A stretch of 64,000 nt of DNA from the NCBI RefSeq assembly GCF_900100925.1, contig NZ_FNKO01000001.1, positions 1,674,001 to 1,738,000 of the forward strand, written 5' to 3'. The stretch comes from Actinopolyspora saharensis (lineage in GTDB: Bacteria > Actinomycetota > Actinomycetes > Mycobacteriales > Pseudonocardiaceae). Positions 1 to 64,000 of the stretch are shown here, one piece after another (the first letter of the stretch is position 1; every line of letters starts with the position of its first letter). The notes below the pieces were generated by a model. The model was not told where the DNA came from, ran no database searches, and worked only from the letters and a program-made list of their open reading frames with translations. Made by a program: the position numbers and the translations under genes.

Positions 1-635
1 CCGTCCACCAGGCTGTGGCGCACGGCGAGGCTGACCGCCTCCAGCCGCGAGTGCACCCCCATCTTGGTCAGCAATCCCTGCACGTGAGTCCGCACCGTCG
101 CGTCGGAGACCCCCAGGTCCCTGGCCATGGTCTTCGTGTGCGCGCCGTTGACCAACAACCGCAGGCACTCCCGTTCCCGAGGCGTGAGCTCCTCGAGCAG
201 TGCCTCGTCACCGAAGGCCACCCCGTCCGCGTTGCGCTCCATCGCCAGCGCGGGCAACCGGGTCACCGGTTCGCCGGCCGAGACCTTGCGAACCGCCTCC
301 ACCAGGGCGGTCAGCCCGCACATCTTGTTGACGTAGCCCGCTGCCCCCGTGCGCATCGCGCGGCGGATCGCCGCGGTCTCGCGGTCAGCCGTGAGCAGCA
401 CCAAGCGCATCCGCGGGCCGCCCGCCCTCATGACCTCGTCCAACGAGTCCAGCACGTCTCCGTCGACGAAGAACCTGTCCAACAGGCACACATCGGGGCG
501 GTTCCCCCGCACCATCTCCACCGTTCCCTCGATGGTGTCCGCCGTGCCCACCACTTCGATACCGCGCTGCGGCAGCACGGTCGTCAACGCGTCCACGAAA
601 ACCGTGTGGTCGTCCCCGAGAACCAGTCGAGCCAT
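1..635 (-). CDS. LuxR-family response regulator (3' end outside window)
   Basis: DNA-binding two-component response regulator. The N-terminal receiver domain (about residues 3-120) shows the acidic pair D8-D9, the likely phospho-acceptor D53 in the CLLD stretch and the conserved Lys in a VNKMCG motif. A LuxR/NarL helix-turn-helix follows from LTPRERE to the HSRLEAV stretch. The start is the ATG at 635. The stop lies left of base 1, so the gene is partial, but both domains are essentially complete. It is on the same strand as, and downstream of, the polysaccharide genes, separated from the GT4 gene by a 244-bp gap that includes an AT-rich patch near 868-895 that may hold its promoter. No histidine kinase gene is visible nearby. 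The family assignment is firm; the target genes are unknown. Confidence 0.9.
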   Translation of the reverse strand, partial: MARLVLGDDHTVFVDALTTVLPQRGIEVVGTADTIEGTVEMVRGNRPDVCLLDRFFVDGDVLDSLDEVMRAGGPRMRLVLLTADRETAAIRRAMRTGAAGYVNKMCGLTALVEAVRKVSAGEPVTRLPALAMERNADGVAFGDEALLEELTPRERECLRLLVNGAHTKTMARDLGVSDATVRTHVQGLLTKMGVHSRLEAVSLAVRHSLVD

Positions 636-879
636 CGCTTACCCCCTCAGCGCCGTGGACCACGTTCCACGGGGCGGCCAGACACCGCGCACGGTGGAGC
701 GGATCCTCGCCGAATCCACCAGCGGGCCGCACCGGGTGTGTTCCGGCACGACAGGCGGACCTCCGTCCCCGGAGCGCCGAGCCGATCATCCGCGCGTCGG
801 TGGGTCCGCACCGGCCTCGTTGAATTCGATGCCCCAGTTGTACCTGTTCACGAAGCGCCATGCACTTTACGTTACTTTT

Positions 880-2094
880 TCACTTCGCATCGTGTTCAAC
901 TCCGTCGTCCACATAGGCCTCCTCCAGGGCCCGGACGAGCGTGTCGATGTCGAAGCGCTCGTCGATCCGCTTCCTGCCCGCTGCCCCCATCGCCGCGCGC
1001 TCGGCGGGGGAGTCCAACAGCCTCGCCAACGCCGCGGCCAGCAGGTCCGGGCGTTCGGGCGGGACGAGCAACCCCGTGGTCCCCGCCGTCACCAGATCGG
1101 GGACGGCGTTCACGTCCGTGGCCACCACGGGGAGACCGCACCGCATCGCTTCGGCCAGGGCCAGCGGGAGCCCTTCGTACCTGCTCGGCAGCACGAACAC
1201 GTCGAAGGCGGGCAGCAGGTCCGGAACATTCGGACAGTCCCCCAGCAGAGTGAAGTTCCCGGCGAGTTCGCTCTCGACCAGCCTGGACACCGGCGCACGT
1301 CGGTCCCCGTCTCCCACCCAGACGCCGCTGACGTCCTCGCGTCCCAGCAGGGCCAGCGCCGTGATCAAGTCCTCAGGGGACTTCTGGTACGTCAACCTGC
1401 CCACCGCCCCGACCAGCAGGCGGTCCTCGGAGACCCCCAGAGCGCGGCGGGCGCCCCGTCTGGACACCGGATCGGCGGGTGCGACGGCCCGGGAAACGGG
1501 AACACCGGTGGTGCGCACCCTGTCCCGTCCGACCAGGTCACGTCGGAGGGCCTCCGCGGTCACTCCGGAACCGACGCACAGGGCCACATCTGTGATCCCC
1601 CCGAGAGCGCGTTCGATGAGCACGTAACTCCCCCGGCGAAACGCGCTCTGGAAGGAGTGGAACGGGAAACCGTGGTAGGTGTGCACCACGCGCCGCGTGC
1701 CCGACCACCACGCGGCCACCCGTCCCACGGCCCCCGCCTTGGCCGTGTGGGTGTGCACGACGTCGAACCCGCACCGCGCGAACAGCGCGCGGAGACGCCA
1801 CAGCGCCACCAGGTCGTGCCGGGGACGGACTGGCTTGCACAGTGCCGGTTCGATCACCACCGGTACACCCGCCCCGCGCGCCTGTTCCACCAGCTCCCCG
1901 CCACCACCGGTGACTATGGTGACCGGACAGCGCCGCTCGACGAGGGCCACCGCCGAGCGCAGCGCCACGATCCCGGCACCGCCCTCCAGGCGGGTGATCA
2001 CCGCGGCGACGCCGTTCTCCGGTGCGGCGCTCCGCCGTCGAGCGCGTTTCGTCCTCCGCCCGGGGGCTCCCCGAACGAGACGTCCACCGCTCAT
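880..2094 (-). CDS. Glycosyltransferase family 4 (GT-B)
   Basis: Retaining GT-B glycosyltransferase of about 404 residues, cytosolic or membrane-associated, expected to add a sugar to a lipid-linked intermediate. The N-terminal part has the RLEGGAG glycine stretch and a VVHTHTAKAG segment typical of GT4 acceptor domains. The C-terminal part has the donor-binding E-x7-E motif (RYEGLPLALAEAMRCG). The start is set at the ATG at 2094, which overlaps the TGA of the upstream LuxR gene by 4 nt (ATGA). A much longer in-frame reading exists upstream but overlaps that regulator and looks like a shadow. The substrate cannot be read from sequence. The coupling to a regulator gene suggests coordinated translation. 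Confidence 0.9.
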   Translation of the reverse strand: MSGGRLVRGAPGRRTKRARRRSAAPENGVAAVITRLEGGAGIVALRSAVALVERRCPVTIVTGGGGELVEQARGAGVPVVIEPALCKPVRPRHDLVALWRLRALFARCGFDVVHTHTAKAGAVGRVAAWWSGTRRVVHTYHGFPFHSFQSAFRRGSYVLIERALGGITDVALCVGSGVTAEALRRDLVGRDRVRTTGVPVSRAVAPADPVSRRGARRALGVSEDRLLVGAVGRLTYQKSPEDLITALALLGREDVSGVWVGDGDRRAPVSRLVESELAGNFTLLGDCPNVPDLLPAFDVFVLPSRYEGLPLALAEAMRCGLPVVATDVNAVPDLVTAGTTGLLVPPERPDLLAAALARLLDSPAERAAMGAAGRKRIDERFDIDTLVRALEEAYVDDGVEHDAK

Positions 2095-2813
2095 ACCGGA
2101 TCCCCGCCGGCGACCCCCTGAACGGGCTTCGGCTTCGCGGCGGTGTCGGCCACGGAGCGGGCCAACGTCACTGCCTCCAGCTGACTGTGCACGTTCAACT
2201 TGCCCAGGATGCTGCGCGTGTGCGTGCGCACGGTCTGCACCGAGATGAACAGCTCCTCCGCGATCCGCCACGCGCGCTTTCCCGCGACCATGCCTGCCAG
2301 CACGTCGCGCTCCCTGGAGCTGAGCACGTCCAGCGGCCCGTCGCCGGCGGCCGCGCTGCGGACGTCCTCGCGCAGCGAACGCAGCACCATCCCCAGCACC
2401 TCGGGGGGATACCACCCCTCGCCGCGGGACGCGCCGCGGATCACCGTCACCAGCTCGGCGATCCCCCGTTCCTTGGGCACCCAGGCGATCACGCCCGCGC
2501 GCGCCGCCTCCACGGCCAGCGCGGGCCGCGACTGCGAAGCCAGTACCACCAGGGAACTCGCGGGGCAGGTCTCGCTCAGGAAGCGCAGCACCTCGGATGC
2601 TCGGGCTCCGAACGGAGCAACGTCGACCGTTATCACGTCCGGGCGTGTCGCGGCCGCCTTGTCCGGAAGGTCGACCTGGGCCGGATCGGCGCTACCGGCC
2701 ACCCACAGGTCCGGCACGGTGGACAGACACTGCCCGAGTGCCTCGACGAACATCCGTTGTTCGTCCAACAGCAACAGGCGCAGCATTCTCTCGCCCCCAG
2801 GAAGGCTCAACAC
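2091..2813 (-). CDS. LuxR-family response regulator
   Basis: Receiver plus LuxR HTH protein of up to 240 residues. The receiver keeps the acidic LLDEQ pocket, a candidate phospho-Asp in ITVDVAPFG and a Lys in VPKERG, but is otherwise divergent. The HTH runs from LSSRERDVL to HSQLEAVTLA. The first start (2813) gives a nine-residue leader MLSLPGGER; the internal ATG at 2786 places the receiver directly at the N-terminus and is equally plausible. The stop overlaps the start of the GT4 gene by 4 nt. It sits between two glycosyltransferase genes, so control of polysaccharide synthesis is a reasonable inference. No sensor kinase is seen in the window. Confidence 0.88.
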   Translation of the reverse strand: MLSLPGGERMLRLLLLDEQRMFVEALGQCLSTVPDLWVAGSADPAQVDLPDKAAATRPDVITVDVAPFGARASEVLRFLSETCPASSLVVLASQSRPALAVEAARAGVIAWVPKERGIAELVTVIRGASRGEGWYPPEVLGMVLRSLREDVRSAAAGDGPLDVLSSRERDVLAGMVAGKRAWRIAEELFISVQTVRTHTRSILGKLNVHSQLEAVTLARSVADTAAKPKPVQGVAGGDPV

Positions 2814-3031
2814 CCGCGTTCACGGCGGTCACGCAGTGGATTCTGCCCCAGCTGGTCCACGATCGCAGAACGTCACTGCCGGAAGCGACCGCACTGCTCG
2901 GGCTCCGCCCCGCACTGCCGCGCCGGGCGAGCAGCCACGCTCCGCCACGAACCCGCGCGCCGAGTCCTTCCGGAAACCGCCTCCCGCTTCCGAGTGGGCG
3001 GACCGGGCGAGTCGAGGTGCTCCGGCCGTGC

Positions 3032-4447
3032 TCAATCGCCCACCGCGGAGTCCGGTCCGCACGCGGCCGCGCCCCTGCGCACCGGAGCCCGTCGCCCCGG
3101 GCTGCGCCAGCGCCCCGTCGACCTGGTCATCCAGGCCACGGGCAGGGTGTACAGCGACAGCGAGCAGTCCAGCACGCGCAGCACCAGGAAGAACACCCCG
3201 AAGAGCAGGAAGCGAGGCTTCCGCAGCACCAAGGCCACCAGCAGGCTCAGCGACAGGTCGACCGCGACCACTCCGAGCACCAACCCCAGCGGGGTGACGT
3301 GCTCGGTCATCGTCTCGTGGAGCGGGCCGAGCACGGGCACCCCGGCCGTGGCGGGAAACAGCCGCGGCAGGAACAGCACCAGCAGCACAGCGGGGAAAAG
3401 CACCATCACCAGGCTGCTGGTGAACAGTTCCACCAGCAGCAGACACACCATGCAGCTGAACAGGTTGAGCCGCGGCCGGTGGCGACGGACCGTCTGCCAC
3501 AGCCCCAGCGCCCACCTCCTCGTCTGACGCACGTAGTCCCCGAGGCTGTCCGGGTCCTGGGTGATCGCCACCGCCCTCGGTGTGAATCCCACCTTGCCGA
3601 GTCCCTTCTGGTAGACCTCGAAGGTCATGTTGAAGTCCTCGATCACCAGCCCCGGGGGGTCCATGTCGATGTACGGCAGGACCGCCGTGCGGTACATGCT
3701 GGCGAAGCCGGGCACGATGTGCGTGGCGTTGCACCGCAGCCAGGTCTGGCCGAACTTGAGCAGGTACTGCCCCAGCGCGTAGATGCGCTGCCGGTGGCAC
3801 ACGAGCAACCTGCCGAGCGGGGACAGGCCGGACCGGTCCCAGTCGCTGCGGACGAACCCGGCCACGGCCGCCACCTCGGGATTGTCGAACAGGGGCAGTG
3901 CCGCGCGGAAGTAGTTCTCGTCGAGCCTGGTGTCGGCGTCGAGCAGCAGCACCACCGGGTAGTGCTCGACCAGACCGAAACGTTCGACCGCCTCCCGCAG
4001 GGCACCCGCCTTGCCCACGTTGGTGTGGGTGCTGATCACGTTCACCCCGGCCCGCTCGGCGAGTTCGACCGTGCGGTCGGTCGATCCGTCGGAGACGACG
4101 TGGACGTTGCTCCGCGGGACGAGGGCGATCACCGACTCGAGGCTCTCGGATATCACGAGCTCCTCGTTGTGGGCGGGCATGAGCACGGCCACTCGGTCCA
4201 CTCCGATCCTCCCGCCCGGCGGCACCTCGTCTCGCCGCTTGCGCCGGGTCTCCGGCAACGCGGACCAGACGCCGCGCAGATCGGCCAGGGCGCGCAGCAA
4301 CCAGGACCTCCGCAGCGCCCGCCTGCGCAACCAGCCACCGCAGACGGCCGTCGCGCGCAGCAGCCCGACCCCGCCCCAGAGCGCGAAGTTCGCGCCGAAC
4401 ACCAGCACCGCCATGAGCCACCACGGAACCACCGCAGTCACCTCCAC
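3032..4447 (-). CDS. Membrane GT2 glycosyltransferase (processive, PNAG/cellulose synthase-like)
   Basis: Family 2 glycosyltransferase of 471 residues with one N-terminal membrane segment (about residues 5-30), a cytosolic GT-A domain and several C-terminal membrane segments. Processive GT2 signatures are all present: VLMPAHNEE, DGSTD, DADTR, EDFN and the acceptor-site Q-x2-RW as QTRRWALG. This architecture belongs to the BcsA/PgaC/IcaA group, which polymerise and extrude beta-linked glycans. A GH18 hydrolase gene lies upstream in the same direction and a CE4 deacetylase further up. In PNAG systems GT2, deacetylase and hydrolase act together, so a poly-N-acetylhexosamine product is a possible but unproven reading. 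Confidence 0.9.
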   Translation of the reverse strand: MEVTAVVPWWLMAVLVFGANFALWGGVGLLRATAVCGGWLRRRALRRSWLLRALADLRGVWSALPETRRKRRDEVPPGGRIGVDRVAVLMPAHNEELVISESLESVIALVPRSNVHVVSDGSTDRTVELAERAGVNVISTHTNVGKAGALREAVERFGLVEHYPVVLLLDADTRLDENYFRAALPLFDNPEVAAVAGFVRSDWDRSGLSPLGRLLVCHRQRIYALGQYLLKFGQTWLRCNATHIVPGFASMYRTAVLPYIDMDPPGLVIEDFNMTFEVYQKGLGKVGFTPRAVAITQDPDSLGDYVRQTRRWALGLWQTVRRHRPRLNLFSCMVCLLLVELFTSSLVMVLFPAVLLVLFLPRLFPATAGVPVLGPLHETMTEHVTPLGLVLGVVAVDLSLSLLVALVLRKPRFLLFGVFFLVLRVLDCSLSLYTLPVAWMTRSTGRWRSPGRRAPVRRGAAACGPDSAVGD

Positions 4448-4596
4448 CGAGGGTCGAGCCGGTCCTCACAGAGCTCTTCCGGTCGAATCGTCGGTTGCGC
4501 GCCAACATCCCCGCCCCGAGACCGGAGGCGGCGCTCGCGACCCCGGGACAGCACCCGCGCGGCAACCACGCACGACGGGGCTCAGCGGGGGCACGA

Positions 4597-5745
4597 TCAG
4601 TCATCCCCGTTCCCGGACCCGCCCGCAGCGGGGAAGGTTCGCCGCAACCCGCCCCAGGTCTCCGGATCCGCGGCGCCGTACATCCACAGGTAGACCCCGC
4701 CTATCCCGGCACGTTCGGCCGCCCGGAACTTCGCCAGCGAGCTGGCCGCGTTCTCGAACCAGACCTCGTGCCGCTGGCCCTCCGCGTCGGTGTAGCGGAA
4801 CCACGGCGTCCTGCTCGACTCGTCGAAGCGGACTCGGGCATCGTGCTTCTCGGCCACCCGCGTGGCCTCCGACCAGGTGACCGGCTTCCCCCGCCCCTCG
4901 GACCAGTTGTAGCCGTAGAGCGGGACGCCCAGGACGATCTTCTCGGCCGGTATGGTCGCCCGCGCGTAATCCAGCACCTCGCGTATCCAGCCCACCGGGG
5001 CCACCGGCCCCGGCGGCGAAGTGGACCAGTGCCTGTCGTAGCCCATCAGCCGGACCTGGTCGGCGGCACGACCGACGGCCGAGTAGTCCTGGGCCGCGTT
5101 GCGCTGGTCGTAGCCCTGCTCGGAAGCCTTCGCGAACAACGCCACCGAAAGGGTCCTGTCGTGGGCGTGCAGCGCGTCGGCCAACCGACGGACGAACTCG
5201 CTGAACGCGGCCCGGTCCCCCGCGCGCAGCTCCTCGTAGTCGATGTCGACCCCCGCGTAGTCGTTGGCCAGCACCAGGTTCACGATCTCCCGCACGTGTT
5301 CCTTCATGCGCCGGGGATCGTGCAGTATCGGAGCCACCGAGTCGTAGGACCACTTCCCGTTGGTCATGTTCGCCACGGTCGGGGTGAAGCGCAGCTCGGT
5401 CCGCCTGATGCGGTCCATCGTCGACTCCGCGTTCGCGGCCCGGTCTCGCGGTATCTGGCTGACCACCCCGCCCTGCGGATCCAGGCCGTACATCCACGGC
5501 GAGACCTCGCTGAACACCTCGCTGTGCCGCAGCACCGTCTCCTCGCCGCGGCCCAGGTTCCAGAAGGGCAGCGCGGCCACCACCTCGGCGCTCGGGGCGC
5601 GTGGACGTGATTCCGGTTCGGAGCGCACCGACAGCATTAGCAGCACCAGGGCCAGCGACAGCACGAGCACCGTGGTGAACACCCCGATGCCCCGACGAGA
5701 GAGGGCGCCGAAACGCCCCGGAGCTCGGGAGCCCTCGCCCATCAA
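4597..5745 (-). CDS. Membrane-anchored GH18 glycosyl hydrolase
   Basis: Glycoside hydrolase family 18 protein of 382 residues. An N-terminal hydrophobic segment (about residues 20-40) acts as signal anchor, so the enzyme faces outward. The catalytic signature D-x-D-x-E is present as D167-I-D169-Y-E171 after an YAGV lead-in, and the barrel end shows GVYLWMYG. It resembles the SleL/YaaH type, which cuts N-acetylglucosamine-containing glycans. Lying within the polysaccharide locus between the epimerase and GT2 genes, it probably trims or releases the polymer rather than acting as a nutritional chitinase. Substrate is inferred. Confidence 0.88.
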   Translation of the reverse strand: MMGEGSRAPGRFGALSRRGIGVFTTVLVLSLALVLLMLSVRSEPESRPRAPSAEVVAALPFWNLGRGEETVLRHSEVFSEVSPWMYGLDPQGGVVSQIPRDRAANAESTMDRIRRTELRFTPTVANMTNGKWSYDSVAPILHDPRRMKEHVREIVNLVLANDYAGVDIDYEELRAGDRAAFSEFVRRLADALHAHDRTLSVALFAKASEQGYDQRNAAQDYSAVGRAADQVRLMGYDRHWSTSPPGPVAPVGWIREVLDYARATIPAEKIVLGVPLYGYNWSEGRGKPVTWSEATRVAEKHDARVRFDESSRTPWFRYTDAEGQRHEVWFENAASSLAKFRAAERAGIGGVYLWMYGAADPETWGGLRRTFPAAGGSGNGDD

Positions 5746-5763
5746 CGTCCCCCAATCGCCTGG

Positions 5764-6768
5764 TCAGCCACTGCGCGCGCTTCGCGCAGCAGTGACCGGG
5801 GTGTCCCGCGCGGCGCGCGTGTGCTCGTCGACGATCGATCGGATGATGGAATCGAGATCGTGCTCCGGGCGGAAGCCGACCAGTTCCCGCGCCAGAGCGC
5901 AGTCGGGGACCCGCCGCAGCATGTCCTCGTAACCGGAGCCGTAAACCGCCTCGTAGGGGCTGTGCTCGATTCCGCTGTGCGACCCGGTCAGCGCGATCAC
6001 CCGGTGCGCCAGTTCCGTTATGGAGACCTGCTCGGTGCTGCCGAGGTTGACGGCCCGGCCACGTGCCTCCTGCGTCCCGAGCAGCGCCACCATCGCCGGA
6101 ACCACGTCGGCCACGTGGCAGAAGCAGCGGATCTGCTCCCCCGTGCCGAAGACCGTGAGCGGCTTGCCGCGCAGGGCCTTGGAGACGAAGCGGGGCAGCA
6201 CCATGCCGTACCTGCCGCTCTGCCCCGGCCCCACCGTGTTGAACAGGCGCACGATGGCGGCCCACGCCCCGCGTTCGGCGACGTAGGCCTGGATCAGGCT
6301 CTCGTCGAGGGCCTTGGCCTCCGAGTAGGACCACCGCGATTTCAGCGGGGAACCGACCACGCGGTCGTCCTCCTCGGTGAGCCCGACCTTGTCGTTCTTG
6401 CCGTATATCTCGCTGGTGGAGGCGAACAGGACCCGCGCGTTGTTCCGCTGCGCCGCCTCCATCACGTGCTGGGTGCCGTGGATATTGGTGAGCAGGCTGT
6501 CCAGGGTGCGGTCGCGGATGACGAACGCGCCCACGGCGGCTGCCAGGTGGAAGACCACGTCGCAGCCTGCAACGGCGTCCTCCACGGTGTCCCGGTCGAG
6601 CACGCTGCCGTGGACCCGGCTCAACCCACCGTCGACGTCGGAACCGAGGTTCCGCCAGTCGCCGGTGCTCTCGTCGTCCAGCGCGACCACTGCGTGCCCC
6701 TCTCCCAGCAGGTGACGCACCAGGTGCGATCCGACGAATCCCGCCGCTCCCGTGACCACTGCCCTCAT
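5764..6768 (-). CDS. NAD-dependent nucleotide-sugar epimerase/dehydratase
   Basis: Extended short-chain dehydrogenase of 334 residues. The Rossmann motif GAAGFVG is at residues 7-13, followed by LDDES, a downstream HLAA motif, STSEIYG and the catalytic Y-x3-K in YSEAK. This is the UDP-glucose 4-epimerase / dTDP-glucose dehydratase superfamily that supplies modified nucleotide sugars. The ATG at 6768 overlaps the stop of the upstream GT4 gene by 4 nt. Product sugar is not predictable from motifs alone. Confidence 0.9.
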   Translation of the reverse strand: MRAVVTGAAGFVGSHLVRHLLGEGHAVVALDDESTGDWRNLGSDVDGGLSRVHGSVLDRDTVEDAVAGCDVVFHLAAAVGAFVIRDRTLDSLLTNIHGTQHVMEAAQRNNARVLFASTSEIYGKNDKVGLTEEDDRVVGSPLKSRWSYSEAKALDESLIQAYVAERGAWAAIVRLFNTVGPGQSGRYGMVLPRFVSKALRGKPLTVFGTGEQIRCFCHVADVVPAMVALLGTQEARGRAVNLGSTEQVSITELAHRVIALTGSHSGIEHSPYEAVYGSGYEDMLRRVPDCALARELVGFRPEHDLDSIIRSIVDEHTRAARDTPVTAARSARSG

Positions 6769-7937
6769 CCGTGCACCCCCTGTCCGGTGACGGGACCGCC
6801 CGCGGTCCGGGCGGCCTGGGCGGTCTCCGCGTCGCCCTGGCCGAGCGGTTCCCCGCGATTCGCGAGCAGTCGCTCGTACAGGGCGTCGATCCGCTCGGTC
6901 ACCGCCTCCATGCCGTAGAGCTCGCGCAGTCGGGGGACCTGCGCACGAGGCCTGGCCGCGTCCAGCTCCTTCCGCAAGGCCGCCCGCATCCCTTCCTGCT
7001 CGCCCGGGACCTCGACGGCGCGGTCCGTGTCGACACCCTCCAGGGCCGGACACGTGGTGTAAAGCGCGATCAACCCGTTGGCCAGGGCCTCCAGCACCGA
7101 AAGCCCGAAGGTCTCCTGCTTCGAGCAGGCGACGAAGAGGTCGAAGGCCGACAGCACCGCGGCCACGTCGCTGCGCTGCCCCGCGAACACCACCCGGTCG
7201 GCCACGCCGTGCTCGCGCGCGATTCCCTCCAGTCGCTGCCGCTCGGGCCCGTCCCCCACCAACAGCAGTCTGGTGCTCTCGTCCAGCAGCGGGGCCGCCG
7301 CCTCGATGAGCAGATCGAAACGCTTGTTCGGATCGAGCCTGCCCAGCACCCCCACCACGCGGTGGTGCTCGGACAGCCCGAGCTCTTCGCGGGTGTGGGA
7401 ACGCGCCTGCTGGTCGAAGGCCACCCGGTCGAAGTCGATCCCGTTGGGGATCACCCGCGTCTTCCCGCCGGGCACTCCCCACTGCCGCAGTCGCTGCGCC
7501 ACCGTCTCCGAAACCGCGATCGTGGTCTGCGCGCACCTGTCGGTCGCCAGGTACAGCAGCCGCACCCCGGTGCTCATGCGTCTGCGCTCGAGGTGGGTCT
7601 CCCCTATGGAGTGCTCGGTGCCCACGATGACCGGCACGCCGGCCAACCGCGCGGCGAGCCTGCCGTAGACGCAGGAGCGGTACAGATGGGTGTGCACCGC
7701 GTCGAAACGACGAGCGCGCATCAGGGAGCGCAGCCGCCACAGGGCGCTGAGCTCCGTGTTGCTGGACATGCCCAGGTCGTGCACGGTGACCCCGGCATCG
7801 GAGATCATCTCGGCGACCTCACCCGCGTTGTACAGCGCCGCCACCTCGCACTCGTGTCTGCTGCGCCGCACCAGCTCGTACAACTGCAGCTCGGCACCGC
7901 CGACTTTCAACCCGGTGATCACGTGTAGCACTCGCAC
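6765..7937 (-). CDS. Glycosyltransferase family 4
   Basis: GT-B glycosyltransferase of 390 residues. It begins with VLHVITGLKVGGAE, the usual N-terminal glycine loop, has HTHLYRSC in the acceptor domain, GVLGRLDPNKRFD at the start of the donor domain and an E-x7-E region in KQETFGLSVLEALANG. The GTG at 7937 is chosen because an AGGAGG lies about six bases upstream and because the family N-terminus starts exactly there. Its first 119 nt overlap the annotated 3' end of the preceding sugar transferase gene in another frame. Together with that enzyme it should build a lipid-linked oligosaccharide. Confidence 0.9.
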   Translation of the reverse strand: MRVLHVITGLKVGGAELQLYELVRRSRHECEVAALYNAGEVAEMISDAGVTVHDLGMSSNTELSALWRLRSLMRARRFDAVHTHLYRSCVYGRLAARLAGVPVIVGTEHSIGETHLERRRMSTGVRLLYLATDRCAQTTIAVSETVAQRLRQWGVPGGKTRVIPNGIDFDRVAFDQQARSHTREELGLSEHHRVVGVLGRLDPNKRFDLLIEAAAPLLDESTRLLLVGDGPERQRLEGIAREHGVADRVVFAGQRSDVAAVLSAFDLFVACSKQETFGLSVLEALANGLIALYTTCPALEGVDTDRAVEVPGEQEGMRAALRKELDAARPRAQVPRLRELYGMEAVTERIDALYERLLANRGEPLGQGDAETAQAARTAGGPVTGQGVHG

Positions 7938-9405
7938 TGCTGCCCTCCTCGTAGTTGCTTCCAGCCCGGCGGAGCCCGGCCAGCACGGCTCCCGCCGTGC
8001 GGACGAGGACCACCAGGTCCATCCACGGTGACCAGTACTCGACGTAGTGGTTGTCGAAGCGGGCCCGTTCGGTGATGGACGTGTCGCCGTGCAGCCCGTG
8101 CACCTGGGCCCATCCCGTGATCCCGCCCCGCACGCGGTGACGATCGGCGTAGTGGGGGATCGTCTCGGCGAACCGCACGGCGTAGTAGGGGCGTTCGGGA
8201 CGCGGGCCGACCAGCGACATGCCGCCACGCAGCACGTCCAACAGCTGCGGCAGCTCGTCGAGGTGCGAACGACGCAGCCAGCCGGCCAACCGGCCGCACT
8301 GCTCCGGAGCCGGTTTCCAGGCGAGCTGCTCCCCGCCCCCCGCAGCGACCGTGCGCAATTTCGTCACCCTGACGAGAGCCCCTCCTCTGGTAACTCTCTC
8401 CTGACGAAACAGGGCTGTTCCGCCACTGCTCCACCGCACGGCGGCGGCCAGCGCCGCCAGCAGCGGAGCGACCAGCACCAGCAGCACCGAAGCGAGCAGG
8501 CAGTCGAAGACGCGCTTGCCCGCCCGGGCCACCGCGGTGTGCGGGCACCTCCTGATCGGCACCAGCGGAATCCCCCACACCTCGTCCAGCGTGGCTCGCG
8601 GCACCCCGAGACCGAGTTCCGGAACCCGGGGAACCACGCAGAAGTCCACCGGCAACGCACGGCAGCGGCGCACCACATCGGTGACCTCGGCCGTGCTCTC
8701 CCCGGACGGGCACAGCACCACACGGGTGACCCGGTAACGACGAACGAACGCGGCCAACTCGGCCGGCTCGCCCAGCACCTCGGGATCGGACCGCCCCTCC
8801 TCCGTCCGGTCCAGGAATCCCACGAAACGCAGGCCGAGCTCCGGACGTTCGCCGAGCGCCTCGGCGAGCGCGCCCGCCGGTTCCGAGCGCCCGACGATCA
8901 GCACCTGTTCGGACAGTCCTGCCCAGCTGTGCAACGAGCGCAGCACGACAGCGGTCGTCACACGCGCGCAGACGAGCGCGCCGGCCGCGCACGTCCCGAC
9001 CAGGAGCACACGCCGCGCTGAGGACCACGGCAGGAAAGCCAGCAGCGGCAGACCGGTGGCGACCAGCGCGCTTCCCACCTCATCGGAGGCCCTGCGGCAC
9101 AGCCGGAGGCGATGAGCCCCTCGCGCAGCCAGGATCGCCAGCACGCCGCAGGAGTAGGACAGCGCAGCCAGCGCCCCCACGCGCAGCAGCACCAGCACCG
9201 CGCACAGCGCCACCACGTCGGCGCACGGGAGCAACCGGCCGGGCAACAGACGGACCCAGTTCCCGGGCAACGCGCTCCCGGGCAACGAGCTCCCGGCGGA
9301 TCGAACCGCCCGCGACGTCCTCCCGACGTCGCCGAGCTCGGCAGCTCGATCCGCGCGGAGCGGTTCTTCGCCACCTCCCTGCCGCGGAACGAGCTGCCAA
9401 CTCAT
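7819..9405 (-). CDS. Polyprenyl-phosphate hexose-1-phosphate transferase (WcaJ/WbaP-like)
   Basis: Integral membrane initiating transferase of 528 residues that loads the first sugar-phosphate onto undecaprenyl phosphate. Several N-terminal membrane segments precede a CoA-binding-like Rossmann region (VLIVGRSEP) and the C-terminal catalytic domain: a hydrophobic KRVFDCLLAS hairpin, FRQERV, KLRT, LDELPQLLDVLRG, GPRPERP and GITGWAQVHG. The start is the ATG at 9405, overlapping the upstream oxidoreductase stop by 4 nt. The conserved family end is reached at RRAGSNYEEG. About 40 further residues (Arg/Ala rich, overlapping the next gene by 119 nt) look non-homologous, so a lost stop or frameshift near 7940-7970 is possible. 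Confidence 0.88.
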   Translation of the reverse strand: MSWQLVPRQGGGEEPLRADRAAELGDVGRTSRAVRSAGSSLPGSALPGNWVRLLPGRLLPCADVVALCAVLVLLRVGALAALSYSCGVLAILAARGAHRLRLCRRASDEVGSALVATGLPLLAFLPWSSARRVLLVGTCAAGALVCARVTTAVVLRSLHSWAGLSEQVLIVGRSEPAGALAEALGERPELGLRFVGFLDRTEEGRSDPEVLGEPAELAAFVRRYRVTRVVLCPSGESTAEVTDVVRRCRALPVDFCVVPRVPELGLGVPRATLDEVWGIPLVPIRRCPHTAVARAGKRVFDCLLASVLLVLVAPLLAALAAAVRWSSGGTALFRQERVTRGGALVRVTKLRTVAAGGGEQLAWKPAPEQCGRLAGWLRRSHLDELPQLLDVLRGGMSLVGPRPERPYYAVRFAETIPHYADRHRVRGGITGWAQVHGLHGDTSITERARFDNHYVEYWSPWMDLVVLVRTAGAVLAGLRRAGSNYEEGSSASATRDHRVESRRCRAAVVRAGAAQQTRVRGGGAVQRG

Positions 9406-10631
9406 CTGCCCGCTCCCGGCATCACGGAGACCCTGCGATCCCGGGCCGGGGATATCCGTGCCGTAACGGACCGGGACGCGTGGTCGGCGCCGTAGACGAA
9501 CCGCATCACCGGCCCGAAGCTCGGCGCCACGGTTGGGCCGATGAAGAACAGCCCGGCGACGTCGGACTGGTAGTCCGCCCCGACCCGAGGAGTGCGGTCC
9601 AGGGTGGTCACCCTGCCCCTGAGCTCGTTGTCGAGGAAGGACAGCCTGGTGATGTCCGGGCGGTATCCGGTGGCGCTGATGACGTGGTCGACCGAGAGCG
9701 TGGTGGTCTCGCTGCCGCGGCGCAGGCCGAGCCGCACCCTGTCCCCCGTGGGGTCGGCCCAGTCCACCTCGCGTTGCAGCAGCAGCGGGATCCTGCCGTC
9801 CACCCTGTCCCGCAACCACCAGGCCCCCGCCGGCCCCAGCGCGGTGCGTGCCAGCCGGACCCTGGTCGTCGCGGGCAATCTGCGGAAGAGCTCGGGGTGT
9901 TCGGAGTAGAACCAGGTCGCCCAGCCGGTTCCCAGCCCGGCCTCCGGTTCGCGGAGCCGACGGCGCAGACTTCTCTCCTCTGTCGGCGGCAGCCCGTTCC
10001 ACACGATTCCGCTCCGGCGCGCGACGATCCGGACCGAGGCGCCGGACTCCCGCAGCAGGGCCGCCGTTTCCAGCGCGGACTGCCCAGCCCCCAGCACCGC
10101 GACCTCGCGGTCGCGGAACACTCCCAGATCGACGTGGGCGCTGGCGTGCGAGGAGAGGTGCGCGGGCAGCTGGGAGAGCACGTCCGGAACCCGCACGAAG
10201 TGCTCCACTCCGGTGGCCACGACCACGTTCCGCGCGGTGGCCAGGCGCCCGTCCGTCAGTTCGAGCTCGTAGCGGTCGCCGCTCCGGCGCAGGTGCTCGA
10301 CCAGCACCTGTTCCACGTCGGGAGCGTGGTTGCGCTCGAACCAGGTGCCGTACTCGAGGAACGTGTCCAGCGAGACCGGAACACCGATGTCGGCGTAGGC
10401 GCGCCCGGTCTCCCGGCAGAACCTCTCCAGGGTGTGCGTGGAGTTCGGATCGGAGAGGCTGCAGGCGAATCCCTGCGACTTCAGGTACATGCCGCGCGGC
10501 ATCGCGGTGCGCCACAGGTTCAGCGGCACGCCGAACTGGCGGTAGCTGACGCCCGCCGCCCGGAGGTGCGCGGCCAGCGACAACCCGTACGGACCGGCGC
10601 CGATGACGGCGACGTCGACTGTCTCGTTCAT
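9402..10631 (-). CDS. FAD/NAD(P)-binding flavin monooxygenase-like oxidoreductase
   Basis: Two-dinucleotide-binding flavoprotein of 409 residues. The FAD motif GAGPYG is at residues 11-16 and the NADPH motif GAGQSALETA in the middle; an ATG-type motif occurs as VISATGYRPD. This is the fold of flavin-containing and N-hydroxylating monooxygenases. It is coupled by 4-nt overlaps to both the ATP-grasp gene upstream and the sugar transferase gene downstream, which is strong evidence of a shared pathway. Oxidation of an amino or thiol group on a polysaccharide substituent is a guess. Such proteins are uncommon in exopolysaccharide loci. Confidence 0.85.
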   Translation of the reverse strand: MNETVDVAVIGAGPYGLSLAAHLRAAGVSYRQFGVPLNLWRTAMPRGMYLKSQGFACSLSDPNSTHTLERFCRETGRAYADIGVPVSLDTFLEYGTWFERNHAPDVEQVLVEHLRRSGDRYELELTDGRLATARNVVVATGVEHFVRVPDVLSQLPAHLSSHASAHVDLGVFRDREVAVLGAGQSALETAALLRESGASVRIVARRSGIVWNGLPPTEERSLRRRLREPEAGLGTGWATWFYSEHPELFRRLPATTRVRLARTALGPAGAWWLRDRVDGRIPLLLQREVDWADPTGDRVRLGLRRGSETTTLSVDHVISATGYRPDITRLSFLDNELRGRVTTLDRTPRVGADYQSDVAGLFFIGPTVAPSFGPVMRFVYGADHASRSVTARISPARDRRVSVMPGAGR

Positions 10632-12004
10632 CCTCGTACCCCCTCGACTCCGTGCTTCGCCCCGCCCGATCTCCTTCCGGGCGACACGCTGTTCGCGATA
10701 CCGGCGGCCCGGCCGCTGTGAAACCTCGGCGGGCGGGACCGCCTGTTGCCCGCGGCTCGACGCGGGAAACGGCGCGTCAGCGCCCTCCATCCCGTGCGCA
10801 GGCACATCAACCCGAAAGGAGCGAGATCGTCCCGCGCGAACCAGGCGGTCTCCTCCGTCCCGCGCACCGAAGCGGCCCACTCGCCGAGAGTGAACCGGCC
10901 GCTGCGCCATCCACCGAAGGCGGCCAGCGGGTCGTAGTTCTCCACCACGAAGCGGCGTTCCCGCACCGGGTCCATCGCCGGTACCGGTTGCCCGGTCAGG
11001 TCGAGATAGGCGGCCACGGAGAGATCGAGCCCGGACGCGTCGCTGAAGAGCCTGAACTGCGCCCCCAGCCTGGGGTTGCAGTCGAGGAGCTTGTAGTGAC
11101 CGTCGCGCGGGTCCCAGCGCCAGTCCATGTCCACGATGCCGCGGTAGTCCGTCCTGCGCAGCAGTTCGGTGGCGGTTCGCTCGAGCTCCGGGTTGGCGAC
11201 CCAGCGCCCGAAGCTGGTCAACCCGGCCGGGCGCGGGTAGGAGCGCTCCTTCAGGCCGGTGCACCCCGCGATCACGTCCGAGCCGACTCCTCGGTAACCG
11301 TGGAAGAACCAGTCCTGCCCCCTGCCCGCTTCCTCCGCTCCCCCGGGCAGGAACTCCTGCAGCACCAGGGGCTGGCCCGCCTTCTCGTACAACTCCGCCA
11401 GCTGCTCGGGGCCGTGGATCACGCTCGTGCTCGGCGGGCGGGGCCGCCCGGAGGCCAGCCACGGCATCGCCAGCTTCGCCACGAGGGGGTAGCCCAGCGT
11501 GGAGGCGAACGCGCGCGCTCTCGGCCAGGTCGTCACCGTCTCCGTCTCGGGGCTCGGGATCCCGTGCCCGCGGCACAGCCGGTGCAGGGTGTCCTTGCCG
11601 GCGAACTTGCGGGGCAGCTCACTGGGGGGACTCGGGAACAGCAGCCACGGGTGCAGTCGCTCGGACTGCTCGGCGAGCAGGATGGCCCCCGCGTCGTCGG
11701 TCGGCAGCACCACCGCGGGGCGGCCCAACCGCTCCGCGATCCGGGCGAGCCCGTCCACCACGTCGTCCGTCGTGGCACCGCTGACGCGCCACCTCCAGTG
11801 GCCGTGCAGGTAACGCGAACGCGCCGCCGGAACGAACGGGTCCTCGCAAACTCCGTACACGGGGACCCCAAGCCTGCCCAGCCCTCGAATCACTCCCAGT
11901 CCACCGTGGTGGAACGGATTGTCGTCCAGTTTGAGCACCACGACAGGGGTGGAGGTGTCGATCTCCGCCGTCCGCTGCCGCGGAACGTCTCCTCGAGCGC
12001 GCAT
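10628..12004 (-). CDS. ATP-grasp carboxylate-amine ligase
   Basis: ATP-grasp superfamily ligase of 458 residues. An N-terminal pre-ATP-grasp domain (VVLKLDDNPFHHGGLG) is followed by the ATP-binding core with YPLVAKLA, VLQEFLPGG and the metal-binding end motif LLDCNPRLGAQ. Such enzymes join a carboxylate to an amine through an acyl phosphate. The ATG at 12004 has a GAGGGG upstream. The C-terminal 45 residues are Arg/Ser/Gly rich and probably disordered. It overlaps the flavoprotein gene by 4 nt. Together they may make and oxidise an amino-acyl decoration for the polymer; the substrate is unknown. Confidence 0.85.
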   Translation of the reverse strand: MRARGDVPRQRTAEIDTSTPVVVLKLDDNPFHHGGLGVIRGLGRLGVPVYGVCEDPFVPAARSRYLHGHWRWRVSGATTDDVVDGLARIAERLGRPAVVLPTDDAGAILLAEQSERLHPWLLFPSPPSELPRKFAGKDTLHRLCRGHGIPSPETETVTTWPRARAFASTLGYPLVAKLAMPWLASGRPRPPSTSVIHGPEQLAELYEKAGQPLVLQEFLPGGAEEAGRGQDWFFHGYRGVGSDVIAGCTGLKERSYPRPAGLTSFGRWVANPELERTATELLRRTDYRGIVDMDWRWDPRDGHYKLLDCNPRLGAQFRLFSDASGLDLSVAAYLDLTGQPVPAMDPVRERRFVVENYDPLAAFGGWRSGRFTLGEWAASVRGTEETAWFARDDLAPFGLMCLRTGWRALTRRFPRRAAGNRRSRPPRFHSGRAAGIANSVSPGRRSGGAKHGVEGVRG

Positions 12005-12014
12005 CGTGGACCCC

Positions 12015-13382
12015 TCACAGCAACAGCCGGTGCGGAACCCGGTCGAACCGGTAGGTGGCGTCCAGCACGAGCGGGTAATCGATTACCCAGTCGTAGTCGA
12101 CGCCGGGATGAACCGTGTGGATCAGCACGAGGTCCCACTTCTCCTCGTCCGGGTGCTGTCGGCTGACCAGTTCGGTGCCGTCGGGCAGTTCGAGACGCGG
12201 CACCAGCGGATCGTGATAGCCGACCTCGATCCCCGCGTCGACCAGCCCGGACAGAATGGGCAGGGCGGGCGATTCGCGCAAATCGGCCACTCCGACCTTG
12301 TAGCTGGCCCCGATCAGCAGGACCCCGGGGCGCTCCGAGCGCTGTCCGTGCTCCCGCAGCAGCTCGTCGACGCGGCGAACCACCTGCTGCGGCCGCTGCC
12401 TGATCTCGTGCATCACCTGCTCGAGCAGCGGAGCCCGACTTCCCCGGTCGCGCAGCTGCCACAGCAGGTAGTACGGATCGCAGGGGATGCAGTGCCCACC
12501 GACCCCGGGACCGGGGAAGCCTCCGAGGAAGCCGTACGGTTTGGTCCCCGCGGCCAGGGTCACCTCGATGGGGTCCAGGGACAGCTCCCGGCACACCTCG
12601 GCGAACTCGTTGGCAACGGCCAGGGTGACGGCCCGGAACACGTTCTCGTACAACTTGGTCAGTTCCGCCGCCTCGGGAGAACTGACCAGGAAGACCGAGT
12701 CGGTCACGCAGTTGATCACGCTCGCCGCCCGCTTGGAACAGCTCTCGGTCACTCCGCCCACCACCCGCGGGGTGTCCTGCTGGCGGTGGTCCGGGTTTCC
12801 CGGGTCGATGCGCTCGGCGCTGAACGCGACGTGGATGTCGCGCCCCACCTCGAATCCCCGTTCCCGCAACGGCCCGAGCAGCAGGTCCCTGGTGGTGCCC
12901 GCGTAACTGGTGGAAGTCAGGATCACCGTCTGGCCTGCGCGGGCGTGCTCGGCCACGTCCACGCAAGCGCGGCGCAACGCGCTCAGCTCCGGCGTGTCGT
13001 CGGCCCCGACCGGGGTGGGAACGCAGATCACCACGGCCTCGGCCGCTCCGAGCAGCGCGCTGTCCGTGGTGACCCGGATCCCGCCGCTTTCCAGTTCCGA
13101 GCTCAGCAGGGCGCGGTCGGACTCGGCCAGCTCGACGTCACCCTCCAGGATGGCGTCCAAGCGTGAACTGCTCGCATCGATGCCCGTGACCTCGATGTGC
13201 TTCGAGCGGAACTCGACCACGGTGGGCAGCCCCACGTAGCCGAGCCCGACCACGGCCACGGCGGCCGGCGCAGTGTCCGGCCGTCCCGTCGCCGCGTCCT
13301 GCACGCCGGAGTAACTCACCAACCGGTCGGCGAACTCGTGCTCCCGACCGTTGACCGCCAATGAGAGCGGAAAACCTTCCAC
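12015..13382 (-). CDS. Nucleotide-sugar (UDP-sugar) dehydrogenase
   Basis: UDP-glucose/GDP-mannose dehydrogenase family enzyme of about 455 residues that oxidises C6 of a UDP-hexose to the uronate with two NAD. The N-terminal Rossmann motif reads VVGLGYVGLP, the mid-domain YENVFRA and GFLGGFPGPG precede the catalytic Cys in GGHCIPCDPYYL, and the C-terminal domain has GASYKVGVADLRESP. The pattern is closer to WbpA/WecC-like UDP-N-acetylhexosamine dehydrogenases. The GTG at 13382 is preferred because GGGGAGG sits four bases upstream; an upstream GTG at 13409 lacks a ribosome site. It supplies a uronic acid for the locus. Confidence 0.9.
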   Translation of the reverse strand: MEGFPLSLAVNGREHEFADRLVSYSGVQDAATGRPDTAPAAVAVVGLGYVGLPTVVEFRSKHIEVTGIDASSSRLDAILEGDVELAESDRALLSSELESGGIRVTTDSALLGAAEAVVICVPTPVGADDTPELSALRRACVDVAEHARAGQTVILTSTSYAGTTRDLLLGPLRERGFEVGRDIHVAFSAERIDPGNPDHRQQDTPRVVGGVTESCSKRAASVINCVTDSVFLVSSPEAAELTKLYENVFRAVTLAVANEFAEVCRELSLDPIEVTLAAGTKPYGFLGGFPGPGVGGHCIPCDPYYLLWQLRDRGSRAPLLEQVMHEIRQRPQQVVRRVDELLREHGQRSERPGVLLIGASYKVGVADLRESPALPILSGLVDAGIEVGYHDPLVPRLELPDGTELVSRQHPDEEKWDLVLIHTVHPGVDYDWVIDYPLVLDATYRFDRVPHRLLL

Positions 13383-13454
13383 GGTCCCTCCCCGGGTCGA
13401 CGGTGCCACGTCGTCACGTCCATCGACGGTGACACCTGCCCGGCTCGGAACACC

Positions 13455-14228
13455 TCATACGCCGTGGTGAGAATGTCTACCCACTCGGGAGGACCCCACC
13501 CGCTTCCACGCCGCGCGCCACCTCTTGGCCTCGATCCGGGGTCCGTTGTCCCGGTCGCCCACGTAAATCCTGGGCAACGCGAACACGCCTCCCGCCGACT
13601 CAGGACGAACGGCACAGGCGTAGGAGTAACCCGCCGCCCGCACCTCCTCCTCCACGTCCTCGTCGAAGTCCCCGTAGGGGTAGCAGAATCCGGTGACCTC
13701 GTCCTGCAGGAGCTGTTCGAGCTCGGCACGACTGCGGTGCACCTCGTCGACCATCCCGGGAAACGGCAATGTGGACAGCGGCTGGTGCACCAGCCCGTGC
13801 GAGCCCACTTCCATCCCCCGCGCGGCCACGTTCCGGATCTGGTCCGCCGTCATCAGCGGTTTGGTCGGCCCGCCCCCGTCCCAGCCGTTGTGCCCGCCGA
13901 GGCGGCCGGGCAGCACGAAGACGGTCGCCGTGAAACCCTGCTCCCGCAGGGCCGGGACCACGGTGGTCTCGAAGTCGACGTAACCGTCGTCGAAGGTCAG
14001 ACCTATCAGTCCACGCGCGTTCCCGGCGCGGTGCGCGCGCAGGAGCCGGCTCATCCCGACCCCGGTCCACCCCCGGAGCCGGAGCCAACGCAGCTGACGC
14101 GCGAACCGCGCGGGGCGCACGGTCACCCGGTACGGATCGCTGTCGTACTCCGCCACGGAGTGATACATCAACACTGGCGGCAGGCGGAGCTGCGCGCGCT
14201 GCTCCACCGCGGTTTCCGGATCGGTCAT
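13455..14228 (-). CDS. Polysaccharide deacetylase (CE4)
   Basis: NodB-homology deacetylase of 257 residues. Motif 1 is TFDDG (residues 78-82, catalytic base D80 and metal ligand D81), motif 2 is SHGLVH with metal ligands H144 and H148, and motif 3 is CYPYGDFDE. It removes N-acetyl groups from chitin-like or PNAG-like glycans. No clear signal peptide is visible, so it would act in the cytoplasm or be retained, which is unusual for CE4. It is the first gene of the polysaccharide transcription unit as seen here and lies 85 bp from the end of korB. Confidence 0.9.
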   Translation of the reverse strand: MTDPETAVEQRAQLRLPPVLMYHSVAEYDSDPYRVTVRPARFARQLRWLRLRGWTGVGMSRLLRAHRAGNARGLIGLTFDDGYVDFETTVVPALREQGFTATVFVLPGRLGGHNGWDGGGPTKPLMTADQIRNVAARGMEVGSHGLVHQPLSTLPFPGMVDEVHRSRAELEQLLQDEVTGFCYPYGDFDEDVEEEVRAAGYSYACAVRPESAGGVFALPRIYVGDRDNGPRIEAKRWRAAWKRVGSSRVGRHSHHGV

Positions 14229-14314
14229 CGTTCCCCCACTACAGCGACTGCGCGGGGGAACGGTAGACCGCCTCCGCCGACGACGGATCCGGCACGCGAG
14301 GTAGCTTCGCTACC

Positions 14315-15373
14315 TCAGATTGTCCAGGTGTTGTTTCCGGTGAGTAGTTTTTGCAGGTCAGGAGATTTCTGTTCGGCGGCCTCTTCGAGCTGGGCCCTGG
14401 CCTGGTCGTCGTAGGTGGGCCGTGAGACCTGGCGGAACACTCCGGTGACCGTGGGGTCGAGGTGCTGACCACCGAGACGGGACAGGGCGAAGGCGTGACT
14501 GGTGTCGGCGCGGTGGGCGTCGTGCACCACGACCTCCGACTCGTCGACCTCGGAGAGCTTGGCCACCTGCAGTTCGCCGTGCTCGTCGCGGACGACGCCG
14601 CAGCGCTCGTGCTCAGGGCCGAAGGTGATGGGCTGGTCGTGGCCCAGCTGGATCAGCCTGCGCTGCTTCTCGTCCTTGTCCTTGAGCACGTCGAAGGCGC
14701 CGTCGTTGAAGATCGGGCAGTTCTGGTAGATCTCGACCAGCGACGAGCCCCGATGCGCGGCGGCCGCCCGCAGCGTCTCGGTCAGATGCGCCCGGTCGGA
14801 GTCCAGCGTGCGGGCCACGAAGCTGGCCTCGGCCCCCAGCGCCAGCGAGACCGGGTTGAACGGGGTGTCCACCGACCCGGCGGGGGTGGACTTGGTGACC
14901 ATGCCCTGATCGCTGGTCGGCGAGTACTGCCCCTTGGTCAACCCGTAGATGCGGTTGTTGAACAGCAGGATGGTGATGTTGACGTTGCGCCGCAGCGCGT
15001 GCATCAGGTGGTTGCCCCCGATGGACAGCCCGTCGCCGTCACCGGTGACCACCCACACGTTCAAATCCGGCCGCGTGGTGGCCAACCCGGTCGCGATCGT
15101 CGGCGCCCGCCCGTGGATGGAGTGCATCCCGTAGGTGTTCATGTAGTACGGGAACCGCGCCGAACAACCGATCCCGGACACGAACACGGTGTTCTCCCGG
15201 GCGATGCCCAGCTCCGGCAGGAAGCCGCGCACCGCCGCCAGCACCGCGTAGTCCCCGCAGCCGGGGCACCAGCGCACCTCCTGGTCGCTGGTGAAGTCCT
15301 TCGCCGACAAGTCCGCACCACTGGCGGGCACCTCGGCCAGCCCACTGGTGGGAAACCCTAGATCCGTCGTCAC
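14315..15373 (-). CDS. korB: 2-oxoglutarate:ferredoxin oxidoreductase subunit beta
   Basis: Thiamine-diphosphate-binding beta subunit (352 residues) of a two-subunit 2-oxoacid:ferredoxin oxidoreductase, converting 2-oxoglutarate plus CoA to succinyl-CoA and reduced ferredoxin. Visible signatures: the cluster-ligand type CPGCGDY near the N-terminus, GIGCSARFPYY, and the TPP motif GDGDGLSIGGNH followed by NNRIYGLTKGQ. The GTG start at 15373 overlaps the korA stop by 4 nt (GTGA), so the subunits are translationally coupled. Size and order match KorAB of Mycobacterium tuberculosis. Confidence 0.95.
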   Translation of the reverse strand: MTTDLGFPTSGLAEVPASGADLSAKDFTSDQEVRWCPGCGDYAVLAAVRGFLPELGIARENTVFVSGIGCSARFPYYMNTYGMHSIHGRAPTIATGLATTRPDLNVWVVTGDGDGLSIGGNHLMHALRRNVNITILLFNNRIYGLTKGQYSPTSDQGMVTKSTPAGSVDTPFNPVSLALGAEASFVARTLDSDRAHLTETLRAAAAHRGSSLVEIYQNCPIFNDGAFDVLKDKDEKQRRLIQLGHDQPITFGPEHERCGVVRDEHGELQVAKLSEVDESEVVVHDAHRADTSHAFALSRLGGQHLDPTVTGVFRQVSRPTYDDQARAQLEEAAEQKSPDLQKLLTGNNTWTI

Positions 15374-17283
15374 AGCTCGCTCCCCTGCACCACATCGGAC
15401 AGCACGCTTTCCAGTTCCTCGGCCTGGAACGGCAACCCCGCGACCTTGGTGTAGGACCGCGCGTCCACCAGGTACCGCGACCGCAACAGCATCGCCAACT
15501 GGCCGGTGTTCATCTCCGGAACCAGGACCTTGTCGTAACCGCGCAACACCTCGCCGAGATTGCCGGGCATCGGGTTCAGATACCGCAGGTGGGCTTGCGC
15601 GACCTCCATCCCGCGGGCGCGCACCCGGCGGCAGGCCGCCCCGATCGGCCCGTAGGAGGAGCCCCAGCCCAGCACCAGCACCCGGGCGCGCCCGCTCGGG
15701 TCGTCGACCTCGACATCGGGCACCTCGACACCGTCGATCTTGCGCTGCCGCAGCCGCACCATCTCGTCGTGGTTGTCCGGGTCGTAGGAAATGCTGCCCT
15801 TTCCGTCGACCTTCTCCAGCCCGCCGACGCGGTGTTCCAGCCCGGCGGTGCCCGGCACCGCCCAGTCCCGGGCCAGTGTCTCCGGATCCCGCACGTACGG
15901 CCAGAACTCACCCGAACCGTCCGGGGCGTTGGCCTCGGTCGCGAAGGACACCCGCAGATCGGGCAGCTCGTTCACGTCCGGAATCAGCCACGGCTCGGAA
16001 CCGTTGGCGGTGGCCCCGTCCGACAACAACAGCACCGGGGTTCGGTAGGTCAGCGCGATCCGCGCGGCCTCCAGGGCGATGTCGAAGCAGTCCGCCGGAG
16101 AACGCGGCGCCAGCACCGCCACCGGCGACTCGCCGTTGCGCCCGTACAGCGCCTGCAGCAGATCGGCCTGCTCGGTCTTGGTCGGCAACCCCGTGGACGG
16201 CCCGCCACGCTGGATGTCGCACACCAGCAGCGGCAGCTCCAACGCCACGGCCAGACCGATCGTTTCCGACTTCAACGCCAACCCCGGTCCCGAGGTGGTC
16301 GTCACACCCAGCGAACCACCGAACGCCGCCCCCAGGGCAGCGCCCACACCGGCGATCTCGTCCTCGGCCTGGAAGGTGGTCACGCCGAAGTTCTTGTGCT
16401 TGGCCATCTCGTGCAGCACGTCCGAGGCGGGAGTGATCGGGTAGCTGCCCAGAAACACCGGCAGCTCACTGCACCGCCCCGCGCTGACCAGACCGTAGGC
16501 CAGGGCCAGATTGCCCGTGACCTGCCGGTACGTTCCCTCCGGAAGGCTCGCCGGGGCGACTTCGTAGGTCACCGCGAACGACTCGGTGGTCTCGCCGTAG
16601 TTCCAGCCAGCGCGGAACGCCAGCACGTTCGCCTCTGCCACCTGCGGCTTGCCCGCGAACTTCTCCCGCAGGAACTGCTCGGTGTCCTCCGTGGGCCGCG
16701 AGTACATCCACGACAGCAGGCCCAGCGCGAACATGTTCTTGCACCGCTCGGCCTCCTTGCGGGTCAACCCCGTCTCGGCCACCGCGCCCTTGGTGAGCTC
16801 GCTCATCGCCACCCGGTGCACCGTGAAGCGCTCCAGCTCCTCCGTGTCCAGCGGAGACGTCTCGTAGCCCACCTTCTTCAGGTTGCGCTTGGTGAACTCG
16901 TCGGTGTTGACCACCACCGTCGCCCCGTCGGACAGGTCGCCGATGTTGGCCTTCAACGCGGCCGGGTTCATCGCCACCAGCACGTCCGGCCGGTCCCCCG
17001 GGGTCAGGATGTCGTAGTCGGCGAAGTGCAGCTGGAAGCTCGACACCCCCGGCAGCGTTCCCGCGGGAGCGCGGATCTCGGCCGGGTAGTTCGGCAGCGT
17101 GGCCAGGTCGTTGCCGAACGCCGCCGCCTCCGAGGTGAAACGATCACCGGTCAGCTGCATGCCGTCACCCGAATCACCGGCGAACCTGATGACCACACGA
17201 TTCGCCTTGCGCGGCGTGTCCGCCTGTTCCTCGGGACCGGACTCCGCCTGTCCCGCGGGTCGTTGCCCGTTCGTCGCCACCAC
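15370..17283 (-). CDS. korA: 2-oxoglutarate:ferredoxin oxidoreductase subunit alpha
   Basis: Fused gamma-alpha subunit of 637 residues. The N-terminal gamma domain (about 30-200) starts with VVIRFAGDSGDGMQLTGD. The alpha domain contains GSYPITPASDVL, the ETIGLAVALELPLLV region and QADLLQALYGRNGE. A C-terminal transketolase-like domain (LVLGWGSSYGP) ends the chain. It pairs with KorB, giving an oxygen-tolerant alternative to 2-oxoglutarate dehydrogenase. The GTG at 17283 is used, with AAGGGG about ten bases upstream; an adjacent GTG at 17280 cannot be excluded. A 782-bp non-coding stretch lies upstream. Confidence 0.95.
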   Translation of the reverse strand: MVATNGQRPAGQAESGPEEQADTPRKANRVVIRFAGDSGDGMQLTGDRFTSEAAAFGNDLATLPNYPAEIRAPAGTLPGVSSFQLHFADYDILTPGDRPDVLVAMNPAALKANIGDLSDGATVVVNTDEFTKRNLKKVGYETSPLDTEELERFTVHRVAMSELTKGAVAETGLTRKEAERCKNMFALGLLSWMYSRPTEDTEQFLREKFAGKPQVAEANVLAFRAGWNYGETTESFAVTYEVAPASLPEGTYRQVTGNLALAYGLVSAGRCSELPVFLGSYPITPASDVLHEMAKHKNFGVTTFQAEDEIAGVGAALGAAFGGSLGVTTTSGPGLALKSETIGLAVALELPLLVCDIQRGGPSTGLPTKTEQADLLQALYGRNGESPVAVLAPRSPADCFDIALEAARIALTYRTPVLLLSDGATANGSEPWLIPDVNELPDLRVSFATEANAPDGSGEFWPYVRDPETLARDWAVPGTAGLEHRVGGLEKVDGKGSISYDPDNHDEMVRLRQRKIDGVEVPDVEVDDPSGRARVLVLGWGSSYGPIGAACRRVRARGMEVAQAHLRYLNPMPGNLGEVLRGYDKVLVPEMNTGQLAMLLRSRYLVDARSYTKVAGLPFQAEELESVLSDVVQGSEL

Positions 17284-18065
17284 TTGACCAGTTCCCCTTC
17301 ACCGTGCAGGGAAGCATCCACCCTGTGCGTGGACCCTCGTCCGCTGCCGCTGTTCGTACCGTGGGCCGCGTCCGGCGATCAAGTCACAGCCCGTCCGCAG
17401 CATACTCGCGGTACACCGATTCCGGCAGTTGGCACATTCGCGCCCTCTTCCGTACCGACGCGGAAAATCATACCCGGAAAGCATCCGGGTGAAAAACGGC
17501 GGCAACCCCACCACCGATCCTTTTCGAACGCGGAAATCGAAGAAACACCCCTGGGACTCAATTCCTTCTGGACCGCGAACGCGATCGTCGAAGGCGACGA
17601 TCCCACCCCGCGCGGAGTCCGCGCGCCGACCCGCCCGCGGCCTCCCGCGCATCTCGGCGGCGCGCTCGCGGCGCCAGGACGGACGCAGCACCCCGCTTCC
17701 GGAGGACCGAACCGCGAAACCGCTCCGCAACACCCCTGCACCCTGGATAAAGCAGCCGGAGGAACCGAGCGCGCCCGCCCTCGGGTGCGCCGCCGCCGAG
17801 CGCTCGCCGCGGACAACCGGGAAAGCGCTCCGCCGAGGCCGAACGCCTCCGGGGAGAAATCGCTGAATTCCTCGCGCGCCGAGCCCTTTCGACGAGACGC
17901 CCGAGGCCGGAAGACTCGGGGAAATCCCGAAAAAGCGCCGAGTGTGACTTCGAACATACCCGGCTGCGACCTCTCCCTCCGCCGCACCAGGGCACCGGAG
18001 CACCCCGAACGGGCACAAGCTTCCCAGAATGCGGGAACCCCGCTCCGGGGAGGAAAGAGCGCGGA
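17284..18065. other. Long intergenic stretch upstream of korA
   Basis: 782 bp between korA and the TetR gene, both on the minus strand. Several frames stay open because of high GC, but the predicted peptides are Arg/Ser/Pro/Gly rich, carry no recognisable motif and conflict with each other. The part nearest korA (17284-17560) has more A/T patches and should hold the kor promoter. I see no RNA gene or clear terminator. Confidence 0.5.
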
Positions 18066-18707
18066 TCAGGCCGAGCTGGTTGTCACCACACCGTCGCAGA
18101 AGATCCGGATGTACTGTTCGGCGATCGTCTGCGCGCTCATGCGCCCCCGAGGGTTGTACCAGCGCACAACCGAGGAGATCGAGTCGCGGATGAACCGGTG
18201 CGTCAACCTCGGGTTGAGCTCGGCCCGGAAGGCCCCGCGACTGCGCCCCTCGCGCAGCACCCGGACCCAGATCCGCTCGAACTCCTTGTTCACCTGCTCG
18301 AGGTAGGCGAACCGCTCGAGACTCGCGAGGTAACCGCTCTCGTTGTGCAGGATCGCCACCGCCCAGCGGTGCCGCCGCAGCACGGTGAAGGACGCGCGGA
18401 TCAGCCCCTCGAGCCGGGAACGCGGGTCACCGCCCTGCCCCACCGCCTTCCGGAAGGCGGCGAGCTGCTCGTCGAGGTAGGCGCGCAGTATCTCGTCGAC
18501 CACGGCCTCCTTCGACTCGAAGTGGTGGTACAGGCTACCGGACAGGATGCCCGCGCTCTCGGCTATCTCGCGCACCGTCGTCGCCGCGAAACCACGCCTG
18601 GCGAACAGCTCGGCCGCGATGGACAACAACTGCGCCCTGCGTCCGGAACCGCTCTCCGGGGACGCCCCGGGGGGCTCCGCTGCGTCTCGGCCGACCATCA
18701 CCCGCAT
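18066..18707 (-). CDS. TetR-family regulator, KstR2-like
   Basis: TetR repressor of 213 residues. The N-terminal HTH (RGFAATTVREIAESAG through SGSLYHHFESKE) is canonical. The C-terminal ligand domain ends with RFIRDSISSVVRWYNP and SAQTIAEQYI, which closely resembles KstR2, the repressor of late cholesterol (ring C/D) catabolism that responds to an acyl-CoA ligand. No cholesterol catabolic genes are adjacent and no KstR2-type operator was seen next to the gene, so the function may have diverged. The ATG at 18707 gives a 24-residue pre-HTH leader; an ATG four codons in (MVGRD) is an alternative. Confidence 0.85.
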   Translation of the reverse strand: MRVMVGRDAAEPPGASPESGSGRRAQLLSIAAELFARRGFAATTVREIAESAGILSGSLYHHFESKEAVVDEILRAYLDEQLAAFRKAVGQGGDPRSRLEGLIRASFTVLRRHRWAVAILHNESGYLASLERFAYLEQVNKEFERIWVRVLREGRSRGAFRAELNPRLTHRFIRDSISSVVRWYNPRGRMSAQTIAEQYIRIFCDGVVTTSSA

Positions 18708-19077
18708 TATCCGTCACCGCGACCGGATCGCAGCGGCGAAGCGCACCCGTGACCGCCTGCACGCGGCACCAACCGGGACGGATCCTGTCCGGGATACGCT
18801 CCGGTTGCTCGCAACGGAACCCTGCTCAGCCGCCTCGGTCGGCCGTCGCGTGACTCGGCGCCTCGCCGGCGTTGGGCCCTCGAGCAGCCGGCGGCCTGCT
18901 CGGGTGCTCGAGGTGGGCGGCGCCGGGCGCGCAGGCGGGTGCAAACGGTTTCCCCGCTCCTCCCGCGACAGGACCGACCGAGCGGGTGCTCGCCCGGTCC
19001 GCGCGGGCTCTAAGCTGATCGGGACCGAGTGCCGGGGCGAAGCTCCGCGGTGAGCGGTGAGCGCTGAAGGAGGAATC
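18708..19077. other. Divergent intergenic region
   Basis: 370 bp between the divergent TetR and GT39 genes. It must hold both promoters. No clear hexamer pair, palindrome or small gene was recognised apart from the strong AAGGAGG ribosome site directly before the GT39 GTG start. Confidence 0.5.
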
Positions 19078-20616
19078 GTGTCCACCTTCCTGGCGGGCAG
19101 GACGGACGGACTTGATCGCGCGGAGTCCGACCGAGCGGAGACACCCGCCTTCGCCCGCGGTCCCGTGCTGGCGCTGGGGTGCGCCACAGGGGCGCTGTTG
19201 CTGCTGCTCAGCGGACGTTACGGCTATCTCTCCGACGAGCTGTACTTCCTCGCCGCGGGCAAGTACTACCCGGACTGGGGCTACATGGATCAGCAGCCGC
19301 TGGTCCCGCTGCTCGCCCGCTGGGTCGACGCCGCGTTCCCCGGTTCGCTGGTGGCCCTGCGCGTCCTGCCCGCGCTGCTCACCGTGCTCGGCGTGCTCGT
19401 CACCGCGCTGATCGCCAGGGAGTTCGGCGGGGACCGCCGCGCGCAGACCCTGGCCGCTGCCGCCTACGTGCTCTCCCCCTGGCTGCTGCTCAGCGGTCAC
19501 TGGCTGGCCGCGGCCACGTTGGCGCCTCCGGAGTGGGGGCTCGTGCTGTGGCTGGTCCTGCGCTGGACCCGGCTGCACCGTCTCGGGATCAGGCGCGACC
19601 GGCTGCTGTTCGCCGCCGCCGCGCTCGTGGCGGTCGGTGTGCAGACGAAGTTCCAGATGCTCGTCCTCTGCGCGGTGCTGTTGCTCGCCGTGCTCGGTCG
19701 CGGCCCGCGGGAGCTGCTGCGCAGACCGGCGCTGTGGGCCGGTGGCGCGCTGGTGGCGGTGACCGCTGCGCCCACGCTGATCTGGCAGCACCGCAACGGC
19801 TGGCCCGCGCTGGACATGGGAACCGTGGTCGCCTCCGAGACGAACCGGTTGCTGTTCGTGCCGAGCGCGCTGCTGTTCTCCGGTGTCGTGGTCGGCGCGG
19901 TGCTGTGCTGCTACGGGTTCTGGAGGTTGCTGCGCGGTCCCGAGTTCGGCGAGTACCGGTATCTCGGCTGGACGGTGCTGGGGGTGGTCGGCTTCTACCT
20001 GGTCGCCAGCGGCAGGCCGAACTACCAGGCCGGTGTCTTCGGGCTGCTGTTCGCCGCGGCCGCCGTGGGGTTGCAGCACCGCAGGACGGCACGACGCGCG
20101 GCCCGTTTTCGCTGGGTCCCCTGGGTGGTCTACCCGGTTTCGGCGCTGCTTCCGCTGGCGCTGCTTCCCGTGTACCCGCTCTCGCTGCTCGCCGAACGCC
20201 CCGGAGTGGTCAACTACAGCCGCATGTACGAGACGGGCTGGCCCGAGCTCGCCCGCACCGCGGCCGCCGCCTACGACCGGTTGCCCGCCGAGCTGCGCGC
20301 GGACACCGTGGTGGTCGGCTCGACGTATCCGATAGCCGCAGCGCTGGACGTGCACGGCAGGGAGCTGGGGCTGCCCCGCGCCTACAGCCCGCACCGGGGG
20401 TACTGGTTCTTCGGAGCTCCCCCGGACTCGGCACGGGCCATGATCTACGTGGGCGGTCGGGACCCGCTGACCCGCCACTTCCACGAAAGGCGGCGCATGG
20501 CCACGGTGCCCAGCGACCACGGCGTGGTCAACATCGCGCGCGGCGTGCCGGTCACGCTGTACGCGGAACCGGACGCCCCCTGGTCGGAGCTGTGGCCCCG
20601 GGTCAGACGGCTCTGA
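19078..20616 (+). CDS. GT39-type integral membrane glycosyltransferase
   Basis: Polytopic GT-C glycosyltransferase of 512 residues related to ArnT/PMT. The N-terminal loop has the catalytic acidic motif SDELYFLAAGKYYPDWGYMDQQP after the first membrane helix, followed by about ten hydrophobic segments and a C-terminal soluble domain from about residue 400. These enzymes use polyprenyl-phosphate sugars as donors on the outer face of the membrane. The GTG at 19078 is chosen because AAGGAGG ends four bases before it; an in-frame GTG at 19057 lacks a site. It faces away from the TetR gene. Confidence 0.85.
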   Translation: MSTFLAGRTDGLDRAESDRAETPAFARGPVLALGCATGALLLLLSGRYGYLSDELYFLAAGKYYPDWGYMDQQPLVPLLARWVDAAFPGSLVALRVLPALLTVLGVLVTALIAREFGGDRRAQTLAAAAYVLSPWLLLSGHWLAAATLAPPEWGLVLWLVLRWTRLHRLGIRRDRLLFAAAALVAVGVQTKFQMLVLCAVLLLAVLGRGPRELLRRPALWAGGALVAVTAAPTLIWQHRNGWPALDMGTVVASETNRLLFVPSALLFSGVVVGAVLCCYGFWRLLRGPEFGEYRYLGWTVLGVVGFYLVASGRPNYQAGVFGLLFAAAAVGLQHRRTARRAARFRWVPWVVYPVSALLPLALLPVYPLSLLAERPGVVNYSRMYETGWPELARTAAAAYDRLPAELRADTVVVGSTYPIAAALDVHGRELGLPRAYSPHRGYWFFGAPPDSARAMIYVGGRDPLTRHFHERRRMATVPSDHGVVNIARGVPVTLYAEPDAPWSELWPRVRRL

Positions 20617-20765
20617 CCGGTCCACGCACCGTCCTGCGCGGCGGCGCGTGGCCCCGGGGGTGGAGCCGGTCGCGCGGGGTCCGGCTCACCCGCTCGAGTC
20701 CCGCGCGCTCCGGCTCGGCCACTGCAGGCCCTGCCGAGCCGGTCACCCGCCGTTCCCGGAGGACC

Positions 20766-21443
20766 TCACTGCCCGGAGGGAACGGGCCTGCGGCAGACGT
20801 AGACCCGCGCCGGCGGCACGTTGCGCCAGACGGTGCGCGAGGTGATCACCTCGTCGAAGATCGCTCCCAGCCTGCGGCGGAACAGGCGCGCACCGGACAG
20901 ACCGAGCGCGTGGGCGTAGGCGATGGTGGTGAACCCCCCGCCCGGGGCGAGCACGTTGCCGACCTCGCGCAGGATCCGCCGCTGCGACTCCCCCGCGAAC
21001 AGGGACCAGGGCAGGCCGCTGACCACCGCGTCGACCGAGCGGATTCCCGAGTCGGCCAGCAGCTGTCCCAAGCGCTTCGCGTCGCCCTCGATGACCTCGA
21101 GCCCGGGACAGGTGTTGCGCAGGTGCTCGCACATGCCCGGGTCCACCTCGACGGCTATGTGCCGCCCTCCCTCCGGGACGCGCTGTGCGATCGCGCCGCT
21201 GAGCGCACCGGTGCCCGGTCCCAGTTCGACGACCACAGGCCGGTCGGCGCTCGGCACGACGGCGGCCATCTCCCGGGCCAGCACCGGCGAGCTCGGCAGC
21301 ACCGCCCCGATGGTGGAGGGCTCGCGCACCGCTCTGGTGACGAACGTGCGGTACTCGGCCAGCAGGGAGCTCGCACGTCGGGTCACGGCTTCGCTGCCGG
21401 AGCGCTCGGGCGACGACTGCTGTGGAGGCTGGGATCGTGTCAC
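20766..21443 (-). CDS. Class I SAM methyltransferase (PmtA/KsgA-like fold)
   Basis: SAM-dependent methyltransferase of 225 residues. Motif I is VVELGPGTGALSGAI, followed by the acidic AVEVDPGMCEHL loop, GDAKRL and motif IV VSGLPWSLF. The N-terminal EYRTFVTRAVREPSTIGAVLPSS is typical of phospholipid N-methyltransferase-like proteins. Start GTG at 21443. Gene order is convergent with GT39 (148 bp apart), so the two are not one operon. The methyl acceptor could be phosphatidylethanolamine, but this is inference from the family. Confidence 0.82.
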   Translation of the reverse strand: MTRSQPPQQSSPERSGSEAVTRRASSLLAEYRTFVTRAVREPSTIGAVLPSSPVLAREMAAVVPSADRPVVVELGPGTGALSGAIAQRVPEGGRHIAVEVDPGMCEHLRNTCPGLEVIEGDAKRLGQLLADSGIRSVDAVVSGLPWSLFAGESQRRILREVGNVLAPGGGFTTIAYAHALGLSGARLFRRRLGAIFDEVITSRTVWRNVPPARVYVCRRPVPSGQ

Positions 21444-21635
21444 GGATGGCCTTCTGGTCGGGTGCTGTTCCCGTGCCCGTGACCGCCCCCTCCGGGGGCG
21501 CGGGGCACGGCTAGAGGTCCGGTTCTGCGGTGGTCGCCGCGCGCTCCGCGGACTCGGTGCGCGTTCGACGACTTCGCCCGGCGCCAGCCTATCCGGAGCG
21601 GCGGGTCGCCGGGGCCGGGTGGTCCGTGGTCCCGG

Positions 21636-22961
21636 TCACTCGTCCGCCCCGGAGGCGCGCAGCGCCTCGAGCAGGATGCGCGCCCCGTCCACGGCCTCCT
21701 GGGACGTCAGGCTCAGCGGCGGGGCTATCCGCAGCACGTTGCCCTCGAGTCCTCCCTTGCCGATCAGCAGTCCGCGGGTGCGGGCCTGCTCGGTCGTCTC
21801 GGCGGCGAGTTCCGGTGCGGGCGAGCCGTCCGGGCGGAGGAGCTCGACGCCGAGCATCAGCCCCTTGCCGCGCAGCTCGCCCACTCCGGGCATCGACTCG
21901 GCGGCGAACAGCTCGTCGCGCAGCACCGCCCCGACCCGATGAGCGTTGCCCCACAGGTCGTTGCGCCGGTGGTACTCGAGGTTGGCCAGGGCACCTGCCG
22001 CGGTCAGCGGGCTGCCGCCGAAGGTGGAGATGGAGTTCGCGGAGACGCTGTCCATCACCTCCCCGCGGGCGACCACTCCCGCGATAGGCAGCCCGTTGCC
22101 GATTCCCTTGGCGAAGGTGACGATGTCCGGAGAGCCGTTCGCGTCGTGCGCCTGCCAACCCCAGAAGTGCTCCCCGGTGCGTCCCCAGCCGGTCTGCACC
22201 TCGTCGCTGATCCAGAGGATGCCGTGCCGGTCGAGCACCTCCTTGAAGCGCGCGAACAAGCCGTCCGGCGGCGCGGCGAAACCGCCCACGCCCTGGATCG
22301 GCTCCGCGATCAGGCAGGCGACGTTGCCGTGCAGCTGGTCGAGCACGTCCTCGAGGTCGCGCACGCAGGCCGCGGTGAACTCGGCGTCGTCGAGCCCCTC
22401 GAGCACGGTGCCGCGCCTGCGGCTGCCGTGCACGTAGTTCGTCTGCACCGGTGAGAGGCTGCTCGGAGACCAGGCCCTGTTGCCGGTCACCGACAGCGAG
22501 GCGAACGAGCGCCCGTGGTAGCTGTTGCGCAGGGCCAGGATCTGGTTCGAGGAGCGGTAGCCCGTGGCCAGCAGCAGGGCGGTGTCGTTGGCCTCGGTGC
22601 CGCTGGTGGTGAAGAAGACCCGCGGATCCTCGATCTCGGACAGTTCCGCGACCCGCTCGGCCAGCTCGATCATCGGTTCGTTCAGGTACAGCGTCGACGA
22701 GTGCAGGATCCTGCCCGCCTGCTCGCTGACGGCCTCGGTCACCTCCGGCACGGCGTGGCCGGTCATGGTCGTCAGGATCCCGCCGAAGAAGTCCAGGTAG
22801 CGGTTCCCCTCGGCATCGTGGACGTGCCTTCCCGAACCGCTCTCGATGTCGATCGGCTCGGAGTACAGCGTGCCGAGCCAGGAAGGCAGCACCGCAGCGC
22901 GCCGCCGCGCCAGCCGTGCGTGTTCACCCTCCGCCGCCCCGGAATCGGCGTTGGCACCCAT
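21636..22961 (-). CDS. Class III (omega-type) PLP aminotransferase
   Basis: PLP-dependent aminotransferase of 441 residues. Signatures: GGILTTMTGHAVPEV near the N-terminus, TTSGTEANDTALLLA binding the PLP phosphate, ISDEVQTGWGRTGEHF with the PLP-contacting Asp, and the Schiff-base Lys in VTFAKGIGNGLP. Family members include ornithine, acetylornithine, GABA and alanine-glyoxylate aminotransferases; the alanine-glyoxylate (AGXT2-like) group fits the spacing best, but this is uncertain. It lies alone between the methyltransferase and a DUF5313 gene on the same strand. Confidence 0.88.
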   Translation of the reverse strand: MGANADSGAAEGEHARLARRRAAVLPSWLGTLYSEPIDIESGSGRHVHDAEGNRYLDFFGGILTTMTGHAVPEVTEAVSEQAGRILHSSTLYLNEPMIELAERVAELSEIEDPRVFFTTSGTEANDTALLLATGYRSSNQILALRNSYHGRSFASLSVTGNRAWSPSSLSPVQTNYVHGSRRRGTVLEGLDDAEFTAACVRDLEDVLDQLHGNVACLIAEPIQGVGGFAAPPDGLFARFKEVLDRHGILWISDEVQTGWGRTGEHFWGWQAHDANGSPDIVTFAKGIGNGLPIAGVVARGEVMDSVSANSISTFGGSPLTAAGALANLEYHRRNDLWGNAHRVGAVLRDELFAAESMPGVGELRGKGLMLGVELLRPDGSPAPELAAETTEQARTRGLLIGKGGLEGNVLRIAPPLSLTSQEAVDGARILLEALRASGADE

Positions 22962-23119
22962 GCTTTCCGTCCTTCCACCGCGCCGTCGTAGTCCCGCTCC
23001 GCGGAGTCGTCGAGTTCGTGTCGGTTCCGAACCTAGGCCGCCGAGCGCTGCGGGTACAACACCGGCTCCGGCGCGGAGCGAGCGGTGAGTTCGATCAAGC
23101 CCCGGTCAGTGGCCCCCGG

Positions 23120-23506
23120 TCAGTGGCCCTGCCTGCGTCTGCGGGCCTCCTCGCGGGTGGTTCTGCGGAGGTCCCGGTGAATGGCCCTGGTCTCCCGTCC
23201 GATTCCCGGCGCGTGGCCGTGCTTGATCAGCCGGTGCTCGTTCGTCTCGACCATGGCGCTCATCGAGTAGAACAGTCCGACGAGCAGTCCGAGCACCATC
23301 GAGCTCGCTCTGATGTACAGCGGCCCCGGCAGCAGCAGGACCGCGACGCAGAGCGGGGTGAGCTGGGTCAGCGCGCGCAGGAGGTGGCGCAGCACCCAGG
23401 TCCGGCAGGTGACGTCGTGCAGCACCCACTCGGACAGGTGTGCCGGTAGTTTTCCGCCGAACGTGTACCAGACCCATTGCAGCGCGTTGGGCCTGTGTTT
23501 TCCCAT
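23120..23506 (-). CDS. DUF5313-family small membrane protein
   Basis: Protein of 128 residues of the actinobacterial DUF5313 group: it starts with RPNALQWVWYTFGGKLP, continues with EWVLHDVTCRTWVLRH, has two hydrophobic segments (about 45-62 and 65-85), and then ETNEHRLIKHG. The C-terminal tail is strongly basic. The conserved N-terminal and middle motifs make the family assignment good; no function is known. It lies 125 bp from the tRNA-Pro gene. Confidence 0.8.
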   Translation of the reverse strand: MGKHRPNALQWVWYTFGGKLPAHLSEWVLHDVTCRTWVLRHLLRALTQLTPLCVAVLLLPGPLYIRASSMVLGLLVGLFYSMSAMVETNEHRLIKHGHAPGIGRETRAIHRDLRRTTREEARRRRQGH

Positions 23507-23632
23507 CGTCCCGAGGGTAGCTCGCGAAGGCGGGGAGGAACGCGCCCCGGGACGGGCCGCGGAGAACGCGGGGGACCCCCTGTGCGGAGGCCGCTCCGGG
23601 GTGGTGTAAGCTGATCACAGTTCAGCAGGAAA

Positions 23633-23709
23633 CGGGACGTGGCGCAGTTTGGTAGCGCACCTGACTGGGGGTCAGGGGGTCGTGGGTTCGAATCCCGCCG
23701 TCCCGACCA
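23633..23709 (+). tRNA. tRNA-Pro (anticodon GGG), CCA encoded
   Basis: Cloverleaf: acceptor CGGGACG pairs with CGTCCCG at 23699-23705, D-arm region GGCGCAGTTTGGTAGCGC, anticodon stem CCTGA/TCAGG enclosing loop CTGGGGG, so anticodon GGG (Pro), and T-arm with GGTTCGAAT. The discriminator A and genomic CCA follow at 23706-23709. The molecule is intact. A degenerate copy of its 3' part occurs 1.46 kb downstream. Confidence 0.96.
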
Positions 23710-23737
23710 GCGGTCGAGCCCGCTGGCCCGCCGGAAG
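23680..23737 (+). repeat. att-like repeat, copy 1 (tRNA-Pro T-arm, 3' end and flank)
   Basis: Direct repeat unit that begins in the T-arm of the intact tRNA and runs past CCA into the first terminator arm. Bases 23680-23699 match 25137-25156 with one mismatch, and the GACCAG..GTCGAGCCCGCTG..CCGCCGGAAG part is also shared with a few mismatches. Confidence 0.75.
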
Positions 23738-23758
23738 CGGTGGGCCAGCGGGCTTTTT
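23717..23758 (+). terminator. Intrinsic terminator of tRNA-Pro
   Basis: A perfect 13-bp stem (AGCCCGCTGGCCC / GGGCCAGCGGGCT, 23717-23729 with 23742-23754) closed by a 12-base loop and followed by a run of T (23752-23756 region through 23758). It directly follows the tRNA. Confidence 0.9.
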
Positions 23759-23846
23759 CGCGTGCACGACACCGCCGAGCAGATCGATCCGCGGCCCCTC
23801 CGAAAAGGCTTTGCGCTCGCCCGTCCGCGCGGTCGAGGCTGGCGCG

Positions 23847-25085
23847 ATGGCCGCGCGGAACCGAACCGAGCCGAGGCGCACCACGTACGGCGACGTCTTC
23901 GTCGAACCCGAGTTCCGGACCGTCGTGGTGGGCAACCTGCTCATGCTGCTGGCCGAGACGCTGCGGCCTCTCGCGCTGTCCGTGCTGGTCTTCGACGCGA
24001 CCGACTCGGCCCTGCTGAGCGCCGTGACCTTCGGCGCGGGGGTCGTCCCGCAGGCGATCGGTGGCAGCACGCTGACCGCCCTGGCCGACCGGCTGCGACC
24101 GCGCAGGCTGCTCGTGGCCTACGACCTGCTGCAGACCGCGGTCACCGGGATCCTGGCCGCGCTCCGGCTTCCCGTCTGGGCGGTGCTGGTGCTGGTGGCC
24201 ACGGCCGGGATCTTCGCCCCGCTCCGGTCGGCCACGACCGGAGCCCTGCTGCCGGAGGTCCTGGCCGGAGATCGCTACGTGCTCGGGCGGTCGATCGTTC
24301 AGACGGTCTCCTCGACCGTGCAGATCGGTGGCTACGCGGTGGGCGGTGCGCTGGTGGCTGTCCTGTCCCCGCAGGTCGCCCTGCTGCTCGCCGCCTGCAG
24401 TTATCTGGTGGCCGCGGCGATCTGGCGGTCGGGCCTGCGGGAGCGCGCCGCCCGCACGCCCGGGCTCGCACTGGGCGCGACGGTCCGCGAGACGTGGCGC
24501 ACCAATGTCGGGCTGCTGCGCGGCGACCGGCGGCTACGCGGGTTGCTGCCTGCGATGTGGCTGCCGGTAGCCGCCGTGGCCGGAGCCGAGGCCACGCTCG
24601 TCGCCTACGCCGCACGATCCGGCCTCCCGGAGGGCAGCGCAGGCTATCTCCTCGCGGCACTGCCGGTCGGCATGGTGCTCGGCGACGTGGCCGTCGCGCG
24701 GGTACTCCGCCCTGCCACGCGAGCACGCCTCGCCCTCCCGCTCGGTCTGATCAAGGGCGTACCGCTGCTCGCCTTCGCCGCACGCCCCGGCCTGGTCCCC
24801 GCCATGGCCCTACTCTGCGTCGTAGGAATCTGCGTCGCCTACTCGCTGCCGCTGCAGGCGGCCTTCGCCGAACTCGTTCCCGAGAACCTGCGCGGACGAG
24901 GCTTCGGCCTGTTCAGCAGCGGCCTCATGACGGCCCAGGGGCTCGGCACCGCGGCGATCGGCGCTCTCGCCTCCGCCTTCGGGCCGACAGCAGCGATCAC
25001 GGCAGCGGGCGGCCTGGCAGCAACGGCCGTCGTCCTGCTGCGCCGATCGTTCACCACCGCACGGCTGCTTCAGCCGGACCCCTGA
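23847..25085 (+). CDS. MFS transporter (putative efflux permease)
   Basis: Major facilitator of 412 residues with about 10-12 hydrophobic segments. The N-half has the cytosolic loop TALADRLRPRRLL between helices 2 and 3 (motif A-like), and the C-half repeats ELVPENLRGRGFGLFSSG, a common MFS efflux signature. The ATG at 23847 precedes MAARNRTEPRR; a longer in-frame reading starts inside the tRNA gene and is not credible. It is the only gene between the tRNA-Pro and its degenerate second 3' end, so it may have arrived with an integrative element. Substrate unknown. Confidence 0.88.
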   Translation: MAARNRTEPRRTTYGDVFVEPEFRTVVVGNLLMLLAETLRPLALSVLVFDATDSALLSAVTFGAGVVPQAIGGSTLTALADRLRPRRLLVAYDLLQTAVTGILAALRLPVWAVLVLVATAGIFAPLRSATTGALLPEVLAGDRYVLGRSIVQTVSSTVQIGGYAVGGALVAVLSPQVALLLAACSYLVAAAIWRSGLRERAARTPGLALGATVRETWRTNVGLLRGDRRLRGLLPAMWLPVAAVAGAEATLVAYAARSGLPEGSAGYLLAALPVGMVLGDVAVARVLRPATRARLALPLGLIKGVPLLAFAARPGLVPAMALLCVVGICVAYSLPLQAAFAELVPENLRGRGFGLFSSGLMTAQGLGTAAIGALASAFGPTAAITAAGGLAATAVVLLRRSFTTARLLQPDP

Positions 25086-25136
25086 GCCGTGCATCACGCT
25101 CGTCCGCAGCGGGATCCGGACCGCTGGGATCAAGGC

Positions 25137-25195
25137 TCGTGGGGTCGAATCCCGCCACCGCTGACCAGCTGTCGAGCCCGCTGATCCGCCGGAAG
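25137..25195 (+). repeat. att-like repeat, copy 2 (tRNA 3'-end remnant)
   Basis: Degenerate copy of the tRNA-Pro 3' half and flank. The T-arm (GGTCGAATCCCGCC) is kept, the acceptor strand has decayed, GACCAG is kept, and a weakened copy of the terminator follows (8-bp stem GAGCCCGC / GCGGGCTC ending near 25212, no T run). There is no 5' half, so it is not a tRNA gene. An intact tRNA on one side and a partial repeat on the other is the layout left by integration into a tRNA gene. Confidence 0.72.
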
Positions 25196-25272
25196 GATTG
25201 AGCCGGCGGGCTCCCCGCACACGCGGCCGAGATCCCAGGGCGTGACCTGCTTTCCTCCCCTGCCCGAACGGT

Positions 25273-25579
25273 TCACGCCTCGGGCAGCCACACCAGGCGC
25301 AGTTCGCGGGTCAGCCCGAACAGCTCGCGGGCGCTCTCCGCCGAGGAGAAGCTGCCCCGCATCCCCACCGCCCACGGCGACCAGCTCGGCGCGGTCGCGC
25401 AGCGCCATCCCCCAGGCGACGATCCCGGCGTCGGCCCGCTCACCGACCTCCTCGACCAGCGCGAACACCCGTGGCGCCTCGTCCAGGACGAGCCGCTCCA
25501 CCAGCGCCGCGAACTCCTCCTCGCTTCCGAGCGGTTCCAACTGCTCGGCCTCGACCTCGAGGATCTCGTTGTCGCTCAT
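25273..25579 (-). pseudogene. Small acidic protein gene interrupted by a +1 frameshift
   Basis: The reading frame starts at 25579 with MSDNEILEVEAEQLEPLG and continues to DRAELVAVGG, then goes out of frame. From about 25370 the next frame reads GMRGSFSSAESARELFGL and ends LRLVWLPEA-stop at 25273. Together they give a coherent ~101-residue acidic protein with natural composition, whereas the unshifted frame runs on as Gly/Arg-rich sequence to 25130. The total of 307 nt is one base too many, pointing to a 1-nt insertion in the G-rich 25361-25380 segment. It is divergent from the Xre/DUF5753 gene and shares its 26-bp palindromic operator, a layout typical of small partner genes of such regulators. 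Confidence 0.7.
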
Positions 25580-25657
25580 GACTACCTCCTGACACGCGAG
25601 AGCTGCTGATCCGAGCCGGAGCGCACCCCGAAGGAGCAGGCATGATCTCCGACATGA

Positions 25658-25683
25658 CTTAGACGCTAAACTTAGCGACTAAG
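25658..25683. promoter_or_regulatory. Palindromic operator between divergent genes
   Basis: AT-rich inverted repeat: CTTAG-A-CGCTAA-AC-TTAGCG-A-CTAAG. Both arms are exact apart from the unpaired single A on each side. It lies 79 bp before the small acidic gene and 120 bp before the GTG start of the Xre/DUF5753 gene. It is probably an autoregulatory site of that protein overlapping one or both promoters. Confidence 0.7.
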
Positions 25684-25802
25684 TTTTGCTATCGCCTGAT
25701 CGAATGGCGTGCTACGCCTCTCCGAGCACAGGAGACACTGTTGGCGAGCACACGCACGTAGTGGAAGATCTGGTCAGACAGGCACAAGAGCGGAGGTCCG
25801 GC

Positions 25803-26663
25803 GTGGTCTCGAGTCCGACCGTGTGGCGCAGGTGGCTGGCTCACGAGCTGACGCGCTTGCGCAAGGAGGCCGCACTCGAACGCGGAGAAGTGGCCGAGAA
25901 GTTGCGTTGCAGCACTCAGAAAGTCGGCCACATCGAAACCGCCTTCGTACCTCCCAAGGTCCGCGATCTCGAGGAGATCCTGCTCCCGCTCTACGGCGTG
26001 ACCGAGGATCGTCGGCCCTACTACGTCCAGGCCGCCAAGGATGCTCGCCGGAAGGGCTGGTGGGAGAGCTACGAATCCGAAGCTCTCCCCGAGTGGTTCT
26101 CCCTGTTCGTCGGCCTCGAACAAGGTGCTTCCCAAATCCGAACCTACGAGGCCCAGCTCATCCCCGGTCTGCTCCAAACACGGGAGTACGCGAAAGCAGT
26201 AGCACGACGTGGAACGGCGGAGCGAGGACAGGAGCAGATCGAGCAGCACGTCGAGGTGCGGATGAGCAGACAAGAAGCACTGTTCCGTAAGGATGCACCA
26301 CTGCGTCTGTGGGCCGTGCTCGACGAAGCCGCTCTACTACGTGTCATGGGTGACCGAGAAGTGATGCGTGAGCAACTCGTCCATTTGCTCACGGTGACCG
26401 AAACACCGAAAGTCACCATCCAAGTGATTCCATTCGAGCACGGTGCACACGCAGGGCTGATGGGGAGATTCCAGCTCCTGGACTTTCCGTGGACAGGTGA
26501 TCCCGGGATCGCCTACATCGAGCACCGGGCCGGTGCCCTCTACTTGGAGGAACCCGGCGAAATCGAGGCGCACACCGTGGCCTTCGAGCACCTCTGCGCT
26601 CTTGCCCTGTCCCCGGACGACTCGGCCACAATGATCGAGTCGATCGCGAAGGAGTACTCATGA
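25803..26663 (+). CDS. Xre-type HTH regulator with DUF5753 (WhiJ-like)
   Basis: Regulator of 286 residues. The N-terminal Xre HTH (about 5-65: LAHELTRLRKEAALERGEV, then LRCSTQKVGHIE) is followed by the DUF5753 sensor-like domain (about 90-275: YEAQLIPGLLQTREYAKAV, VRMSRQEAL, LWAVLDEAALLR, TIQVIPFEHGAHAG, GIAYIEH). This is the WhiJ/Scr family that pairs with DUF397 proteins. GTG 25803 is chosen because GGAGG lies seven bases upstream and it yields the usual family length; a longer in-frame ATG at 25686 has no site. The stop overlaps the DUF397 gene (ATGA). Its base composition is visibly lower in GC than its neighbours. Confidence 0.9.
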   Translation: MVSSPTVWRRWLAHELTRLRKEAALERGEVAEKLRCSTQKVGHIETAFVPPKVRDLEEILLPLYGVTEDRRPYYVQAAKDARRKGWWESYESEALPEWFSLFVGLEQGASQIRTYEAQLIPGLLQTREYAKAVARRGTAERGQEQIEQHVEVRMSRQEALFRKDAPLRLWAVLDEAALLRVMGDREVMREQLVHLLTVTETPKVTIQVIPFEHGAHAGLMGRFQLLDFPWTGDPGIAYIEHRAGALYLEEPGEIEAHTVAFEHLCALALSPDDSATMIESIAKEYS

Positions 26664-26938
26664 TCCCGTCCTTACAGCCACACCCGTGCTGGAGGAAGAG
26701 CAGCTACAGCGCCGACCAGGGATCTTGCGTGGAGGTGGCAGCTGTCCATCCGGAGGTCACCTGGCTCAAGAGCAGCTACAGCGGGGATCAAGGATCCTGC
26801 GTCGAGGTGGCCTGTCCGGAAGGCGGTGTGGCGGTGCGGGACTCGAAGGATCCCGACGGAGCCGTGCTGGTGTTCGACCGCCCGCCCTGGAACAGCTTCC
26901 TGGACGTCGTGCGGCGGGGAGCCCTGGAGCACGGCTGA
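26660..26938 (+). CDS. DUF397 protein with an internal tandem duplication
   Basis: Small protein of 92 residues, translationally coupled to the upstream regulator. DUF397 starts at W-x-KSSYS. Here the motif occurs twice: WRKSSYSADQGSCVEVA at residues 11-27 and WLKSSYSGDQGSCVEVA at 35-51. Only the second is followed by the rest of the domain (VAVRDSKDPDG, then WNSFLDVV). The repeats are 72 bp apart (from 26690 and from 26762) and similar at nucleotide level, so the duplication is fairly recent. DUF397 partners (BldB/AbaA-like) are developmental regulators or antitoxin-like proteins. Confidence 0.9.
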   Translation: MIPSLQPHPCWRKSSYSADQGSCVEVAAVHPEVTWLKSSYSGDQGSCVEVACPEGGVAVRDSKDPDGAVLVFDRPPWNSFLDVVRRGALEHG

Positions 26939-26969
26939 GAGCGGGAACCGGTTCTGGTTGGATCGGGGC

Positions 26970-27546
26970 ATGACGACGGAGAACGAGCCGGTGCTCGAAT
27001 TCGCCTCCGGCGAGGAGTGGCGGGAGTGGTTGGCGACCAACCACGACGACTCCTCGGGGGTGTGGCTGCGCATCGCGAAGAAGAACGCGGCGAGGACCTC
27101 CATCTCCTACGCACAAGCCCTGGACGAGGCACTGTGCTTCGGCTGGATCGACGCCGTCAAACGCTCCTACGACGACAGCTCCTGGTTGCAGCGCTTCACC
27201 CCGCGCAAACCTCGGAGCAAGTGGTCGCGGATCAACCGGGACAACGCCGAGCGCCTCGTCGAGGAGGGGTCGGATGCGCGAGCCCGGGCACCGCGAGGTC
27301 GACGGGGCCAAGCAGGACGGCAGGTGGCAGGCTGCCTACGAACCGCAGCGCACGGCCACGGTGCCCGAGGACCTGCGGCGCGGGCTGGACGCCAACCCGA
27401 CGGCCAAGGAGTTCTTCGACGGCCTCGACAGCCAGAACCGCCACGCGATCCTGCACCGGGTGGCCGACGCCAAGCGCGCCGAGACCCGTGCTCACCGGAT
27501 CTCGCGGTTCGTCGCCATGCTGGCCGAGCACCGCAAGTTGCGCTGA
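26970..27546 (+). pseudogene. YdeI/OmpD-associated-family gene with a +1 frameshift
   Basis: The N-terminal half reads from the ATG at 26970: TTENEPVLEFASGEEWREWL, then ISYAQALDEALCFGWIDAVK and FTPRKPRSKWSRINRDNAERL. After VEEG at about 27268 the frame is lost, and the family continuation RMREPGHREVDGAKQDGRW appears in the next frame and runs to a stop at 27546. 577 nt is one base too many; a GGGG instead of GGG at 27265-27269 explains it exactly. Function of the family is unknown (a DUF1801/DUF1905-related fold). This is either a broken gene or a base-calling error. Confidence 0.82.
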
Positions 27547-27900
27547 GAACCGGCTCGTCCCACCTCCTACCGCGTTCCGCCGATCAGGCCGTCAACGAGC
27601 TCTCGGTCGCGTCGCCGGTGTTGACCACCTCGGTCGGTTCGACGAGCACCGCGTGCACCTCGCCCCCGGCGACGTCGACCGGTTGATTGACCACGAGCGC
27701 ATCCTCACACGACCTTCCCGGACCTTACGATTTCTGGACCTCTCCGATCCCCCGGTTCGTTCCTCGGACGACCACACCGGGCGCGACCCGCGCCACCTTC
27801 GACCGGGGCCGAGCAGCAGGCCGGATCCTGAAACTCCGTCCGGGCGACGAGCTCCCGCAACCGGCCAGCCGCACGAGCCCAACGGGGGTAGCGTGGCCGT
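27547..27900. other. Intergenic region without a convincing gene
   Basis: 354 bp between the YdeI-like gene and the GNAT gene. A short minus-strand frame ending at 27584 reads like the C-terminal tail of some protein (VHAVLVEPTEVVNTGDATES) but is closed upstream by a TAA at 27725, so it is at best a gene remnant. The GNAT promoter should lie near 27800-27895. Confidence 0.45.
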
Positions 27901-28452
27901 ATGGCGTCGTTGTCGCTGGAAACCGAACGACTGCTGATCCGTGACTGGTCCCCCGAGGACGCCGAGGCGGCCTTCCGCATCTACGGCGACCCCGATATCG
28001 CCATGTGGCTCACCCCGGTCATGCAGCGGGTCACCGATCTGAACGCGATGCGTGCGGTGCTGGACGCCTGGGTCGAGGCCGCTCCCAACCTGGCCCCTCC
28101 CACCGGCAGGTGGGCCATGGTGCGCCGCTCCGACAACGCCCTGGTGGGCGGTCTGGGGCTCCGGCTGCTTCCGCCCTACGAGGAGGACCTCGAGATCCGC
28201 TGGCAGGTGCGCCAGGACGAGTGGGGCAGGGGCTACGCCACCGAAGGGGCCCGCGCGCTGCTCGGCTGGGCCTTCGCCCAAGGGGTCGACGAGGTCTTCG
28301 CCGTCGCCCGGGCCGCGAACTCGCGGGCCATAGCCACCGCGCGCAACATCGGCATGGAGTGGGTGGGTGAGACCACCAAGTACTACGGGCTGCTGCTGCA
28401 GGTGTTCCGGCTCAGGCGCGCCGACTTCGAGGGTCCCCTCGTCTCGTCCTGA
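27901..28452 (+). CDS. GNAT-family N-acetyltransferase (RimJ/RimL type)
   Basis: Acetyl-CoA-dependent acetyltransferase of 183 residues. It begins ETERLLIRDWSPEDAEA as in RimJ/RimL-like proteins, has the beta-4 strand ALVGGLGLR, the acetyl-CoA loop DEWGRGYATEGARALL (Q/R-x2-G-x-G/A) and the later NSRAIATARNIGMEWVGE, normal for N-terminal or small-molecule acetylation. The ATG at 27901 starts the fold directly. The acceptor is unknown. It is a monocistronic gene at the end of the accessory patch. Confidence 0.9.
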   Translation: MASLSLETERLLIRDWSPEDAEAAFRIYGDPDIAMWLTPVMQRVTDLNAMRAVLDAWVEAAPNLAPPTGRWAMVRRSDNALVGGLGLRLLPPYEEDLEIRWQVRQDEWGRGYATEGARALLGWAFAQGVDEVFAVARAANSRAIATARNIGMEWVGETTKYYGLLLQVFRLRRADFEGPLVSS

Positions 28453-28495
28453 ACAGACCGGCACGTCCACCACCCCGCCGTCGGTCGTGGACTAG

Positions 28496-30371
<1,876 letters not shown>

Positions 30372-30379
<8 letters not shown>

Positions 30380-31091
30380 CTGCCACCCCCGCGGGCTTGT
30401 ACAGGTAGGTGACCACGCTCTTGCCCAGCACCGGGTTCAGCAACCGCTCCAGCGTCCGGGTCAACCACGGCGCGCTCAGCATGTCCCACACCAGCATGCG
30501 GTGGTAGAGCCCGGTCAGCGGATGATCGGTGCGCTCCACCCCGACCGCGCACTTCAACCACCAGTACGGGGAGTGCAGCGCGTGCGCGTGGTGGTGGTGG
30601 ACCGGGCGCAACCCGGCGGCCCGCAGCCGGTCGAGCAGCTGGTTCCTGCGGTAGATCCGCACGTGCCCGCCCTCGACGTCGTGGTACCGCTCGGACAGCG
30701 CCCAGCACACCCGCTCCGGGAAGCGACTGGGCACGGTCACCGAGACGCGCCCGCCCGGTTTGAGCACGCGCACCAGCTCGCGCATGGCCTGCTCGTCGGC
30801 CGGGATGTGTTCGAGGATCTCCGAGGCGATCACGTGGTCGAAGGACTCGTCCGGGAACGGCAGGTCGAGGGCGTCGCCCTGCACGGTGGTGGCCTCCGCC
30901 CCGTCCGGGACCTCGCCCTCCTGCTCCATGGCGGCGAACATCGCCGACACCTCGGCGAGGTCCTGCTCCGCGTGGTCGAAGGCGACCACGCGCAGTCCCC
31001 GGCGGTAGAGCTCGAAGGCGTGGCGGCCCGCGCCGCACCCCAGGTCCAACACCCGTTGGCCCGGTCGCACCCCGAGCGTGTCGAAATCCAC
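30372..31091 (-). CDS. Class I SAM methyltransferase (UbiE-like)
   Basis: Methyltransferase of 239 residues. VDFDTLGVRPGQRVLDLGCGAGRHAFE holds motif I at residues 14-20; FDHAEQDL, QGDALDLPFPDESFDHVIASEILEH and LKPGGRVSVTVPS follow. The C-terminal half is basic and partly hydrophobic. The GTG at 31091 is preferred since it opens the fold and begins 14 nt after the GT4 stop; longer in-frame starts overlap the GT4 gene. It lies between the GT4 and toroid genes in one transcription unit. Confidence 0.88.
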
Positions 31092-31104
31092 CGTCAGCAA
31101 AGCC

Positions 31105-32343
31105 TCACTGCCCCTTCCTGCTCGATTCGATGGCTTCGGCGTAGCAGTCGACCGTGGCCGCGGCCACCGAAGCCCAGCTGTAACGCGCGAGAACCCGGGA
31201 CCGTCCCGCTCGTCCCAGCGCCGCCCTCCTGTCCGGGTCGTCGAGCAGGGCACCGAGCCTTCCGGCCAGCGCCCCCACGTCGGCGGGCGGCACCAGCTCG
31301 GCCGTGCTCCCGTCGGTTCCGACCACCTCGGGGATCGCGCCGGCGCGACTGGCCACCAGCGGAGTGCCGCAGGCCATGGCCTCGACGGTCGGCAGCGAGA
31401 ACCCCTCGTACAGCGAGGGGACGCAGGCGATCTCGGCCGAACCGAACAACTCGGCCAGCCGGGTGTCGCTCAGCCCGCTGACCGTCTGGACGATGTCGCC
31501 GATCCCCAGCTCCTCGATCAGCCTCTCGGTGGGGCCGCCCCGGACCGGGTTGGCGACCAGCACCAGCTCGACCGGGCGCTCGGTGCGCAGCTTGGCCACC
31601 GCCTCGAGAAGGGTGTCGATCCCCTTCATCGGGGTGTCGGCGCTGGCCATGGCGACGATCCTTCCGGGGGTGCGTGGCCGCTCCGGTGGACGGAAGACCT
31701 CGGAATCGACCCCGAGCGGAACGACCCGCAGGTTGTCCTCGGGAACCCCGAAGTCGTTGACGATGTCCTCGGCCGAGGACCGCGAAACGGTCAGCACCCG
31801 CGGGATCCGCCGGGCCACGCGCCGCTGCATGCGCAGGAAGCCGTACCAGCGCCGCAGGGTCAGCTTGCGCCACCCGCGGGCCGCCGCCAGCTCCACGCGC
31901 CGGTCGTGCGTGATCGGGTGGTGCACGGTGGCGACCAGCGGGATCCCCGCGCGGCGCAGGCCCAGCAGCCCGTACCCCAGGGACTGGTTGTCGTGCACCA
32001 CGTCGAACTCGTGAGCCCTGTCGCGCAGGATCCGCGCCGCGCGCAGGCTGAAGGTGAGCGGTTCGGGGAACCCGGCCGTCCACATGATGCCCAGCTCCGC
32101 GAGGTCGAGCGGGCCGCGCAGCTCACGCGGGTGCGGAGTGCGGAAGGGGTCCGGCTCGCGGTAGAGGTCGAGGCTGGGGACCCTGGTCAGGCGCACCCCC
32201 TGGTCCAGTTCCGGATACGGCTGTCCGGAAAAGACCTCCACCTCGTGCCCCAGCTCGGCCAGCCCCCTGCTGAGGTGGCGAACATAGATCCCCTGCCCGC
32301 CGCTGTGCGGCTTGCTTCGGTAGGACAGCAGAGCGATTCGCAC
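31105..32343 (-). CDS. Glycosyltransferase family 4
   Basis: GT-B glycosyltransferase of 412 residues. It starts RIALLSYRSKPHSGGQGIYVRHL with the glycine loop, has VATVHHPITHDRR in the N-domain, AMASADTPMKGIDTLLEA at the C-domain entry and an E-x7-E motif in YEGFSLPTVEAMACGTP. It is first in a minus-strand unit with a methyltransferase and the toroid protein, and this trio suggests synthesis of a methylated glycoside or glycolipid. ATG start at 32343. Confidence 0.9.
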   Translation of the reverse strand: MRIALLSYRSKPHSGGQGIYVRHLSRGLAELGHEVEVFSGQPYPELDQGVRLTRVPSLDLYREPDPFRTPHPRELRGPLDLAELGIMWTAGFPEPLTFSLRAARILRDRAHEFDVVHDNQSLGYGLLGLRRAGIPLVATVHHPITHDRRVELAAARGWRKLTLRRWYGFLRMQRRVARRIPRVLTVSRSSAEDIVNDFGVPEDNLRVVPLGVDSEVFRPPERPRTPGRIVAMASADTPMKGIDTLLEAVAKLRTERPVELVLVANPVRGGPTERLIEELGIGDIVQTVSGLSDTRLAELFGSAEIACVPSLYEGFSLPTVEAMACGTPLVASRAGAIPEVVGTDGSTAELVPPADVGALAGRLGALLDDPDRRAALGRAGRSRVLARYSWASVAAATVDCYAEAIESSRKGQ

Positions 32344-32532
32344 GATTCACCTCACGTACCCGGAACATCACGGGACCGGAGAACCGAAACGTGTTTCGGT
32401 CCCGGAACCGGGCTAAGCTTACCCGGTGGTAACTCGAACCGGTCACCCTCCTGGGAACAGGGCCGGAACGCCGCCGGATCGGCCCGTGCGCACCTTCCGG
32501 ACACGGGCGCTCCTCGGCGGACGCCACCGGTG

Positions 32533-32570
32533 AAAAAGTGGGGCGCCCACCATCAGGTGAGCGCCCCACG
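32533..32570 (-). terminator. Terminator downstream of the GH25 gene
   Basis: On the minus strand a 13-bp stem (GTGGGGCGCTCAC / GTGGGCGCCCCAC, one mismatch) with a 6-base loop is followed by TTTTT at 32533-32537. It starts 19 bp after the lysozyme stop. The position suits the lysozyme transcript. Confidence 0.88.
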
Positions 32571-32588
32571 AGGTTTCCCGGTTCGGGA

Positions 32589-34055
32589 TCACTTGGTGAG
32601 TTGGAGCAGATCTTTCCCACTGCCCTGGAACCGGTTGATGTCCACGGGCCCGCTGATGCCCGGGACGGTCCCCTTGTTGGTGTACTGCCAGAAGGAGTAG
32701 TTGCTCCAGCCACCGGGCACGCTCGGCTGGGAGACCCCGTAGGAGGCCAACCACAGCGGGTACTCCGAGAAGGCCTGCGAGCCGGCCATGCAGTTGCTCC
32801 AGAACGAGGGGCTGGCGTAGATGATGCCCTGCTGGCCGGTCCTCGACTGCACGCGGTCGAGGAAGGCCTGGGTCCAGGCGTGCATCTGCCCCGTCGTCTT
32901 GCCGTAGCACCCGCCGGTGCTCGGCGACACCTCCAGGTCGAGCACCGGGGGCAGGGTCCGGCCGTCGTTCACCGAACCCATGTTGTCCATCAGCCGGTCG
33001 GCCTGCGCCACGGCCGAGCCGTTCGGCCTGCCGAAGTGGTAGGCGCCCGCGAGCATGCCCGCGTCCTTGGCCCCCTGGAACTGCTGCTGGAACATCGGGT
33101 TCGTGAAGTTCCCGCCGTCAGTGGCCAGCACGAAGGCGTACTTCTGCCCGGAAGCCGCCACCCGGTTCCAGTCGATGCTCCCGTTGTGGTTGGACACGTC
33201 GATGCCGCTGGCGTTCGGGCCGATCGCCGCGGCCGCCTCCGGGGAGATCCTGCTGCCCGAGCGGGACTGCTTCTCGCCACCCTCCGAGCTCTTGGACTTG
33301 CCGGAGCTCTTGTCCGAGCCGTCGTCCTTGCCGGGAGCCGGGGCGCTCAGCACGCCGGGGTCGTCCGCCTGGGTCCGCTCCTGGGAGGGGATGTCGACGG
33401 TGTGCGCGGCCGGAGTGGTCGTTTGCCCGCCGGTTCCCTGGCCTGCCGTGCCCACGATGATGGCCAGCACGCCCACGGCAGCGGCCGCGGCGGTCAGCTG
33501 GACCGAACGCGCGCGGGGCGCGACCCTGTGCCTGCCTCCGGTGTCGGGGAGCTTCGCGCGCAGCCGGGAGAGGTGCGGCTCGATCCTGGTCCGGACGCGC
33601 TCCAGCACCGGAGCGAGTCGCCGCCGGACCCCGCGGACGGCAGGAGCGCACCACGCCGCGACTCGTTCGACCGCGGGCGCGATCCGGTCGCGGACGCGCT
33701 CGACGAACGGCACCAGCCGCTCGTGGGCGCGGCGCATGCGGGGGGAGAGCCACTGCACGGCTCGTTCGGTCAGTGCGGCCAGCAGCGCCAGGAACCGCCG
33801 AACCCAGCGCACGATCCGGTCACCGGTGCGCTGAGCGGCGGGACGTGCCCACTCGGCGGTTTCGTGCGCGAACCGCTCGGTGCGTCGCGTCGCGCGCTGC
33901 AGGAAGGTCTCGTCGCCCGAAGCGTTCGGGGGGCGCTCCGGGGACGTCCGACGCTCGGTGGCGTCCGCCGGCTCCGAAGAGCCGACCGGTTCTCGGGGTT
34001 CTTCTTCGGGAGTATTTTGGCCGGGGGGATTCACAGGTCCCCAGACTCCCAGCAC
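32589..34055 (-). CDS. Membrane-anchored GH25 lysozyme-like muramidase
   Basis: Protein of about 488 residues. Residues 1-170 are cytosolic and rich in Arg/Glu/Pro with WARPAAQRTG- and RIAPAVERV-type helical repeats; a membrane segment (SVQLTAAAAAVGVLAIIVG) follows, then a Ser/Gly/Lys linker, then the extracellular GH25 domain: GIDVSNHNGSIDW (first catalytic Asp), YAFVLATDGG, AGAYHFGRP, LPPVLDLEVS (Asp/Glu pair), IIYASPSFW, WQYTNKG and DINRF. It should cut the MurNAc-GlcNAc bond in the wall. The GTG at 34055 gives the longest form; GTG 34034 is an alternative. Confidence 0.88.
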   Translation of the reverse strand: MLGVWGPVNPPGQNTPEEEPREPVGSSEPADATERRTSPERPPNASGDETFLQRATRRTERFAHETAEWARPAAQRTGDRIVRWVRRFLALLAALTERAVQWLSPRMRRAHERLVPFVERVRDRIAPAVERVAAWCAPAVRGVRRRLAPVLERVRTRIEPHLSRLRAKLPDTGGRHRVAPRARSVQLTAAAAAVGVLAIIVGTAGQGTGGQTTTPAAHTVDIPSQERTQADDPGVLSAPAPGKDDGSDKSSGKSKSSEGGEKQSRSGSRISPEAAAAIGPNASGIDVSNHNGSIDWNRVAASGQKYAFVLATDGGNFTNPMFQQQFQGAKDAGMLAGAYHFGRPNGSAVAQADRLMDNMGSVNDGRTLPPVLDLEVSPSTGGCYGKTTGQMHAWTQAFLDRVQSRTGQQGIIYASPSFWSNCMAGSQAFSEYPLWLASYGVSQPSVPGGWSNYSFWQYTNKGTVPGISGPVDINRFQGSGKDLLQLTK

Positions 34056-34331
34056 TTACCGTGCACGTAACCGCCGGAAAACACGTAGTCGACTACCTAG
34101 ATTAGCCCCCTCGGGCCACGAGAAGCAGTCACCCGAAAACAGTGCGTGTTGACGATCTTCTCGACTTCCCCGGCACCGGACGCCACGGCTCCCCTGCCCC
34201 GCGTCACCCGGGCACGGCCGCCCCGCCTTCCGCTGCGCGAAGTTCCCGCGGCACGGGACGCGCGAGCACTCGAGCGGAACGCGCTGCACTCATCCGGTGA
34301 TCCGTGTCGGCAAAACTGCCATCCTGGGAAC

Positions 34332-34724
34332 ATGACCGATGAACGCAATGTACTCGGCGAACCGCTCGAGCAGTGCGGTACCGATCCGGTGACCGGCTTC
34401 TACCGCGACGGGTGCTGCACCTCCGGGTCGGAGGACACCGGCAACCACTCGGTGTGCGCCGTGGTGACCAGGGAATTCCTCGAACAGCAACGGGAGGCGG
34501 GCAACGACCTCACCACCGCCCGGCCGCAGTACGGCTTCGCGGGCCTGCAGGCGGGGGATCGCTGGTGCGTGTGCGCCGCGCGCTGGCTGGAGGCCTACCG
34601 GGCCGGAGCGGCACCTCCCGTGGTCCTGGCGGCCACCCACGAACGGGCGGTCGAGGTCGTGCCGCTGGAATCGCTGCGCGAGCACGCCGTCGACGTTCCC
34701 GCCGACCCGAGCGCACTGACCTGA
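34332..34724 (+). CDS. DUF2237 family protein
   Basis: Protein of 130 residues matching DUF2237: NVLGEPLEQCGTDPVTGFYRDGCC near the N-terminus, then HSVCAVVTREFLEQQ, and FAGLQAGDRWCVCAARWLEA with the conserved tryptophan and cysteines, ending ATHERAVEVVPLESL. The ATG at 34332 opens the family domain. Function unknown; the clustered Cys residues could bind metal. It is divergent from the GH25 gene with a 276-bp spacer. Confidence 0.88.
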   Translation: MTDERNVLGEPLEQCGTDPVTGFYRDGCCTSGSEDTGNHSVCAVVTREFLEQQREAGNDLTTARPQYGFAGLQAGDRWCVCAARWLEAYRAGAAPPVVLAATHERAVEVVPLESLREHAVDVPADPSALT

Positions 34725-34976
34725 TCCCCGAACCCGTGACGAAGAACTGCGCAGGAGTCGAGGCCGGCACCTGAGACGGCGCCTCGGGAGCGCCGGGGCC
34801 ACCTCGAGCAGGTGGCACCACCACCTGCCCTGCCTGCGTGCGACCCATCCGACTCACGCCCCGAGCCACGCGCTTTCCAGGCTCAAAGCACCCGGACCGG
34901 ACCACCTCTTCGGCAGAAGTTCGCGGAGCACGGCACCGGTCCGCGGTGTCCGGATCCCGTGAACGGAGTACACGGC

Positions 34977-35477
34977 ATGAACCCAGAGGACCGACTGCTG
35001 ATTCTGCTGCGACACGCGAAAGCGGACCGGCACTCCTCGGCAGGAGACCACGAACGCCCGCTGGCCGAACGCGGCCGAACCGAGGCTCCGCTGGCGGGGT
35101 CCTGGTTGCGGGAGCACGGTTACACCGTCGATCGCGTGATGTGTTCCACGGCCGCCAGAGCACGTCGAACCAGTGAACTGGCACTTTCCGAGATCGACGA
35201 CTCGCCCGGGGTGTTCTTCGACCGCCGGATGTACGGCGCGGACGTGGGCGGGCTGCTGGAAGTCGTCCACGACCTTCCGGAGGAGGCCCGCACGGCCGTG
35301 CTGATCGCCCACAACCCCGGTCTTCAGGAGATGGTCGGGCTGTTGACCGGTGAGGAAACCGAGCTCAGGACCTCGGCGATCGCCGTGCTCCGCTTCCGGG
35401 GCACTTGGAAGGACGCGGACGCGGGTCGAGCCACCCTCGAGGCCGTGGCGACCCCGCGGGCACAGAGCGGGGCGTGA
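34977..35477 (+). CDS. SixA-like histidine phosphatase
   Basis: Phosphoglycerate-mutase-fold phosphatase of 166 residues. The catalytic RH-x motif is LILLRHAKADR (His about residue 14), the second conserved Arg follows in RARRTSELA, and the downstream His is in LIAHNPGLQEM. SixA proteins remove phosphate from phospho-His; in actinobacteria substrates are not established. ATG 34977 with GGAG upstream. It ends 31 bp from the convergent phosphotriesterase-like gene. Confidence 0.9.
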   Translation: MNPEDRLLILLRHAKADRHSSAGDHERPLAERGRTEAPLAGSWLREHGYTVDRVMCSTAARARRTSELALSEIDDSPGVFFDRRMYGADVGGLLEVVHDLPEEARTAVLIAHNPGLQEMVGLLTGEETELRTSAIAVLRFRGTWKDADAGRATLEAVATPRAQSGA

Positions 35478-35508
35478 CCGGCGGACACCGCCTGCGGCCG
35501 GGAACGGG

Positions 35509-36480
35509 TCACGGAGCTTCGGCGAAGTACTTTCGCGGGTTGTCCACCAGCATGGTGTGGATCTGCTCCTCCGTGACTCCCCTGGCGCGCAGCGCGGGCA
35601 GCACTTCCCGGCTGATGTGCAGGTAGTGCCAGTTCGGGGCGGCTCGTTGCAGTTCTCCCTCGTCGAACCAGTCGATGAAGCAGGAAGTGTCGTGGGAGAG
35701 CACCACGCTGGTGGCGTATCCCCGCTGAACGAGCCGGACCACGGTGTCCACCCGCTGCTCGAAGTCCAGCACGGCGTCCAGCCCGAAGCGGTCCATGCCC
35801 AGCAGGCATCCCGCATCGGCCAGCTCCGTCAGGTAGTCGAGGTCCGTGGTGTCCCCGCTGTGCCCGAGAACGACCTTCGTCAGGTCCACGTCCTCGGAAC
35901 GCAGCAGCCGCACGGCCGTGCGCCCCGAACCGTTGTGCGGATGGGTGTGCACCGTGATCGGGGCACCCGTGCGGCGGTGCGCCGCCGCCACCGCACGCAT
36001 GACCCGCTCCACGCCCGGAGTCAGTCCGGGGCTGTCGATCGCGCACTTGAGGAACGCGGCCTTGACCCCGGTGTCGGCGATCCCCTCGGTGAGCTCGGTG
36101 ACGAAGAGTTCGGTCATCGGCTCGGCGACGTCGAACATGAGCCCGGGCCCGCGGAACCGGAACTGCAGCGGGACGTCGTCGTAGGTGTAAACCCCGGTGG
36201 CGGGAATGATGTTGAGATCGACCCGCTCGTTGACCTCCCGCAGCCGGGGCAGGTAACGCCCGAGCCCGATCACGGTCGGATCGACTATCGTCTCGATCCC
36301 CGCCGCACGCAGCGCCCTCAGCTTGGTCACCGCGTCCTCGACGCGATGTCGCTCGTCCCACGGGGTGAGTGAGTTGCGGCGCAGTTCCTCCCCGACCACG
36401 AAGACGTGCTCGTGCATCAGAACCCGTCCCAGGTTCTCGGGACTCACCGGGCCACGCAGGGTCGAGACCACCACGGCCAC
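35509..36480 (-). CDS. Phosphotriesterase-family (PLL-like) metal hydrolase
   Basis: Amidohydrolase-fold hydrolase of about 323 residues. Metal ligands are visible: the H-x-H in LMHEHVFV, the bridging carboxylated Lys in AAFLKCAID, His in ITVHTHPHNG, His in VLGHSGDTTD and the Asp in LLGMDRFGLD. Such enzymes are lactonases or phosphotriesterases. The GTG at 36480 is chosen at VAVVVSTLRGPV because homologous sequence begins there. The frame continues to 36741 upstream, but that part is Arg/Pro/Gly rich and looks non-coding. Confidence 0.88.
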   Translation of the reverse strand: MAVVVSTLRGPVSPENLGRVLMHEHVFVVGEELRRNSLTPWDERHRVEDAVTKLRALRAAGIETIVDPTVIGLGRYLPRLREVNERVDLNIIPATGVYTYDDVPLQFRFRGPGLMFDVAEPMTELFVTELTEGIADTGVKAAFLKCAIDSPGLTPGVERVMRAVAAAHRRTGAPITVHTHPHNGSGRTAVRLLRSEDVDLTKVVLGHSGDTTDLDYLTELADAGCLLGMDRFGLDAVLDFEQRVDTVVRLVQRGYATSVVLSHDTSCFIDWFDEGELQRAAPNWHYLHISREVLPALRARGVTEEQIHTMLVDNPRKYFAEAP

Positions 36481-36783
36481 CTTTCGTTCGAGGAGTCGAC
36501 GGGCTTTCGCACCGGGCCGCTGCGGCCCGCGCGGTTCTCCGCTCGAGGTCGGATCGGCTCGTCGCGGACGCGCCCGCTCGCAGGGCCCGCCCGAGCCCAA
36601 CCGCGAGGGGCCTGCCACGAACAGCGACGCCCCGCGGGGAAACACGGCCACTCCGCTCGTGCCCGGTGCCCGCTCGCGACGAGTCCGAACGGGCACCGCG
36701 CGCCAGGAGTTCTCGGCGTGTTCTCGATTCTTCCACCGCACGAGCCGGAAATCACCGCGGAATCCGGTTGCCGGGCGAGTGCC
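36481..36783. other. Intergenic spacer
   Basis: 303 bp between two minus-strand genes. It reads open in several frames but without motifs. It probably carries the promoter of the phosphotriesterase-like gene; no terminator hairpin was recognised. Confidence 0.45.
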
Positions 36784-37782
36784 TCAGCCGGATTCTCCAC
36801 TCGCACCGGAGGTCCCGGAAAGCACACCGTCCGCGGTGTCGCCGACCGGATCCGGAGCATTCTCGAGAGCACGCTGCCTCGGAACGTCCACCTGCTCCAC
36901 TTCTTCCGGGTCCTCCCGTTCCGCGCTCGGTTCCGACCACACGTAGGCGTCGGCGTGCTGGGATTCCGTCCCAGTCACCGAGGCCGCCAGGAAGGGCTCG
37001 GCCTCCTCGAGCAGACGCTGCCCGGTCCGAACCTGTTCGGCGAGTCCGCGCCGCAGCCTGCGCATCGCCTCGACCTGTTCGTTCGCCCTCCGAGTGCGGC
37101 GTTCGGCCTCCGCCGCGGCCTCGTTGATGCGCCGTTCCGCCTCCGCCCTGCTCGCGCGGTCGCGCTCGGCCATCTCCCGCATCGCCTCCTCCCGGCGCGC
37201 GGCCATCGCGACCTCGAAGTCGTGCTCGATCTCGTTGCGACGCTGCTCGGCCTCGCGGTCCTGCTTGCGCCGGTGCTGCTCGGCCTCGGCCGCCATCCGC
37301 TCGATCTCGCGACTGGTCTGCTCGAGCGCTTCCTGACGCTGCTCCTGCGCCTGCCTCCTCCAGTCGTCGGCCTCGGCGACGAGCCGCTCGTACCGGTTCC
37401 TGAGCTCGGAAGCGGCCTGCTCCGAACGGGACCACTCGTGCTCGGCGGTCGCCCGCGCGGAAGCGATGATCTCGGCGGCCTCATCGTTGGCGAGCTGCAC
37501 CATCCGACGTAACCGGTCGGACAGCGCGGACTCGTCGATCGGTGTGCGGCAGACGTCGTCCAGTTGCCTGCGCAGCGACTCGATTTCCTCACGAGCCTGT
37601 TCGAGCTGTGCGTTGAGTTCGGACACCTGACTGAGCGCGGAATCCCGGTCCTCGGTGAGCATCCGGACTTCGCTCTCGGTCTGCTGGATGTAGAACTGCA
37701 CCTGTGATCGCCGAAATCCACGCCACACGACGTCGAAATCGGACTTGAGCGGCACGAGTTCACGGTTCTCGTTGTGGCCCAC
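36784..37782 (-). CDS. DivIVA-like coiled-coil protein
   Basis: Protein of about 332 residues dominated by a long coiled coil (about 35-265, heptads rich in Glu/Arg/Ala/Gln) with an acidic disordered tail. The N-terminus, DFDVVWRGFRRSQVQFYIQQTE, matches the DivIVA/GpsB membrane-binding start (Y/F-RGY-x2-x-QV). DivIVA-like proteins mark curved membrane at poles and septa. GTG at 37782 is preferred; the open frame extends to 37893 but without family residues. No neighbour is a cell-division gene. Confidence 0.8.
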   Translation of the reverse strand: MGHNENRELVPLKSDFDVVWRGFRRSQVQFYIQQTESEVRMLTEDRDSALSQVSELNAQLEQAREEIESLRRQLDDVCRTPIDESALSDRLRRMVQLANDEAAEIIASARATAEHEWSRSEQAASELRNRYERLVAEADDWRRQAQEQRQEALEQTSREIERMAAEAEQHRRKQDREAEQRRNEIEHDFEVAMAARREEAMREMAERDRASRAEAERRINEAAAEAERRTRRANEQVEAMRRLRRGLAEQVRTGQRLLEEAEPFLAASVTGTESQHADAYVWSEPSAEREDPEEVEQVDVPRQRALENAPDPVGDTADGVLSGTSGASGESG

Positions 37783-38048
37783 GGTCTCACCCCATCCCTG
37801 GCGAACAGCGATTGCATTCGGTTGGAGCGAGCCACGCCCCCGACGCGGCATTTTCCGTTGTACACCCGAAAAGCACCCAACGATGTGCTCCACCCGGCTG
37901 AACTACGGGCGGTCACGTCACTCTGAGCACACGGAGACAGCGGATCGCTTCCGCTATTGTCCACACAGGCGACCAACAGAATCAACGGCAGGGGTCAAAA
38001 AACGGGTAACCGTCCGATGTCGTCGGAGTCAACGCGTTGCCGGGCGGA

Positions 38049-38660
38049 TCAGGACGCCGCGGAGGTCCCCAGCGCCCGCCTGAAGATCATCTCGATCTCG
38101 TCGCGATCCGGAACAGGTTCGCGAACGATTCCCTGCCACAGCAGGCCGCAGAACACCGCCGCGAGCATCTTGCCCGTGACCTCGTCGGTGTAGGCGGTGA
38201 ACAGGTCGCGCAGTGCCGCGTCCCATTCCGTGCTCGCCGACCGCAGCGCGGGACGGTGCAGCGCCGCCACGTACAGCTCGTGCTCGACCACGGTGCGCTT
38301 GCGCTCCGGCCCGAGGTAGCGCAGCACCAGATCGGTCAGCACGGCCGCGAGGTCGCCCCCGGAGTCCATGCGGTCCGCGTACTCCCGCAACTCGGCGACG
38401 TTGTCCTGGGCCGCCTGACGCAGCGCCACGGCGAGCAGGTCGTCCAGGGTGGCGAAGTGGTAGGTGGTCGACCCCAGCGGAACCTCGGCCGCCGCGGCGA
38501 CGGCGCGGTGAGTCAGCCGCTCTATGCCGCGCTCGGCGACGACGGTGATGGCGGCACGGGCGATTCGCTCGCGGCGCCCCGGATCCTTGCGCGAACCACC
38601 GCTCTGGCCACGGCGACCGTTCCCCGCCGCACCGAGCTGCTCGGAATCCGTAGTCGTCAT
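38049..38660 (-). CDS. betI: TetR-family repressor, BetI-like
   Basis: TetR regulator of 203 residues. HTH: RRERIARAAITVVAERGIERLTHRAVAAAA, then VPLGSTTYHFATLDDLL, as in BetI-type proteins. It is divergent from betB-betA with a 479-bp spacer holding an exact 7-2-7 inverted repeat at 38842-38857. BetI represses choline-to-betaine genes and is relieved by choline; the layout supports the same role here. ATG at 38660 has GGAGGAG upstream; an in-frame upstream start at 38786 would add a Gly-rich leader. The symbol rests on context. Confidence 0.78.
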   Translation of the reverse strand: MTTTDSEQLGAAGNGRRGQSGGSRKDPGRRERIARAAITVVAERGIERLTHRAVAAAAEVPLGSTTYHFATLDDLLAVALRQAAQDNVAELREYADRMDSGGDLAAVLTDLVLRYLGPERKRTVVEHELYVAALHRPALRSASTEWDAALRDLFTAYTDEVTGKMLAAVFCGLLWQGIVREPVPDRDEIEMIFRRALGTSAAS

Positions 38661-39139
38661 CGCCTGCCGTGCTCCTCCCGCCGTCGCGTGCGTCTCACCC
38701 GCCCCGGGACGAGCTCCCTCCCCGGGCGGACACACACTGCCATGAACCGAGCCTCCAGCGATGCGACCCACCTCACTCGCAAGCATAATTGCTGGTCAAA
38801 GCTTCGACAAAGATCGAGTACCACTCAGCGGCGGCAGTTTTATGTACAGATGTACATGAAACCTGCTAGAGTCAGCGCACAGCAGCCGCCGCTCACGTGC
38901 CGGCCCGGAAGGACCTTCCGAGCACGGGGCGGTGCGGTGGAGACCTCCTCCGGTGTTCGGGGCCCCGAAGGCCGGTCGGACTCCACCCGGCTGAACACGG
39001 AACGGGACGACACGGGAGCCGACCGTGCGCGCTGCCGCACCGGTGCGAAACCTCCGCACCCGGCACGCGCCCCGGGTCGACCTCCGCCTACCGGTGATAC
39101 CGCTCCAGCAGTCAAGCAGCACCGACAGGAAGCCTTACT
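38661..39139. promoter_or_regulatory. betI-betBA divergent control region
   Basis: 479-bp spacer with no gene. The middle part (38780-38870) is AT-rich relative to flanks and contains the palindrome described separately, so both promoters probably lie there, leaving a leader of about 260 bp before betB with unknown content. Confidence 0.6.
38842..38857. promoter_or_regulatory. Candidate BetI operator
   Basis: Inverted repeat ATGTACA-GA-TGTACAT, exact in both 7-bp arms. It lies in the AT-rich part of the betI-betB spacer, close to possible promoter elements. No other copy was noticed in the window. Confidence 0.7.
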
Positions 39140-40672
39140 ATGTCGCAGACCCACGGTCCGCCGAACGCCACGGCCTCCTCCACCGAGGCCGCCGCGACGG
39201 CGGAGACCCTGTACATCGACGGCGCGTGGCAGGCAGCCGCGGCGGGAGGAACCCGCGAGATCCGCTGCCCCGCCGACAGCTCCCCGGTAGCCACGGTCGC
39301 CGAGGGGGACCGTTCCGACGGTGAGCGGGCCATAGCGGCGGCGCGCGCGGCCTTCGACGAGGGAACGTGGCCGAGCACCTCCCCGTGGGAGCGCGGTGAC
39401 CTGCTGCTGCGCGTGAGCGACATCCTCGTGCGCGACCGCGAGGAGTTCGCCCGGGCCGAATCGCTGGACACCGGCAAGCGGCTGGTGGAGAGCGGCTACG
39501 ACATGGACGACATCGCAGCCTGCTTCCGGTACTACGGCAAGATCGCGGGCACCGACCCCGGCCACGTCGTCGACACCGGCTCGAACGACGCCATCAGCAG
39601 GGTCAGCTACGAGCCGGTCGGCGTCTGCGGCCTGATCACGCCGTGGAACTTCCCGCTGCTGCAGGTGGCCTGGAAGGTCGCTCCGGCCATCGCCGCGGGC
39701 AACACCTTCGTCCTCAAGCCCAGTGAACTCACCCCCAGCACGGCGATGCTGCTCATGCGCGCGCTGCACGAAGCCGGGCTGCCCGCCGGAGTCGGCAACC
39801 TGGTGCTGGGCAAGGGCTCCGAGGTCGGCGCGCTGCTGTCCGAGCACCCCGACGTCGACCTCGTCTCATTCACCGGCGGCCTGCACACCGGTCGTGCCAT
39901 CGCCGCCTCGGCGGCGGCCAACGTCAAGCGGGTGGCCCTCGAGCTCGGGGGCAAGAACCCGAACGTCGTCTTCGCCGATGCCGACTTCGAAACGGCGGTC
40001 GACTACGCGATGACGGCGATCTTCCTGCACTCCGGGCAGGTGTGCTCGGCCGGTGCGCGCCTGATCGTGCAGGACGAGATCCACGACGCGCTGGTCGACG
40101 AGATCGTGCGCCGGGCGCAGTCCATCAAGCTGGGCGGTCCCTTCGACGAGGAGGCCGAGACGGGACCGCTGATCTCCGCCGAGCACCGCGCCAAGGTCGA
40201 GGACTACGTGCGGCGTTCGATCGAGGAGGGCGCCGTGCTGCGCACCGGTGGACGTCGCCCGGAGGGCGAGCGGTTCGAGTCGGGCTACTTCTACCTGCCC
40301 ACCGTGCTCGACGAGGTCCAGCAGGGTTCCCAGGCCGTGGTCGAGGAGTCCTTCGGGCCGGTGCTGACCGTCGAGCGCTTCCGGGACGAGGACGACGCCG
40401 TGCGCATCGCCAACGACACGCACTACGGACTGGCGGGCGCCGTTTTCACCTCAGACGCGAGCAAGGCGCAACGTGTCGCGGGCAGGCTGCGCCACGGCAC
40501 TGTGTGGATCAACGACTTCCACCCGTACCTGCCCCAGGCCGAGTGGGGCGGCTTCAAGCAGTCCGGCATCGGGCGCGAGCTCGGTGGCGGCGGACTCCGC
40601 GAGTACCAGGAAGCCAAGCACGTCTACCAGAACCTGCGGCCCGAACCACAGCACTTGTTCGCCGCCGAGTGA
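39140..40672 (+). CDS. betB: Betaine aldehyde dehydrogenase
   Basis: NAD(P)-dependent aldehyde dehydrogenase of 510 residues converting betaine aldehyde to glycine betaine, a compatible solute. Signatures: TPWNFPLLQVAWK for cofactor binding, KPSELTP, SFTGGLHTGR, the general base Glu268 in ALELGGKNP, catalytic Cys302 in SGQVCSAG and ESFGPVLTV near the end. The gene is followed by betA after 156 bp and divergent from betI. BetB is the natural reading; other aldehyde substrates cannot be excluded. Confidence 0.88.
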   Translation: MSQTHGPPNATASSTEAAATAETLYIDGAWQAAAAGGTREIRCPADSSPVATVAEGDRSDGERAIAAARAAFDEGTWPSTSPWERGDLLLRVSDILVRDREEFARAESLDTGKRLVESGYDMDDIAACFRYYGKIAGTDPGHVVDTGSNDAISRVSYEPVGVCGLITPWNFPLLQVAWKVAPAIAAGNTFVLKPSELTPSTAMLLMRALHEAGLPAGVGNLVLGKGSEVGALLSEHPDVDLVSFTGGLHTGRAIAASAAANVKRVALELGGKNPNVVFADADFETAVDYAMTAIFLHSGQVCSAGARLIVQDEIHDALVDEIVRRAQSIKLGGPFDEEAETGPLISAEHRAKVEDYVRRSIEEGAVLRTGGRRPEGERFESGYFYLPTVLDEVQQGSQAVVEESFGPVLTVERFRDEDDAVRIANDTHYGLAGAVFTSDASKAQRVAGRLRHGTVWINDFHPYLPQAEWGGFKQSGIGRELGGGGLREYQEAKHVYQNLRPEPQHLFAAE

Positions 40673-40828
40673 GCCAACGACCGGGAACGAAGCCCGTCGT
40701 GCCGGGGTGATCGCCGCACTGGTCGGCCCGGCACGACATCCGGTTGTCCCACGGCGACGGTCCTCCGCGGTCCCGACTCCCCGCTCCCGGGGGATTCGTG
40801 CCGTCGTGAACAGAACAGGAGAACGACG

Positions 40829-42397
40829 ATGAGCGACGAGGCGACGACTTTCGACTACGTCGTGGTCGGTGGCGGCAGCGCCGGAGCCGCCCTGGCCGCG
40901 CGACTCTCGGAAGACCCCGACACCACCGTGTGCCTGCTGGAGGCGGGCCCGACCGACCAGGACAAGCGCGAGGTTCTCGAACTCAAGCAGTGGATGTCGC
41001 TGCTGGAGTCCGGCTTCGACTGGGACTACCTGATCGAGCCGCAGGAGCAGGGCAACTCCTTCATGCGCCACGCCCGCGCCAAGGTGCTCGGCGGTTGTTC
41101 CTCGCACAACTCCTGCATCGCCTTCTGGGCCCCGGCCGAGGACCTCGACGAGTGGGAGTCGCTGGGTGCCACGGGGTGGGGCTCGGACGATATCTTCCCG
41201 CTGTACCAGCGGCTGGAGAACAACGACGCCCCTGGTGAGCACCACGGCCGGAGCGGCCCCGTCCGGCTGCGCAGCGTGCCGCCGAACGATCCCTGCGGTG
41301 CCGCGCTGCTGCGGGCCTGCGAGGAGCAGGGCATCCCGATCACGGAGTTCAACTCGGGCAAGACCGTCACGCACGGTGCCAACTGGTTCCAGATCAACGC
41401 CTTCGAGGACGGGACCAGGGCCTCCTCCTCGGTGTCCTACCTGCACCCCGTCCTGGGCAGTCGCCCGAACCTGGAGGTGCGCACCGACACCCGGGCCAAG
41501 CAGGTGCTGTTCGAGGGCAACCGAGCCACGGGCGTGGAGTACCTCGCCCCGGACGGGCTGCGGAGCAAGCAGGTCAACGCCAGGCGGGAAGTCGTGCTCA
41601 GCTCCGGCGCGATCGACACGCCGAAGCTATTGATGCTGTCCGGCATCGGCCCGGCCGAGCACCTGCGCTCGGTGGGTGTGGACGTTCGCGTCGACTCCCC
41701 CGGTGTGGGCTCCAACCTGCAGGACCACCCCGAGGGGGTCATCGGCTGGGACGCGGCCAAGCCGATGGTCGAGGACTCCACCCAGTGGTGGGAGATCGGC
41801 ATCTTCACCACCACCGAGCCCGGGCTGGACCGCCCCGACCTGATGTTCCACTTCGGATCGGTCCCGTTCGACATGCACACCGTGCGGCAGGGGTACCCGA
41901 GCACCGAGAACGGCTTCTGCCTGACCCCGAACGTCACCCGCAGCCGCTCCGTGGGCACGGTTCGGTTGCGCAGCCGCGACTTCCGGGACAAACCCGCCGT
42001 CGATCCGCGCTACTTCACCGATCCGCACGACATCAGGGTGATGTCCCACGGCATCAAGCTCGCCCGTGAGATCGTGAGCAGGCCCGCCATGCGCGAGTGG
42101 GCCGGCGCCGAGCTCCACCCCGGTCCGGACGTGCAGTCCGACGACGAGATCGCGGACTACCTGCAGAAGACGCACAACACCGTGTACCACCCGGCCGCCT
42201 CCGTCCCGATGGGCGCGGCGGACGCCCCGAACGCCCCGCTGGACTCCCGGCTGCGCGTCAAGGGTGTGCACGGACTGCGAGTGGCGGACGGCTCGGCGAT
42301 GCCCTTCCTCGTCGCGGTGAACCCGAACATCACCACCATGGCCATCGGCGAGAAGTGCTCCGACATGCTCAAGGAGGACGCCGCGCAGAAATCCTGA
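40829..42397 (+). CDS. betA: Choline dehydrogenase (GMC oxidoreductase)
   Basis: FAD-dependent GMC oxidoreductase of 522 residues that oxidises choline to betaine aldehyde. The N-terminal FAD motif is YVVVGGGSAGAALAARL; GMC signature 1 lies around KVLGGCSSHNSCIAFW and signature 2 around SSGAIDTPKLLMLSGIGP. The C-terminus has the active-site YHPAASVPMG and NPNITTMAIGEK. It follows betB in the same direction, supporting the choline-glycine betaine pathway. The ATG at 40829 has AGGAGAA upstream. Confidence 0.88.
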   Translation: MSDEATTFDYVVVGGGSAGAALAARLSEDPDTTVCLLEAGPTDQDKREVLELKQWMSLLESGFDWDYLIEPQEQGNSFMRHARAKVLGGCSSHNSCIAFWAPAEDLDEWESLGATGWGSDDIFPLYQRLENNDAPGEHHGRSGPVRLRSVPPNDPCGAALLRACEEQGIPITEFNSGKTVTHGANWFQINAFEDGTRASSSVSYLHPVLGSRPNLEVRTDTRAKQVLFEGNRATGVEYLAPDGLRSKQVNARREVVLSSGAIDTPKLLMLSGIGPAEHLRSVGVDVRVDSPGVGSNLQDHPEGVIGWDAAKPMVEDSTQWWEIGIFTTTEPGLDRPDLMFHFGSVPFDMHTVRQGYPSTENGFCLTPNVTRSRSVGTVRLRSRDFRDKPAVDPRYFTDPHDIRVMSHGIKLAREIVSRPAMREWAGAELHPGPDVQSDDEIADYLQKTHNTVYHPAASVPMGAADAPNAPLDSRLRVKGVHGLRVADGSAMPFLVAVNPNITTMAIGEKCSDMLKEDAAQKS

Positions 42398-42424
42398 CAG
42401 CGACATTCCTCATTCCGGATCGAC

Positions 42425-42463
42425 AAAAATGGGGGCTCCCGGGTCCGGGAGCCCCCATTTTTT
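42425..42463. terminator. Bidirectional intrinsic terminator
   Basis: Nearly perfect palindrome: AAAAATGGGGGCTCCCGG, 2-base loop GT, then CCGGGAGCCCCCATTTTT. It gives a T tract on both strands, 27 bp after betA and 5 bp before the end of the convergent secreted-protein gene, so one element serves both. Confidence 0.95.
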
Positions 42464-42467
42464 CGGG

Positions 42468-43106
42468 TCAGCTTATCTCCGTGGTCGTCAGCACCGGGTT
42501 GGGATCCGGGTAGCAGGAGGTCGGAACACCGACCGTACCGAGCACCGTCGAAACGTCGGCGTCGAACGTCAGACCGGGATCGGAGTATCCGGTTCCGTGG
42601 AGCCGCGTTTCGATCACTCCCGAGTCACCGGCCTGCAGCGTGGCCGTCACTGTCGGAAGCTCGAACTCGGCTCCTCCGGAGATGGGACCTTCCACGTGAA
42701 GGGTGGCGATCCCGTCGGAAACGTTCACGGTGGGTTCGGCACCACCGAGGTTGGAACCTCCCTCCAACTGGGTGGAAACATGGGCGGAGTTGTCCGGGAT
42801 CGGCAGCCTCAGCTCCATGCCCTGCATCTGTTCCACCTCATAACCGTTCACTTCGGAGGGAACGGTGTTGACCGCTGGGTCGATGACGACCTCGAACTCC
42901 TCACCGGCGGCCACGCTGGACGGGGCGGAGACGTCCGAATCCTGCTGGTAGCTGAACAACTGCTCGCCGAGCGGGGAGTCACCCGAGCACTCGAAGTTGT
43001 GCGTGAAGCCCTCCGCGGCCGCGGGTTGCGCGAAAGCCACCACCGGAGCTATCGCGAAGGCCGCGGCCGTCAGCAAGCGTGCGCCCGAACGTCTGGTTCT
43101 TGCCAT
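42468..43106 (-). CDS. Secreted protein of unknown function
   Basis: Protein of 212 residues. A signal peptide is clear: basic RTRRSGAR, hydrophobic core AAAFAIAPVVAFA and an AxA site at PAAAEG. The mature part is acidic, rich in Ser/Thr/Val/Gly, predicted beta, with one Cys near each end (FECSG and TSCYP) that could form a disulfide. It resembles the beta-sandwich exported proteins of actinomycetes (DUF6801-like is possible), but I do not recognise it firmly. The ATG at 43106 has AGGTGAT upstream. A palindrome lies 70 bp upstream. Confidence 0.75.
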   Translation of the reverse strand: MARTRRSGARLLTAAAFAIAPVVAFAQPAAAEGFTHNFECSGDSPLGEQLFSYQQDSDVSAPSSVAAGEEFEVVIDPAVNTVPSEVNGYEVEQMQGMELRLPIPDNSAHVSTQLEGGSNLGGAEPTVNVSDGIATLHVEGPISGGAEFELPTVTATLQAGDSGVIETRLHGTGYSDPGLTFDADVSTVLGTVGVPTSCYPDPNPVLTTTEIS

Positions 43107-43175
43107 CGATATCACCTCGAGAACAAAGCGGAACACGTCGATTCCACGAAAAATGCCGCGCGACGACCTAGGTGT

Positions 43176-43189
43176 CTACCGGCCGGTAG
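43176..43189. promoter_or_regulatory. Palindrome upstream of the secreted-protein gene
   Basis: Exact 14-bp palindrome CTACCGGCCGGTAG, 70 bp upstream of the secreted-protein ATG. It differs from the ACCGAC-N2-GTCGGT sites nearby. A regulator site is likely but unassigned. Confidence 0.5.
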
Positions 43190-43434
43190 GTTATTTCGTC
43201 AACAACGGTGCCGACACATCGGAAAAACCAAAACGAAATCACGGCACCAATCGTGGTGAAAAATGCCGCGGGATTTCACCGGAACAAAGCAGTAACCCGC
43301 CACTCGGGGGGATGACGCCCCGCCCGGACCGGTCACTTCCCGTGCACGCGGTGGGCCGACCGGGTGTTGTTGGGCTTTCCGCCCCGCGCGCGCCGCGCCG
43401 AACCGGCGAACCCCGCACGCTGCTCCCCCTGGTC

Positions 43435-43458
43435 AGCATACCGCCCAGTCGGTATGCT
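43435..43458. promoter_or_regulatory. TetR-type operator, site 1 (HAD/APH/ACAD operon)
   Basis: Inverted repeat AGCATACCG-N6-CGGTATGCT. Its core ACCGCC-CA-GTCGGT (43440-43453) matches ACCGAC-N2-GTCGGT with one mismatch. It ends 8 bp before the HAD ATG, so binding would block expression. Related cores occur at 48122, 48893 and 52245. Confidence 0.78.
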
Positions 43459-43466
43459 GCCTCGCC

Positions 43467-44129
43467 ATGAGGAGGGAGCCCACTGTCGACGCCGTGGTGT
43501 TCGACTACGGCGGCGTGCTGACCGTCCCCGGCAGGCAGGCGGTCGAGTCCTGGACGCGCGCGGAGGGCATCCGCCCGGAGAGCTTCTCGGCACTGCTGCG
43601 GGAGTGGGTGGGCAGCGAGGCCGCCGCGGACACGCCGCTGCACCGACTGGAGACCGGCCTGCTGCCCGTCGAGGAGTTCAATCACCTGCTGGCCGCACGA
43701 CTGCACCCCAACCACGAGGAGGGTCGGATCGAGCCCGCGGGCCTGCTGCAGCGACTCTTCTCGTTCATGCACCAGGACGAGGAGACGCTGCGCCTGGTCA
43801 CGAAGCTGCGCGGAGCCGGCCTGCGCACTGCTCTGCTGTCCAACAGCTGGGGCAACACCTATCCGTGGGAGCAGTTGGAGGGACTGTTCGAGCACGCTGT
43901 CGTCTCGGGTTCGGTGGGGCTGCGCAAGCCCGATCCGGAAATCTACCGACTCCTCCTGGACCGAATGGACCTGCTCCCCGAGAACACCGCGTTCGTCGAC
44001 GACGTCCGGGCGAACGTGACGGCGGCACGACGGCTGGGGATGCGCACCGTCCTGCACCGGGACGCGGCGCGCACCGAGCAGGAGCTGCGCGAACTCCTCG
44101 GCGACCTCGACAAGCACGACCGGAGGTAG
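43467..44129 (+). CDS. HAD-superfamily hydrolase (subfamily IA)
   Basis: HAD phosphatase-like protein of 220 residues. Motif I is VVFDYGGVL (nucleophile Asp, but the second Asp of DxD is Gly, as in the haloacid dehalogenase/epoxide hydrolase-associated type), motif II TALLSNSW, motif III SVGLRKPDPEIY, motif IV FVDDVRAN. It belongs to the HAD group encoded next to APH-like kinases and acyl-CoA dehydrogenases. It is the first gene behind operator site 1. The next gene starts 5 bp after its stop. Confidence 0.88.
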   Translation: MRREPTVDAVVFDYGGVLTVPGRQAVESWTRAEGIRPESFSALLREWVGSEAAADTPLHRLETGLLPVEEFNHLLAARLHPNHEEGRIEPAGLLQRLFSFMHQDEETLRLVTKLRGAGLRTALLSNSWGNTYPWEQLEGLFEHAVVSGSVGLRKPDPEIYRLLLDRMDLLPENTAFVDDVRANVTAARRLGMRTVLHRDAARTEQELRELLGDLDKHDRR

Positions 44130-44134
44130 TAGCG

Positions 44135-45175
44135 ATGCCGGAAGACACCGCCGAAGGACCACCCCCCGGGTTCGACCCGACGAGCCTGCGGACCTACCTG
44201 GAGACCGAACGTCCGGATCTGTGCCGGGGAGAACTGCGCGCCGAGCTCATCCAGGGCGGACGCTCCAATCTCACCTACCGGGTGACGGACGGCAACGGCA
44301 GCTGGGTGTTGCGTCGCCCGCCTCTCGGGCACGTTCTCGCGACCGCGCACGACATGAGCAGGGAATACCGCGTCATGTCCGCGCTCGCCGACACCGCGGT
44401 TCCCGTCCCCCGGACCCATCTGCTGTGCTCGGACGAGAACGTGCTCGGAGCTCCCTTCTACGTCATGGACTTCGTCGAGGGGCACGTCTACCGCTCGCGA
44501 CAGCAGGTCGAGCGACTGAGCGAACCGCAGCGCCGTGACCTGTCGCTGCGCATGATCGAGGTGCTCGCACGGCTGCACTCCGTCGACCCGGATGCGGTGG
44601 GGCTCTCCGACTTCGGCCGCCCGGAGGGCTTCCTCGAACGGCAGGTCCGCCGCTGGAGCAAGCAGCTCGAGTCCTCGCTGGACCGGGAAATACCGGGCAT
44701 CTCCGAACTGCGGGACCGTCTCGCGAGCACGATCCCCGCGGGTGGGCGCACCACGATCGTGCACGGCGACTACCGGCTGGACAACGTGCTGGTCGACGAC
44801 GACGGACGGATCCGTGCCGTTCTGGACTGGGAGATGGCCACCCTCGGCGATCCCCTCACCGACCTCGGACTGCTGGTCGTCTACTGGGAAGGGTTCAGCG
44901 GCATCCGGAACAACCCGATCGCCAAGGGGGTCGGACCGGAATTCGGTTTCCCCACGGCGCGGGAGCTGCTCCAGCACTACGCGGAACACAGCGGTACGGA
45001 CGTGTCCGAGCTGGACTGGTACGTCGCGTTCGGCTTCTTCAAGATAGCGGTGATCCTCGAGGGGATCCACTACCGCTACACCCGGGGGAAGACCGTCGGT
45101 GAGGGTTTCGAGCACGTCGGTTCCATGGTCGAACCGCTGGTGCGCCAGGGACTTGCCAAGATCAGGGAGGACTAG
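44135..45175 (+). CDS. APH-like phosphotransferase of the ACAD10/11 type
   Basis: Protein-kinase-fold phosphotransferase of 346 residues. It contains the nucleotide-binding LIQGGRSNLTYRV, the Brenner motif IVHGDYRLDNVLV and the metal-binding LDWEMATLGDPLTDL. In mammalian ACAD10/11 the same three parts (HAD, APH-like kinase, acyl-CoA dehydrogenase) are fused and act on 4-hydroxy fatty acids by phosphorylation and elimination; here they are separate adjacent genes. The stop is followed directly by the ATG of the dehydrogenase with no gap. ATG 44135 has GGAGG upstream. Confidence 0.9.
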   Translation: MPEDTAEGPPPGFDPTSLRTYLETERPDLCRGELRAELIQGGRSNLTYRVTDGNGSWVLRRPPLGHVLATAHDMSREYRVMSALADTAVPVPRTHLLCSDENVLGAPFYVMDFVEGHVYRSRQQVERLSEPQRRDLSLRMIEVLARLHSVDPDAVGLSDFGRPEGFLERQVRRWSKQLESSLDREIPGISELRDRLASTIPAGGRTTIVHGDYRLDNVLVDDDGRIRAVLDWEMATLGDPLTDLGLLVVYWEGFSGIRNNPIAKGVGPEFGFPTARELLQHYAEHSGTDVSELDWYVAFGFFKIAVILEGIHYRYTRGKTVGEGFEHVGSMVEPLVRQGLAKIRED

Positions 45176-46381
45176 ATGGACTTCGCCTTCGACGAACGAA
45201 CCGAGAGCATGCGTTCGGAGCTCGAGTCCTTCATGGACGAGCACGTGCTGCCCTCCGAGGAGGAGTTCGAACGCCAGGCCGCCTCCTCCGCGCCCTGGGA
45301 GGTCCCCGGGATCGTGGAGGAGCTCAAGCGCGAGGCGCGCTCCAGGGGACTGTGGAACCTCTTCCTGCCCGGTGAGCACGGAGCCGGGCTCACCAACCTG
45401 CAGTACGCCCCCCTCGCCGAGATCACCGGGCGCAGCCCCCACCTGGCCCCGCCCGCGCTGAACTGCGCGGCACCTGACACGGGCAACATGGAAGTGCTTT
45501 CCATGTTCGGCGACGAACGGCAGCGCGAGCAGTGGCTCACCCCCCTGCTGAACGGGGAGATCCGTTCCGCCTTCTGCATGACCGAACCGGACGTCGCCTC
45601 CTCGGACGCCACGAACATAGCGACCCGCATTCGCCGCGAGGGCGACGAGTACGTCATCACCGGACGCAAGTGGTGGTCCTCCGGGGCGATGAATCCGAAC
45701 TGTCGGATCCTGATCGTCATGGGCAAGACCGACCCGGAGGCCGAGCGGCACCGTCAGCAGAGCATGGTGCTCGTCCCGGTGGACGCCCCCGGCGTCGACA
45801 TCCGCCGCGGCATGAGCGTGTTCGGCTACTCCGACGGCGACCACGGGGGACACGCCGAGATCGACTTCAACGAGGTCCGGGTGCCTGCCGCCAACATCAT
45901 CTCCGGCGAGGGCGAGGGCTTCACCATCGCGCAGGCACGACTCGGTCCCGGTCGGATACACCACTGCATGCGGGCCATCGGCATGGCCGAACGCGCGCTG
46001 GAGCTCATGTGCAGGCGGGTCGTCGACCGGGAGGCCTTCGGCAGGCCGCTCGCCGACCAGGGCACGGTCCAGCACTGGATCGCCGACGCCCGGGTGCGGA
46101 TCGAGTCGGTGCGCCAGTTGGTGCTCAAGACTGCCTGGTTGATGGACACGGTGGGCAACCGCGGAGCGCACACCGAGATCCAGGCCATCAAGGTCTCGGT
46201 CCCCGAGATGGCGACCACGGTGATCGACCGGGCCATTCAGGCGCACGGCGGCGCGGGGGTCAGCCAGGACACTCCGCTCGCCAATCTGTACGCCCACGCG
46301 CGGACCCTGCACATCGTGGACGGGCCCGACGAGGTTCACCGCCGGTCGCTGGCCCGCCGCGAGCTGTCGAAGCACCGGTGA
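45176..46381 (+). CDS. Acyl-CoA dehydrogenase (ACAD10/11-like)
   Basis: FAD-dependent acyl-CoA dehydrogenase of 401 residues. Signature 1 is [16 protein letters not shown], followed by [11 protein letters not shown]; signature 2 spans [22 protein letters not shown] and the end [13 protein letters not shown]. The N-terminal helical domain is full length. Its position after the HAD and APH-like genes, with zero spacing to the latter, matches the ACAD10/11 functional set. It would introduce a double bond after phosphate removal, or act on an enoyl intermediate. Substrate chain length is not predictable. Confidence 0.92.
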
Positions 46382-46476
46382 GGGGCGCACGCCCGCAGCC
46401 GGTGGGAACGGACACGGCACCCCCGGTCAACGGGGGAGAACGCCCGTGACAAGCACCGAACCAGGAAGGTGAGCAC

Positions 46477-46929
46477 ATGCCCGTATTCGCCAACGCGGAG
46501 CAGTTGTACTCGGCTCGGGGAACGAAGCTGGGCACCAGCCAGTGGTGGACGGTCACGCAGCGGATGATCGACCAGTTCGCCGAGGCGACCGGAGATCACC
46601 AGTGGATCCACGTCGACGCGCAGCGGGCGGCAGCGGGGCCGTTCGGGACCACCATCGCCCACGGTTTCCTGACGCTGAGCATGGTCAGCGCGCTCAACGC
46701 GCAGATATACGGTTTCGAGGGTGCGCGCATGGTGATCAACTACGGGTTGAACAAGGTGCGCTTCCCCACCCCGGTTCAGGTGGACAGCAGGGTGCGCGCC
46801 GGCTCCGAGCTGGCCGACGTGGCGGAGAGCGGTGAAGCGCTGCAGCTGACCCTGAACACCACTGTGGAGATCGAGGGCTCGGACAAGCCCGCCTGCGTGG
46901 CCGAGGTCCTCTCCCGAGTGGTGTTCTGA
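46477..46929 (+). CDS. MaoC-family (R)-enoyl-CoA hydratase
   Basis: Hot-dog-fold hydratase of 150 residues with hydratase-2 motif: FAEATGDHQWIHVD (catalytic Asp/His) and the overhang motif ending TTIAHGFLTLSMVS. It adds water to trans-2-enoyl-CoA. Located 95 bp downstream of the acyl-CoA dehydrogenase in the same direction, it most likely acts next in the pathway. ATG 46477 with GGAAGG upstream. Confidence 0.92.
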   Translation: MPVFANAEQLYSARGTKLGTSQWWTVTQRMIDQFAEATGDHQWIHVDAQRAAAGPFGTTIAHGFLTLSMVSALNAQIYGFEGARMVINYGLNKVRFPTPVQVDSRVRAGSELADVAESGEALQLTLNTTVEIEGSDKPACVAEVLSRVVF

Positions 46930-46941
46930 CCGCGGCTCGCG

Positions 46942-46993
46942 CGCGGAAGCGCCCACTCCGGTCGGAGTCACGACCGGGGTGGCCGCTTCCGCG
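46942..46993. terminator. Long hairpin between convergent genes
   Basis: CGCGGAAGCG...CCGGTC / GACCGG...CGCTTCCGCG: a stem of about 22 bp with small mismatches between the convergent MaoC and quinone oxidoreductase genes. No T run is present, so it is a putative factor-independent or processing signal. Confidence 0.65.
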
Positions 46994-47060
46994 TTCGTCG
47001 CCCGCCCCGCGGAGATACCGGGCGGGTTCCGCGCGGACCGGGCGGGCGACCTCTCGAAGA

Positions 47061-48047
47061 TCACGTGCCGGTGTAAACCACCCGTCCCACGGTGTGCCCG
47101 TCGGCGACCCGCTGCGCGGCCGCGGGCAGTTCCTCGAGCCCGACCCGCTCGCTGACCAGCGGGGCGATCTCTCCGGCCGTTGCCATACGAGTCAGGTCCT
47201 CGTGGGCCTCACGCACCGCACGTGGATCCCGCTCGTTGTACAGCCCCCAGTGCAATCCCACGATCGAGTAATTCTTGATCAGGGCGTGGTTCAGCGCCGG
47301 TGTCGGGATGTCCCCACTGGCGAACCCGATCACCAGGATGCGCCCCTCGAAGGCGACGCACTTGGTCGACCGGCTGTAGGTGTCCCCGCCGACCGGGTCG
47401 TAGACCACATCGGCTCCCCTGCCTCCGGTGGTTTCCTTGACCACGCTGACGAAGTCCTCGGTGTGCCGGTCCACGACCACGTGGGCGCCCAGTTCACGGG
47501 CCACCTCGGCCTTCTCCCGGCCACCGGCCACGCCGATCACGGTGGCGCCCGCGGCCCTGCCGAGCTGTATCGCCGCACTGCCCACCCCGCCGGAGGCGGC
47601 GTGCACGAGCAGCGTCTCCCCGGAGCGCAGTCCGGCTCGCCGGTGCAGCCCGAACCAACCGGTCTGGTACCCGATGAACAGGGAAGCCGCCGCGGCGTCG
47701 TCGAGGGCCTCCGGGGCGTGGAAGGTCCGCCCGGCGTCCATCAGGGCGTACTCCGCGAACCCTCCGTCGGGCACCGCGCCCGCCCCGATCACTCTGTCCC
47801 CGTGCGCCAGCCCGATCACCCCGGATCCCACAGCGACCACCTCACCGCACAGCTCGACGCCCGGCGTGAACGGCGGATCTGGCTTGACCTGGTACTTTCC
47901 CCGGCACATCAGCACATCGGGAAAGTTCACCGGACTCGCCGCCACACGCACGGCGACCTGTTCGGGCCCCGGTTCGGGGAGCTCGGTCCGGGCGAGCTCG
48001 AGCACTTCGTACGGCTTGCCCAGTTCGGTGACTCGCAATGCCCGCAC
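47061..48047 (-). CDS. Zinc-independent quinone oxidoreductase / MDR family
   Basis: NADPH-dependent medium-chain dehydrogenase of about 328 residues. It has PVNFPDVLMCRGKYQVKP and FTPGVELCGEVVAVG in the catalytic domain, the Rossmann stretch LLVHAASGGVGSAAIQLGRAAG, and VYDPVGGD. The Cys and His metal ligands of zinc alcohol dehydrogenases are missing. GTG 48047 is chosen because GGAGGTGT lies just upstream. An 18-bp operator is 72 bp upstream. Members of this group can act as enoyl-CoA or quinone reductases; the regulon suggests acyl-CoA metabolism. Confidence 0.88.
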   Translation of the reverse strand: MRALRVTELGKPYEVLELARTELPEPGPEQVAVRVAASPVNFPDVLMCRGKYQVKPDPPFTPGVELCGEVVAVGSGVIGLAHGDRVIGAGAVPDGGFAEYALMDAGRTFHAPEALDDAAAASLFIGYQTGWFGLHRRAGLRSGETLLVHAASGGVGSAAIQLGRAAGATVIGVAGGREKAEVARELGAHVVVDRHTEDFVSVVKETTGGRGADVVYDPVGGDTYSRSTKCVAFEGRILVIGFASGDIPTPALNHALIKNYSIVGLHWGLYNERDPRAVREAHEDLTRMATAGEIAPLVSERVGLEELPAAAQRVADGHTVGRVVYTGT

Positions 48048-48119
48048 AGCACACCTCCGTACTCCCTCGCTCCGCGATGCACGACTCCGCGTGGAGGGAC
48101 ACAACTGCCGCAATTGGCT

Positions 48120-48137
48120 ATACCGACTAGTCGGTAT
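48120..48137. promoter_or_regulatory. TetR-type operator, site 2 (quinone oxidoreductase)
   Basis: Exact 18-bp palindrome ATACCGACTAGTCGGTAT. Core ACCGAC-TA-GTCGGT at 48122-48135. It lies upstream of the quinone oxidoreductase GTG (48047) and downstream of the TetR gene stop (48200). Confidence 0.85.
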
Positions 48138-48199
48138 GCTAGTGGCTCCGCATCGCGCTGTACACCCGCGAGAAGCGTCCGCGAGCTCGCGCCTCCGAC

Positions 48200-48850
48200 T
48201 CACCCGGAGGAGTCCGGCCGCAGCGAGTCCAGCAGCAGGTCCGCGAACTGCTCACCCACCTGCTGACCGCTCATCGGACCGTCCCTGCGGTACCAGAATC
48301 CGAGGTGGTGCACCGCCCCGAAGAAGAAGTCGACCACGAGCTCGGCCGAGCGATCGCTCCGGAACGCCCCCGTCGACTGCCCCTCCTCGATCAGCCGACG
48401 CACGCGCTCGTGGTAGTGCCGTCGCTGCGCGCGCACCTCGGCCTGCTTGTCCGGATGCAGCAGGTGCATGGAGCGGAAGAAGATCACCGTGTCGTCCAGG
48501 TGCGTGACAGTGGTGACCACGACGTCGACCGCCACGGCCCGCAAGCGCTGCTGGATCGATTCCGCACTGTCGACGGCTCGCTCCATCCGGGCGGTCTGCA
48601 CCCGCAGAATCCGCGCGTAGATCTCGTAGAGCAGATCGTCCTTGGCGCCGAAGTAGTGGTACATGGCCCCCTTGGTCACTCCGGCGGCGTCCACGATCTC
48701 CTGAACGGAGGTGGTCTCGAACCCCCTCTCGGCGAACAGCCGCGTGGCAGCCGTCAACAACCGCTGCGGCACCGGTTCCTGCTCCGCCTCGCTCTCCGAA
48801 ACCTGCGCGGCGGGATCCTCCGCCCCACCGATGGATGATCCCGGCGCCAT
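48200..48850 (-). CDS. TetR-family regulator of the acyl-CoA regulon
   Basis: TetR protein of 216 residues: HTH LLTAATRLFAERGFETTSVQEIV, then AGVTKGAMYHYFGAKDDLLYEI, and a ligand-binding domain ending VVDFFFGAVHHLGFWYRRDG. The organisation resembles KstR2/FadR-like acyl-CoA-responsive repressors. ATG at 48850 has GGAGGAAAG directly upstream. A copy of the palindromic core lies 43 bp upstream of the ATG, and the same core sits before three other nearby transcription units, so it probably represses them and itself. Confidence 0.9.
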   Translation of the reverse strand: MAPGSSIGGAEDPAAQVSESEAEQEPVPQRLLTAATRLFAERGFETTSVQEIVDAAGVTKGAMYHYFGAKDDLLYEIYARILRVQTARMERAVDSAESIQQRLRAVAVDVVVTTVTHLDDTVIFFRSMHLLHPDKQAEVRAQRRHYHERVRRLIEEGQSTGAFRSDRSAELVVDFFFGAVHHLGFWYRRDGPMSGQQVGEQFADLLLDSLRPDSSG

Positions 48851-48892
48851 CTTTCCTCCCCGTTCCTCGGACCGGTCGAACTCCTCCAGAGT

Positions 48893-48906
48893 ACCGACCG
48901 GTCGGT
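48893..48906. promoter_or_regulatory. TetR-type operator, site 3 (tetR autoregulation)
   Basis: Exact palindrome ACCGACCGGTCGGT, i.e. ACCGAC-CG-GTCGGT, 43-56 bp upstream of the tetR ATG. A second smaller palindrome ACCGGCCGGT lies at 48920-48929. Confidence 0.82.
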
Positions 48907-48971
48907 CCTCCACCGACCGACCGGCCGGTGCCCACCGGCGTGTCCGTGCTCCCCTCATTCGGGGGACGTCC

Positions 48972-49778
48972 CTAACCGTGCTGCTCGACCTGCCGCCGCA
49001 GCGAGCTCATCCCGGCGAGCCAACGGTCCGGATCGGCCGCACGCCGCGCGTAGCGCTCCGCGACCTCGGGGTGGGGCAGTATCAGGAAGTCACCGCCGAG
49101 GGACTCGGCGACCACCTCCGCGACGTAACCGGGTTCCAGCGCGTCCTGCGCCAGCAATCGCTGCCCGGTCTCCCCGCTTCCCGCCAGCATCCCGGTGCGC
49201 ACCCCCTGCGGGCACAGCGCCTGCGCGGTGACCCCCCTGTCGCCGTAGGTCACCGCGAGCCACTCGGCGAACCCCAGAGCCGCGTGCTTGGTCACCGAGT
49301 AGGGCGCGGCCCCGAGCATGGTCAGCAAGCCGGCCGCCGACACCGTGGCCAGGAAGTGCCCACCGCCCGTCTCCAGCCAGTGCGGCAGCACGGCACGAGC
49401 CGCACGCACGTGCGCCATCACGTTGAGCTGCCAGGCGTGGTCCCAGTCCTCCTCGGAGGCCTCCGGACCACCTGCCGTGGCGACCCCGGCATTGGCGCAG
49501 AACAGATCTATGCGCTCGTGCTCGCCCAGGGCCCTGGACACGAGCTCCCGAGCTCCCGCATCACCCGCGGCGTCCCCCGCTGCGGCGGTCCCACCGATCT
49601 CCGCAGCCACGCTCTCGGCGGCGGAGGCGTCGACGTCGTTGACCACCACGAGCGCTCCCCGCGCCGCGAACTCACGACTCATGGCCGCGCCTATGCCGTT
49701 GCCCGCTCCGGTCACCACCGCCACGGAGCCGTCGAGCCGCACACCGGCAACACCGTTCTCCCGTTCCGTGCCGACCAC
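48972..49778 (-). CDS. SDR-family oxidoreductase
   Basis: Short-chain dehydrogenase of 268 residues. Cofactor motif TGAGNGIG, then VVVNDVDAS, FCANAGVAT (NAG), and the active site S plus Y-x3-K in YSVTK. The C-terminal 60 residues are longer than in FabG, as in SDRs acting on larger acyl or steroid substrates. GTG at 49778; 6-bp gap from the upstream SDR gene, so both probably share a transcript starting at the acyl-CoA ligase. Confidence 0.9.
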   Translation of the reverse strand: MVGTERENGVAGVRLDGSVAVVTGAGNGIGAAMSREFAARGALVVVNDVDASAAESVAAEIGGTAAAGDAAGDAGARELVSRALGEHERIDLFCANAGVATAGGPEASEEDWDHAWQLNVMAHVRAARAVLPHWLETGGGHFLATVSAAGLLTMLGAAPYSVTKHAALGFAEWLAVTYGDRGVTAQALCPQGVRTGMLAGSGETGQRLLAQDALEPGYVAEVVAESLGGDFLILPHPEVAERYARRAADPDRWLAGMSSLRRQVEQHG

Positions 49779-49784
49779 CGCGAA

Positions 49785-50540
49785 TCACATCCCACCGGTG
49801 AGCGTCACTCCGCCGTCCAGAGTCAGGATCTGGCCGGTCACCCAGCAGGCCTCGTCGGAGAGCAGGTAGGCGGCCGCACCCGCCACGTCGGAGGGCACGC
49901 CGAGCCTGCGCATCGGGTACTGCCCCGCCAGCTCCTCCTCGTTGTTCTCGTACAGCGCGGTGGCGAACTGCGTCTTGACCACGGCGGGTGCGACTCCGTT
50001 CACCCGCACGCCGGGCCCCAGCTCGACCGCGAGCTCACGGGTCATGTGACTCAGCATCGCCTTGGTCGCACCGTAGTAGCCGATGCCCGGCGCGGGGTCC
50101 GAACCGGCCACCGAGGACACGTTGAGCACGGAACCACCGTGCTCGGCCATCCACTCCCGGTGGACCAGCTGGGTCCACGCCAACGCGCCCAGGACGTTGA
50201 CCTCGAAGGTCTTGCGGGCGACCCCGTGGTCGAGCTCGATCAACGGGCCGTAGGCCGGGTTGATGCCGGTGTTGTTGACCAGCACGTCGATCCGCCCGAA
50301 GGCCTCCAGGGTGCGCGACACCGTCTCGGCCTGGTGCTCACCGTCGTCGGCCTTGCCCGCGACCGCGATCGCGTGCTCGGGACCACCGAGCTCGCGGACG
50401 GCCTCCTCCAGGGCGTCGCTCTTGCGGGCCGTGAGGCACACCCGTGCCCCCTCCTCCACGAGGCGCTGGGCTATGCCGAACCCGATCCCCCGGCTGGAGC
50501 CGGTAACGATCGCCACGCGACCGTCGAAGCGCTTGCTCAT
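49785..50540 (-). CDS. SDR-family oxidoreductase (FabG-like)
   Basis: Classical SDR of 251 residues. It has VTGSSRGIGFGIAQ, VLVNNTGINP (NNAG-like), SVLNVSSVAG with the catalytic Ser, YYGATKAML with Y-x3-K, and the conserved VNGVAPAVVKT. Family members reduce 3-oxoacyl-CoA or oxidise the hydroxy compound. It follows the acyl-CoA ligase after 22 bp, consistent with stepwise oxidation of an activated acid. ATG at 50540. Confidence 0.92.
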   Translation of the reverse strand: MSKRFDGRVAIVTGSSRGIGFGIAQRLVEEGARVCLTARKSDALEEAVRELGGPEHAIAVAGKADDGEHQAETVSRTLEAFGRIDVLVNNTGINPAYGPLIELDHGVARKTFEVNVLGALAWTQLVHREWMAEHGGSVLNVSSVAGSDPAPGIGYYGATKAMLSHMTRELAVELGPGVRVNGVAPAVVKTQFATALYENNEEELAGQYPMRRLGVPSDVAGAAAYLLSDEACWVTGQILTLDGGVTLTGGM

Positions 50541-50562
50541 CGACTTCCTTCCGTCGTCGTGC

Positions 50563-52227
50563 TCACTCGTCGCTGGCCTCCTCCCGAAGACGGCGCCGCA
50601 GGATCTTGCCCGTTGCGGTCTTCGGGAGCTCGTCGACGAGCACTATCTCCCGCGGGTACTTGTACGCCGCCAGCTGCTGCTTGCAGTGCTGCGTCAGTTC
50701 GGCCTCGGTGGCGCGCCCACCGGAGACGAGACTGACGTAGGCCTTGACCGTTTCGCCCCTGTAGGCGTCGGGGGCCCCGACCACGGCCACCTCCCGCACA
50801 GCGGGGTGGCCGTAGAGCACGTCCTCCACCTCGCGCGGCCACACCTTGAACCCGGAGGCGTTGATCATGTCCTTCTTCCGGTCGACGACGTAGAACCAAC
50901 CGCCCTCGTCCATGAACCCGACGTCACCGGTGCGCAGCCGGCCCCGCGGAATTCCCTCCTCCGTCCGCTCCGGACTGTTCCAGTAGGCCGGTACCACCAT
51001 CGGCCCTTCGACGACGATCTCCCCGGTCGAACCGACGGGCAGGTCCCGCCCGTCGTCGTCGACCACGCGCAGCACGCAGTTGAAGGTCGGGATCCCGACG
51101 CTGATCGTGCCGGTCGCCTCATCCACGGGAGCTTCGAGGTGCGGCGGGACCGAGGTCGCGGTCGCCGTCGTCTCGGTGAGCCCGTAGCCGTTGCGGATGT
51201 AGAGCCCGAAGCGGGAGCGGAACCGCTCCACCAGCGCCGCGGGCAGCGGAGCTCCTCCCGAGTACACCTGCTCGAAGGAGGCGAAGTCCTCGGCCGAGGC
51301 GCTCGGGTGATCCAGCAGGGCGACGTAGGCCGTCGAGGGCCCGATCATGTACTGCGGTCGCCGTCGCCGCAGCACTTCGAGCACCGTGTCCGGTTCGAAC
51401 CGGTACAGCAGGTCCAGCCTGCCGCCCAGGGCGAGCACCGCTCCCAGCTGGCAGACCAACCCCGTTATGTGGAACAGCGGTGCCAGCGCGACGATGCCTC
51501 CCCCCACGGCGTCGGCCCGTTGCGTGAACGCCTGGGCGTTGAAGCTGATGTTGCGGTGCGTGTTCGTCGCGCCCTTCGGCGCCCCTCCCGTGCCGGAGGT
51601 GTAGGTGAGCAGGGCGACGTCGTCCGGGTGCAGGCGTGCGCGCTGGGGCTCGCTCCCCTCGCGGGCCCGCACCGTCTCCACGAGGTCGTCGGTTTCCTCC
51701 GGGCGCCTGCGCGCTGAGTTCCGCAGCGGCGCGGCGGTGCCGCTGCCCGCGAAGTCGAGTTCGCTGGTGGTGAGCACGACGGGCACGCTGCGCTCCGCCA
51801 GGACGGCAGCGAGCACGTCGTGCCAGCCGTCCTCCGAGGAAACGATCGCGGCGGGCTGGGCGTCGGCGAGGATGGTGGTCAGCTCGTGGCTGCGATACAT
51901 CGGGTTCAGCGGTACGACGATGGCCCCGATCTTCCAGCTCGCGAGCAGCGCTATCCCGAACTGCGGAATGTTCTGCAGGTAGAGCGCCACCCGGTCCCCG
52001 CCGCCGACTCCGCGCTCGGCGAGGTGCGCGGCCAGCGCGTCGGCGAGTCCGTCCAGTTCGCGATAGCTGATCTCGGTGTCGAAGTAGGTGAGGGCGACGC
52101 TCTCCGGGAAGCGCTCGCACGTGTCCTCCAGCACGGAGATCATGTCCCCGTACCGGGGAGTTATGTCCCCCGGCTCGCCCTCGGCGTAGCGAGCCAGCCA
52201 CGGACGCTCGTCGTAGACACCGGACAT
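50563..52227 (-). CDS. Acyl-CoA synthetase (AMP-forming)
   Basis: ANL-superfamily ligase of 554 residues that activates a carboxylate to acyl-AMP and acyl-CoA. Motifs: P-loop-like LLTYTSGTGGAPKGA, GYGLTETTA, LRTGDVGFMDEGG and the C-terminal hinge and catalytic Lys in LPKTATGKILRR. The ATG at 52227 is chosen with GGAGGT seven bases upstream; GTG 52233 would be too close to it. It heads a three-gene unit with two SDRs. A TetR-type operator lies 18 bp upstream of the start. Confidence 0.93.
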   Translation of the reverse strand: MSGVYDERPWLARYAEGEPGDITPRYGDMISVLEDTCERFPESVALTYFDTEISYRELDGLADALAAHLAERGVGGGDRVALYLQNIPQFGIALLASWKIGAIVVPLNPMYRSHELTTILADAQPAAIVSSEDGWHDVLAAVLAERSVPVVLTTSELDFAGSGTAAPLRNSARRRPEETDDLVETVRAREGSEPQRARLHPDDVALLTYTSGTGGAPKGATNTHRNISFNAQAFTQRADAVGGGIVALAPLFHITGLVCQLGAVLALGGRLDLLYRFEPDTVLEVLRRRRPQYMIGPSTAYVALLDHPSASAEDFASFEQVYSGGAPLPAALVERFRSRFGLYIRNGYGLTETTATATSVPPHLEAPVDEATGTISVGIPTFNCVLRVVDDDGRDLPVGSTGEIVVEGPMVVPAYWNSPERTEEGIPRGRLRTGDVGFMDEGGWFYVVDRKKDMINASGFKVWPREVEDVLYGHPAVREVAVVGAPDAYRGETVKAYVSLVSGGRATEAELTQHCKQQLAAYKYPREIVLVDELPKTATGKILRRRLREEASDE

Positions 52228-52244
52228 CGACACACCTCCGCGAG

Positions 52245-52258
52245 ACCGACCAGTCGGT
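52245..52258. promoter_or_regulatory. TetR-type operator, site 4 (acyl-CoA synthetase operon)
   Basis: ACCGAC-CA-GTCGGT inverted repeat, 18 bp upstream of the ligase ATG and just ahead of its ribosome site. Same core as sites 1-3. Confidence 0.82.
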
Positions 52259-52335
52259 ACGGACAGTCAACTGATTCGACCGGCGGTCGTCAACCCGTGC
52301 GATGGCCAAAACACGTCGATCTCTTGACCACCCAA

Positions 52336-52351
52336 ACTGGTCTAGTCCAGT
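52336..52351. promoter_or_regulatory. DasR-like operator (dre site)
   Basis: ACTGGTCTAGTCCAGT matches the palindromic DasR box ACTGGTCTAGACCAGT at 15 of 16 bases. It is embedded in a longer inverted repeat CCAAACTGG-N6-CCAGTTTGG (52332-52355), 35 bp before the chitinase ATG and just after a TTGACC hexamer at 52324. Confidence 0.85.
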
Positions 52352-52385
52352 TTGGGGGATTCGAAAAGCGATCACGGAGGTATCG

Positions 52386-53414
52386 ATGCGCATTCGCCGA
52401 ATCACGGCCGCCCTGGCGGTGGCCGCCTTCCCGCTGGCGTTCGCCACGGCGCCGGCAACAGCGGCCACCAGTTCCGAGCACGAGTCCCCCGAGAGCACGG
52501 AGCTCGGGAGCTCCGCCCTCCCCGAACACCAGCTCACCGGTTACTGGCAGAACTTCGTCAACGACGCCGAACCGTTACGCGTGAGCGACGTTCCCGCCGA
52601 TTACGACCTGGTCGCGCTCGCGTTCGCCCAGAACGACCCGGCACGCCCCGGAGCCGTCCGGTTCAACGTGGACTCCGGACTCTCGAACGCCCTCGGCGGT
52701 TACACCGACGCCCAGCTCAAGTCGGACATCGCGGCCAAGAAGGCCCAAGGCACTGATTTCGTGATGTCGATAGGCGGCGCCAAGGGCTCGGTCGACCTGA
52801 GCACCGAGCAACGCGTGAACAACTTCGTGGACTCGATGACCGGAATCATCGAGGAGTACGGCCTGGACGGGCTGGACATCGACCTGGAAAGCAACTTCGA
52901 CGCGGCCGGGATGACCAGCGCGGCCAGGCAGCTGCGTCAGCACTTCGGGCAGGACTTCATCCTGACCATGGCCCCGCAGACGCTGTACGTGCAGCAGGAC
53001 GGGTCGTACATGCCGCTGATCAACAACCTCAGCGACATCATCACCGTGGTGCACACCCAGTACTACAACTCCGGCTCCATGTTCGGCTGCGCGGGCGAAG
53101 TACGCAGCCAGGGCTCCGTCGACTTCATCACCGCCCAGGCCTGCAACCTGCTGGACGTGCTGCGCGCGGACCAGGTCTCGCTCGGACTGCCCGCCTCCCC
53201 CTCCGCGGCGGGGAGCGGGTACGTCGATCCCTCCGTGGTCACCGACGCGCTGGACTGCCTGGCGGCGCGGACCAACTGCGGCGACTTCGTCCCCGACCAG
53301 GCCCACCCCTCCGTCAGCGGAGTCATGACCTGGTCGATCAACTGGGACGTCAGCAACGGCCGCGACTTCTCCCGGACCGTGGCCGATCACCTGGACACCC
53401 TGCCGAGCAGCTGA
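52386..53414 (+). CDS. Secreted GH18 chitinase
   Basis: Exported family 18 chitinase of 342 residues. The signal peptide has basic RIRR, a hydrophobic ALAVAAFPLAFATAP core and an ATAA cleavage region. The catalytic sequence is LDGLDIDLESN (DxxDxDxE); also FVMSIGGAKG, MAPQTLY, VHTQYYNSG and VMTWSINWD. It should release chitooligosaccharides from chitin. The dre-like box in front implies control by DasR, the GlcN6P-sensing repressor of chitin genes. The ATG at 52386 has GGAGGT upstream. Confidence 0.92.
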   Translation: MRIRRITAALAVAAFPLAFATAPATAATSSEHESPESTELGSSALPEHQLTGYWQNFVNDAEPLRVSDVPADYDLVALAFAQNDPARPGAVRFNVDSGLSNALGGYTDAQLKSDIAAKKAQGTDFVMSIGGAKGSVDLSTEQRVNNFVDSMTGIIEEYGLDGLDIDLESNFDAAGMTSAARQLRQHFGQDFILTMAPQTLYVQQDGSYMPLINNLSDIITVVHTQYYNSGSMFGCAGEVRSQGSVDFITAQACNLLDVLRADQVSLGLPASPSAAGSGYVDPSVVTDALDCLAARTNCGDFVPDQAHPSVSGVMTWSINWDVSNGRDFSRTVADHLDTLPSS

Positions 53415-53442
53415 CGTCCCGAGGTCGAGCGCGCTCCGTTGA

Positions 53443-53487
53443 AAGTGGACGACTTCACCGCGCGGTCCGTGGGAAGTCGTCCACCTT
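53443..53487 (+). terminator. Hairpin downstream of chitinase
   Basis: AGTGGACGACTTC and GAAGTCGTCCACCT form a stem of about 12-13 bp around a 16-base loop, 29 bp after the chitinase stop, without a T run. Likely terminator or RNA-stabilising structure. Confidence 0.7.
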
Positions 53488-53588
53488 CCCCTGCCACGCA
53501 GCGAACCAGGACGAACACGATATGTGACGTGACTGACACGGTTCGCACAACAGCGCACAGGTCCCGGGAAAGGCGTTAGGCTGGAAGT

Positions 53589-54173
53589 ATGACAGTCGCG
53601 CTGGAGACCGTGCTGGCGCGGGCCGGCTTGAAGGTGACCGCGCACGAGTTCCTCACGCTGGTCGAGGACGCGGCCAAACGGCTCACCCCCGCCCAGGCCG
53701 ACCCCGGCGCGCACTTCGACGAGTCCGAGCGGGCCGCGCTGACCGAGACGGGGCTGGACCTGAGTCCGCTCGGCGAGGAGGAGACCGACCCCAGAGCGCG
53801 CTCCGTCGCGGAGCAGACGGTACTGCGCGACACGGCGCTCTCGGTGGGGCAGGCCGCCGAACGCGTCGGCGTGGACGGCAGCCGCATCCGGCACCGCGTG
53901 GCCTCGCGCAGGTTGATCGGGTGGAAGGACCGCGGAGGATGGCGGCTTCCCGCCTGGCAGTTCACCGACGACGACGTGCTGCCCGGCCTGGAAACCGTGC
54001 TGGCCGCGATGCCGAGCGACCAGCCCGCTCTGGTTCTGGCCAATTTCATGACGACCCCCCAGGAGGACCTGGAATTGGGAGACCGGCCCGTGAGTCCGCG
54101 GGAATGGCTGATGGCCTACGGCGATCCTCGGCGCGTGGCCGAGCTCGCCTCGGTCATCGGAACCCCCGCGTAG
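53589..54173 (+). CDS. Putative antitoxin-like DNA-binding partner of a RES protein
   Basis: Protein of 194 residues of unfamiliar family. The central part (about 95-125) reads ALSVGQAAERVGVDGSRIRH, then RLIGWKDRGGWRLPAWQF, an excisionase/MerR-like helix-turn-helix with a winged turn. The C-terminal part (PREWLMAYGDPRRVAELA) resembles the end of the DUF2384/MbcA antitoxins, where a similar domain binds the RES toxin. The RES gene starts 24 bp downstream. Role as antitoxin is inferred from this pairing. Confidence 0.75.
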   Translation: MTVALETVLARAGLKVTAHEFLTLVEDAAKRLTPAQADPGAHFDESERAALTETGLDLSPLGEEETDPRARSVAEQTVLRDTALSVGQAAERVGVDGSRIRHRVASRRLIGWKDRGGWRLPAWQFTDDDVLPGLETVLAAMPSDQPALVLANFMTTPQEDLELGDRPVSPREWLMAYGDPRRVAELASVIGTPA

Positions 54174-54197
54174 TCGTCGACGAACACAGGACCGCAG

Positions 54198-54854
54198 ATG
54201 GCCCGGCTCCCCCAGCCACCAACTCCCGCCGCGCTGCAGGCCGTGCTCCGGCGGACCGAGGACGTCGTAGCGCTTCCCGCCGGGACCAGACTCGTCAGGG
54301 TCTTCACCTCCGGTGGCAACCATCCCCAGCAGTGGGACAGCTTTCGCTACGCCGGACCGCTCCCGCACGCGCGATTCGACCCGCACCCGCCCACCCCGCA
54401 GGGCGGTCCCGCGGTGACCAGGGAGCACGGCGTGCTGTACTTCTCCCTCTCCGTGCGCACGTGCATAGCCGAAGTCTTCCAGGCGACTTCCACTGTGGAC
54501 CGCAAAACGCGCGCTCCGCAGCTGGTGATCTTCCGGCCGCGCCGCACGGTGCGGCTGCTGGACCTGTCCGGGCTCTGGCCCACTAGGGCAGGCGCTTCCC
54601 AGGCGATCAGCAACGGCACGAAGGAGCGCACCCAGGCCTGGGCACGTTGCATCCGGGCCGCCCACCCCGAGCTGGACGGTCTCTGGTACCGCTCCTCCAT
54701 GGACGCCGGGCACCCCTCGGTGTGCTTGTGGGATCCCCCCGCCGGAACGGTGCTGCCCGATACCCCGGACCTGCTGCTCCCGCTCGAGAATCCCGGCCTC
54801 GATCTTCCGCTCGGCCGGGTGTGCAAGGAGCTCAGCTACACGATGCTCAGCTGA
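54198..54854 (+). CDS. RES-domain protein (putative NAD-degrading toxin)
   Basis: Protein of 218 residues with the RES fold: LPAGTRLVRVF with the conserved Arg, a FRYAGP motif, HGVLYFSLSVRTCIAEVFQ with the conserved Tyr and Glu, and DGLWYRSSMDAG with the conserved Ser pair. RES toxins such as MbcT phosphorolyse or hydrolyse NAD. Together with the preceding DNA-binding gene it makes a RES-type pair. Start ATG 54198. Missing residues cannot be judged without a structural alignment. Confidence 0.82.
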   Translation: MARLPQPPTPAALQAVLRRTEDVVALPAGTRLVRVFTSGGNHPQQWDSFRYAGPLPHARFDPHPPTPQGGPAVTREHGVLYFSLSVRTCIAEVFQATSTVDRKTRAPQLVIFRPRRTVRLLDLSGLWPTRAGASQAISNGTKERTQAWARCIRAAHPELDGLWYRSSMDAGHPSVCLWDPPAGTVLPDTPDLLLPLENPGLDLPLGRVCKELSYTMLS

Positions 54855-54971
54855 CGACCGACCGCCGGGCCGCACGACTCTCCCGGAAGACGTCGCACCC
54901 GGAAGCCCCGCCCCGGTCCCCCGTCGTCCCCGCCGAGTCGGCGAGAACGACGGCGAACCGGAGCAACCCGG

Positions 54972-55988
54972 TCAGGCCCGCTCCGTGGCGTGCTGTTCCC
55001 CGCGGGACTTCAGCAAGCTCGCCAGCGCGGTCACCAGCAGCACGGAAACTATGACACCGAGCGAGAGGAAGTTCCCGATCTCGAACCACTCGGGAACCCA
55101 GCCGTACTCGTGCAGGGCGTGCACGATCAGCTTGAAACCGATGAAGGCCAGAATCACCGAGAGACCGGCCGACAGATAAACGAGCCGATCGACGAGATTG
55201 CCCAGCAGGAAGTACAACTGGCGCAACCCCATCAGGGCGAAAGCGTTGGCCGTGAACACCAGGAAGGAGTCCTTGGTGATTCCGAAAATCGCCGGAATGG
55301 AGTCCACGGCGAACATCACGTCGGAACTTCCGATGGCGATGATGACGACGAACATCGGCGTGAGCCACCGCTTGCCGTCGTACTTCACCGACACCTTCGT
55401 GCCGTGGTACTGCTCGGTGACCGGGTAGGCCTTGCGCACCCAGCGCACCACGGCGTTCTCGGGCTCCTCGCTCTCCTCCTTGTTCCGGAGCATGTTCGCC
55501 GCGGTCCAGAGCAGGAAAGCGCCGAAGACGAAGAACACCCAGACGAACCTCGCGATCAGTTGCGCCCCGACCGCGATGAAGAACCCGCGGAAGACCAGCG
55601 CGAGAACGATTCCGATCAGCAGCACGCGGTGCTGGTGAACGGCGGGAACCGCGAAACTGGACATGATCACCATGAAGATGAACAGGTTGTCCACGCTCAA
55701 GGAGTATTCCACCACGTAACCCGTGAAATACTGCACGGCGAATTCATGGCCGCCCAGCAGCCAGACCCCGACTCCGAACAGCAGCGCGCAGCCCACGTAG
55801 AAAACCACCCAGCGGGCCGCTTCCGCCATTCCCACTTCGTGGGGTTTCCTGTCGACGATGACCAGGTCCAGCAACAGCAGCAGGACCAGACCACCCAGGG
55901 TCGCCAACCAGACCCACCAGGGAACACCCATCGTGTCCTGCTGGCTCCGCTCCGCTGCCTGCGCGAGCACTTGCGTTCCGATATGCAT
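54972..55988 (-). CDS. terC: TerC/Alx-family membrane transporter (probable Mn2+ efflux)
   Basis: Polytopic membrane protein of 338 residues, about eight helices. TerC signatures: a charged VDRKPHEVGM loop, VVEYSLSVDNLFIFM with the acidic ED/N pair, AANMLRNKEESEEP in the central loop, and the second repeat IIAIGSSDVMFAVDSIPAIF. TerC-family proteins export Mn2+. The ATG at 55988 has GGAGGT upstream, and a yybP-ykoY-type riboswitch lies in the leader. The open frame extends further but without homologous residues. Confidence 0.92.
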   Translation of the reverse strand: MHIGTQVLAQAAERSQQDTMGVPWWVWLATLGGLVLLLLLDLVIVDRKPHEVGMAEAARWVVFYVGCALLFGVGVWLLGGHEFAVQYFTGYVVEYSLSVDNLFIFMVIMSSFAVPAVHQHRVLLIGIVLALVFRGFFIAVGAQLIARFVWVFFVFGAFLLWTAANMLRNKEESEEPENAVVRWVRKAYPVTEQYHGTKVSVKYDGKRWLTPMFVVIIAIGSSDVMFAVDSIPAIFGITKDSFLVFTANAFALMGLRQLYFLLGNLVDRLVYLSAGLSVILAFIGFKLIVHALHEYGWVPEWFEIGNFLSLGVIVSVLLVTALASLLKSRGEQHATERA

Positions 55989-55992
55989 CGAC

Positions 55993-56140
55993 CACCTCCG
56001 GTACAGGGCCATCGCCAAGGACCGGAGGTCTCTCCCACCGGCCGGACCGGCCGACGGCACCGGGCCCGAGTCAGCGCAACGCGCGTCGTCGGTCCGTGAT
56101 GACGATGCCGCCGTGTAGGAATACTCCCCTCCACAACCTC
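55993..56140 (-). promoter_or_regulatory. yybP-ykoY-type manganese riboswitch
   Basis: In the terC leader (minus strand) the hallmark GGAGGGGAGTATTCC (around 56133-56119) and GAGAGACCTCCGG (around 56036-56024) match the conserved yybP-ykoY elements, with a GTCATCACGG stretch (about 56095-56103 region) between. GGAGG and CCTCC can form stem P1. The same ACCTCCGGT (56029-56021) is exactly complementary, over 9 bp, to ACCGGAGGT (56002-55994), which holds the terC ribosome site. Mn2+ stabilising P1 should release the site, as in E. coli alx. Confidence 0.82.
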
Positions 56141-56469
56141 CTCGAGATTCTCGCCCATGCGCGCGGGCGGCGGGCAAGCGGGTGTGGCGGTCGGCACCAC
56201 GGGCGGACACAGCCGCGTGCGGACTGCTACTCGGGCAAGGTGGGGCTTGCACCCCGAACTGGCAAGCCTCCGCGCCGCGCGGGTGCGGAACACCCGGTAC
56301 GAACAATTTTCATGTAGCCAAGGTCACCGCCGACTGGTTAAATGGTCCGTGGAAGCAGCGCGCGGATCACGCCGATAGCGATACGATTTCGGCGCCGTAT
56401 CTAATTCGTAGCGTCTGCGCGCGTACCGGCTTCTCGGAGCCCCAACGGCGCCCCTGTTGCCCTAGGGTC
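56141..56469. other. Divergent promoter region terC / ABC-hydrolase
   Basis: About 330 bp without a gene. The right half (56300-56420) is AT-rich for this genome (TTGAACAATTT-like and CGATAGCGATACGATTT stretches) and should hold promoters in both directions. No clear palindrome or terminator was seen. Confidence 0.5.
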
Positions 56470-59340
56470 GTGCGCGTGCTTCCGTCCCGTCGCCATGCTC
56501 CGAGCTTCACGCTGCTCTCGGTCGTCCTGATCGCACTGATCGTGGCCGGGGTGGCCCTGTGGTCCTCGGACGACGAATCGGTTCGACAACCGTCGCGCAT
56601 CAGCGTCCGTCACGCCAAGATCGACGTACTGGACGGGCCGCAACGCCAGCAACGCGTCCAACTGGACCTCACGCTGTTCGCCCCCTCGTCCACTCCTGCC
56701 CCGAGCGTGGTGCTGGCGCACGGCTTCACCGGGGACAAGACGGAGCTCGTCGGACCGGCTCGAAGACTCGCCGCCCGCGGGTTCACCGTGCTGACGTATT
56801 CCTCGCGCGGGTTCGGGGACAGCACGGGAAAGATCGCGCTGAACTCCCCGGACTACGAGGTGACCGACGCGCGGCAGCTGCTGGACTGGATGGCCAGGCA
56901 ACCCGAGGTCGCGACTCAGGGCGAGGGCGATCCGCTGGTCGGCGTCGGCGGGATCTCCTACGGTGGCGCGCTGAGCATGCTGCTGGCGGGCAACGACCCG
57001 CGGGTCGACGCCATAGCTCCGATGGCCACCTACAACGACCTCTCCGAAGCAGTGCTGCCGAACGCGGCCTCGCAGCACCCGATCCCGGCCTCGACCGCCG
57101 CGCACGGAGCCGAGGGAGCTCCGGGAGTGTTCAAGCACCTCTGGGCGCGCAAGCTGTTCCAGATGGCCACGGGGGATCCGACCTCCGCGTCCCCGGCCCC
57201 GTCGAGCACGACGACGTCGACATCCGCGGAACCTCCCCCGAGCGCTCCACCGGGCGACGAGCCGCTGACGTGCGAGAACTTCGTCGAACGACTCTGCAGG
57301 GCCTACACCGAGCTGGCCAGCACCGGACGGGCGGGCGAAAGCACGTCACGGTTGCTCGCGGCGGCCTCGCCCACGACGGTCACGGACAACGTGGACGTGC
57401 CGACACTGCTGGTCCAGCGCCAGGACGACGCCCTGTTCGGACTCGAACAGGCCGACGCGAACGCGCGGCAGATCACCGCTGCCGGCGGCGCGGTGAAGAT
57501 GCTCTGGGTGGACGAGCGCGCGGACCGCGGCTTCTCCCCCGCCGTGTGGGAACAGGTCGGGGACTGGTTCTCCCGCAGGCTGCACGACCCGGGTGAGTCC
57601 CGCGACGCCGAGCCCACGAGCGCGTTCTCGTACCAACTGGCGGAGGAGACCGACGGCGGCTCCGGAACGGAGCGGAGCACGCTGGTGTCCGAACGCTACC
57701 CGGGGCTCGAGGAAGGCTCCGTGCCACGCTTCGCCCTCCCACTGCGGGGCGAGGCCACGGAAGTGATCAACCCTCCCGGCGGCAGCGCCAACTCGTCCTC
57801 CGCGCCGCGGAACAACGGTTCGGGCGGGCAGGACGGCTCCTCCTCCGGCGCGACCACCTCCCCGGCCAACACCCCGGCTCCGGAGGAGGACGAACGACCC
57901 GCGGCGCAGACGGCCGTCTTCGACACCCGGCGCTCGGAGCAGGACGTGCGGATAACGGGAGTCCCCCAGTTCGAGCTGTCGGTGTCCTCCGTGCCGGAAC
58001 AGCCCGGCGGCGACACCGCCGTGCTCTTCGCCAGGCTCCTCGACGTCGGACCGGACGGATCACGAACGCCGCTCGGCAGGAGCAGCGCCGCCATCCGCGT
58101 GAGCGGTCTCGCCGAGAACGGCGCTCCGAGCACGGTCGATGTCGCGCTGTCGCCGACCGTGCACACCCTCGAGACCGGCCACCGGTTACGCCTGCGGCTG
58201 AGCACGACCGACGCCGCCTACTCCTCCCCGGAGGCGCCCGCCGTCCACCGGGTCGCCCCGGCGGGAAGGAACACGATTTCACTGCCCTCGGTCCCCGCCG
58301 AGCCCGTGGAGGCGGCGGCACCCCCCTACGGGGCACTGATCGGGATCGGCACGTTCACGCTCCTGATCACCGCCGGTGCGGTGCTGGCGATCCGATTCGG
58401 CCGTTCGCACGGCCAGCCACTCGATCCGGAGCTCACCCACGTTCCCCTGTCCGTGGAGGGGATCGGCAAGTCCTATCCGCGCAGCCCCGATGCCGTGCGG
58501 GACCTGTCCCTGCGCGTCGACCCCGGGCAGGTCGTGGGACTGCTCGGACCGAACGGCGCGGGCAAGACCACCCTGCTGCGCATCGTCCTCGGGCTGAGCA
58601 GACCCGAGGAGGGGTGTGTCCGGGTGTTCGGGCGCGGAATCGCACCGGGCGCCCCCGTGCTGTCCCGCGTGGGCGGCTTGGTGGAGTCGCCGGGACTGCT
58701 GCCGCACCTGACCGGGCTGGAAAACCTGCGCAGCCACTGGGAGGCGACCGGGCGCCCGCTCGAGCAGGCCAGGCTGGACGAGGTCGTGCGCATCGCCGCT
58801 CTCGGCGAGTTCGCCAACCACAAGGTCAGCACCTACGGACCGGGCATGCGGCAGCGCGTCGCCCTGGCCCAGGCGATGCTGGGCATGCCCGATCTGCTCG
58901 TGCTCGACGAGCCGATGAACGCGTTGGATCCGGCACACACCCAGCGGATGCGCGAGGTGCTCCGCGAGTACGCGAGCACGGGACGTTCGGTGCTGTTGTC
59001 CAGCCACCTGCTCGACGAGGTCGAAAAGACCTGCACCCACGTGGTGGTGCTCCGCGAAGGGCGTCGCGTGGCAGGCGGGACGACGGAGGAACTGATCGCC
59101 GCGGACTCGATCACCGCGTTCCACGTGGACCAGCCCGACCGCGCCGCGCGGACGCTCGAGGGACTCGAGGGGATCGGCGAGGTGGAGGTCCGCTCCGATG
59201 TGGTCTACGCCGAACTCGCCGGTCACCCGACCGCGATCGCCGTGAACGCCTTGGTGGAATCCGGGGTTTCGATCAACCGGGTAGGCCCTCACCGCAAGCT
59301 CGAGGACGCGTTCCTGGAACTCGTCGGAGAGGACCGCTGA
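56470..59340 (+). CDS. Alpha/beta-hydrolase fused to an ABC transporter ATPase
   Basis: 956-residue fusion. Order: membrane helix (about 10-30); alpha/beta hydrolase (50-370) with VLAHGFTGDKTELVG and the nucleophile Ser163 in GGISYGGAL; a Ser/Thr/Pro-rich insert (about 235-260); an X-Pro-dipeptidase C-terminal-like beta domain (about 470-600); a second membrane helix (about 620-642); and a full ABC ATPase with Walker A GPNGAGKT (about 692-700), STYGPGMRQR in place of the signature, and LLVLDEPMNALDP. The hydrolase would lie outside and the ATPase inside. The catalytic His near DERADRGF is not visible. The GTG at 56470 is the best start; GTG 56476 is possible. Overlaps the permease gene (TGATG). 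Confidence 0.85.
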   Translation: MRVLPSRRHAPSFTLLSVVLIALIVAGVALWSSDDESVRQPSRISVRHAKIDVLDGPQRQQRVQLDLTLFAPSSTPAPSVVLAHGFTGDKTELVGPARRLAARGFTVLTYSSRGFGDSTGKIALNSPDYEVTDARQLLDWMARQPEVATQGEGDPLVGVGGISYGGALSMLLAGNDPRVDAIAPMATYNDLSEAVLPNAASQHPIPASTAAHGAEGAPGVFKHLWARKLFQMATGDPTSASPAPSSTTTSTSAEPPPSAPPGDEPLTCENFVERLCRAYTELASTGRAGESTSRLLAAASPTTVTDNVDVPTLLVQRQDDALFGLEQADANARQITAAGGAVKMLWVDERADRGFSPAVWEQVGDWFSRRLHDPGESRDAEPTSAFSYQLAEETDGGSGTERSTLVSERYPGLEEGSVPRFALPLRGEATEVINPPGGSANSSSAPRNNGSGGQDGSSSGATTSPANTPAPEEDERPAAQTAVFDTRRSEQDVRITGVPQFELSVSSVPEQPGGDTAVLFARLLDVGPDGSRTPLGRSSAAIRVSGLAENGAPSTVDVALSPTVHTLETGHRLRLRLSTTDAAYSSPEAPAVHRVAPAGRNTISLPSVPAEPVEAAAPPYGALIGIGTFTLLITAGAVLAIRFGRSHGQPLDPELTHVPLSVEGIGKSYPRSPDAVRDLSLRVDPGQVVGLLGPNGAGKTTLLRIVLGLSRPEEGCVRVFGRGIAPGAPVLSRVGGLVESPGLLPHLTGLENLRSHWEATGRPLEQARLDEVVRIAALGEFANHKVSTYGPGMRQRVALAQAMLGMPDLLVLDEPMNALDPAHTQRMREVLREYASTGRSVLLSSHLLDEVEKTCTHVVVLREGRRVAGGTTEELIAADSITAFHVDQPDRAARTLEGLEGIGEVEVRSDVVYAELAGHPTAIAVNALVESGVSINRVGPHRKLEDAFLELVGEDR

Positions 59341-60245
59341 TGCGGGAGGAATCGGAGCTCGTTCCGGAAGCGGTGGATGAGCACGCACGGGCTTCCGGGG
59401 TGGACGGCAGCGCCCCGGGGTACCGCGCGAACCGGACGTTGCCGCTGAACGTGGAGCTGCGCAGGCAGCTGACCCGCAAACGCACTCGGGTGGTGCTGGG
59501 CTGCCTCCTCGCCCTTCCGGCACTGCTGATAGCCGCTTTCGCGCTGGGTGAAAACGAGCGGTCCCGCCCACGCGCCACCGATCTGGGTGACCTCGCCGTG
59601 TTCAACGGCTCGAACTTCGCCGTGTTCACCCTGCTGCTGTGCACCCACTTGCTGCTGGTGCTGACCGTGGCGTTGTTCTTCGGCGATTCCGTGGCCAGCG
59701 AGTCCTCGTGGGCGAGTCTGCGCTACCTGGCCACGATCCCGGTACCGCGACACCGGCTGCTGCGGCAGAAAGCCCTCGTGGCCGGGTTGCTGTCCGGACT
59801 GGGATTGTGCTTGCTCACCCTGTCCGCCCTCGCCACGGGCACGCTCTGGTACGGCTCGGGGGAACTGATCACCCCGGACCACGGGATGCTGACGGGCCCA
59901 TGGAGCGCGCTCGTGCTTCCCGCCGTCTGCGGCTATCTCGCCGTGCACCTCACCTGGGTGGCGAGTCTGGCGCTGCTGCTCAGCGTGAGCACCAGCAACC
60001 CGCTGGCCGCGGTGGGCGTCAGCGTGGGGATCTCGGTGGTCTCCCAGATCCTCGACAACATATCCAGGTTGGGGCAGCTGCGACTGCTGCTGCCCACGCA
60101 CCACGCCACGGCGTGGGTGGACCTGCTGGACTCGCGAATCGACTGGACGAACATGGCCAACGGGGCGTTGTCGGCCGCCGTCTACGCCTCGGTGTTCACC
60201 ACCGCCGCGCTCGTGCGCTTCCAGCGAGGCGACATCACGAGCTGA
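59340..60245 (+). CDS. ABC-2-type permease
   Basis: Membrane permease of 301 residues with six hydrophobic segments after an N-terminal cytosolic stretch: VVLGCLLALPALLIAAFALG, TLLLCTHLLLVLTVALFFGD, LLSGLGLCLLTLSALATG, ALVLPAVCGYLAVHLTWVAS, AAVGVSVGISVVSQIL and a C-terminal one. Short coupling helices such as RYLATIPVPRHRLL fit ABC-2 permeases. It starts inside the stop codon of the fused ATPase gene (TGATG), so the two form one transporter. Exported substrate unknown. Confidence 0.87.
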   Translation: MREESELVPEAVDEHARASGVDGSAPGYRANRTLPLNVELRRQLTRKRTRVVLGCLLALPALLIAAFALGENERSRPRATDLGDLAVFNGSNFAVFTLLLCTHLLLVLTVALFFGDSVASESSWASLRYLATIPVPRHRLLRQKALVAGLLSGLGLCLLTLSALATGTLWYGSGELITPDHGMLTGPWSALVLPAVCGYLAVHLTWVASLALLLSVSTSNPLAAVGVSVGISVVSQILDNISRLGQLRLLLPTHHATAWVDLLDSRIDWTNMANGALSAAVYASVFTTAALVRFQRGDITS

Positions 60246-60304
60246 CTCGCCTCACCCGAGCGCACGAGGCGGTGCCACTTCCCGGCGACTGCTCCGGGGA
60301 GCGC

Positions 60305-60727
60305 TCAGTGGTGAACGACGTCGGTGTTCTCCGCGGCTCCCCAGCCGTGCCAGCGGTCGACCGCGATCCGCGCGCTGATCCGGTGCCGATCGCGAACGTG
60401 ATACCGGTCGCCGGTGTAGTGCCGGGCGAGTCGGTCGATGTCGGTGAGCTCCGGATCGTCCAGCAGTTCGACGACGTGTCCCTGCAGGCTGACGTGGGTG
60501 TACCAGTTGTCGGAGGCCAGCACCGTCAGGCTCACCCTGGGCTCGGCCCTCATGTAGTCCAGACGTTTCCGCCCCTGATCCATGTTGACCAGGATGTTTC
60601 CGTCCTCCCACAGGTACCAGGTCGCCACCGAGACCGGCTGCCCGTCCGAGCGCACCGTGGTGATCACGGAGGGGTTGGGCGCGGAGAGCAACTTGCTGAC
60701 CTGTTCGGGAACCGGGGGCTTCGGCAC
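60305..60727 (-). CDS. PPOX-class flavin/F420 oxidoreductase
   Basis: Split-barrel protein of 140 residues: NPSVITTVRSDGQPVSVATWYLWEDG, ILVNMDQGRKRLDYMRAEPRVSLTVL, and HVSLQGHVVELLDD, the pattern of pyridoxamine-5'-phosphate-oxidase-like (F420-dependent) reductases common in actinobacteria. GTG start at 60727 with AAGGTG upstream. Substrate unknown. It is convergent with the permease gene and divergent from LysR. Confidence 0.88.
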   Translation of the reverse strand: MPKPPVPEQVSKLLSAPNPSVITTVRSDGQPVSVATWYLWEDGNILVNMDQGRKRLDYMRAEPRVSLTVLASDNWYTHVSLQGHVVELLDDPELTDIDRLARHYTGDRYHVRDRHRISARIAVDRWHGWGAAENTDVVHH

Positions 60728-60897
60728 GAGTGCACACCTTTCCGCTCGTTCGTCGCGAGTTCCTTCGCACCGGAAATCCTAAGTCGGATGAGCCGCTCCG
60801 TCCTGGCCAACGTCCCCGCGTGGGGCGTACCCGATCCGTTCGGCGGAGGGCGCGTACGCGGAAGGCACCGATGACTTCTCGAGTAGTCTCGATCGTG

Positions 60898-61800
60898 ATG
60901 GAGATCTTCCACCTGCGCTACTTCGTGGCGGTCGCGGAGAACCTGAGCTTCTCGCGGGCCGCCCGCCAGCTCCACATGGCCACGTCCCCGCTGAGCCAGC
61001 GAATCCGCGATCTGGAGCGGGAACTGGGCATGACGCTGTTCGAACGGGATTCGCACAACGTGGAGCTGACCGAGGCGGGGCGCCACCTGCTGCCCACCGC
61101 CAAGGACGTGGTGCACCGCTTCGACGACATCCCCTGGCGAATGCGCCAGGCGGTGGGCAGCTCCACGCCGACCGTCTTCATCGGTGTGGCCCCGGGGCTG
61201 CACTCCCGGGTTCGGGACAGGCTCATCCGCCTGGAGCGCCGGTGTGCGCAGGACTTCCGGATCAAGCGCTGGCCTGCGAACACCGACGAGCTGGTGCGCT
61301 CGGTCTCCCGCGGGGAACTGGCCATGGCGCTGGTCCACCTTCCCGTGCACGCGAGTTCCCTCGGGGTCCTGGAGGTGACGCGCGAACCGCTCGGCGCCGT
61401 GCTCCCGCGTGCCGAGTTCGGCGATCACACGAGTGTCTGCCTGGACGAGCTCACCGACTACTCCTATGTGGTTCCCGCCCCAGCCACGGCACCGATTTAC
61501 TTCGAACAACTGGAAAAGCGTCTGGACAACGCGGGAATCAAGAAAAAAATCCATCTCAGCACTGGGGACTATTCCGCCGTCAGCGAGTTGGTGGCGAACG
61601 GTTCGGCCTTCGCCATTTCCATGCTCGACCCGGAGAGCGGAATGCACAAGTACCGCACGGAAGAGCAGATAGTCCTTCCCTTCGAGGATTTCTCCCCAGC
61701 GCTCGCCACGGGACTCATCTGGCGGCTCGACCGGGTCGCGGAGGGCTGTGAGCTGCACGAGCCCGTGAACAGGGCACAGGAGGAGCTGCCGGACCGGTAA
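60898..61800 (+). CDS. LysR-family transcriptional regulator
   Basis: LysR regulator of 300 residues. HTH: EIFHLRYFVAVAENLSFSRAARQLHMATSPLSQRIRDLE, followed by the linker LFERDSHNVELTEAG and a periplasmic-binding-fold effector domain (about 95-295). ATG 60898 is the natural LysR start; longer in-frame readings from 60730 are not homologous. It lies 220 bp upstream of, and reads toward, the CoA-transferase gene, which it may regulate. Confidence 0.92.
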   Translation: MEIFHLRYFVAVAENLSFSRAARQLHMATSPLSQRIRDLERELGMTLFERDSHNVELTEAGRHLLPTAKDVVHRFDDIPWRMRQAVGSSTPTVFIGVAPGLHSRVRDRLIRLERRCAQDFRIKRWPANTDELVRSVSRGELAMALVHLPVHASSLGVLEVTREPLGAVLPRAEFGDHTSVCLDELTDYSYVVPAPATAPIYFEQLEKRLDNAGIKKKIHLSTGDYSAVSELVANGSAFAISMLDPESGMHKYRTEEQIVLPFEDFSPALATGLIWRLDRVAEGCELHEPVNRAQEELPDR

Positions 61801-61896
61801 GCCGGTCCGCGCCACCCCGCGCCCCACCTCGACCGAAAAACGGGCAACTCGGCGAAAAAAATCCGCGCAAAGCGCGGCTACCACCCCAGGCCAAAG

Positions 61897-61924
61897 GCGT
61901 GACCGCAGCGGTCACGCAGTTTTT
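61897..61924 (+). terminator. Terminator after the LysR gene
   Basis: Perfect 10-bp stem GCGTGACCGC / GCGGTCACGC around a single A (so the loop opens the inner pairs), followed by TTTTT at 61920-61924. 96 bp after the LysR stop. Confidence 0.85.
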
Positions 61925-61947
61925 CGCGAAACGATAAAGCCGATCAG

Positions 61948-61976
61948 TTGAAGCGAACACAGTACGGCCGTACTGT
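61948..61976 (+). promoter_or_regulatory. Promoter and palindromic operator of the CoA-transferase operon
   Basis: TTGAAG (61948-61953) and TACTGT (61971-61976) with a 17-bp spacer make a good -35/-10 pair. The 18-bp perfect palindrome ACAGTACGGCCGTACTGT (61959-61976) covers the spacer and the -10, so a bound protein would block RNA polymerase. The CoA-transferase ATG is 45 bp downstream. Confidence 0.75.
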
Positions 61977-62020
61977 CGTTAGTGAGGTTAATAAGTTTCA
62001 ATGCTCGACAGGGAGACACC

Positions 62021-63232
62021 ATGTCGAATACCACCGGTACGCGGTCCACCGAGGAGAAGCGGAACGCCACCGGGCCGCTGGCGGGAGTTCGAGTCATCGA
62101 CATGTCCACGGTGGTGATGGGTCCGTACGCGGCCCAGATATTCGGAGATCTCGGGGCCGACGTGATCCGGATCGAATCCCCCCGGGACAGCGCACGCCTC
62201 GGCACCACGCACCGCACCCCCGGAATGACTCCGCTGCACCTCAACGTCAACCGCAACAAGCGCAGCGTGGAGCTCAATCTCAAGGACCCCGAGCAGCGGG
62301 AACGAGCTCTCGGATTGATCGACGGGGCCGACCTGCTGATCACCAACATGCGGGCTGGAGCCCTGCAGCGACTCGGCATGGACTACGAGAACCTCGCGCA
62401 GCGCAATCCCGCGCTGGTCTACGCGCACGCGCAGGGTTTCCGCCCCGACTCGGACCGAGCCGAGCTGGCCGCCTACGACGAAACCGTCCAGGCGGCCTCC
62501 GGAATGATCGACATGGCCCAACGAGCCGGTGACATCGGAACCCCCGCGGTCCTGCCCAGCATTCTCGCCGACAAGGTCACCGCGCTCACCATCGCCTACT
62601 CCACCATGGCCGCGTTGCTGCACCAGCGCGCCACGGGTGAGGGACAGCGCGTGGAGGTCCCGATGGCCGACACCCTGCTGTCGTTCAACATGATCGAGCA
62701 CCTGCAGGGCAACGCCTTCGAACCACCGCTGGGACCCACCGGATTCCCCAACTCGTTGAACGAGGGTCATCGGGCGCGGCCCGCCAAGGACGGGCTGGTC
62801 ATGATCATTCCGTACACCCCGCAGAACTTCCGCGACCTGTTCGCCGCCGCGGGGCGTCCCGACCTGGCGGAGGATCCCAGGATCAACGGGGAGTTCATCG
62901 ACGTCCGCCGGGACGGCCAGGACCTGGCGGAGTTGATCGAGTCCGTCACCCCGGAGCTGACCTCGGAGGAGTGGATCGAGGTCGGCACCAAGCACAGCAT
63001 TCCCGTCGGACCGGTCCTGCGCCTGGAGGAGGCCACCGAGGACCCCTACGTGCGCGAGGGGCACCTGCTGGACGTGGCGGAGCACCCGACGGAGGGCAGC
63101 TACCGGGTCGTGGGGATCCCGATGAACTTCTCCCGCACCCCCGCCTCCATCCGCAAGCACGCACCCCAGCCCGGCCAGGACACCGCCGAGGTGCTCGGCG
63201 AGTTCGACCGGTCGGACGAGACGCAGGAGTGA
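62021..63232 (+). CDS. CaiB/BaiF-type (family III) CoA-transferase
   Basis: Class III CoA-transferase of 403 residues. It starts with PLAGVRVIDMSTVVMGPYAAQIFGDLGADVIRIE, has NVNRNKRSVELNLKD, a candidate catalytic Asp in AYDETVQAASGM and the RVEVPMADTLLSF motif. It moves CoA between carboxylates via an aspartyl-CoA intermediate. ATG at 62021 with AGGGAGA upstream. It is followed after 4 bp by an enoyl-CoA hydratase, as in carnitine or dicarboxylate-type catabolism, but the acid is unknown. Confidence 0.92.
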   Translation: MSNTTGTRSTEEKRNATGPLAGVRVIDMSTVVMGPYAAQIFGDLGADVIRIESPRDSARLGTTHRTPGMTPLHLNVNRNKRSVELNLKDPEQRERALGLIDGADLLITNMRAGALQRLGMDYENLAQRNPALVYAHAQGFRPDSDRAELAAYDETVQAASGMIDMAQRAGDIGTPAVLPSILADKVTALTIAYSTMAALLHQRATGEGQRVEVPMADTLLSFNMIEHLQGNAFEPPLGPTGFPNSLNEGHRARPAKDGLVMIIPYTPQNFRDLFAAAGRPDLAEDPRINGEFIDVRRDGQDLAELIESVTPELTSEEWIEVGTKHSIPVGPVLRLEEATEDPYVREGHLLDVAEHPTEGSYRVVGIPMNFSRTPASIRKHAPQPGQDTAEVLGEFDRSDETQE

Positions 63233-63236
63233 ACGA

Positions 63237-64000
63237 ATGACCGACATCGAGAACCAACCGGTGCGCACGGAGGTGCACGAGAACACGCTCGTGATCACCA
63301 TCGACCGCCCGAAGGCCCGCAACGCCGTGAACGCCGCTGTCGCCGAAGGCATCGCCGAAGCCGTGCGACGCCTGGACGAGGACCCGCAACTGCGCGTCGG
63401 GGTGCTCACTGGAGCGGAACGGATGTTCAGCGCGGGCATGGACCTCAAGGCAGCGGCCAACGGGGAGTCCGCCTCGATCGAGGACAAGGGGTTCGCCGGG
63501 TTGACCGAGGCCGAGCCGGACAAACCACTCATCGCGGCGGTCGAGGGCTTCGCGATGGGAGGCGGGTTCGAGCTCGCCCTCGCCTGCGACCTCGTCGTCG
63601 CCGGATCGAGCGCGAAGTTCGCGCTGCCCGAGGTGCAGCGCGGACTGATCGCGGGTGGGGGCGGAGCGGTCCGCCTGCCCAACCGGATTCCGTACCACCT
63701 GGCGATGGAACTGATACTCACCGGGGAAAAGCTCACGGCCGAACGCGCGGCCGAGCTCGGTGTGCTCAACAGGGTCACGGCGGACGGCGCGGCCGAGTCC
63801 ACGGCTCTGGAACTGGCCGCAGGCATCTCGCGCAACGCTCCCCTCGCGGTCAAGGCGGCCAAGCGGGTCTCCCGGACGGCGGCGCGCGACTCGGAGCAGC
63901 AGGCCTTCACCGCCCAGCGCGAGGAGATCCGCGCGCTGCTGGCGTCCGAGGACTTCGCCGAAGGTGCCCGCGCCTTCGCGGAACGCCGCTCACCGAACTG
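63237..64000 (+). CDS. Enoyl-CoA hydratase/isomerase (3' end outside window)
   Basis: Crotonase-fold protein, 254 residues visible. Motifs: TIDRPKARNAVNAAVAEG, the oxyanion-hole loop FSAGMDLKAAA, and VEGFAMGGGFELALACDLVVAG with the second oxyanion-hole Gly and catalytic Glu region; it continues to ERRSPN at the window edge, which is near the usual family end. No stop is reached, so only the last few codons are missing. The start ATG is 4 bp after the CoA-transferase stop. Confidence 0.93.
   Translation, partial: MTDIENQPVRTEVHENTLVITIDRPKARNAVNAAVAEGIAEAVRRLDEDPQLRVGVLTGAERMFSAGMDLKAAANGESASIEDKGFAGLTEAEPDKPLIAAVEGFAMGGGFELALACDLVVAGSSAKFALPEVQRGLIAGGGGAVRLPNRIPYHLAMELILTGEKLTAERAAELGVLNRVTADGAAESTALELAAGISRNAPLAVKAAKRVSRTAARDSEQQAFTAQREEIRALLASEDFAEGARAFAERRSPN

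Follow-up and report, generated by a model that had tools for sequence, protein, structure and literature searches.

In a 64,000-nucleotide stretch of the Actinopolyspora saharensis genome (the window, meaning the whole stretch that was analyzed), we found what is, with a probability of roughly two in three, an autoregulated TetR repressor of the PaaR/PfmR class that co-controls genes for the breakdown of 4-oxo and 4-hydroxy acids. The sites, their conservation, the gene content and the diagnostic residues were read from the sequence, and from these we infer binding, repression and the inducer. The nine genes and the predicted operators, in window positions, are the following:

43440..43453, plus strand: predicted operator O1, ACCGCCCAGTCGGT, one mismatch, before the HAD-APH-ACAD-MaoC genes
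43467..44129, plus strand: HAD protein with FDYGG, the second Asp of DxD replaced by Gly
44129..45175, plus strand: APH-fold kinase with HGDYRLDN, a candidate 4-hydroxyacyl-CoA kinase and relative of LvaA and the ACAD11 kinase domain
45176..46381, plus strand: ACAD10/11-type acyl-CoA dehydrogenase with a 12-letter R/H/R motif and the catalytic Asp in VDGPDEVH
46477..46929, plus strand: predicted MaoC-type enoyl-CoA hydratase
47061..48047, minus strand: MDR quinone oxidoreductase, PIG3-like, below the family cut-off
48122..48135, minus strand: predicted operator O2, ACCGACTAGTCGGT, exact, between tetR and the quinone oxidoreductase gene
48200..48850, minus strand: predicted TetR-family repressor with a TetR_C_24 domain, start picked behind GGGGAGG
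48893..48906, minus strand: predicted operator O3, ACCGACCGGTCGGT, exact, before tetR (autoregulation)
48916..48929, minus strand: possible secondary operator, ACCGACCGGCCGGT, one mismatch
48972..49778, minus strand: short-chain dehydrogenase SDR1
49785..50540, minus strand: short-chain dehydrogenase SDR2
50563..52227, minus strand: acyl-CoA ligase, ATG 52227 behind GGAGG
52245..52258, minus strand: predicted operator O4, ACCGACTGGTCGGT on the minus strand, exact, before ligase-SDR2-SDR1

The preliminary description had placed four inverted repeats before the HAD operon, the quinone oxidoreductase gene, tetR and the ligase-SDR-SDR operon, all within about 75 bp of a start codon, and both statements held. 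The motif scan of the window gave three exact copies of ACCGAC-N2-GTCGGT, at 48122, 48893 and 52245, and a copy with a single mismatch at 43440 (O1). Measured to the most plausible start codon, the gaps were 13 bp from O1 to the HAD gene (ATG 43467), 74 bp from O2 to the quinone oxidoreductase gene (GTG 48047, GGAGG ahead), 42 bp from O3 to tetR (ATG 48850, GGGGAGG ahead), and 17 bp from O4 to the ligase gene (ATG 52227, GGAGG ahead). O1 overlaps the -10-like hexamer TATGCT (43453-43458), and TTGACT stands ahead of O4 in A. saharensis as well as in several relatives. The HAD gene showed no ribosome-binding site, and its transcript is probably leaderless. Allowing up to two mismatches, the window contained 15 matches against 8.06 expected, a number reached in 1 of 100 shuffles, so that weight was placed only on exact and conserved sites; the two-mismatch sites (43178, 48934, and others) were set aside as near chance level. 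Two features make O1 credible, its conservation and the longer palindrome formed by its extended arms (CAGCATACCG...CGGTATGCTG). An additional one-mismatch copy at 48916, absent from the earlier list, was not conserved: the two closest relatives differ from the motif there at two positions, and no copy with one mismatch was found in the nine other Actinopolyspora genomes.

The host of this putative switch is a salt-loving actinobacterium. The four sites lie at the same four places in 9/9 other Actinopolyspora genomes searched. Around relatives of the TetR, 78 of 80 named loci (extending at most 8 kb either side) had an exact site. Of the 103 exact sites, all with a pyrimidine-purine center, 99 stood where a gene of one of nine types begins; seven alternative palindromes or variants together yielded 2 sites in the same loci. 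The sites tracked their genes through changes in gene order, with an exact site at the ligase gene in 48/51 rows and at the quinone oxidoreductase gene in 21/24 (duplicate genomes included). Upstream of HAD, the best site had exactly one mismatch in 18 of 20 rows (duplicate genomes likewise included), with the altered base at one symmetric position in all 18, and two mismatches in the remaining 2, while an unlinked HAD-APH pair in genome G030 had an exact site. Only 27 of the 80 named loci had an exact site before tetR, and 22 of 53 had one before APH; autoregulation and control of the kinase through exact sites are therefore not universal. None was found in these loci before MaoC (0/46), SDR1 (0/37), or HAD (0/6), the last being present in only 6 of the 80 within the 8-kb limit. 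A putative conserved multi-operator regulon surrounding the encoded TetR is thereby supported.

It is extremely improbable that the repeats are palindromes that arose by chance in a GC-rich genome. The mild enrichment of the window at up to two mismatches (15 versus 8) would fit this explanation, as would the abundance of sites with up to one mismatch in the genome (71 places versus 30 for the control), so a lone one-mismatch site proves little. However, the genome scan located the exact motif at only 5 places in 4.68 Mb and the reversed pattern at 1; three of the exact places are in the cluster, within 4,137 bp of each other (P about 2e-5 if five places were scattered at random), one is inside a ligase gene and one stands before a double-bond reductase gene. 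The random occurrence at similar frequency across the genome that the preliminary description had named as evidence against the regulon was thus not what the scan returned. Conservation at the same promoters in all nine other genomes of the genus, and of the exact sites at promoters across genera, contradicts chance as well. It is also improbable that the sites are bound by another TetR paralogue of the same specificity class, the encoded TetR being a mere neighbor. The genome has 26 TetR-type matches, the motif is common to several TetR regulators, and its excess does not follow the orthologue of this TetR outside the genus, where motif-to-control counts were 41:20 in 16 genomes with a close orthologue and 41:18 in 35 without (Fisher P 0.85). 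Other regulators therefore probably use the same motif there, and, since genome-wide counts fail to separate the two groups, specificity is argued from the loci only. Eleven genomes of the family had 36 exact places, and 7 of the 19 examined were without any of 12 queried genes nearby. Against another paralogue, the sites stay with the neighborhood of this TetR through rearrangements, the best-matching paralogue encoded in the genome shares just 28% identity with it, and the helix GVTKGAMYHYF, part of which served as search pattern, occurs in 92 of 98 distinct TetR sequences and resembles that of chain 3vpr.

The nearest solved chains of the TetR were 3dcf, 3vpr, and KstR2, with 3vpr second after 3dcf at a low overall score (88 bits), and 0/22 of the NCBIfam models listed passed the cut-off. 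We take chain 3vpr to be PfmR. Judged by the operator motif, the protein would be a PaaR/PfmR-type repressor allotted to a different pathway, and its binding to the operators is predicted.

Outside the window, a fifth site, exact, stands before a distant 2-alkenal/double-bond reductase gene in 10/10 genomes of the genus. The product has ADH_N_2 and ADH_zinc_N domains, places with the PTGR type, and finds its nearest solved chains among double-bond reductases (7e4d, 359 bits); no site at one mismatch was found at a second-copy alkenal reductase paralogue (L083) or at the best alkenal reductase matches in genomes G021, G022, and G034. Because this distant gene carries a conserved predicted operator, the regulon is not self-contained, as it had been called at first, although the conserved multi-operator set around the TetR stands. 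A sixth site, exact (C1:1853457), lies inside the acyl-CoA ligase gene of a remote ligase-SDR-ACAD operon. We first read it as a coding coincidence and dropped that reading given its conservation; it is a candidate operator because the codons are identical in 10/10 genus genomes within a loop that is variable elsewhere. In the codon test the five invariant codons were consecutive, but the gene has three more such stretches of five or six, and by eye the ten genomes sort into about five groups whose local sequences are nearly identical. The remote operon may carry an operator of the regulon, the evidence for operator function at this intragenic site being only suggestive.

The kinase and ACAD pair belongs with ACAD10/11, as the preliminary description had proposed, by diagnostic residues and by closest solved relatives. 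The best chains for the kinase were 9o56, 3dxp, and ACAD11 (185-227 bits, the next chain scoring 53 bits); the APH fold, the Asp of HGD (HGD was present in 66/66 distinct sequences) and a position closer to ACAD11 than to drug kinases place it with LvaA and the ACAD10/11 kinases. A plasmid search with it returned 279 records, all below 60% identity. The ACAD scored 484 bits to ACAD11, 448 to chain 4hr3, and 156 to the best chain outside the group. R626/H634/R637 and D753 of ACAD11 align with the window ACAD (chain numbering is one lower at all four), VDGPDEVH falling opposite ADGPDEVH of 8v3u. Chain 8v3v has Asn at the catalytic Asp position, which matches the inactive ACAD11 variant in the available text of PMC12440821. 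Among distinct ACAD sequences of at least 60% identity, the catalytic Asp and the phosphate-side R, H, and R were present in 78 of 78, and the 12-letter motif, identical in 8v3u, was unchanged in 77, with one C-to-A replacement. The assignment to ACAD10/11-type chemistry is a good one, the candidate role being phosphate elimination from 4-phosphoacyl-CoA to give 2-enoyl-CoA. There is no thiolase among the nine genes, and a PHROGs search gave nothing useful.

The motif itself is already known. It is the operator of PaaR of Burkholderia cenocepacia, a TetR repressor of phenylacetate genes, and that of PfmR is close to it. The PaaR operator, ACCGACCGGTCGGT, lies between promoter elements and was shown by mutation (PMC2770484, available text); it is the same 14-mer as the motif conserved at the window promoters, a likeness at the operator level, and a review, as far as its available text goes, describes PaaR as released by a pathway CoA thioester (PMC9493321). 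For PfmR (TTHB023) of Thermus thermophilus HB8, the corresponding text gives the similar consensus TACCGACCGNTNGGTN and, unlike the window set, phenylacetate and fatty acid genes as targets (PMC7022988). PaaR likewise targets phenylacetate catabolism, whereas the window has a ligase, SDRs, a HAD, a 4-hydroxyacyl-CoA kinase candidate, and an ACAD10/11-type ACAD. It is a distinct but minor possibility that the operators are real and the pathway is another, a PaaR/PfmR relative presiding over phenylacetate, branched-chain, or general fatty acid catabolism, with the kinase and ACAD acting on other hydroxy- or phospho-acyl-CoAs. Besides the shared motif, the generic character of the ligase, SDRs, and MaoC would suit it, SDR2 alone having a subfamily model above the cut-off among the NCBIfam matches listed; but none of the genes at the five exact sites is a recognized paa gene, and the ACAD and kinase have the residues and relatives of ACAD10/11. 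As to the HAD, its D-x-G instead of D-x-D in 15/15 distinct sequences is the single-Asp pattern of ACAD10 and makes it a probable non-catalytic partner of the kinase. According to the available text of PMC11342911, the HAD of ACAD10 likewise keeps a single Asp; its phosphatase activity was negligible, a result for which the authors did not show the data, and it restrained the kinase. These points render it unlikely that the window HAD is an active pathway phosphatase removing the 4-phosphate, even though HAD hydrolase models matched above the Pfam cut-off and soluble epoxide hydrolase N-domains were also matched.

LvaR, which regulates the Lva operon, is a sigma-54-type activator, whereas in the window regulation would fall to a TetR with dispersed operators. 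In the Lva operon of Pseudomonas putida, as the available descriptions have it, levulinate is processed by a ligase, the kinase LvaA, and the ACAD LvaC via 4-phosphoacyl-CoA (PMC12440821, PMC11342911), without a HAD homologue (PMC12440821). Compared by description, the likeness lies in the acyl-CoA ligase, kinase, and ACAD set; a HAD, extra SDRs, MaoC, and the quinone oxidoreductase are additional in the window. Instead of a contiguous lvaEDABC under its own regulator, the window has its genes spread over several transcription units, with additional ones and a TetR among them, and the system is therefore considered Lva-like in its working but is not classed as an Lva operon. Mammalian ACAD10/ACAD11, to the extent of the same sources, share the kinase and ACAD partners, the catalytic Asp, and R/H/R (PMC12440821, PMC11342911; chain 8v3u), and ACAD10 also shares the single-Asp HAD (PMC11342911), but there they are domains of one protein and in the window separate genes. 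No prior report of a TetR regulon of 4-hydroxyacyl-CoA genes appeared among the matches listed from the open-licence literature.

In the mechanism that we favor for 4-oxo and 4-hydroxy acids, the TetR (48200-48850) would bind ACCGAC-YR-GTCGGT at the four cluster sites and at one, probably two, remote ones; as the operators partly cover, or directly adjoin, likely core promoters, we propose that binding blocks transcription. A substrate-derived acyl-CoA, most likely 4-hydroxyacyl- or 4-oxoacyl-CoA from the co-regulated ligase, would release it, and the induced enzymes would feed 4-oxo/4-hydroxy (possibly 2-ene) acids into beta-oxidation. The ligase would form the CoA thioester of the substrate acid, an SDR would reduce 4-oxo to 4-hydroxy, the APH kinase would phosphorylate O4, the ACAD10/11-type enzyme would eliminate the phosphate to yield 2-enoyl-CoA, MaoC would hydrate this product, and the second SDR would oxidize it, the assignment of the SDRs to steps being provisional. 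Lacking the second catalytic Asp, the HAD may tune the kinase like the HAD domain of ACAD10. A broader and rather doubtful idea is that the regulon responds to 4-hydroxy-2-alkenals and lipid-peroxidation products, with the 2-alkenal reductase, quinone oxidoreductase, CoA ligases, and kinase-ACAD under a TetR sensing 4-hydroxy-/4-phosphoacyl-CoA. The operators of the regulon would then include the one embedded in the ligase gene of the remote ligase-SDR-ACAD operon, and the one at the kinase promoter would have been weakened on purpose.

Through the operator at the remote alkenal-reductase gene, 4-hydroxy-acid catabolism would be joined to enal/enone reduction, and a free-standing single-Asp HAD co-encoded with the kinase makes HAD-kinase control testable on separate proteins. 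Finding the ligand that releases the repressor would be a direct way of identifying the physiological substrate by experiment. For the Pseudonocardiaceae and some relatives, these results provide a candidate regulator and operator for the bacterial counterpart of ACAD10/ACAD11.

Four copies of the inverted repeat ACCGAC-N2-GTCGGT had been claimed in the preliminary description, and all four were found, three of them exact. Start codons were picked by their ribosome-binding sites, except for HAD, where the first ATG was taken.

43440: one mismatch, 13 bp upstream of the HAD start (O1)
48122: exact, 74 bp upstream of the quinone oxidoreductase start (O2)
48893: exact, 42 bp upstream of the tetR start (O3)
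52245: exact, 17 bp upstream of the acyl-CoA ligase start (O4)

An additional one-mismatch copy at 48916, starting 23 bp from the putative tetR operator, was not conserved in the genus comparison. Because a motif scattered at random would have had little meaning, as the preliminary description recognized, the whole genome (4.68 Mb, two contigs, C1 and C2) was scanned. The exact motif occurred at five places versus one for the reversed pattern, and three of the five fell inside 4,137 bp (P of ca. 2e-5 for five random places), a result that upholds the motif. With up to one mismatch, there were 71 places versus 30 for the reversed control, and O1 therefore needs independent support.

To compare loci, the DNA surrounding TetR matches (up to 20 kb per stretch) was taken from 34 places in 32 genomes. 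The gene set and relative order were identical in all nine other Actinopolyspora genomes, each with exact sites before the ligase, tetR, and quinone oxidoreductase genes and a one-mismatch site before HAD. Exact motifs with a pyrimidine-purine center numbered five per genome in nine of the ten and six in the other (51 in total versus 1 for the reversed control). The HAD start was scanned from 300 bp upstream to 60 bp inside; of the 20 rows, 18 had a best site with one mismatch (12 distinct upstream sequences) and 2 had a best site with two. The one-mismatch rows all differ at a single symmetric point of the repeat: A5 in the left half or, in Actinopolyspora mortivallis (L041 and L085), the mirror of A5. 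In the genus the site is extended by outer arms, CAGCATACCG/CGGTATGCTG with minor variation. O1 thus looks like a conserved, slightly weakened predicted operator. The window copy shares bases with the hexamer TATGCT, which ends 8 bp before the ATG at 43467; this start codon has no visible ribosome-binding site, so the HAD transcript is probably leaderless.

Beyond the genus, we kept the best 80 of 462 loci with TetR relatives, including Saccharopolyspora, Amycolatopsis, Microbispora, and Planotetraspora, among others. These counts are not independent, since the loci were selected by TetR similarity, many species are closely related, and some genomes are present twice. The 80 loci held 103 exact sites, spread over 78 of them and all with a pyrimidine-purine center; the total for seven control palindromes or variants was two. 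Ninety-nine of the 103 fell in a zone reaching from 350 bp ahead of an estimated gene start to 30 bp past it, for genes of the nine types, six of which were represented: ligase (34/37 loci), quinone oxidoreductase (8/10), tetR (27/80), APH (22/53), SDR2 (7/37), and ACAD (1/63). None preceded MaoC (0/46), SDR1 (0/37), or HAD (0/6) in these loci; where an exact site preceded APH, MaoC lay directly past the site in all 22 cases. In one genome (G030), the HAD-APH pair and tetR are ca. 2.25 Mb apart, and the pair retains an exact site. In other genera, SDR1 and SDR2 diverge from a shared site, exact in loci L063 and L188 (G026:C2:285185) and with one mismatch in L064. Counted against motif specificity, 7 of 19 fetched places, from 36 exact places in 11 family genomes, had none of 12 queried genes nearby.

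The regulon had been described as self-contained, which does not hold. An exact site at C2:920538 lies upstream of a gene for a PTGR-type double-bond reductase (best chain 7e4d, 359 bits, with agreeing domain matches); the distance is ca. 75 bp from the first ATG and somewhat more from an alternative GTG. Each of the nine other genomes in the genus has an orthologue with an exact upstream site, as does G014; no such site precedes the best matches from G021, G022, and G034. The fifth exact site, C1:1853457, falls inside the 3' portion of a gene for an acyl-CoA ligase, with an SDR and an ACAD gene next in line. This operon (L174, 778-5483) has, besides the intragenic ACCGACCAGTCGGT site, its own divergent TetR gene of another type (TetR_C_1). 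The intragenic site is exact in all ten genomes of the genus and is spelled by five identical codons amid varying flanking residues and length, and the orthologues in G014, G022, and G026 have different residues and no site; this codon test is only suggestive of an operator. A close homologue of the operon's SDR occurs in the TetR/APH/ACAD neighborhood of seven genomes, selected because they show it, and this neighborhood ties the operon to the same pathway. It is the best match genome-wide in six (second in G036) and adjoins MaoC in six (the exception being G052).

The window TetR has a TetR_C_24 domain, scored above the cutoff of none of 22 listed NCBIfam models, and has 3dcf, 3vpr, and KstR2 as its nearest solved chains. 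The same 14-mer is the operator that mutation identified for PaaR, the TetR repressor of phenylacetate genes in Burkholderia cenocepacia (PMC2770484). A review describes PaaR as released by compound II of its pathway and lists a Thermus reference whose title gives phenylacetyl-CoA as the effector (PMC9493321); a related consensus, TACCGACCGNTNGGTN, is given for PfmR of Thermus (PMC7022988). With these precedents, the predicted DNA specificity is of an already known class, which may also account for the motif failing to single out this orthologue beyond the genus. An acyl-CoA is a reasonable candidate for the inducer, and no more than that.

The window ACAD scored 484 bits to ACAD11 (8v3u) and 448 bits to 4hr3; outside this group the top chain reached 156 bits. 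For ACAD11, a possible role in phosphoacyl recognition is given to R626, H634, and R637, and D753 is named as catalytic (PMC12440821); equivalents of these four residues occur in the window ACAD and in every one of 78 distinct sequences (its own included) sharing at least 60% identity. Among solved chains, 9o56, 3dxp, and ACAD11 are the kinase's nearest relatives, and drug-modifying kinases are distant. The window HAD reads D-x-G in place of D-x-D, and so do 15 of 15 distinct sequences; the HAD of ACAD10 likewise has a single Asp (PMC11342911). The reaction order we propose is modeled on the Lva (Pseudomonas levulinate operon) and ACAD10/11 papers, and the functions suggested for MaoC, the quinone oxidoreductase, and both SDRs would follow from their families. 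A 4-hydroxyacyl-CoA regulon is the probable reading.

Among neighboring genes, one for a glycosyl hydrolase family 18 protein that looks secreted (52330-53414) starts beside the putative ligase operator on the opposite strand, and CCCAAACTGGTCTAGTCCAGTTTGGG upstream of it resembles the DasR operators of chitinase genes. At 53589-54854, two adjacent genes encode first a 194-amino-acid protein without a Pfam match and then a RES-domain protein (67 bits), a layout like that of RES-type toxin-antitoxin pairs. An aldehyde dehydrogenase and then a GMC oxidoreductase (39140-42397) show the choline-to-betaine gene layout, expected in a halophile.

Taken together, the four sites are confirmed, and conservation supports a predicted regulon that is not self-contained and whose motif is not new. 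What seems new, as far as the literature was searched, is the pairing of the PaaR/PfmR repressor class with an ACAD10/11-type pathway, together with a conserved putative operator at a remote reductase gene and a possible operator within a coding sequence.
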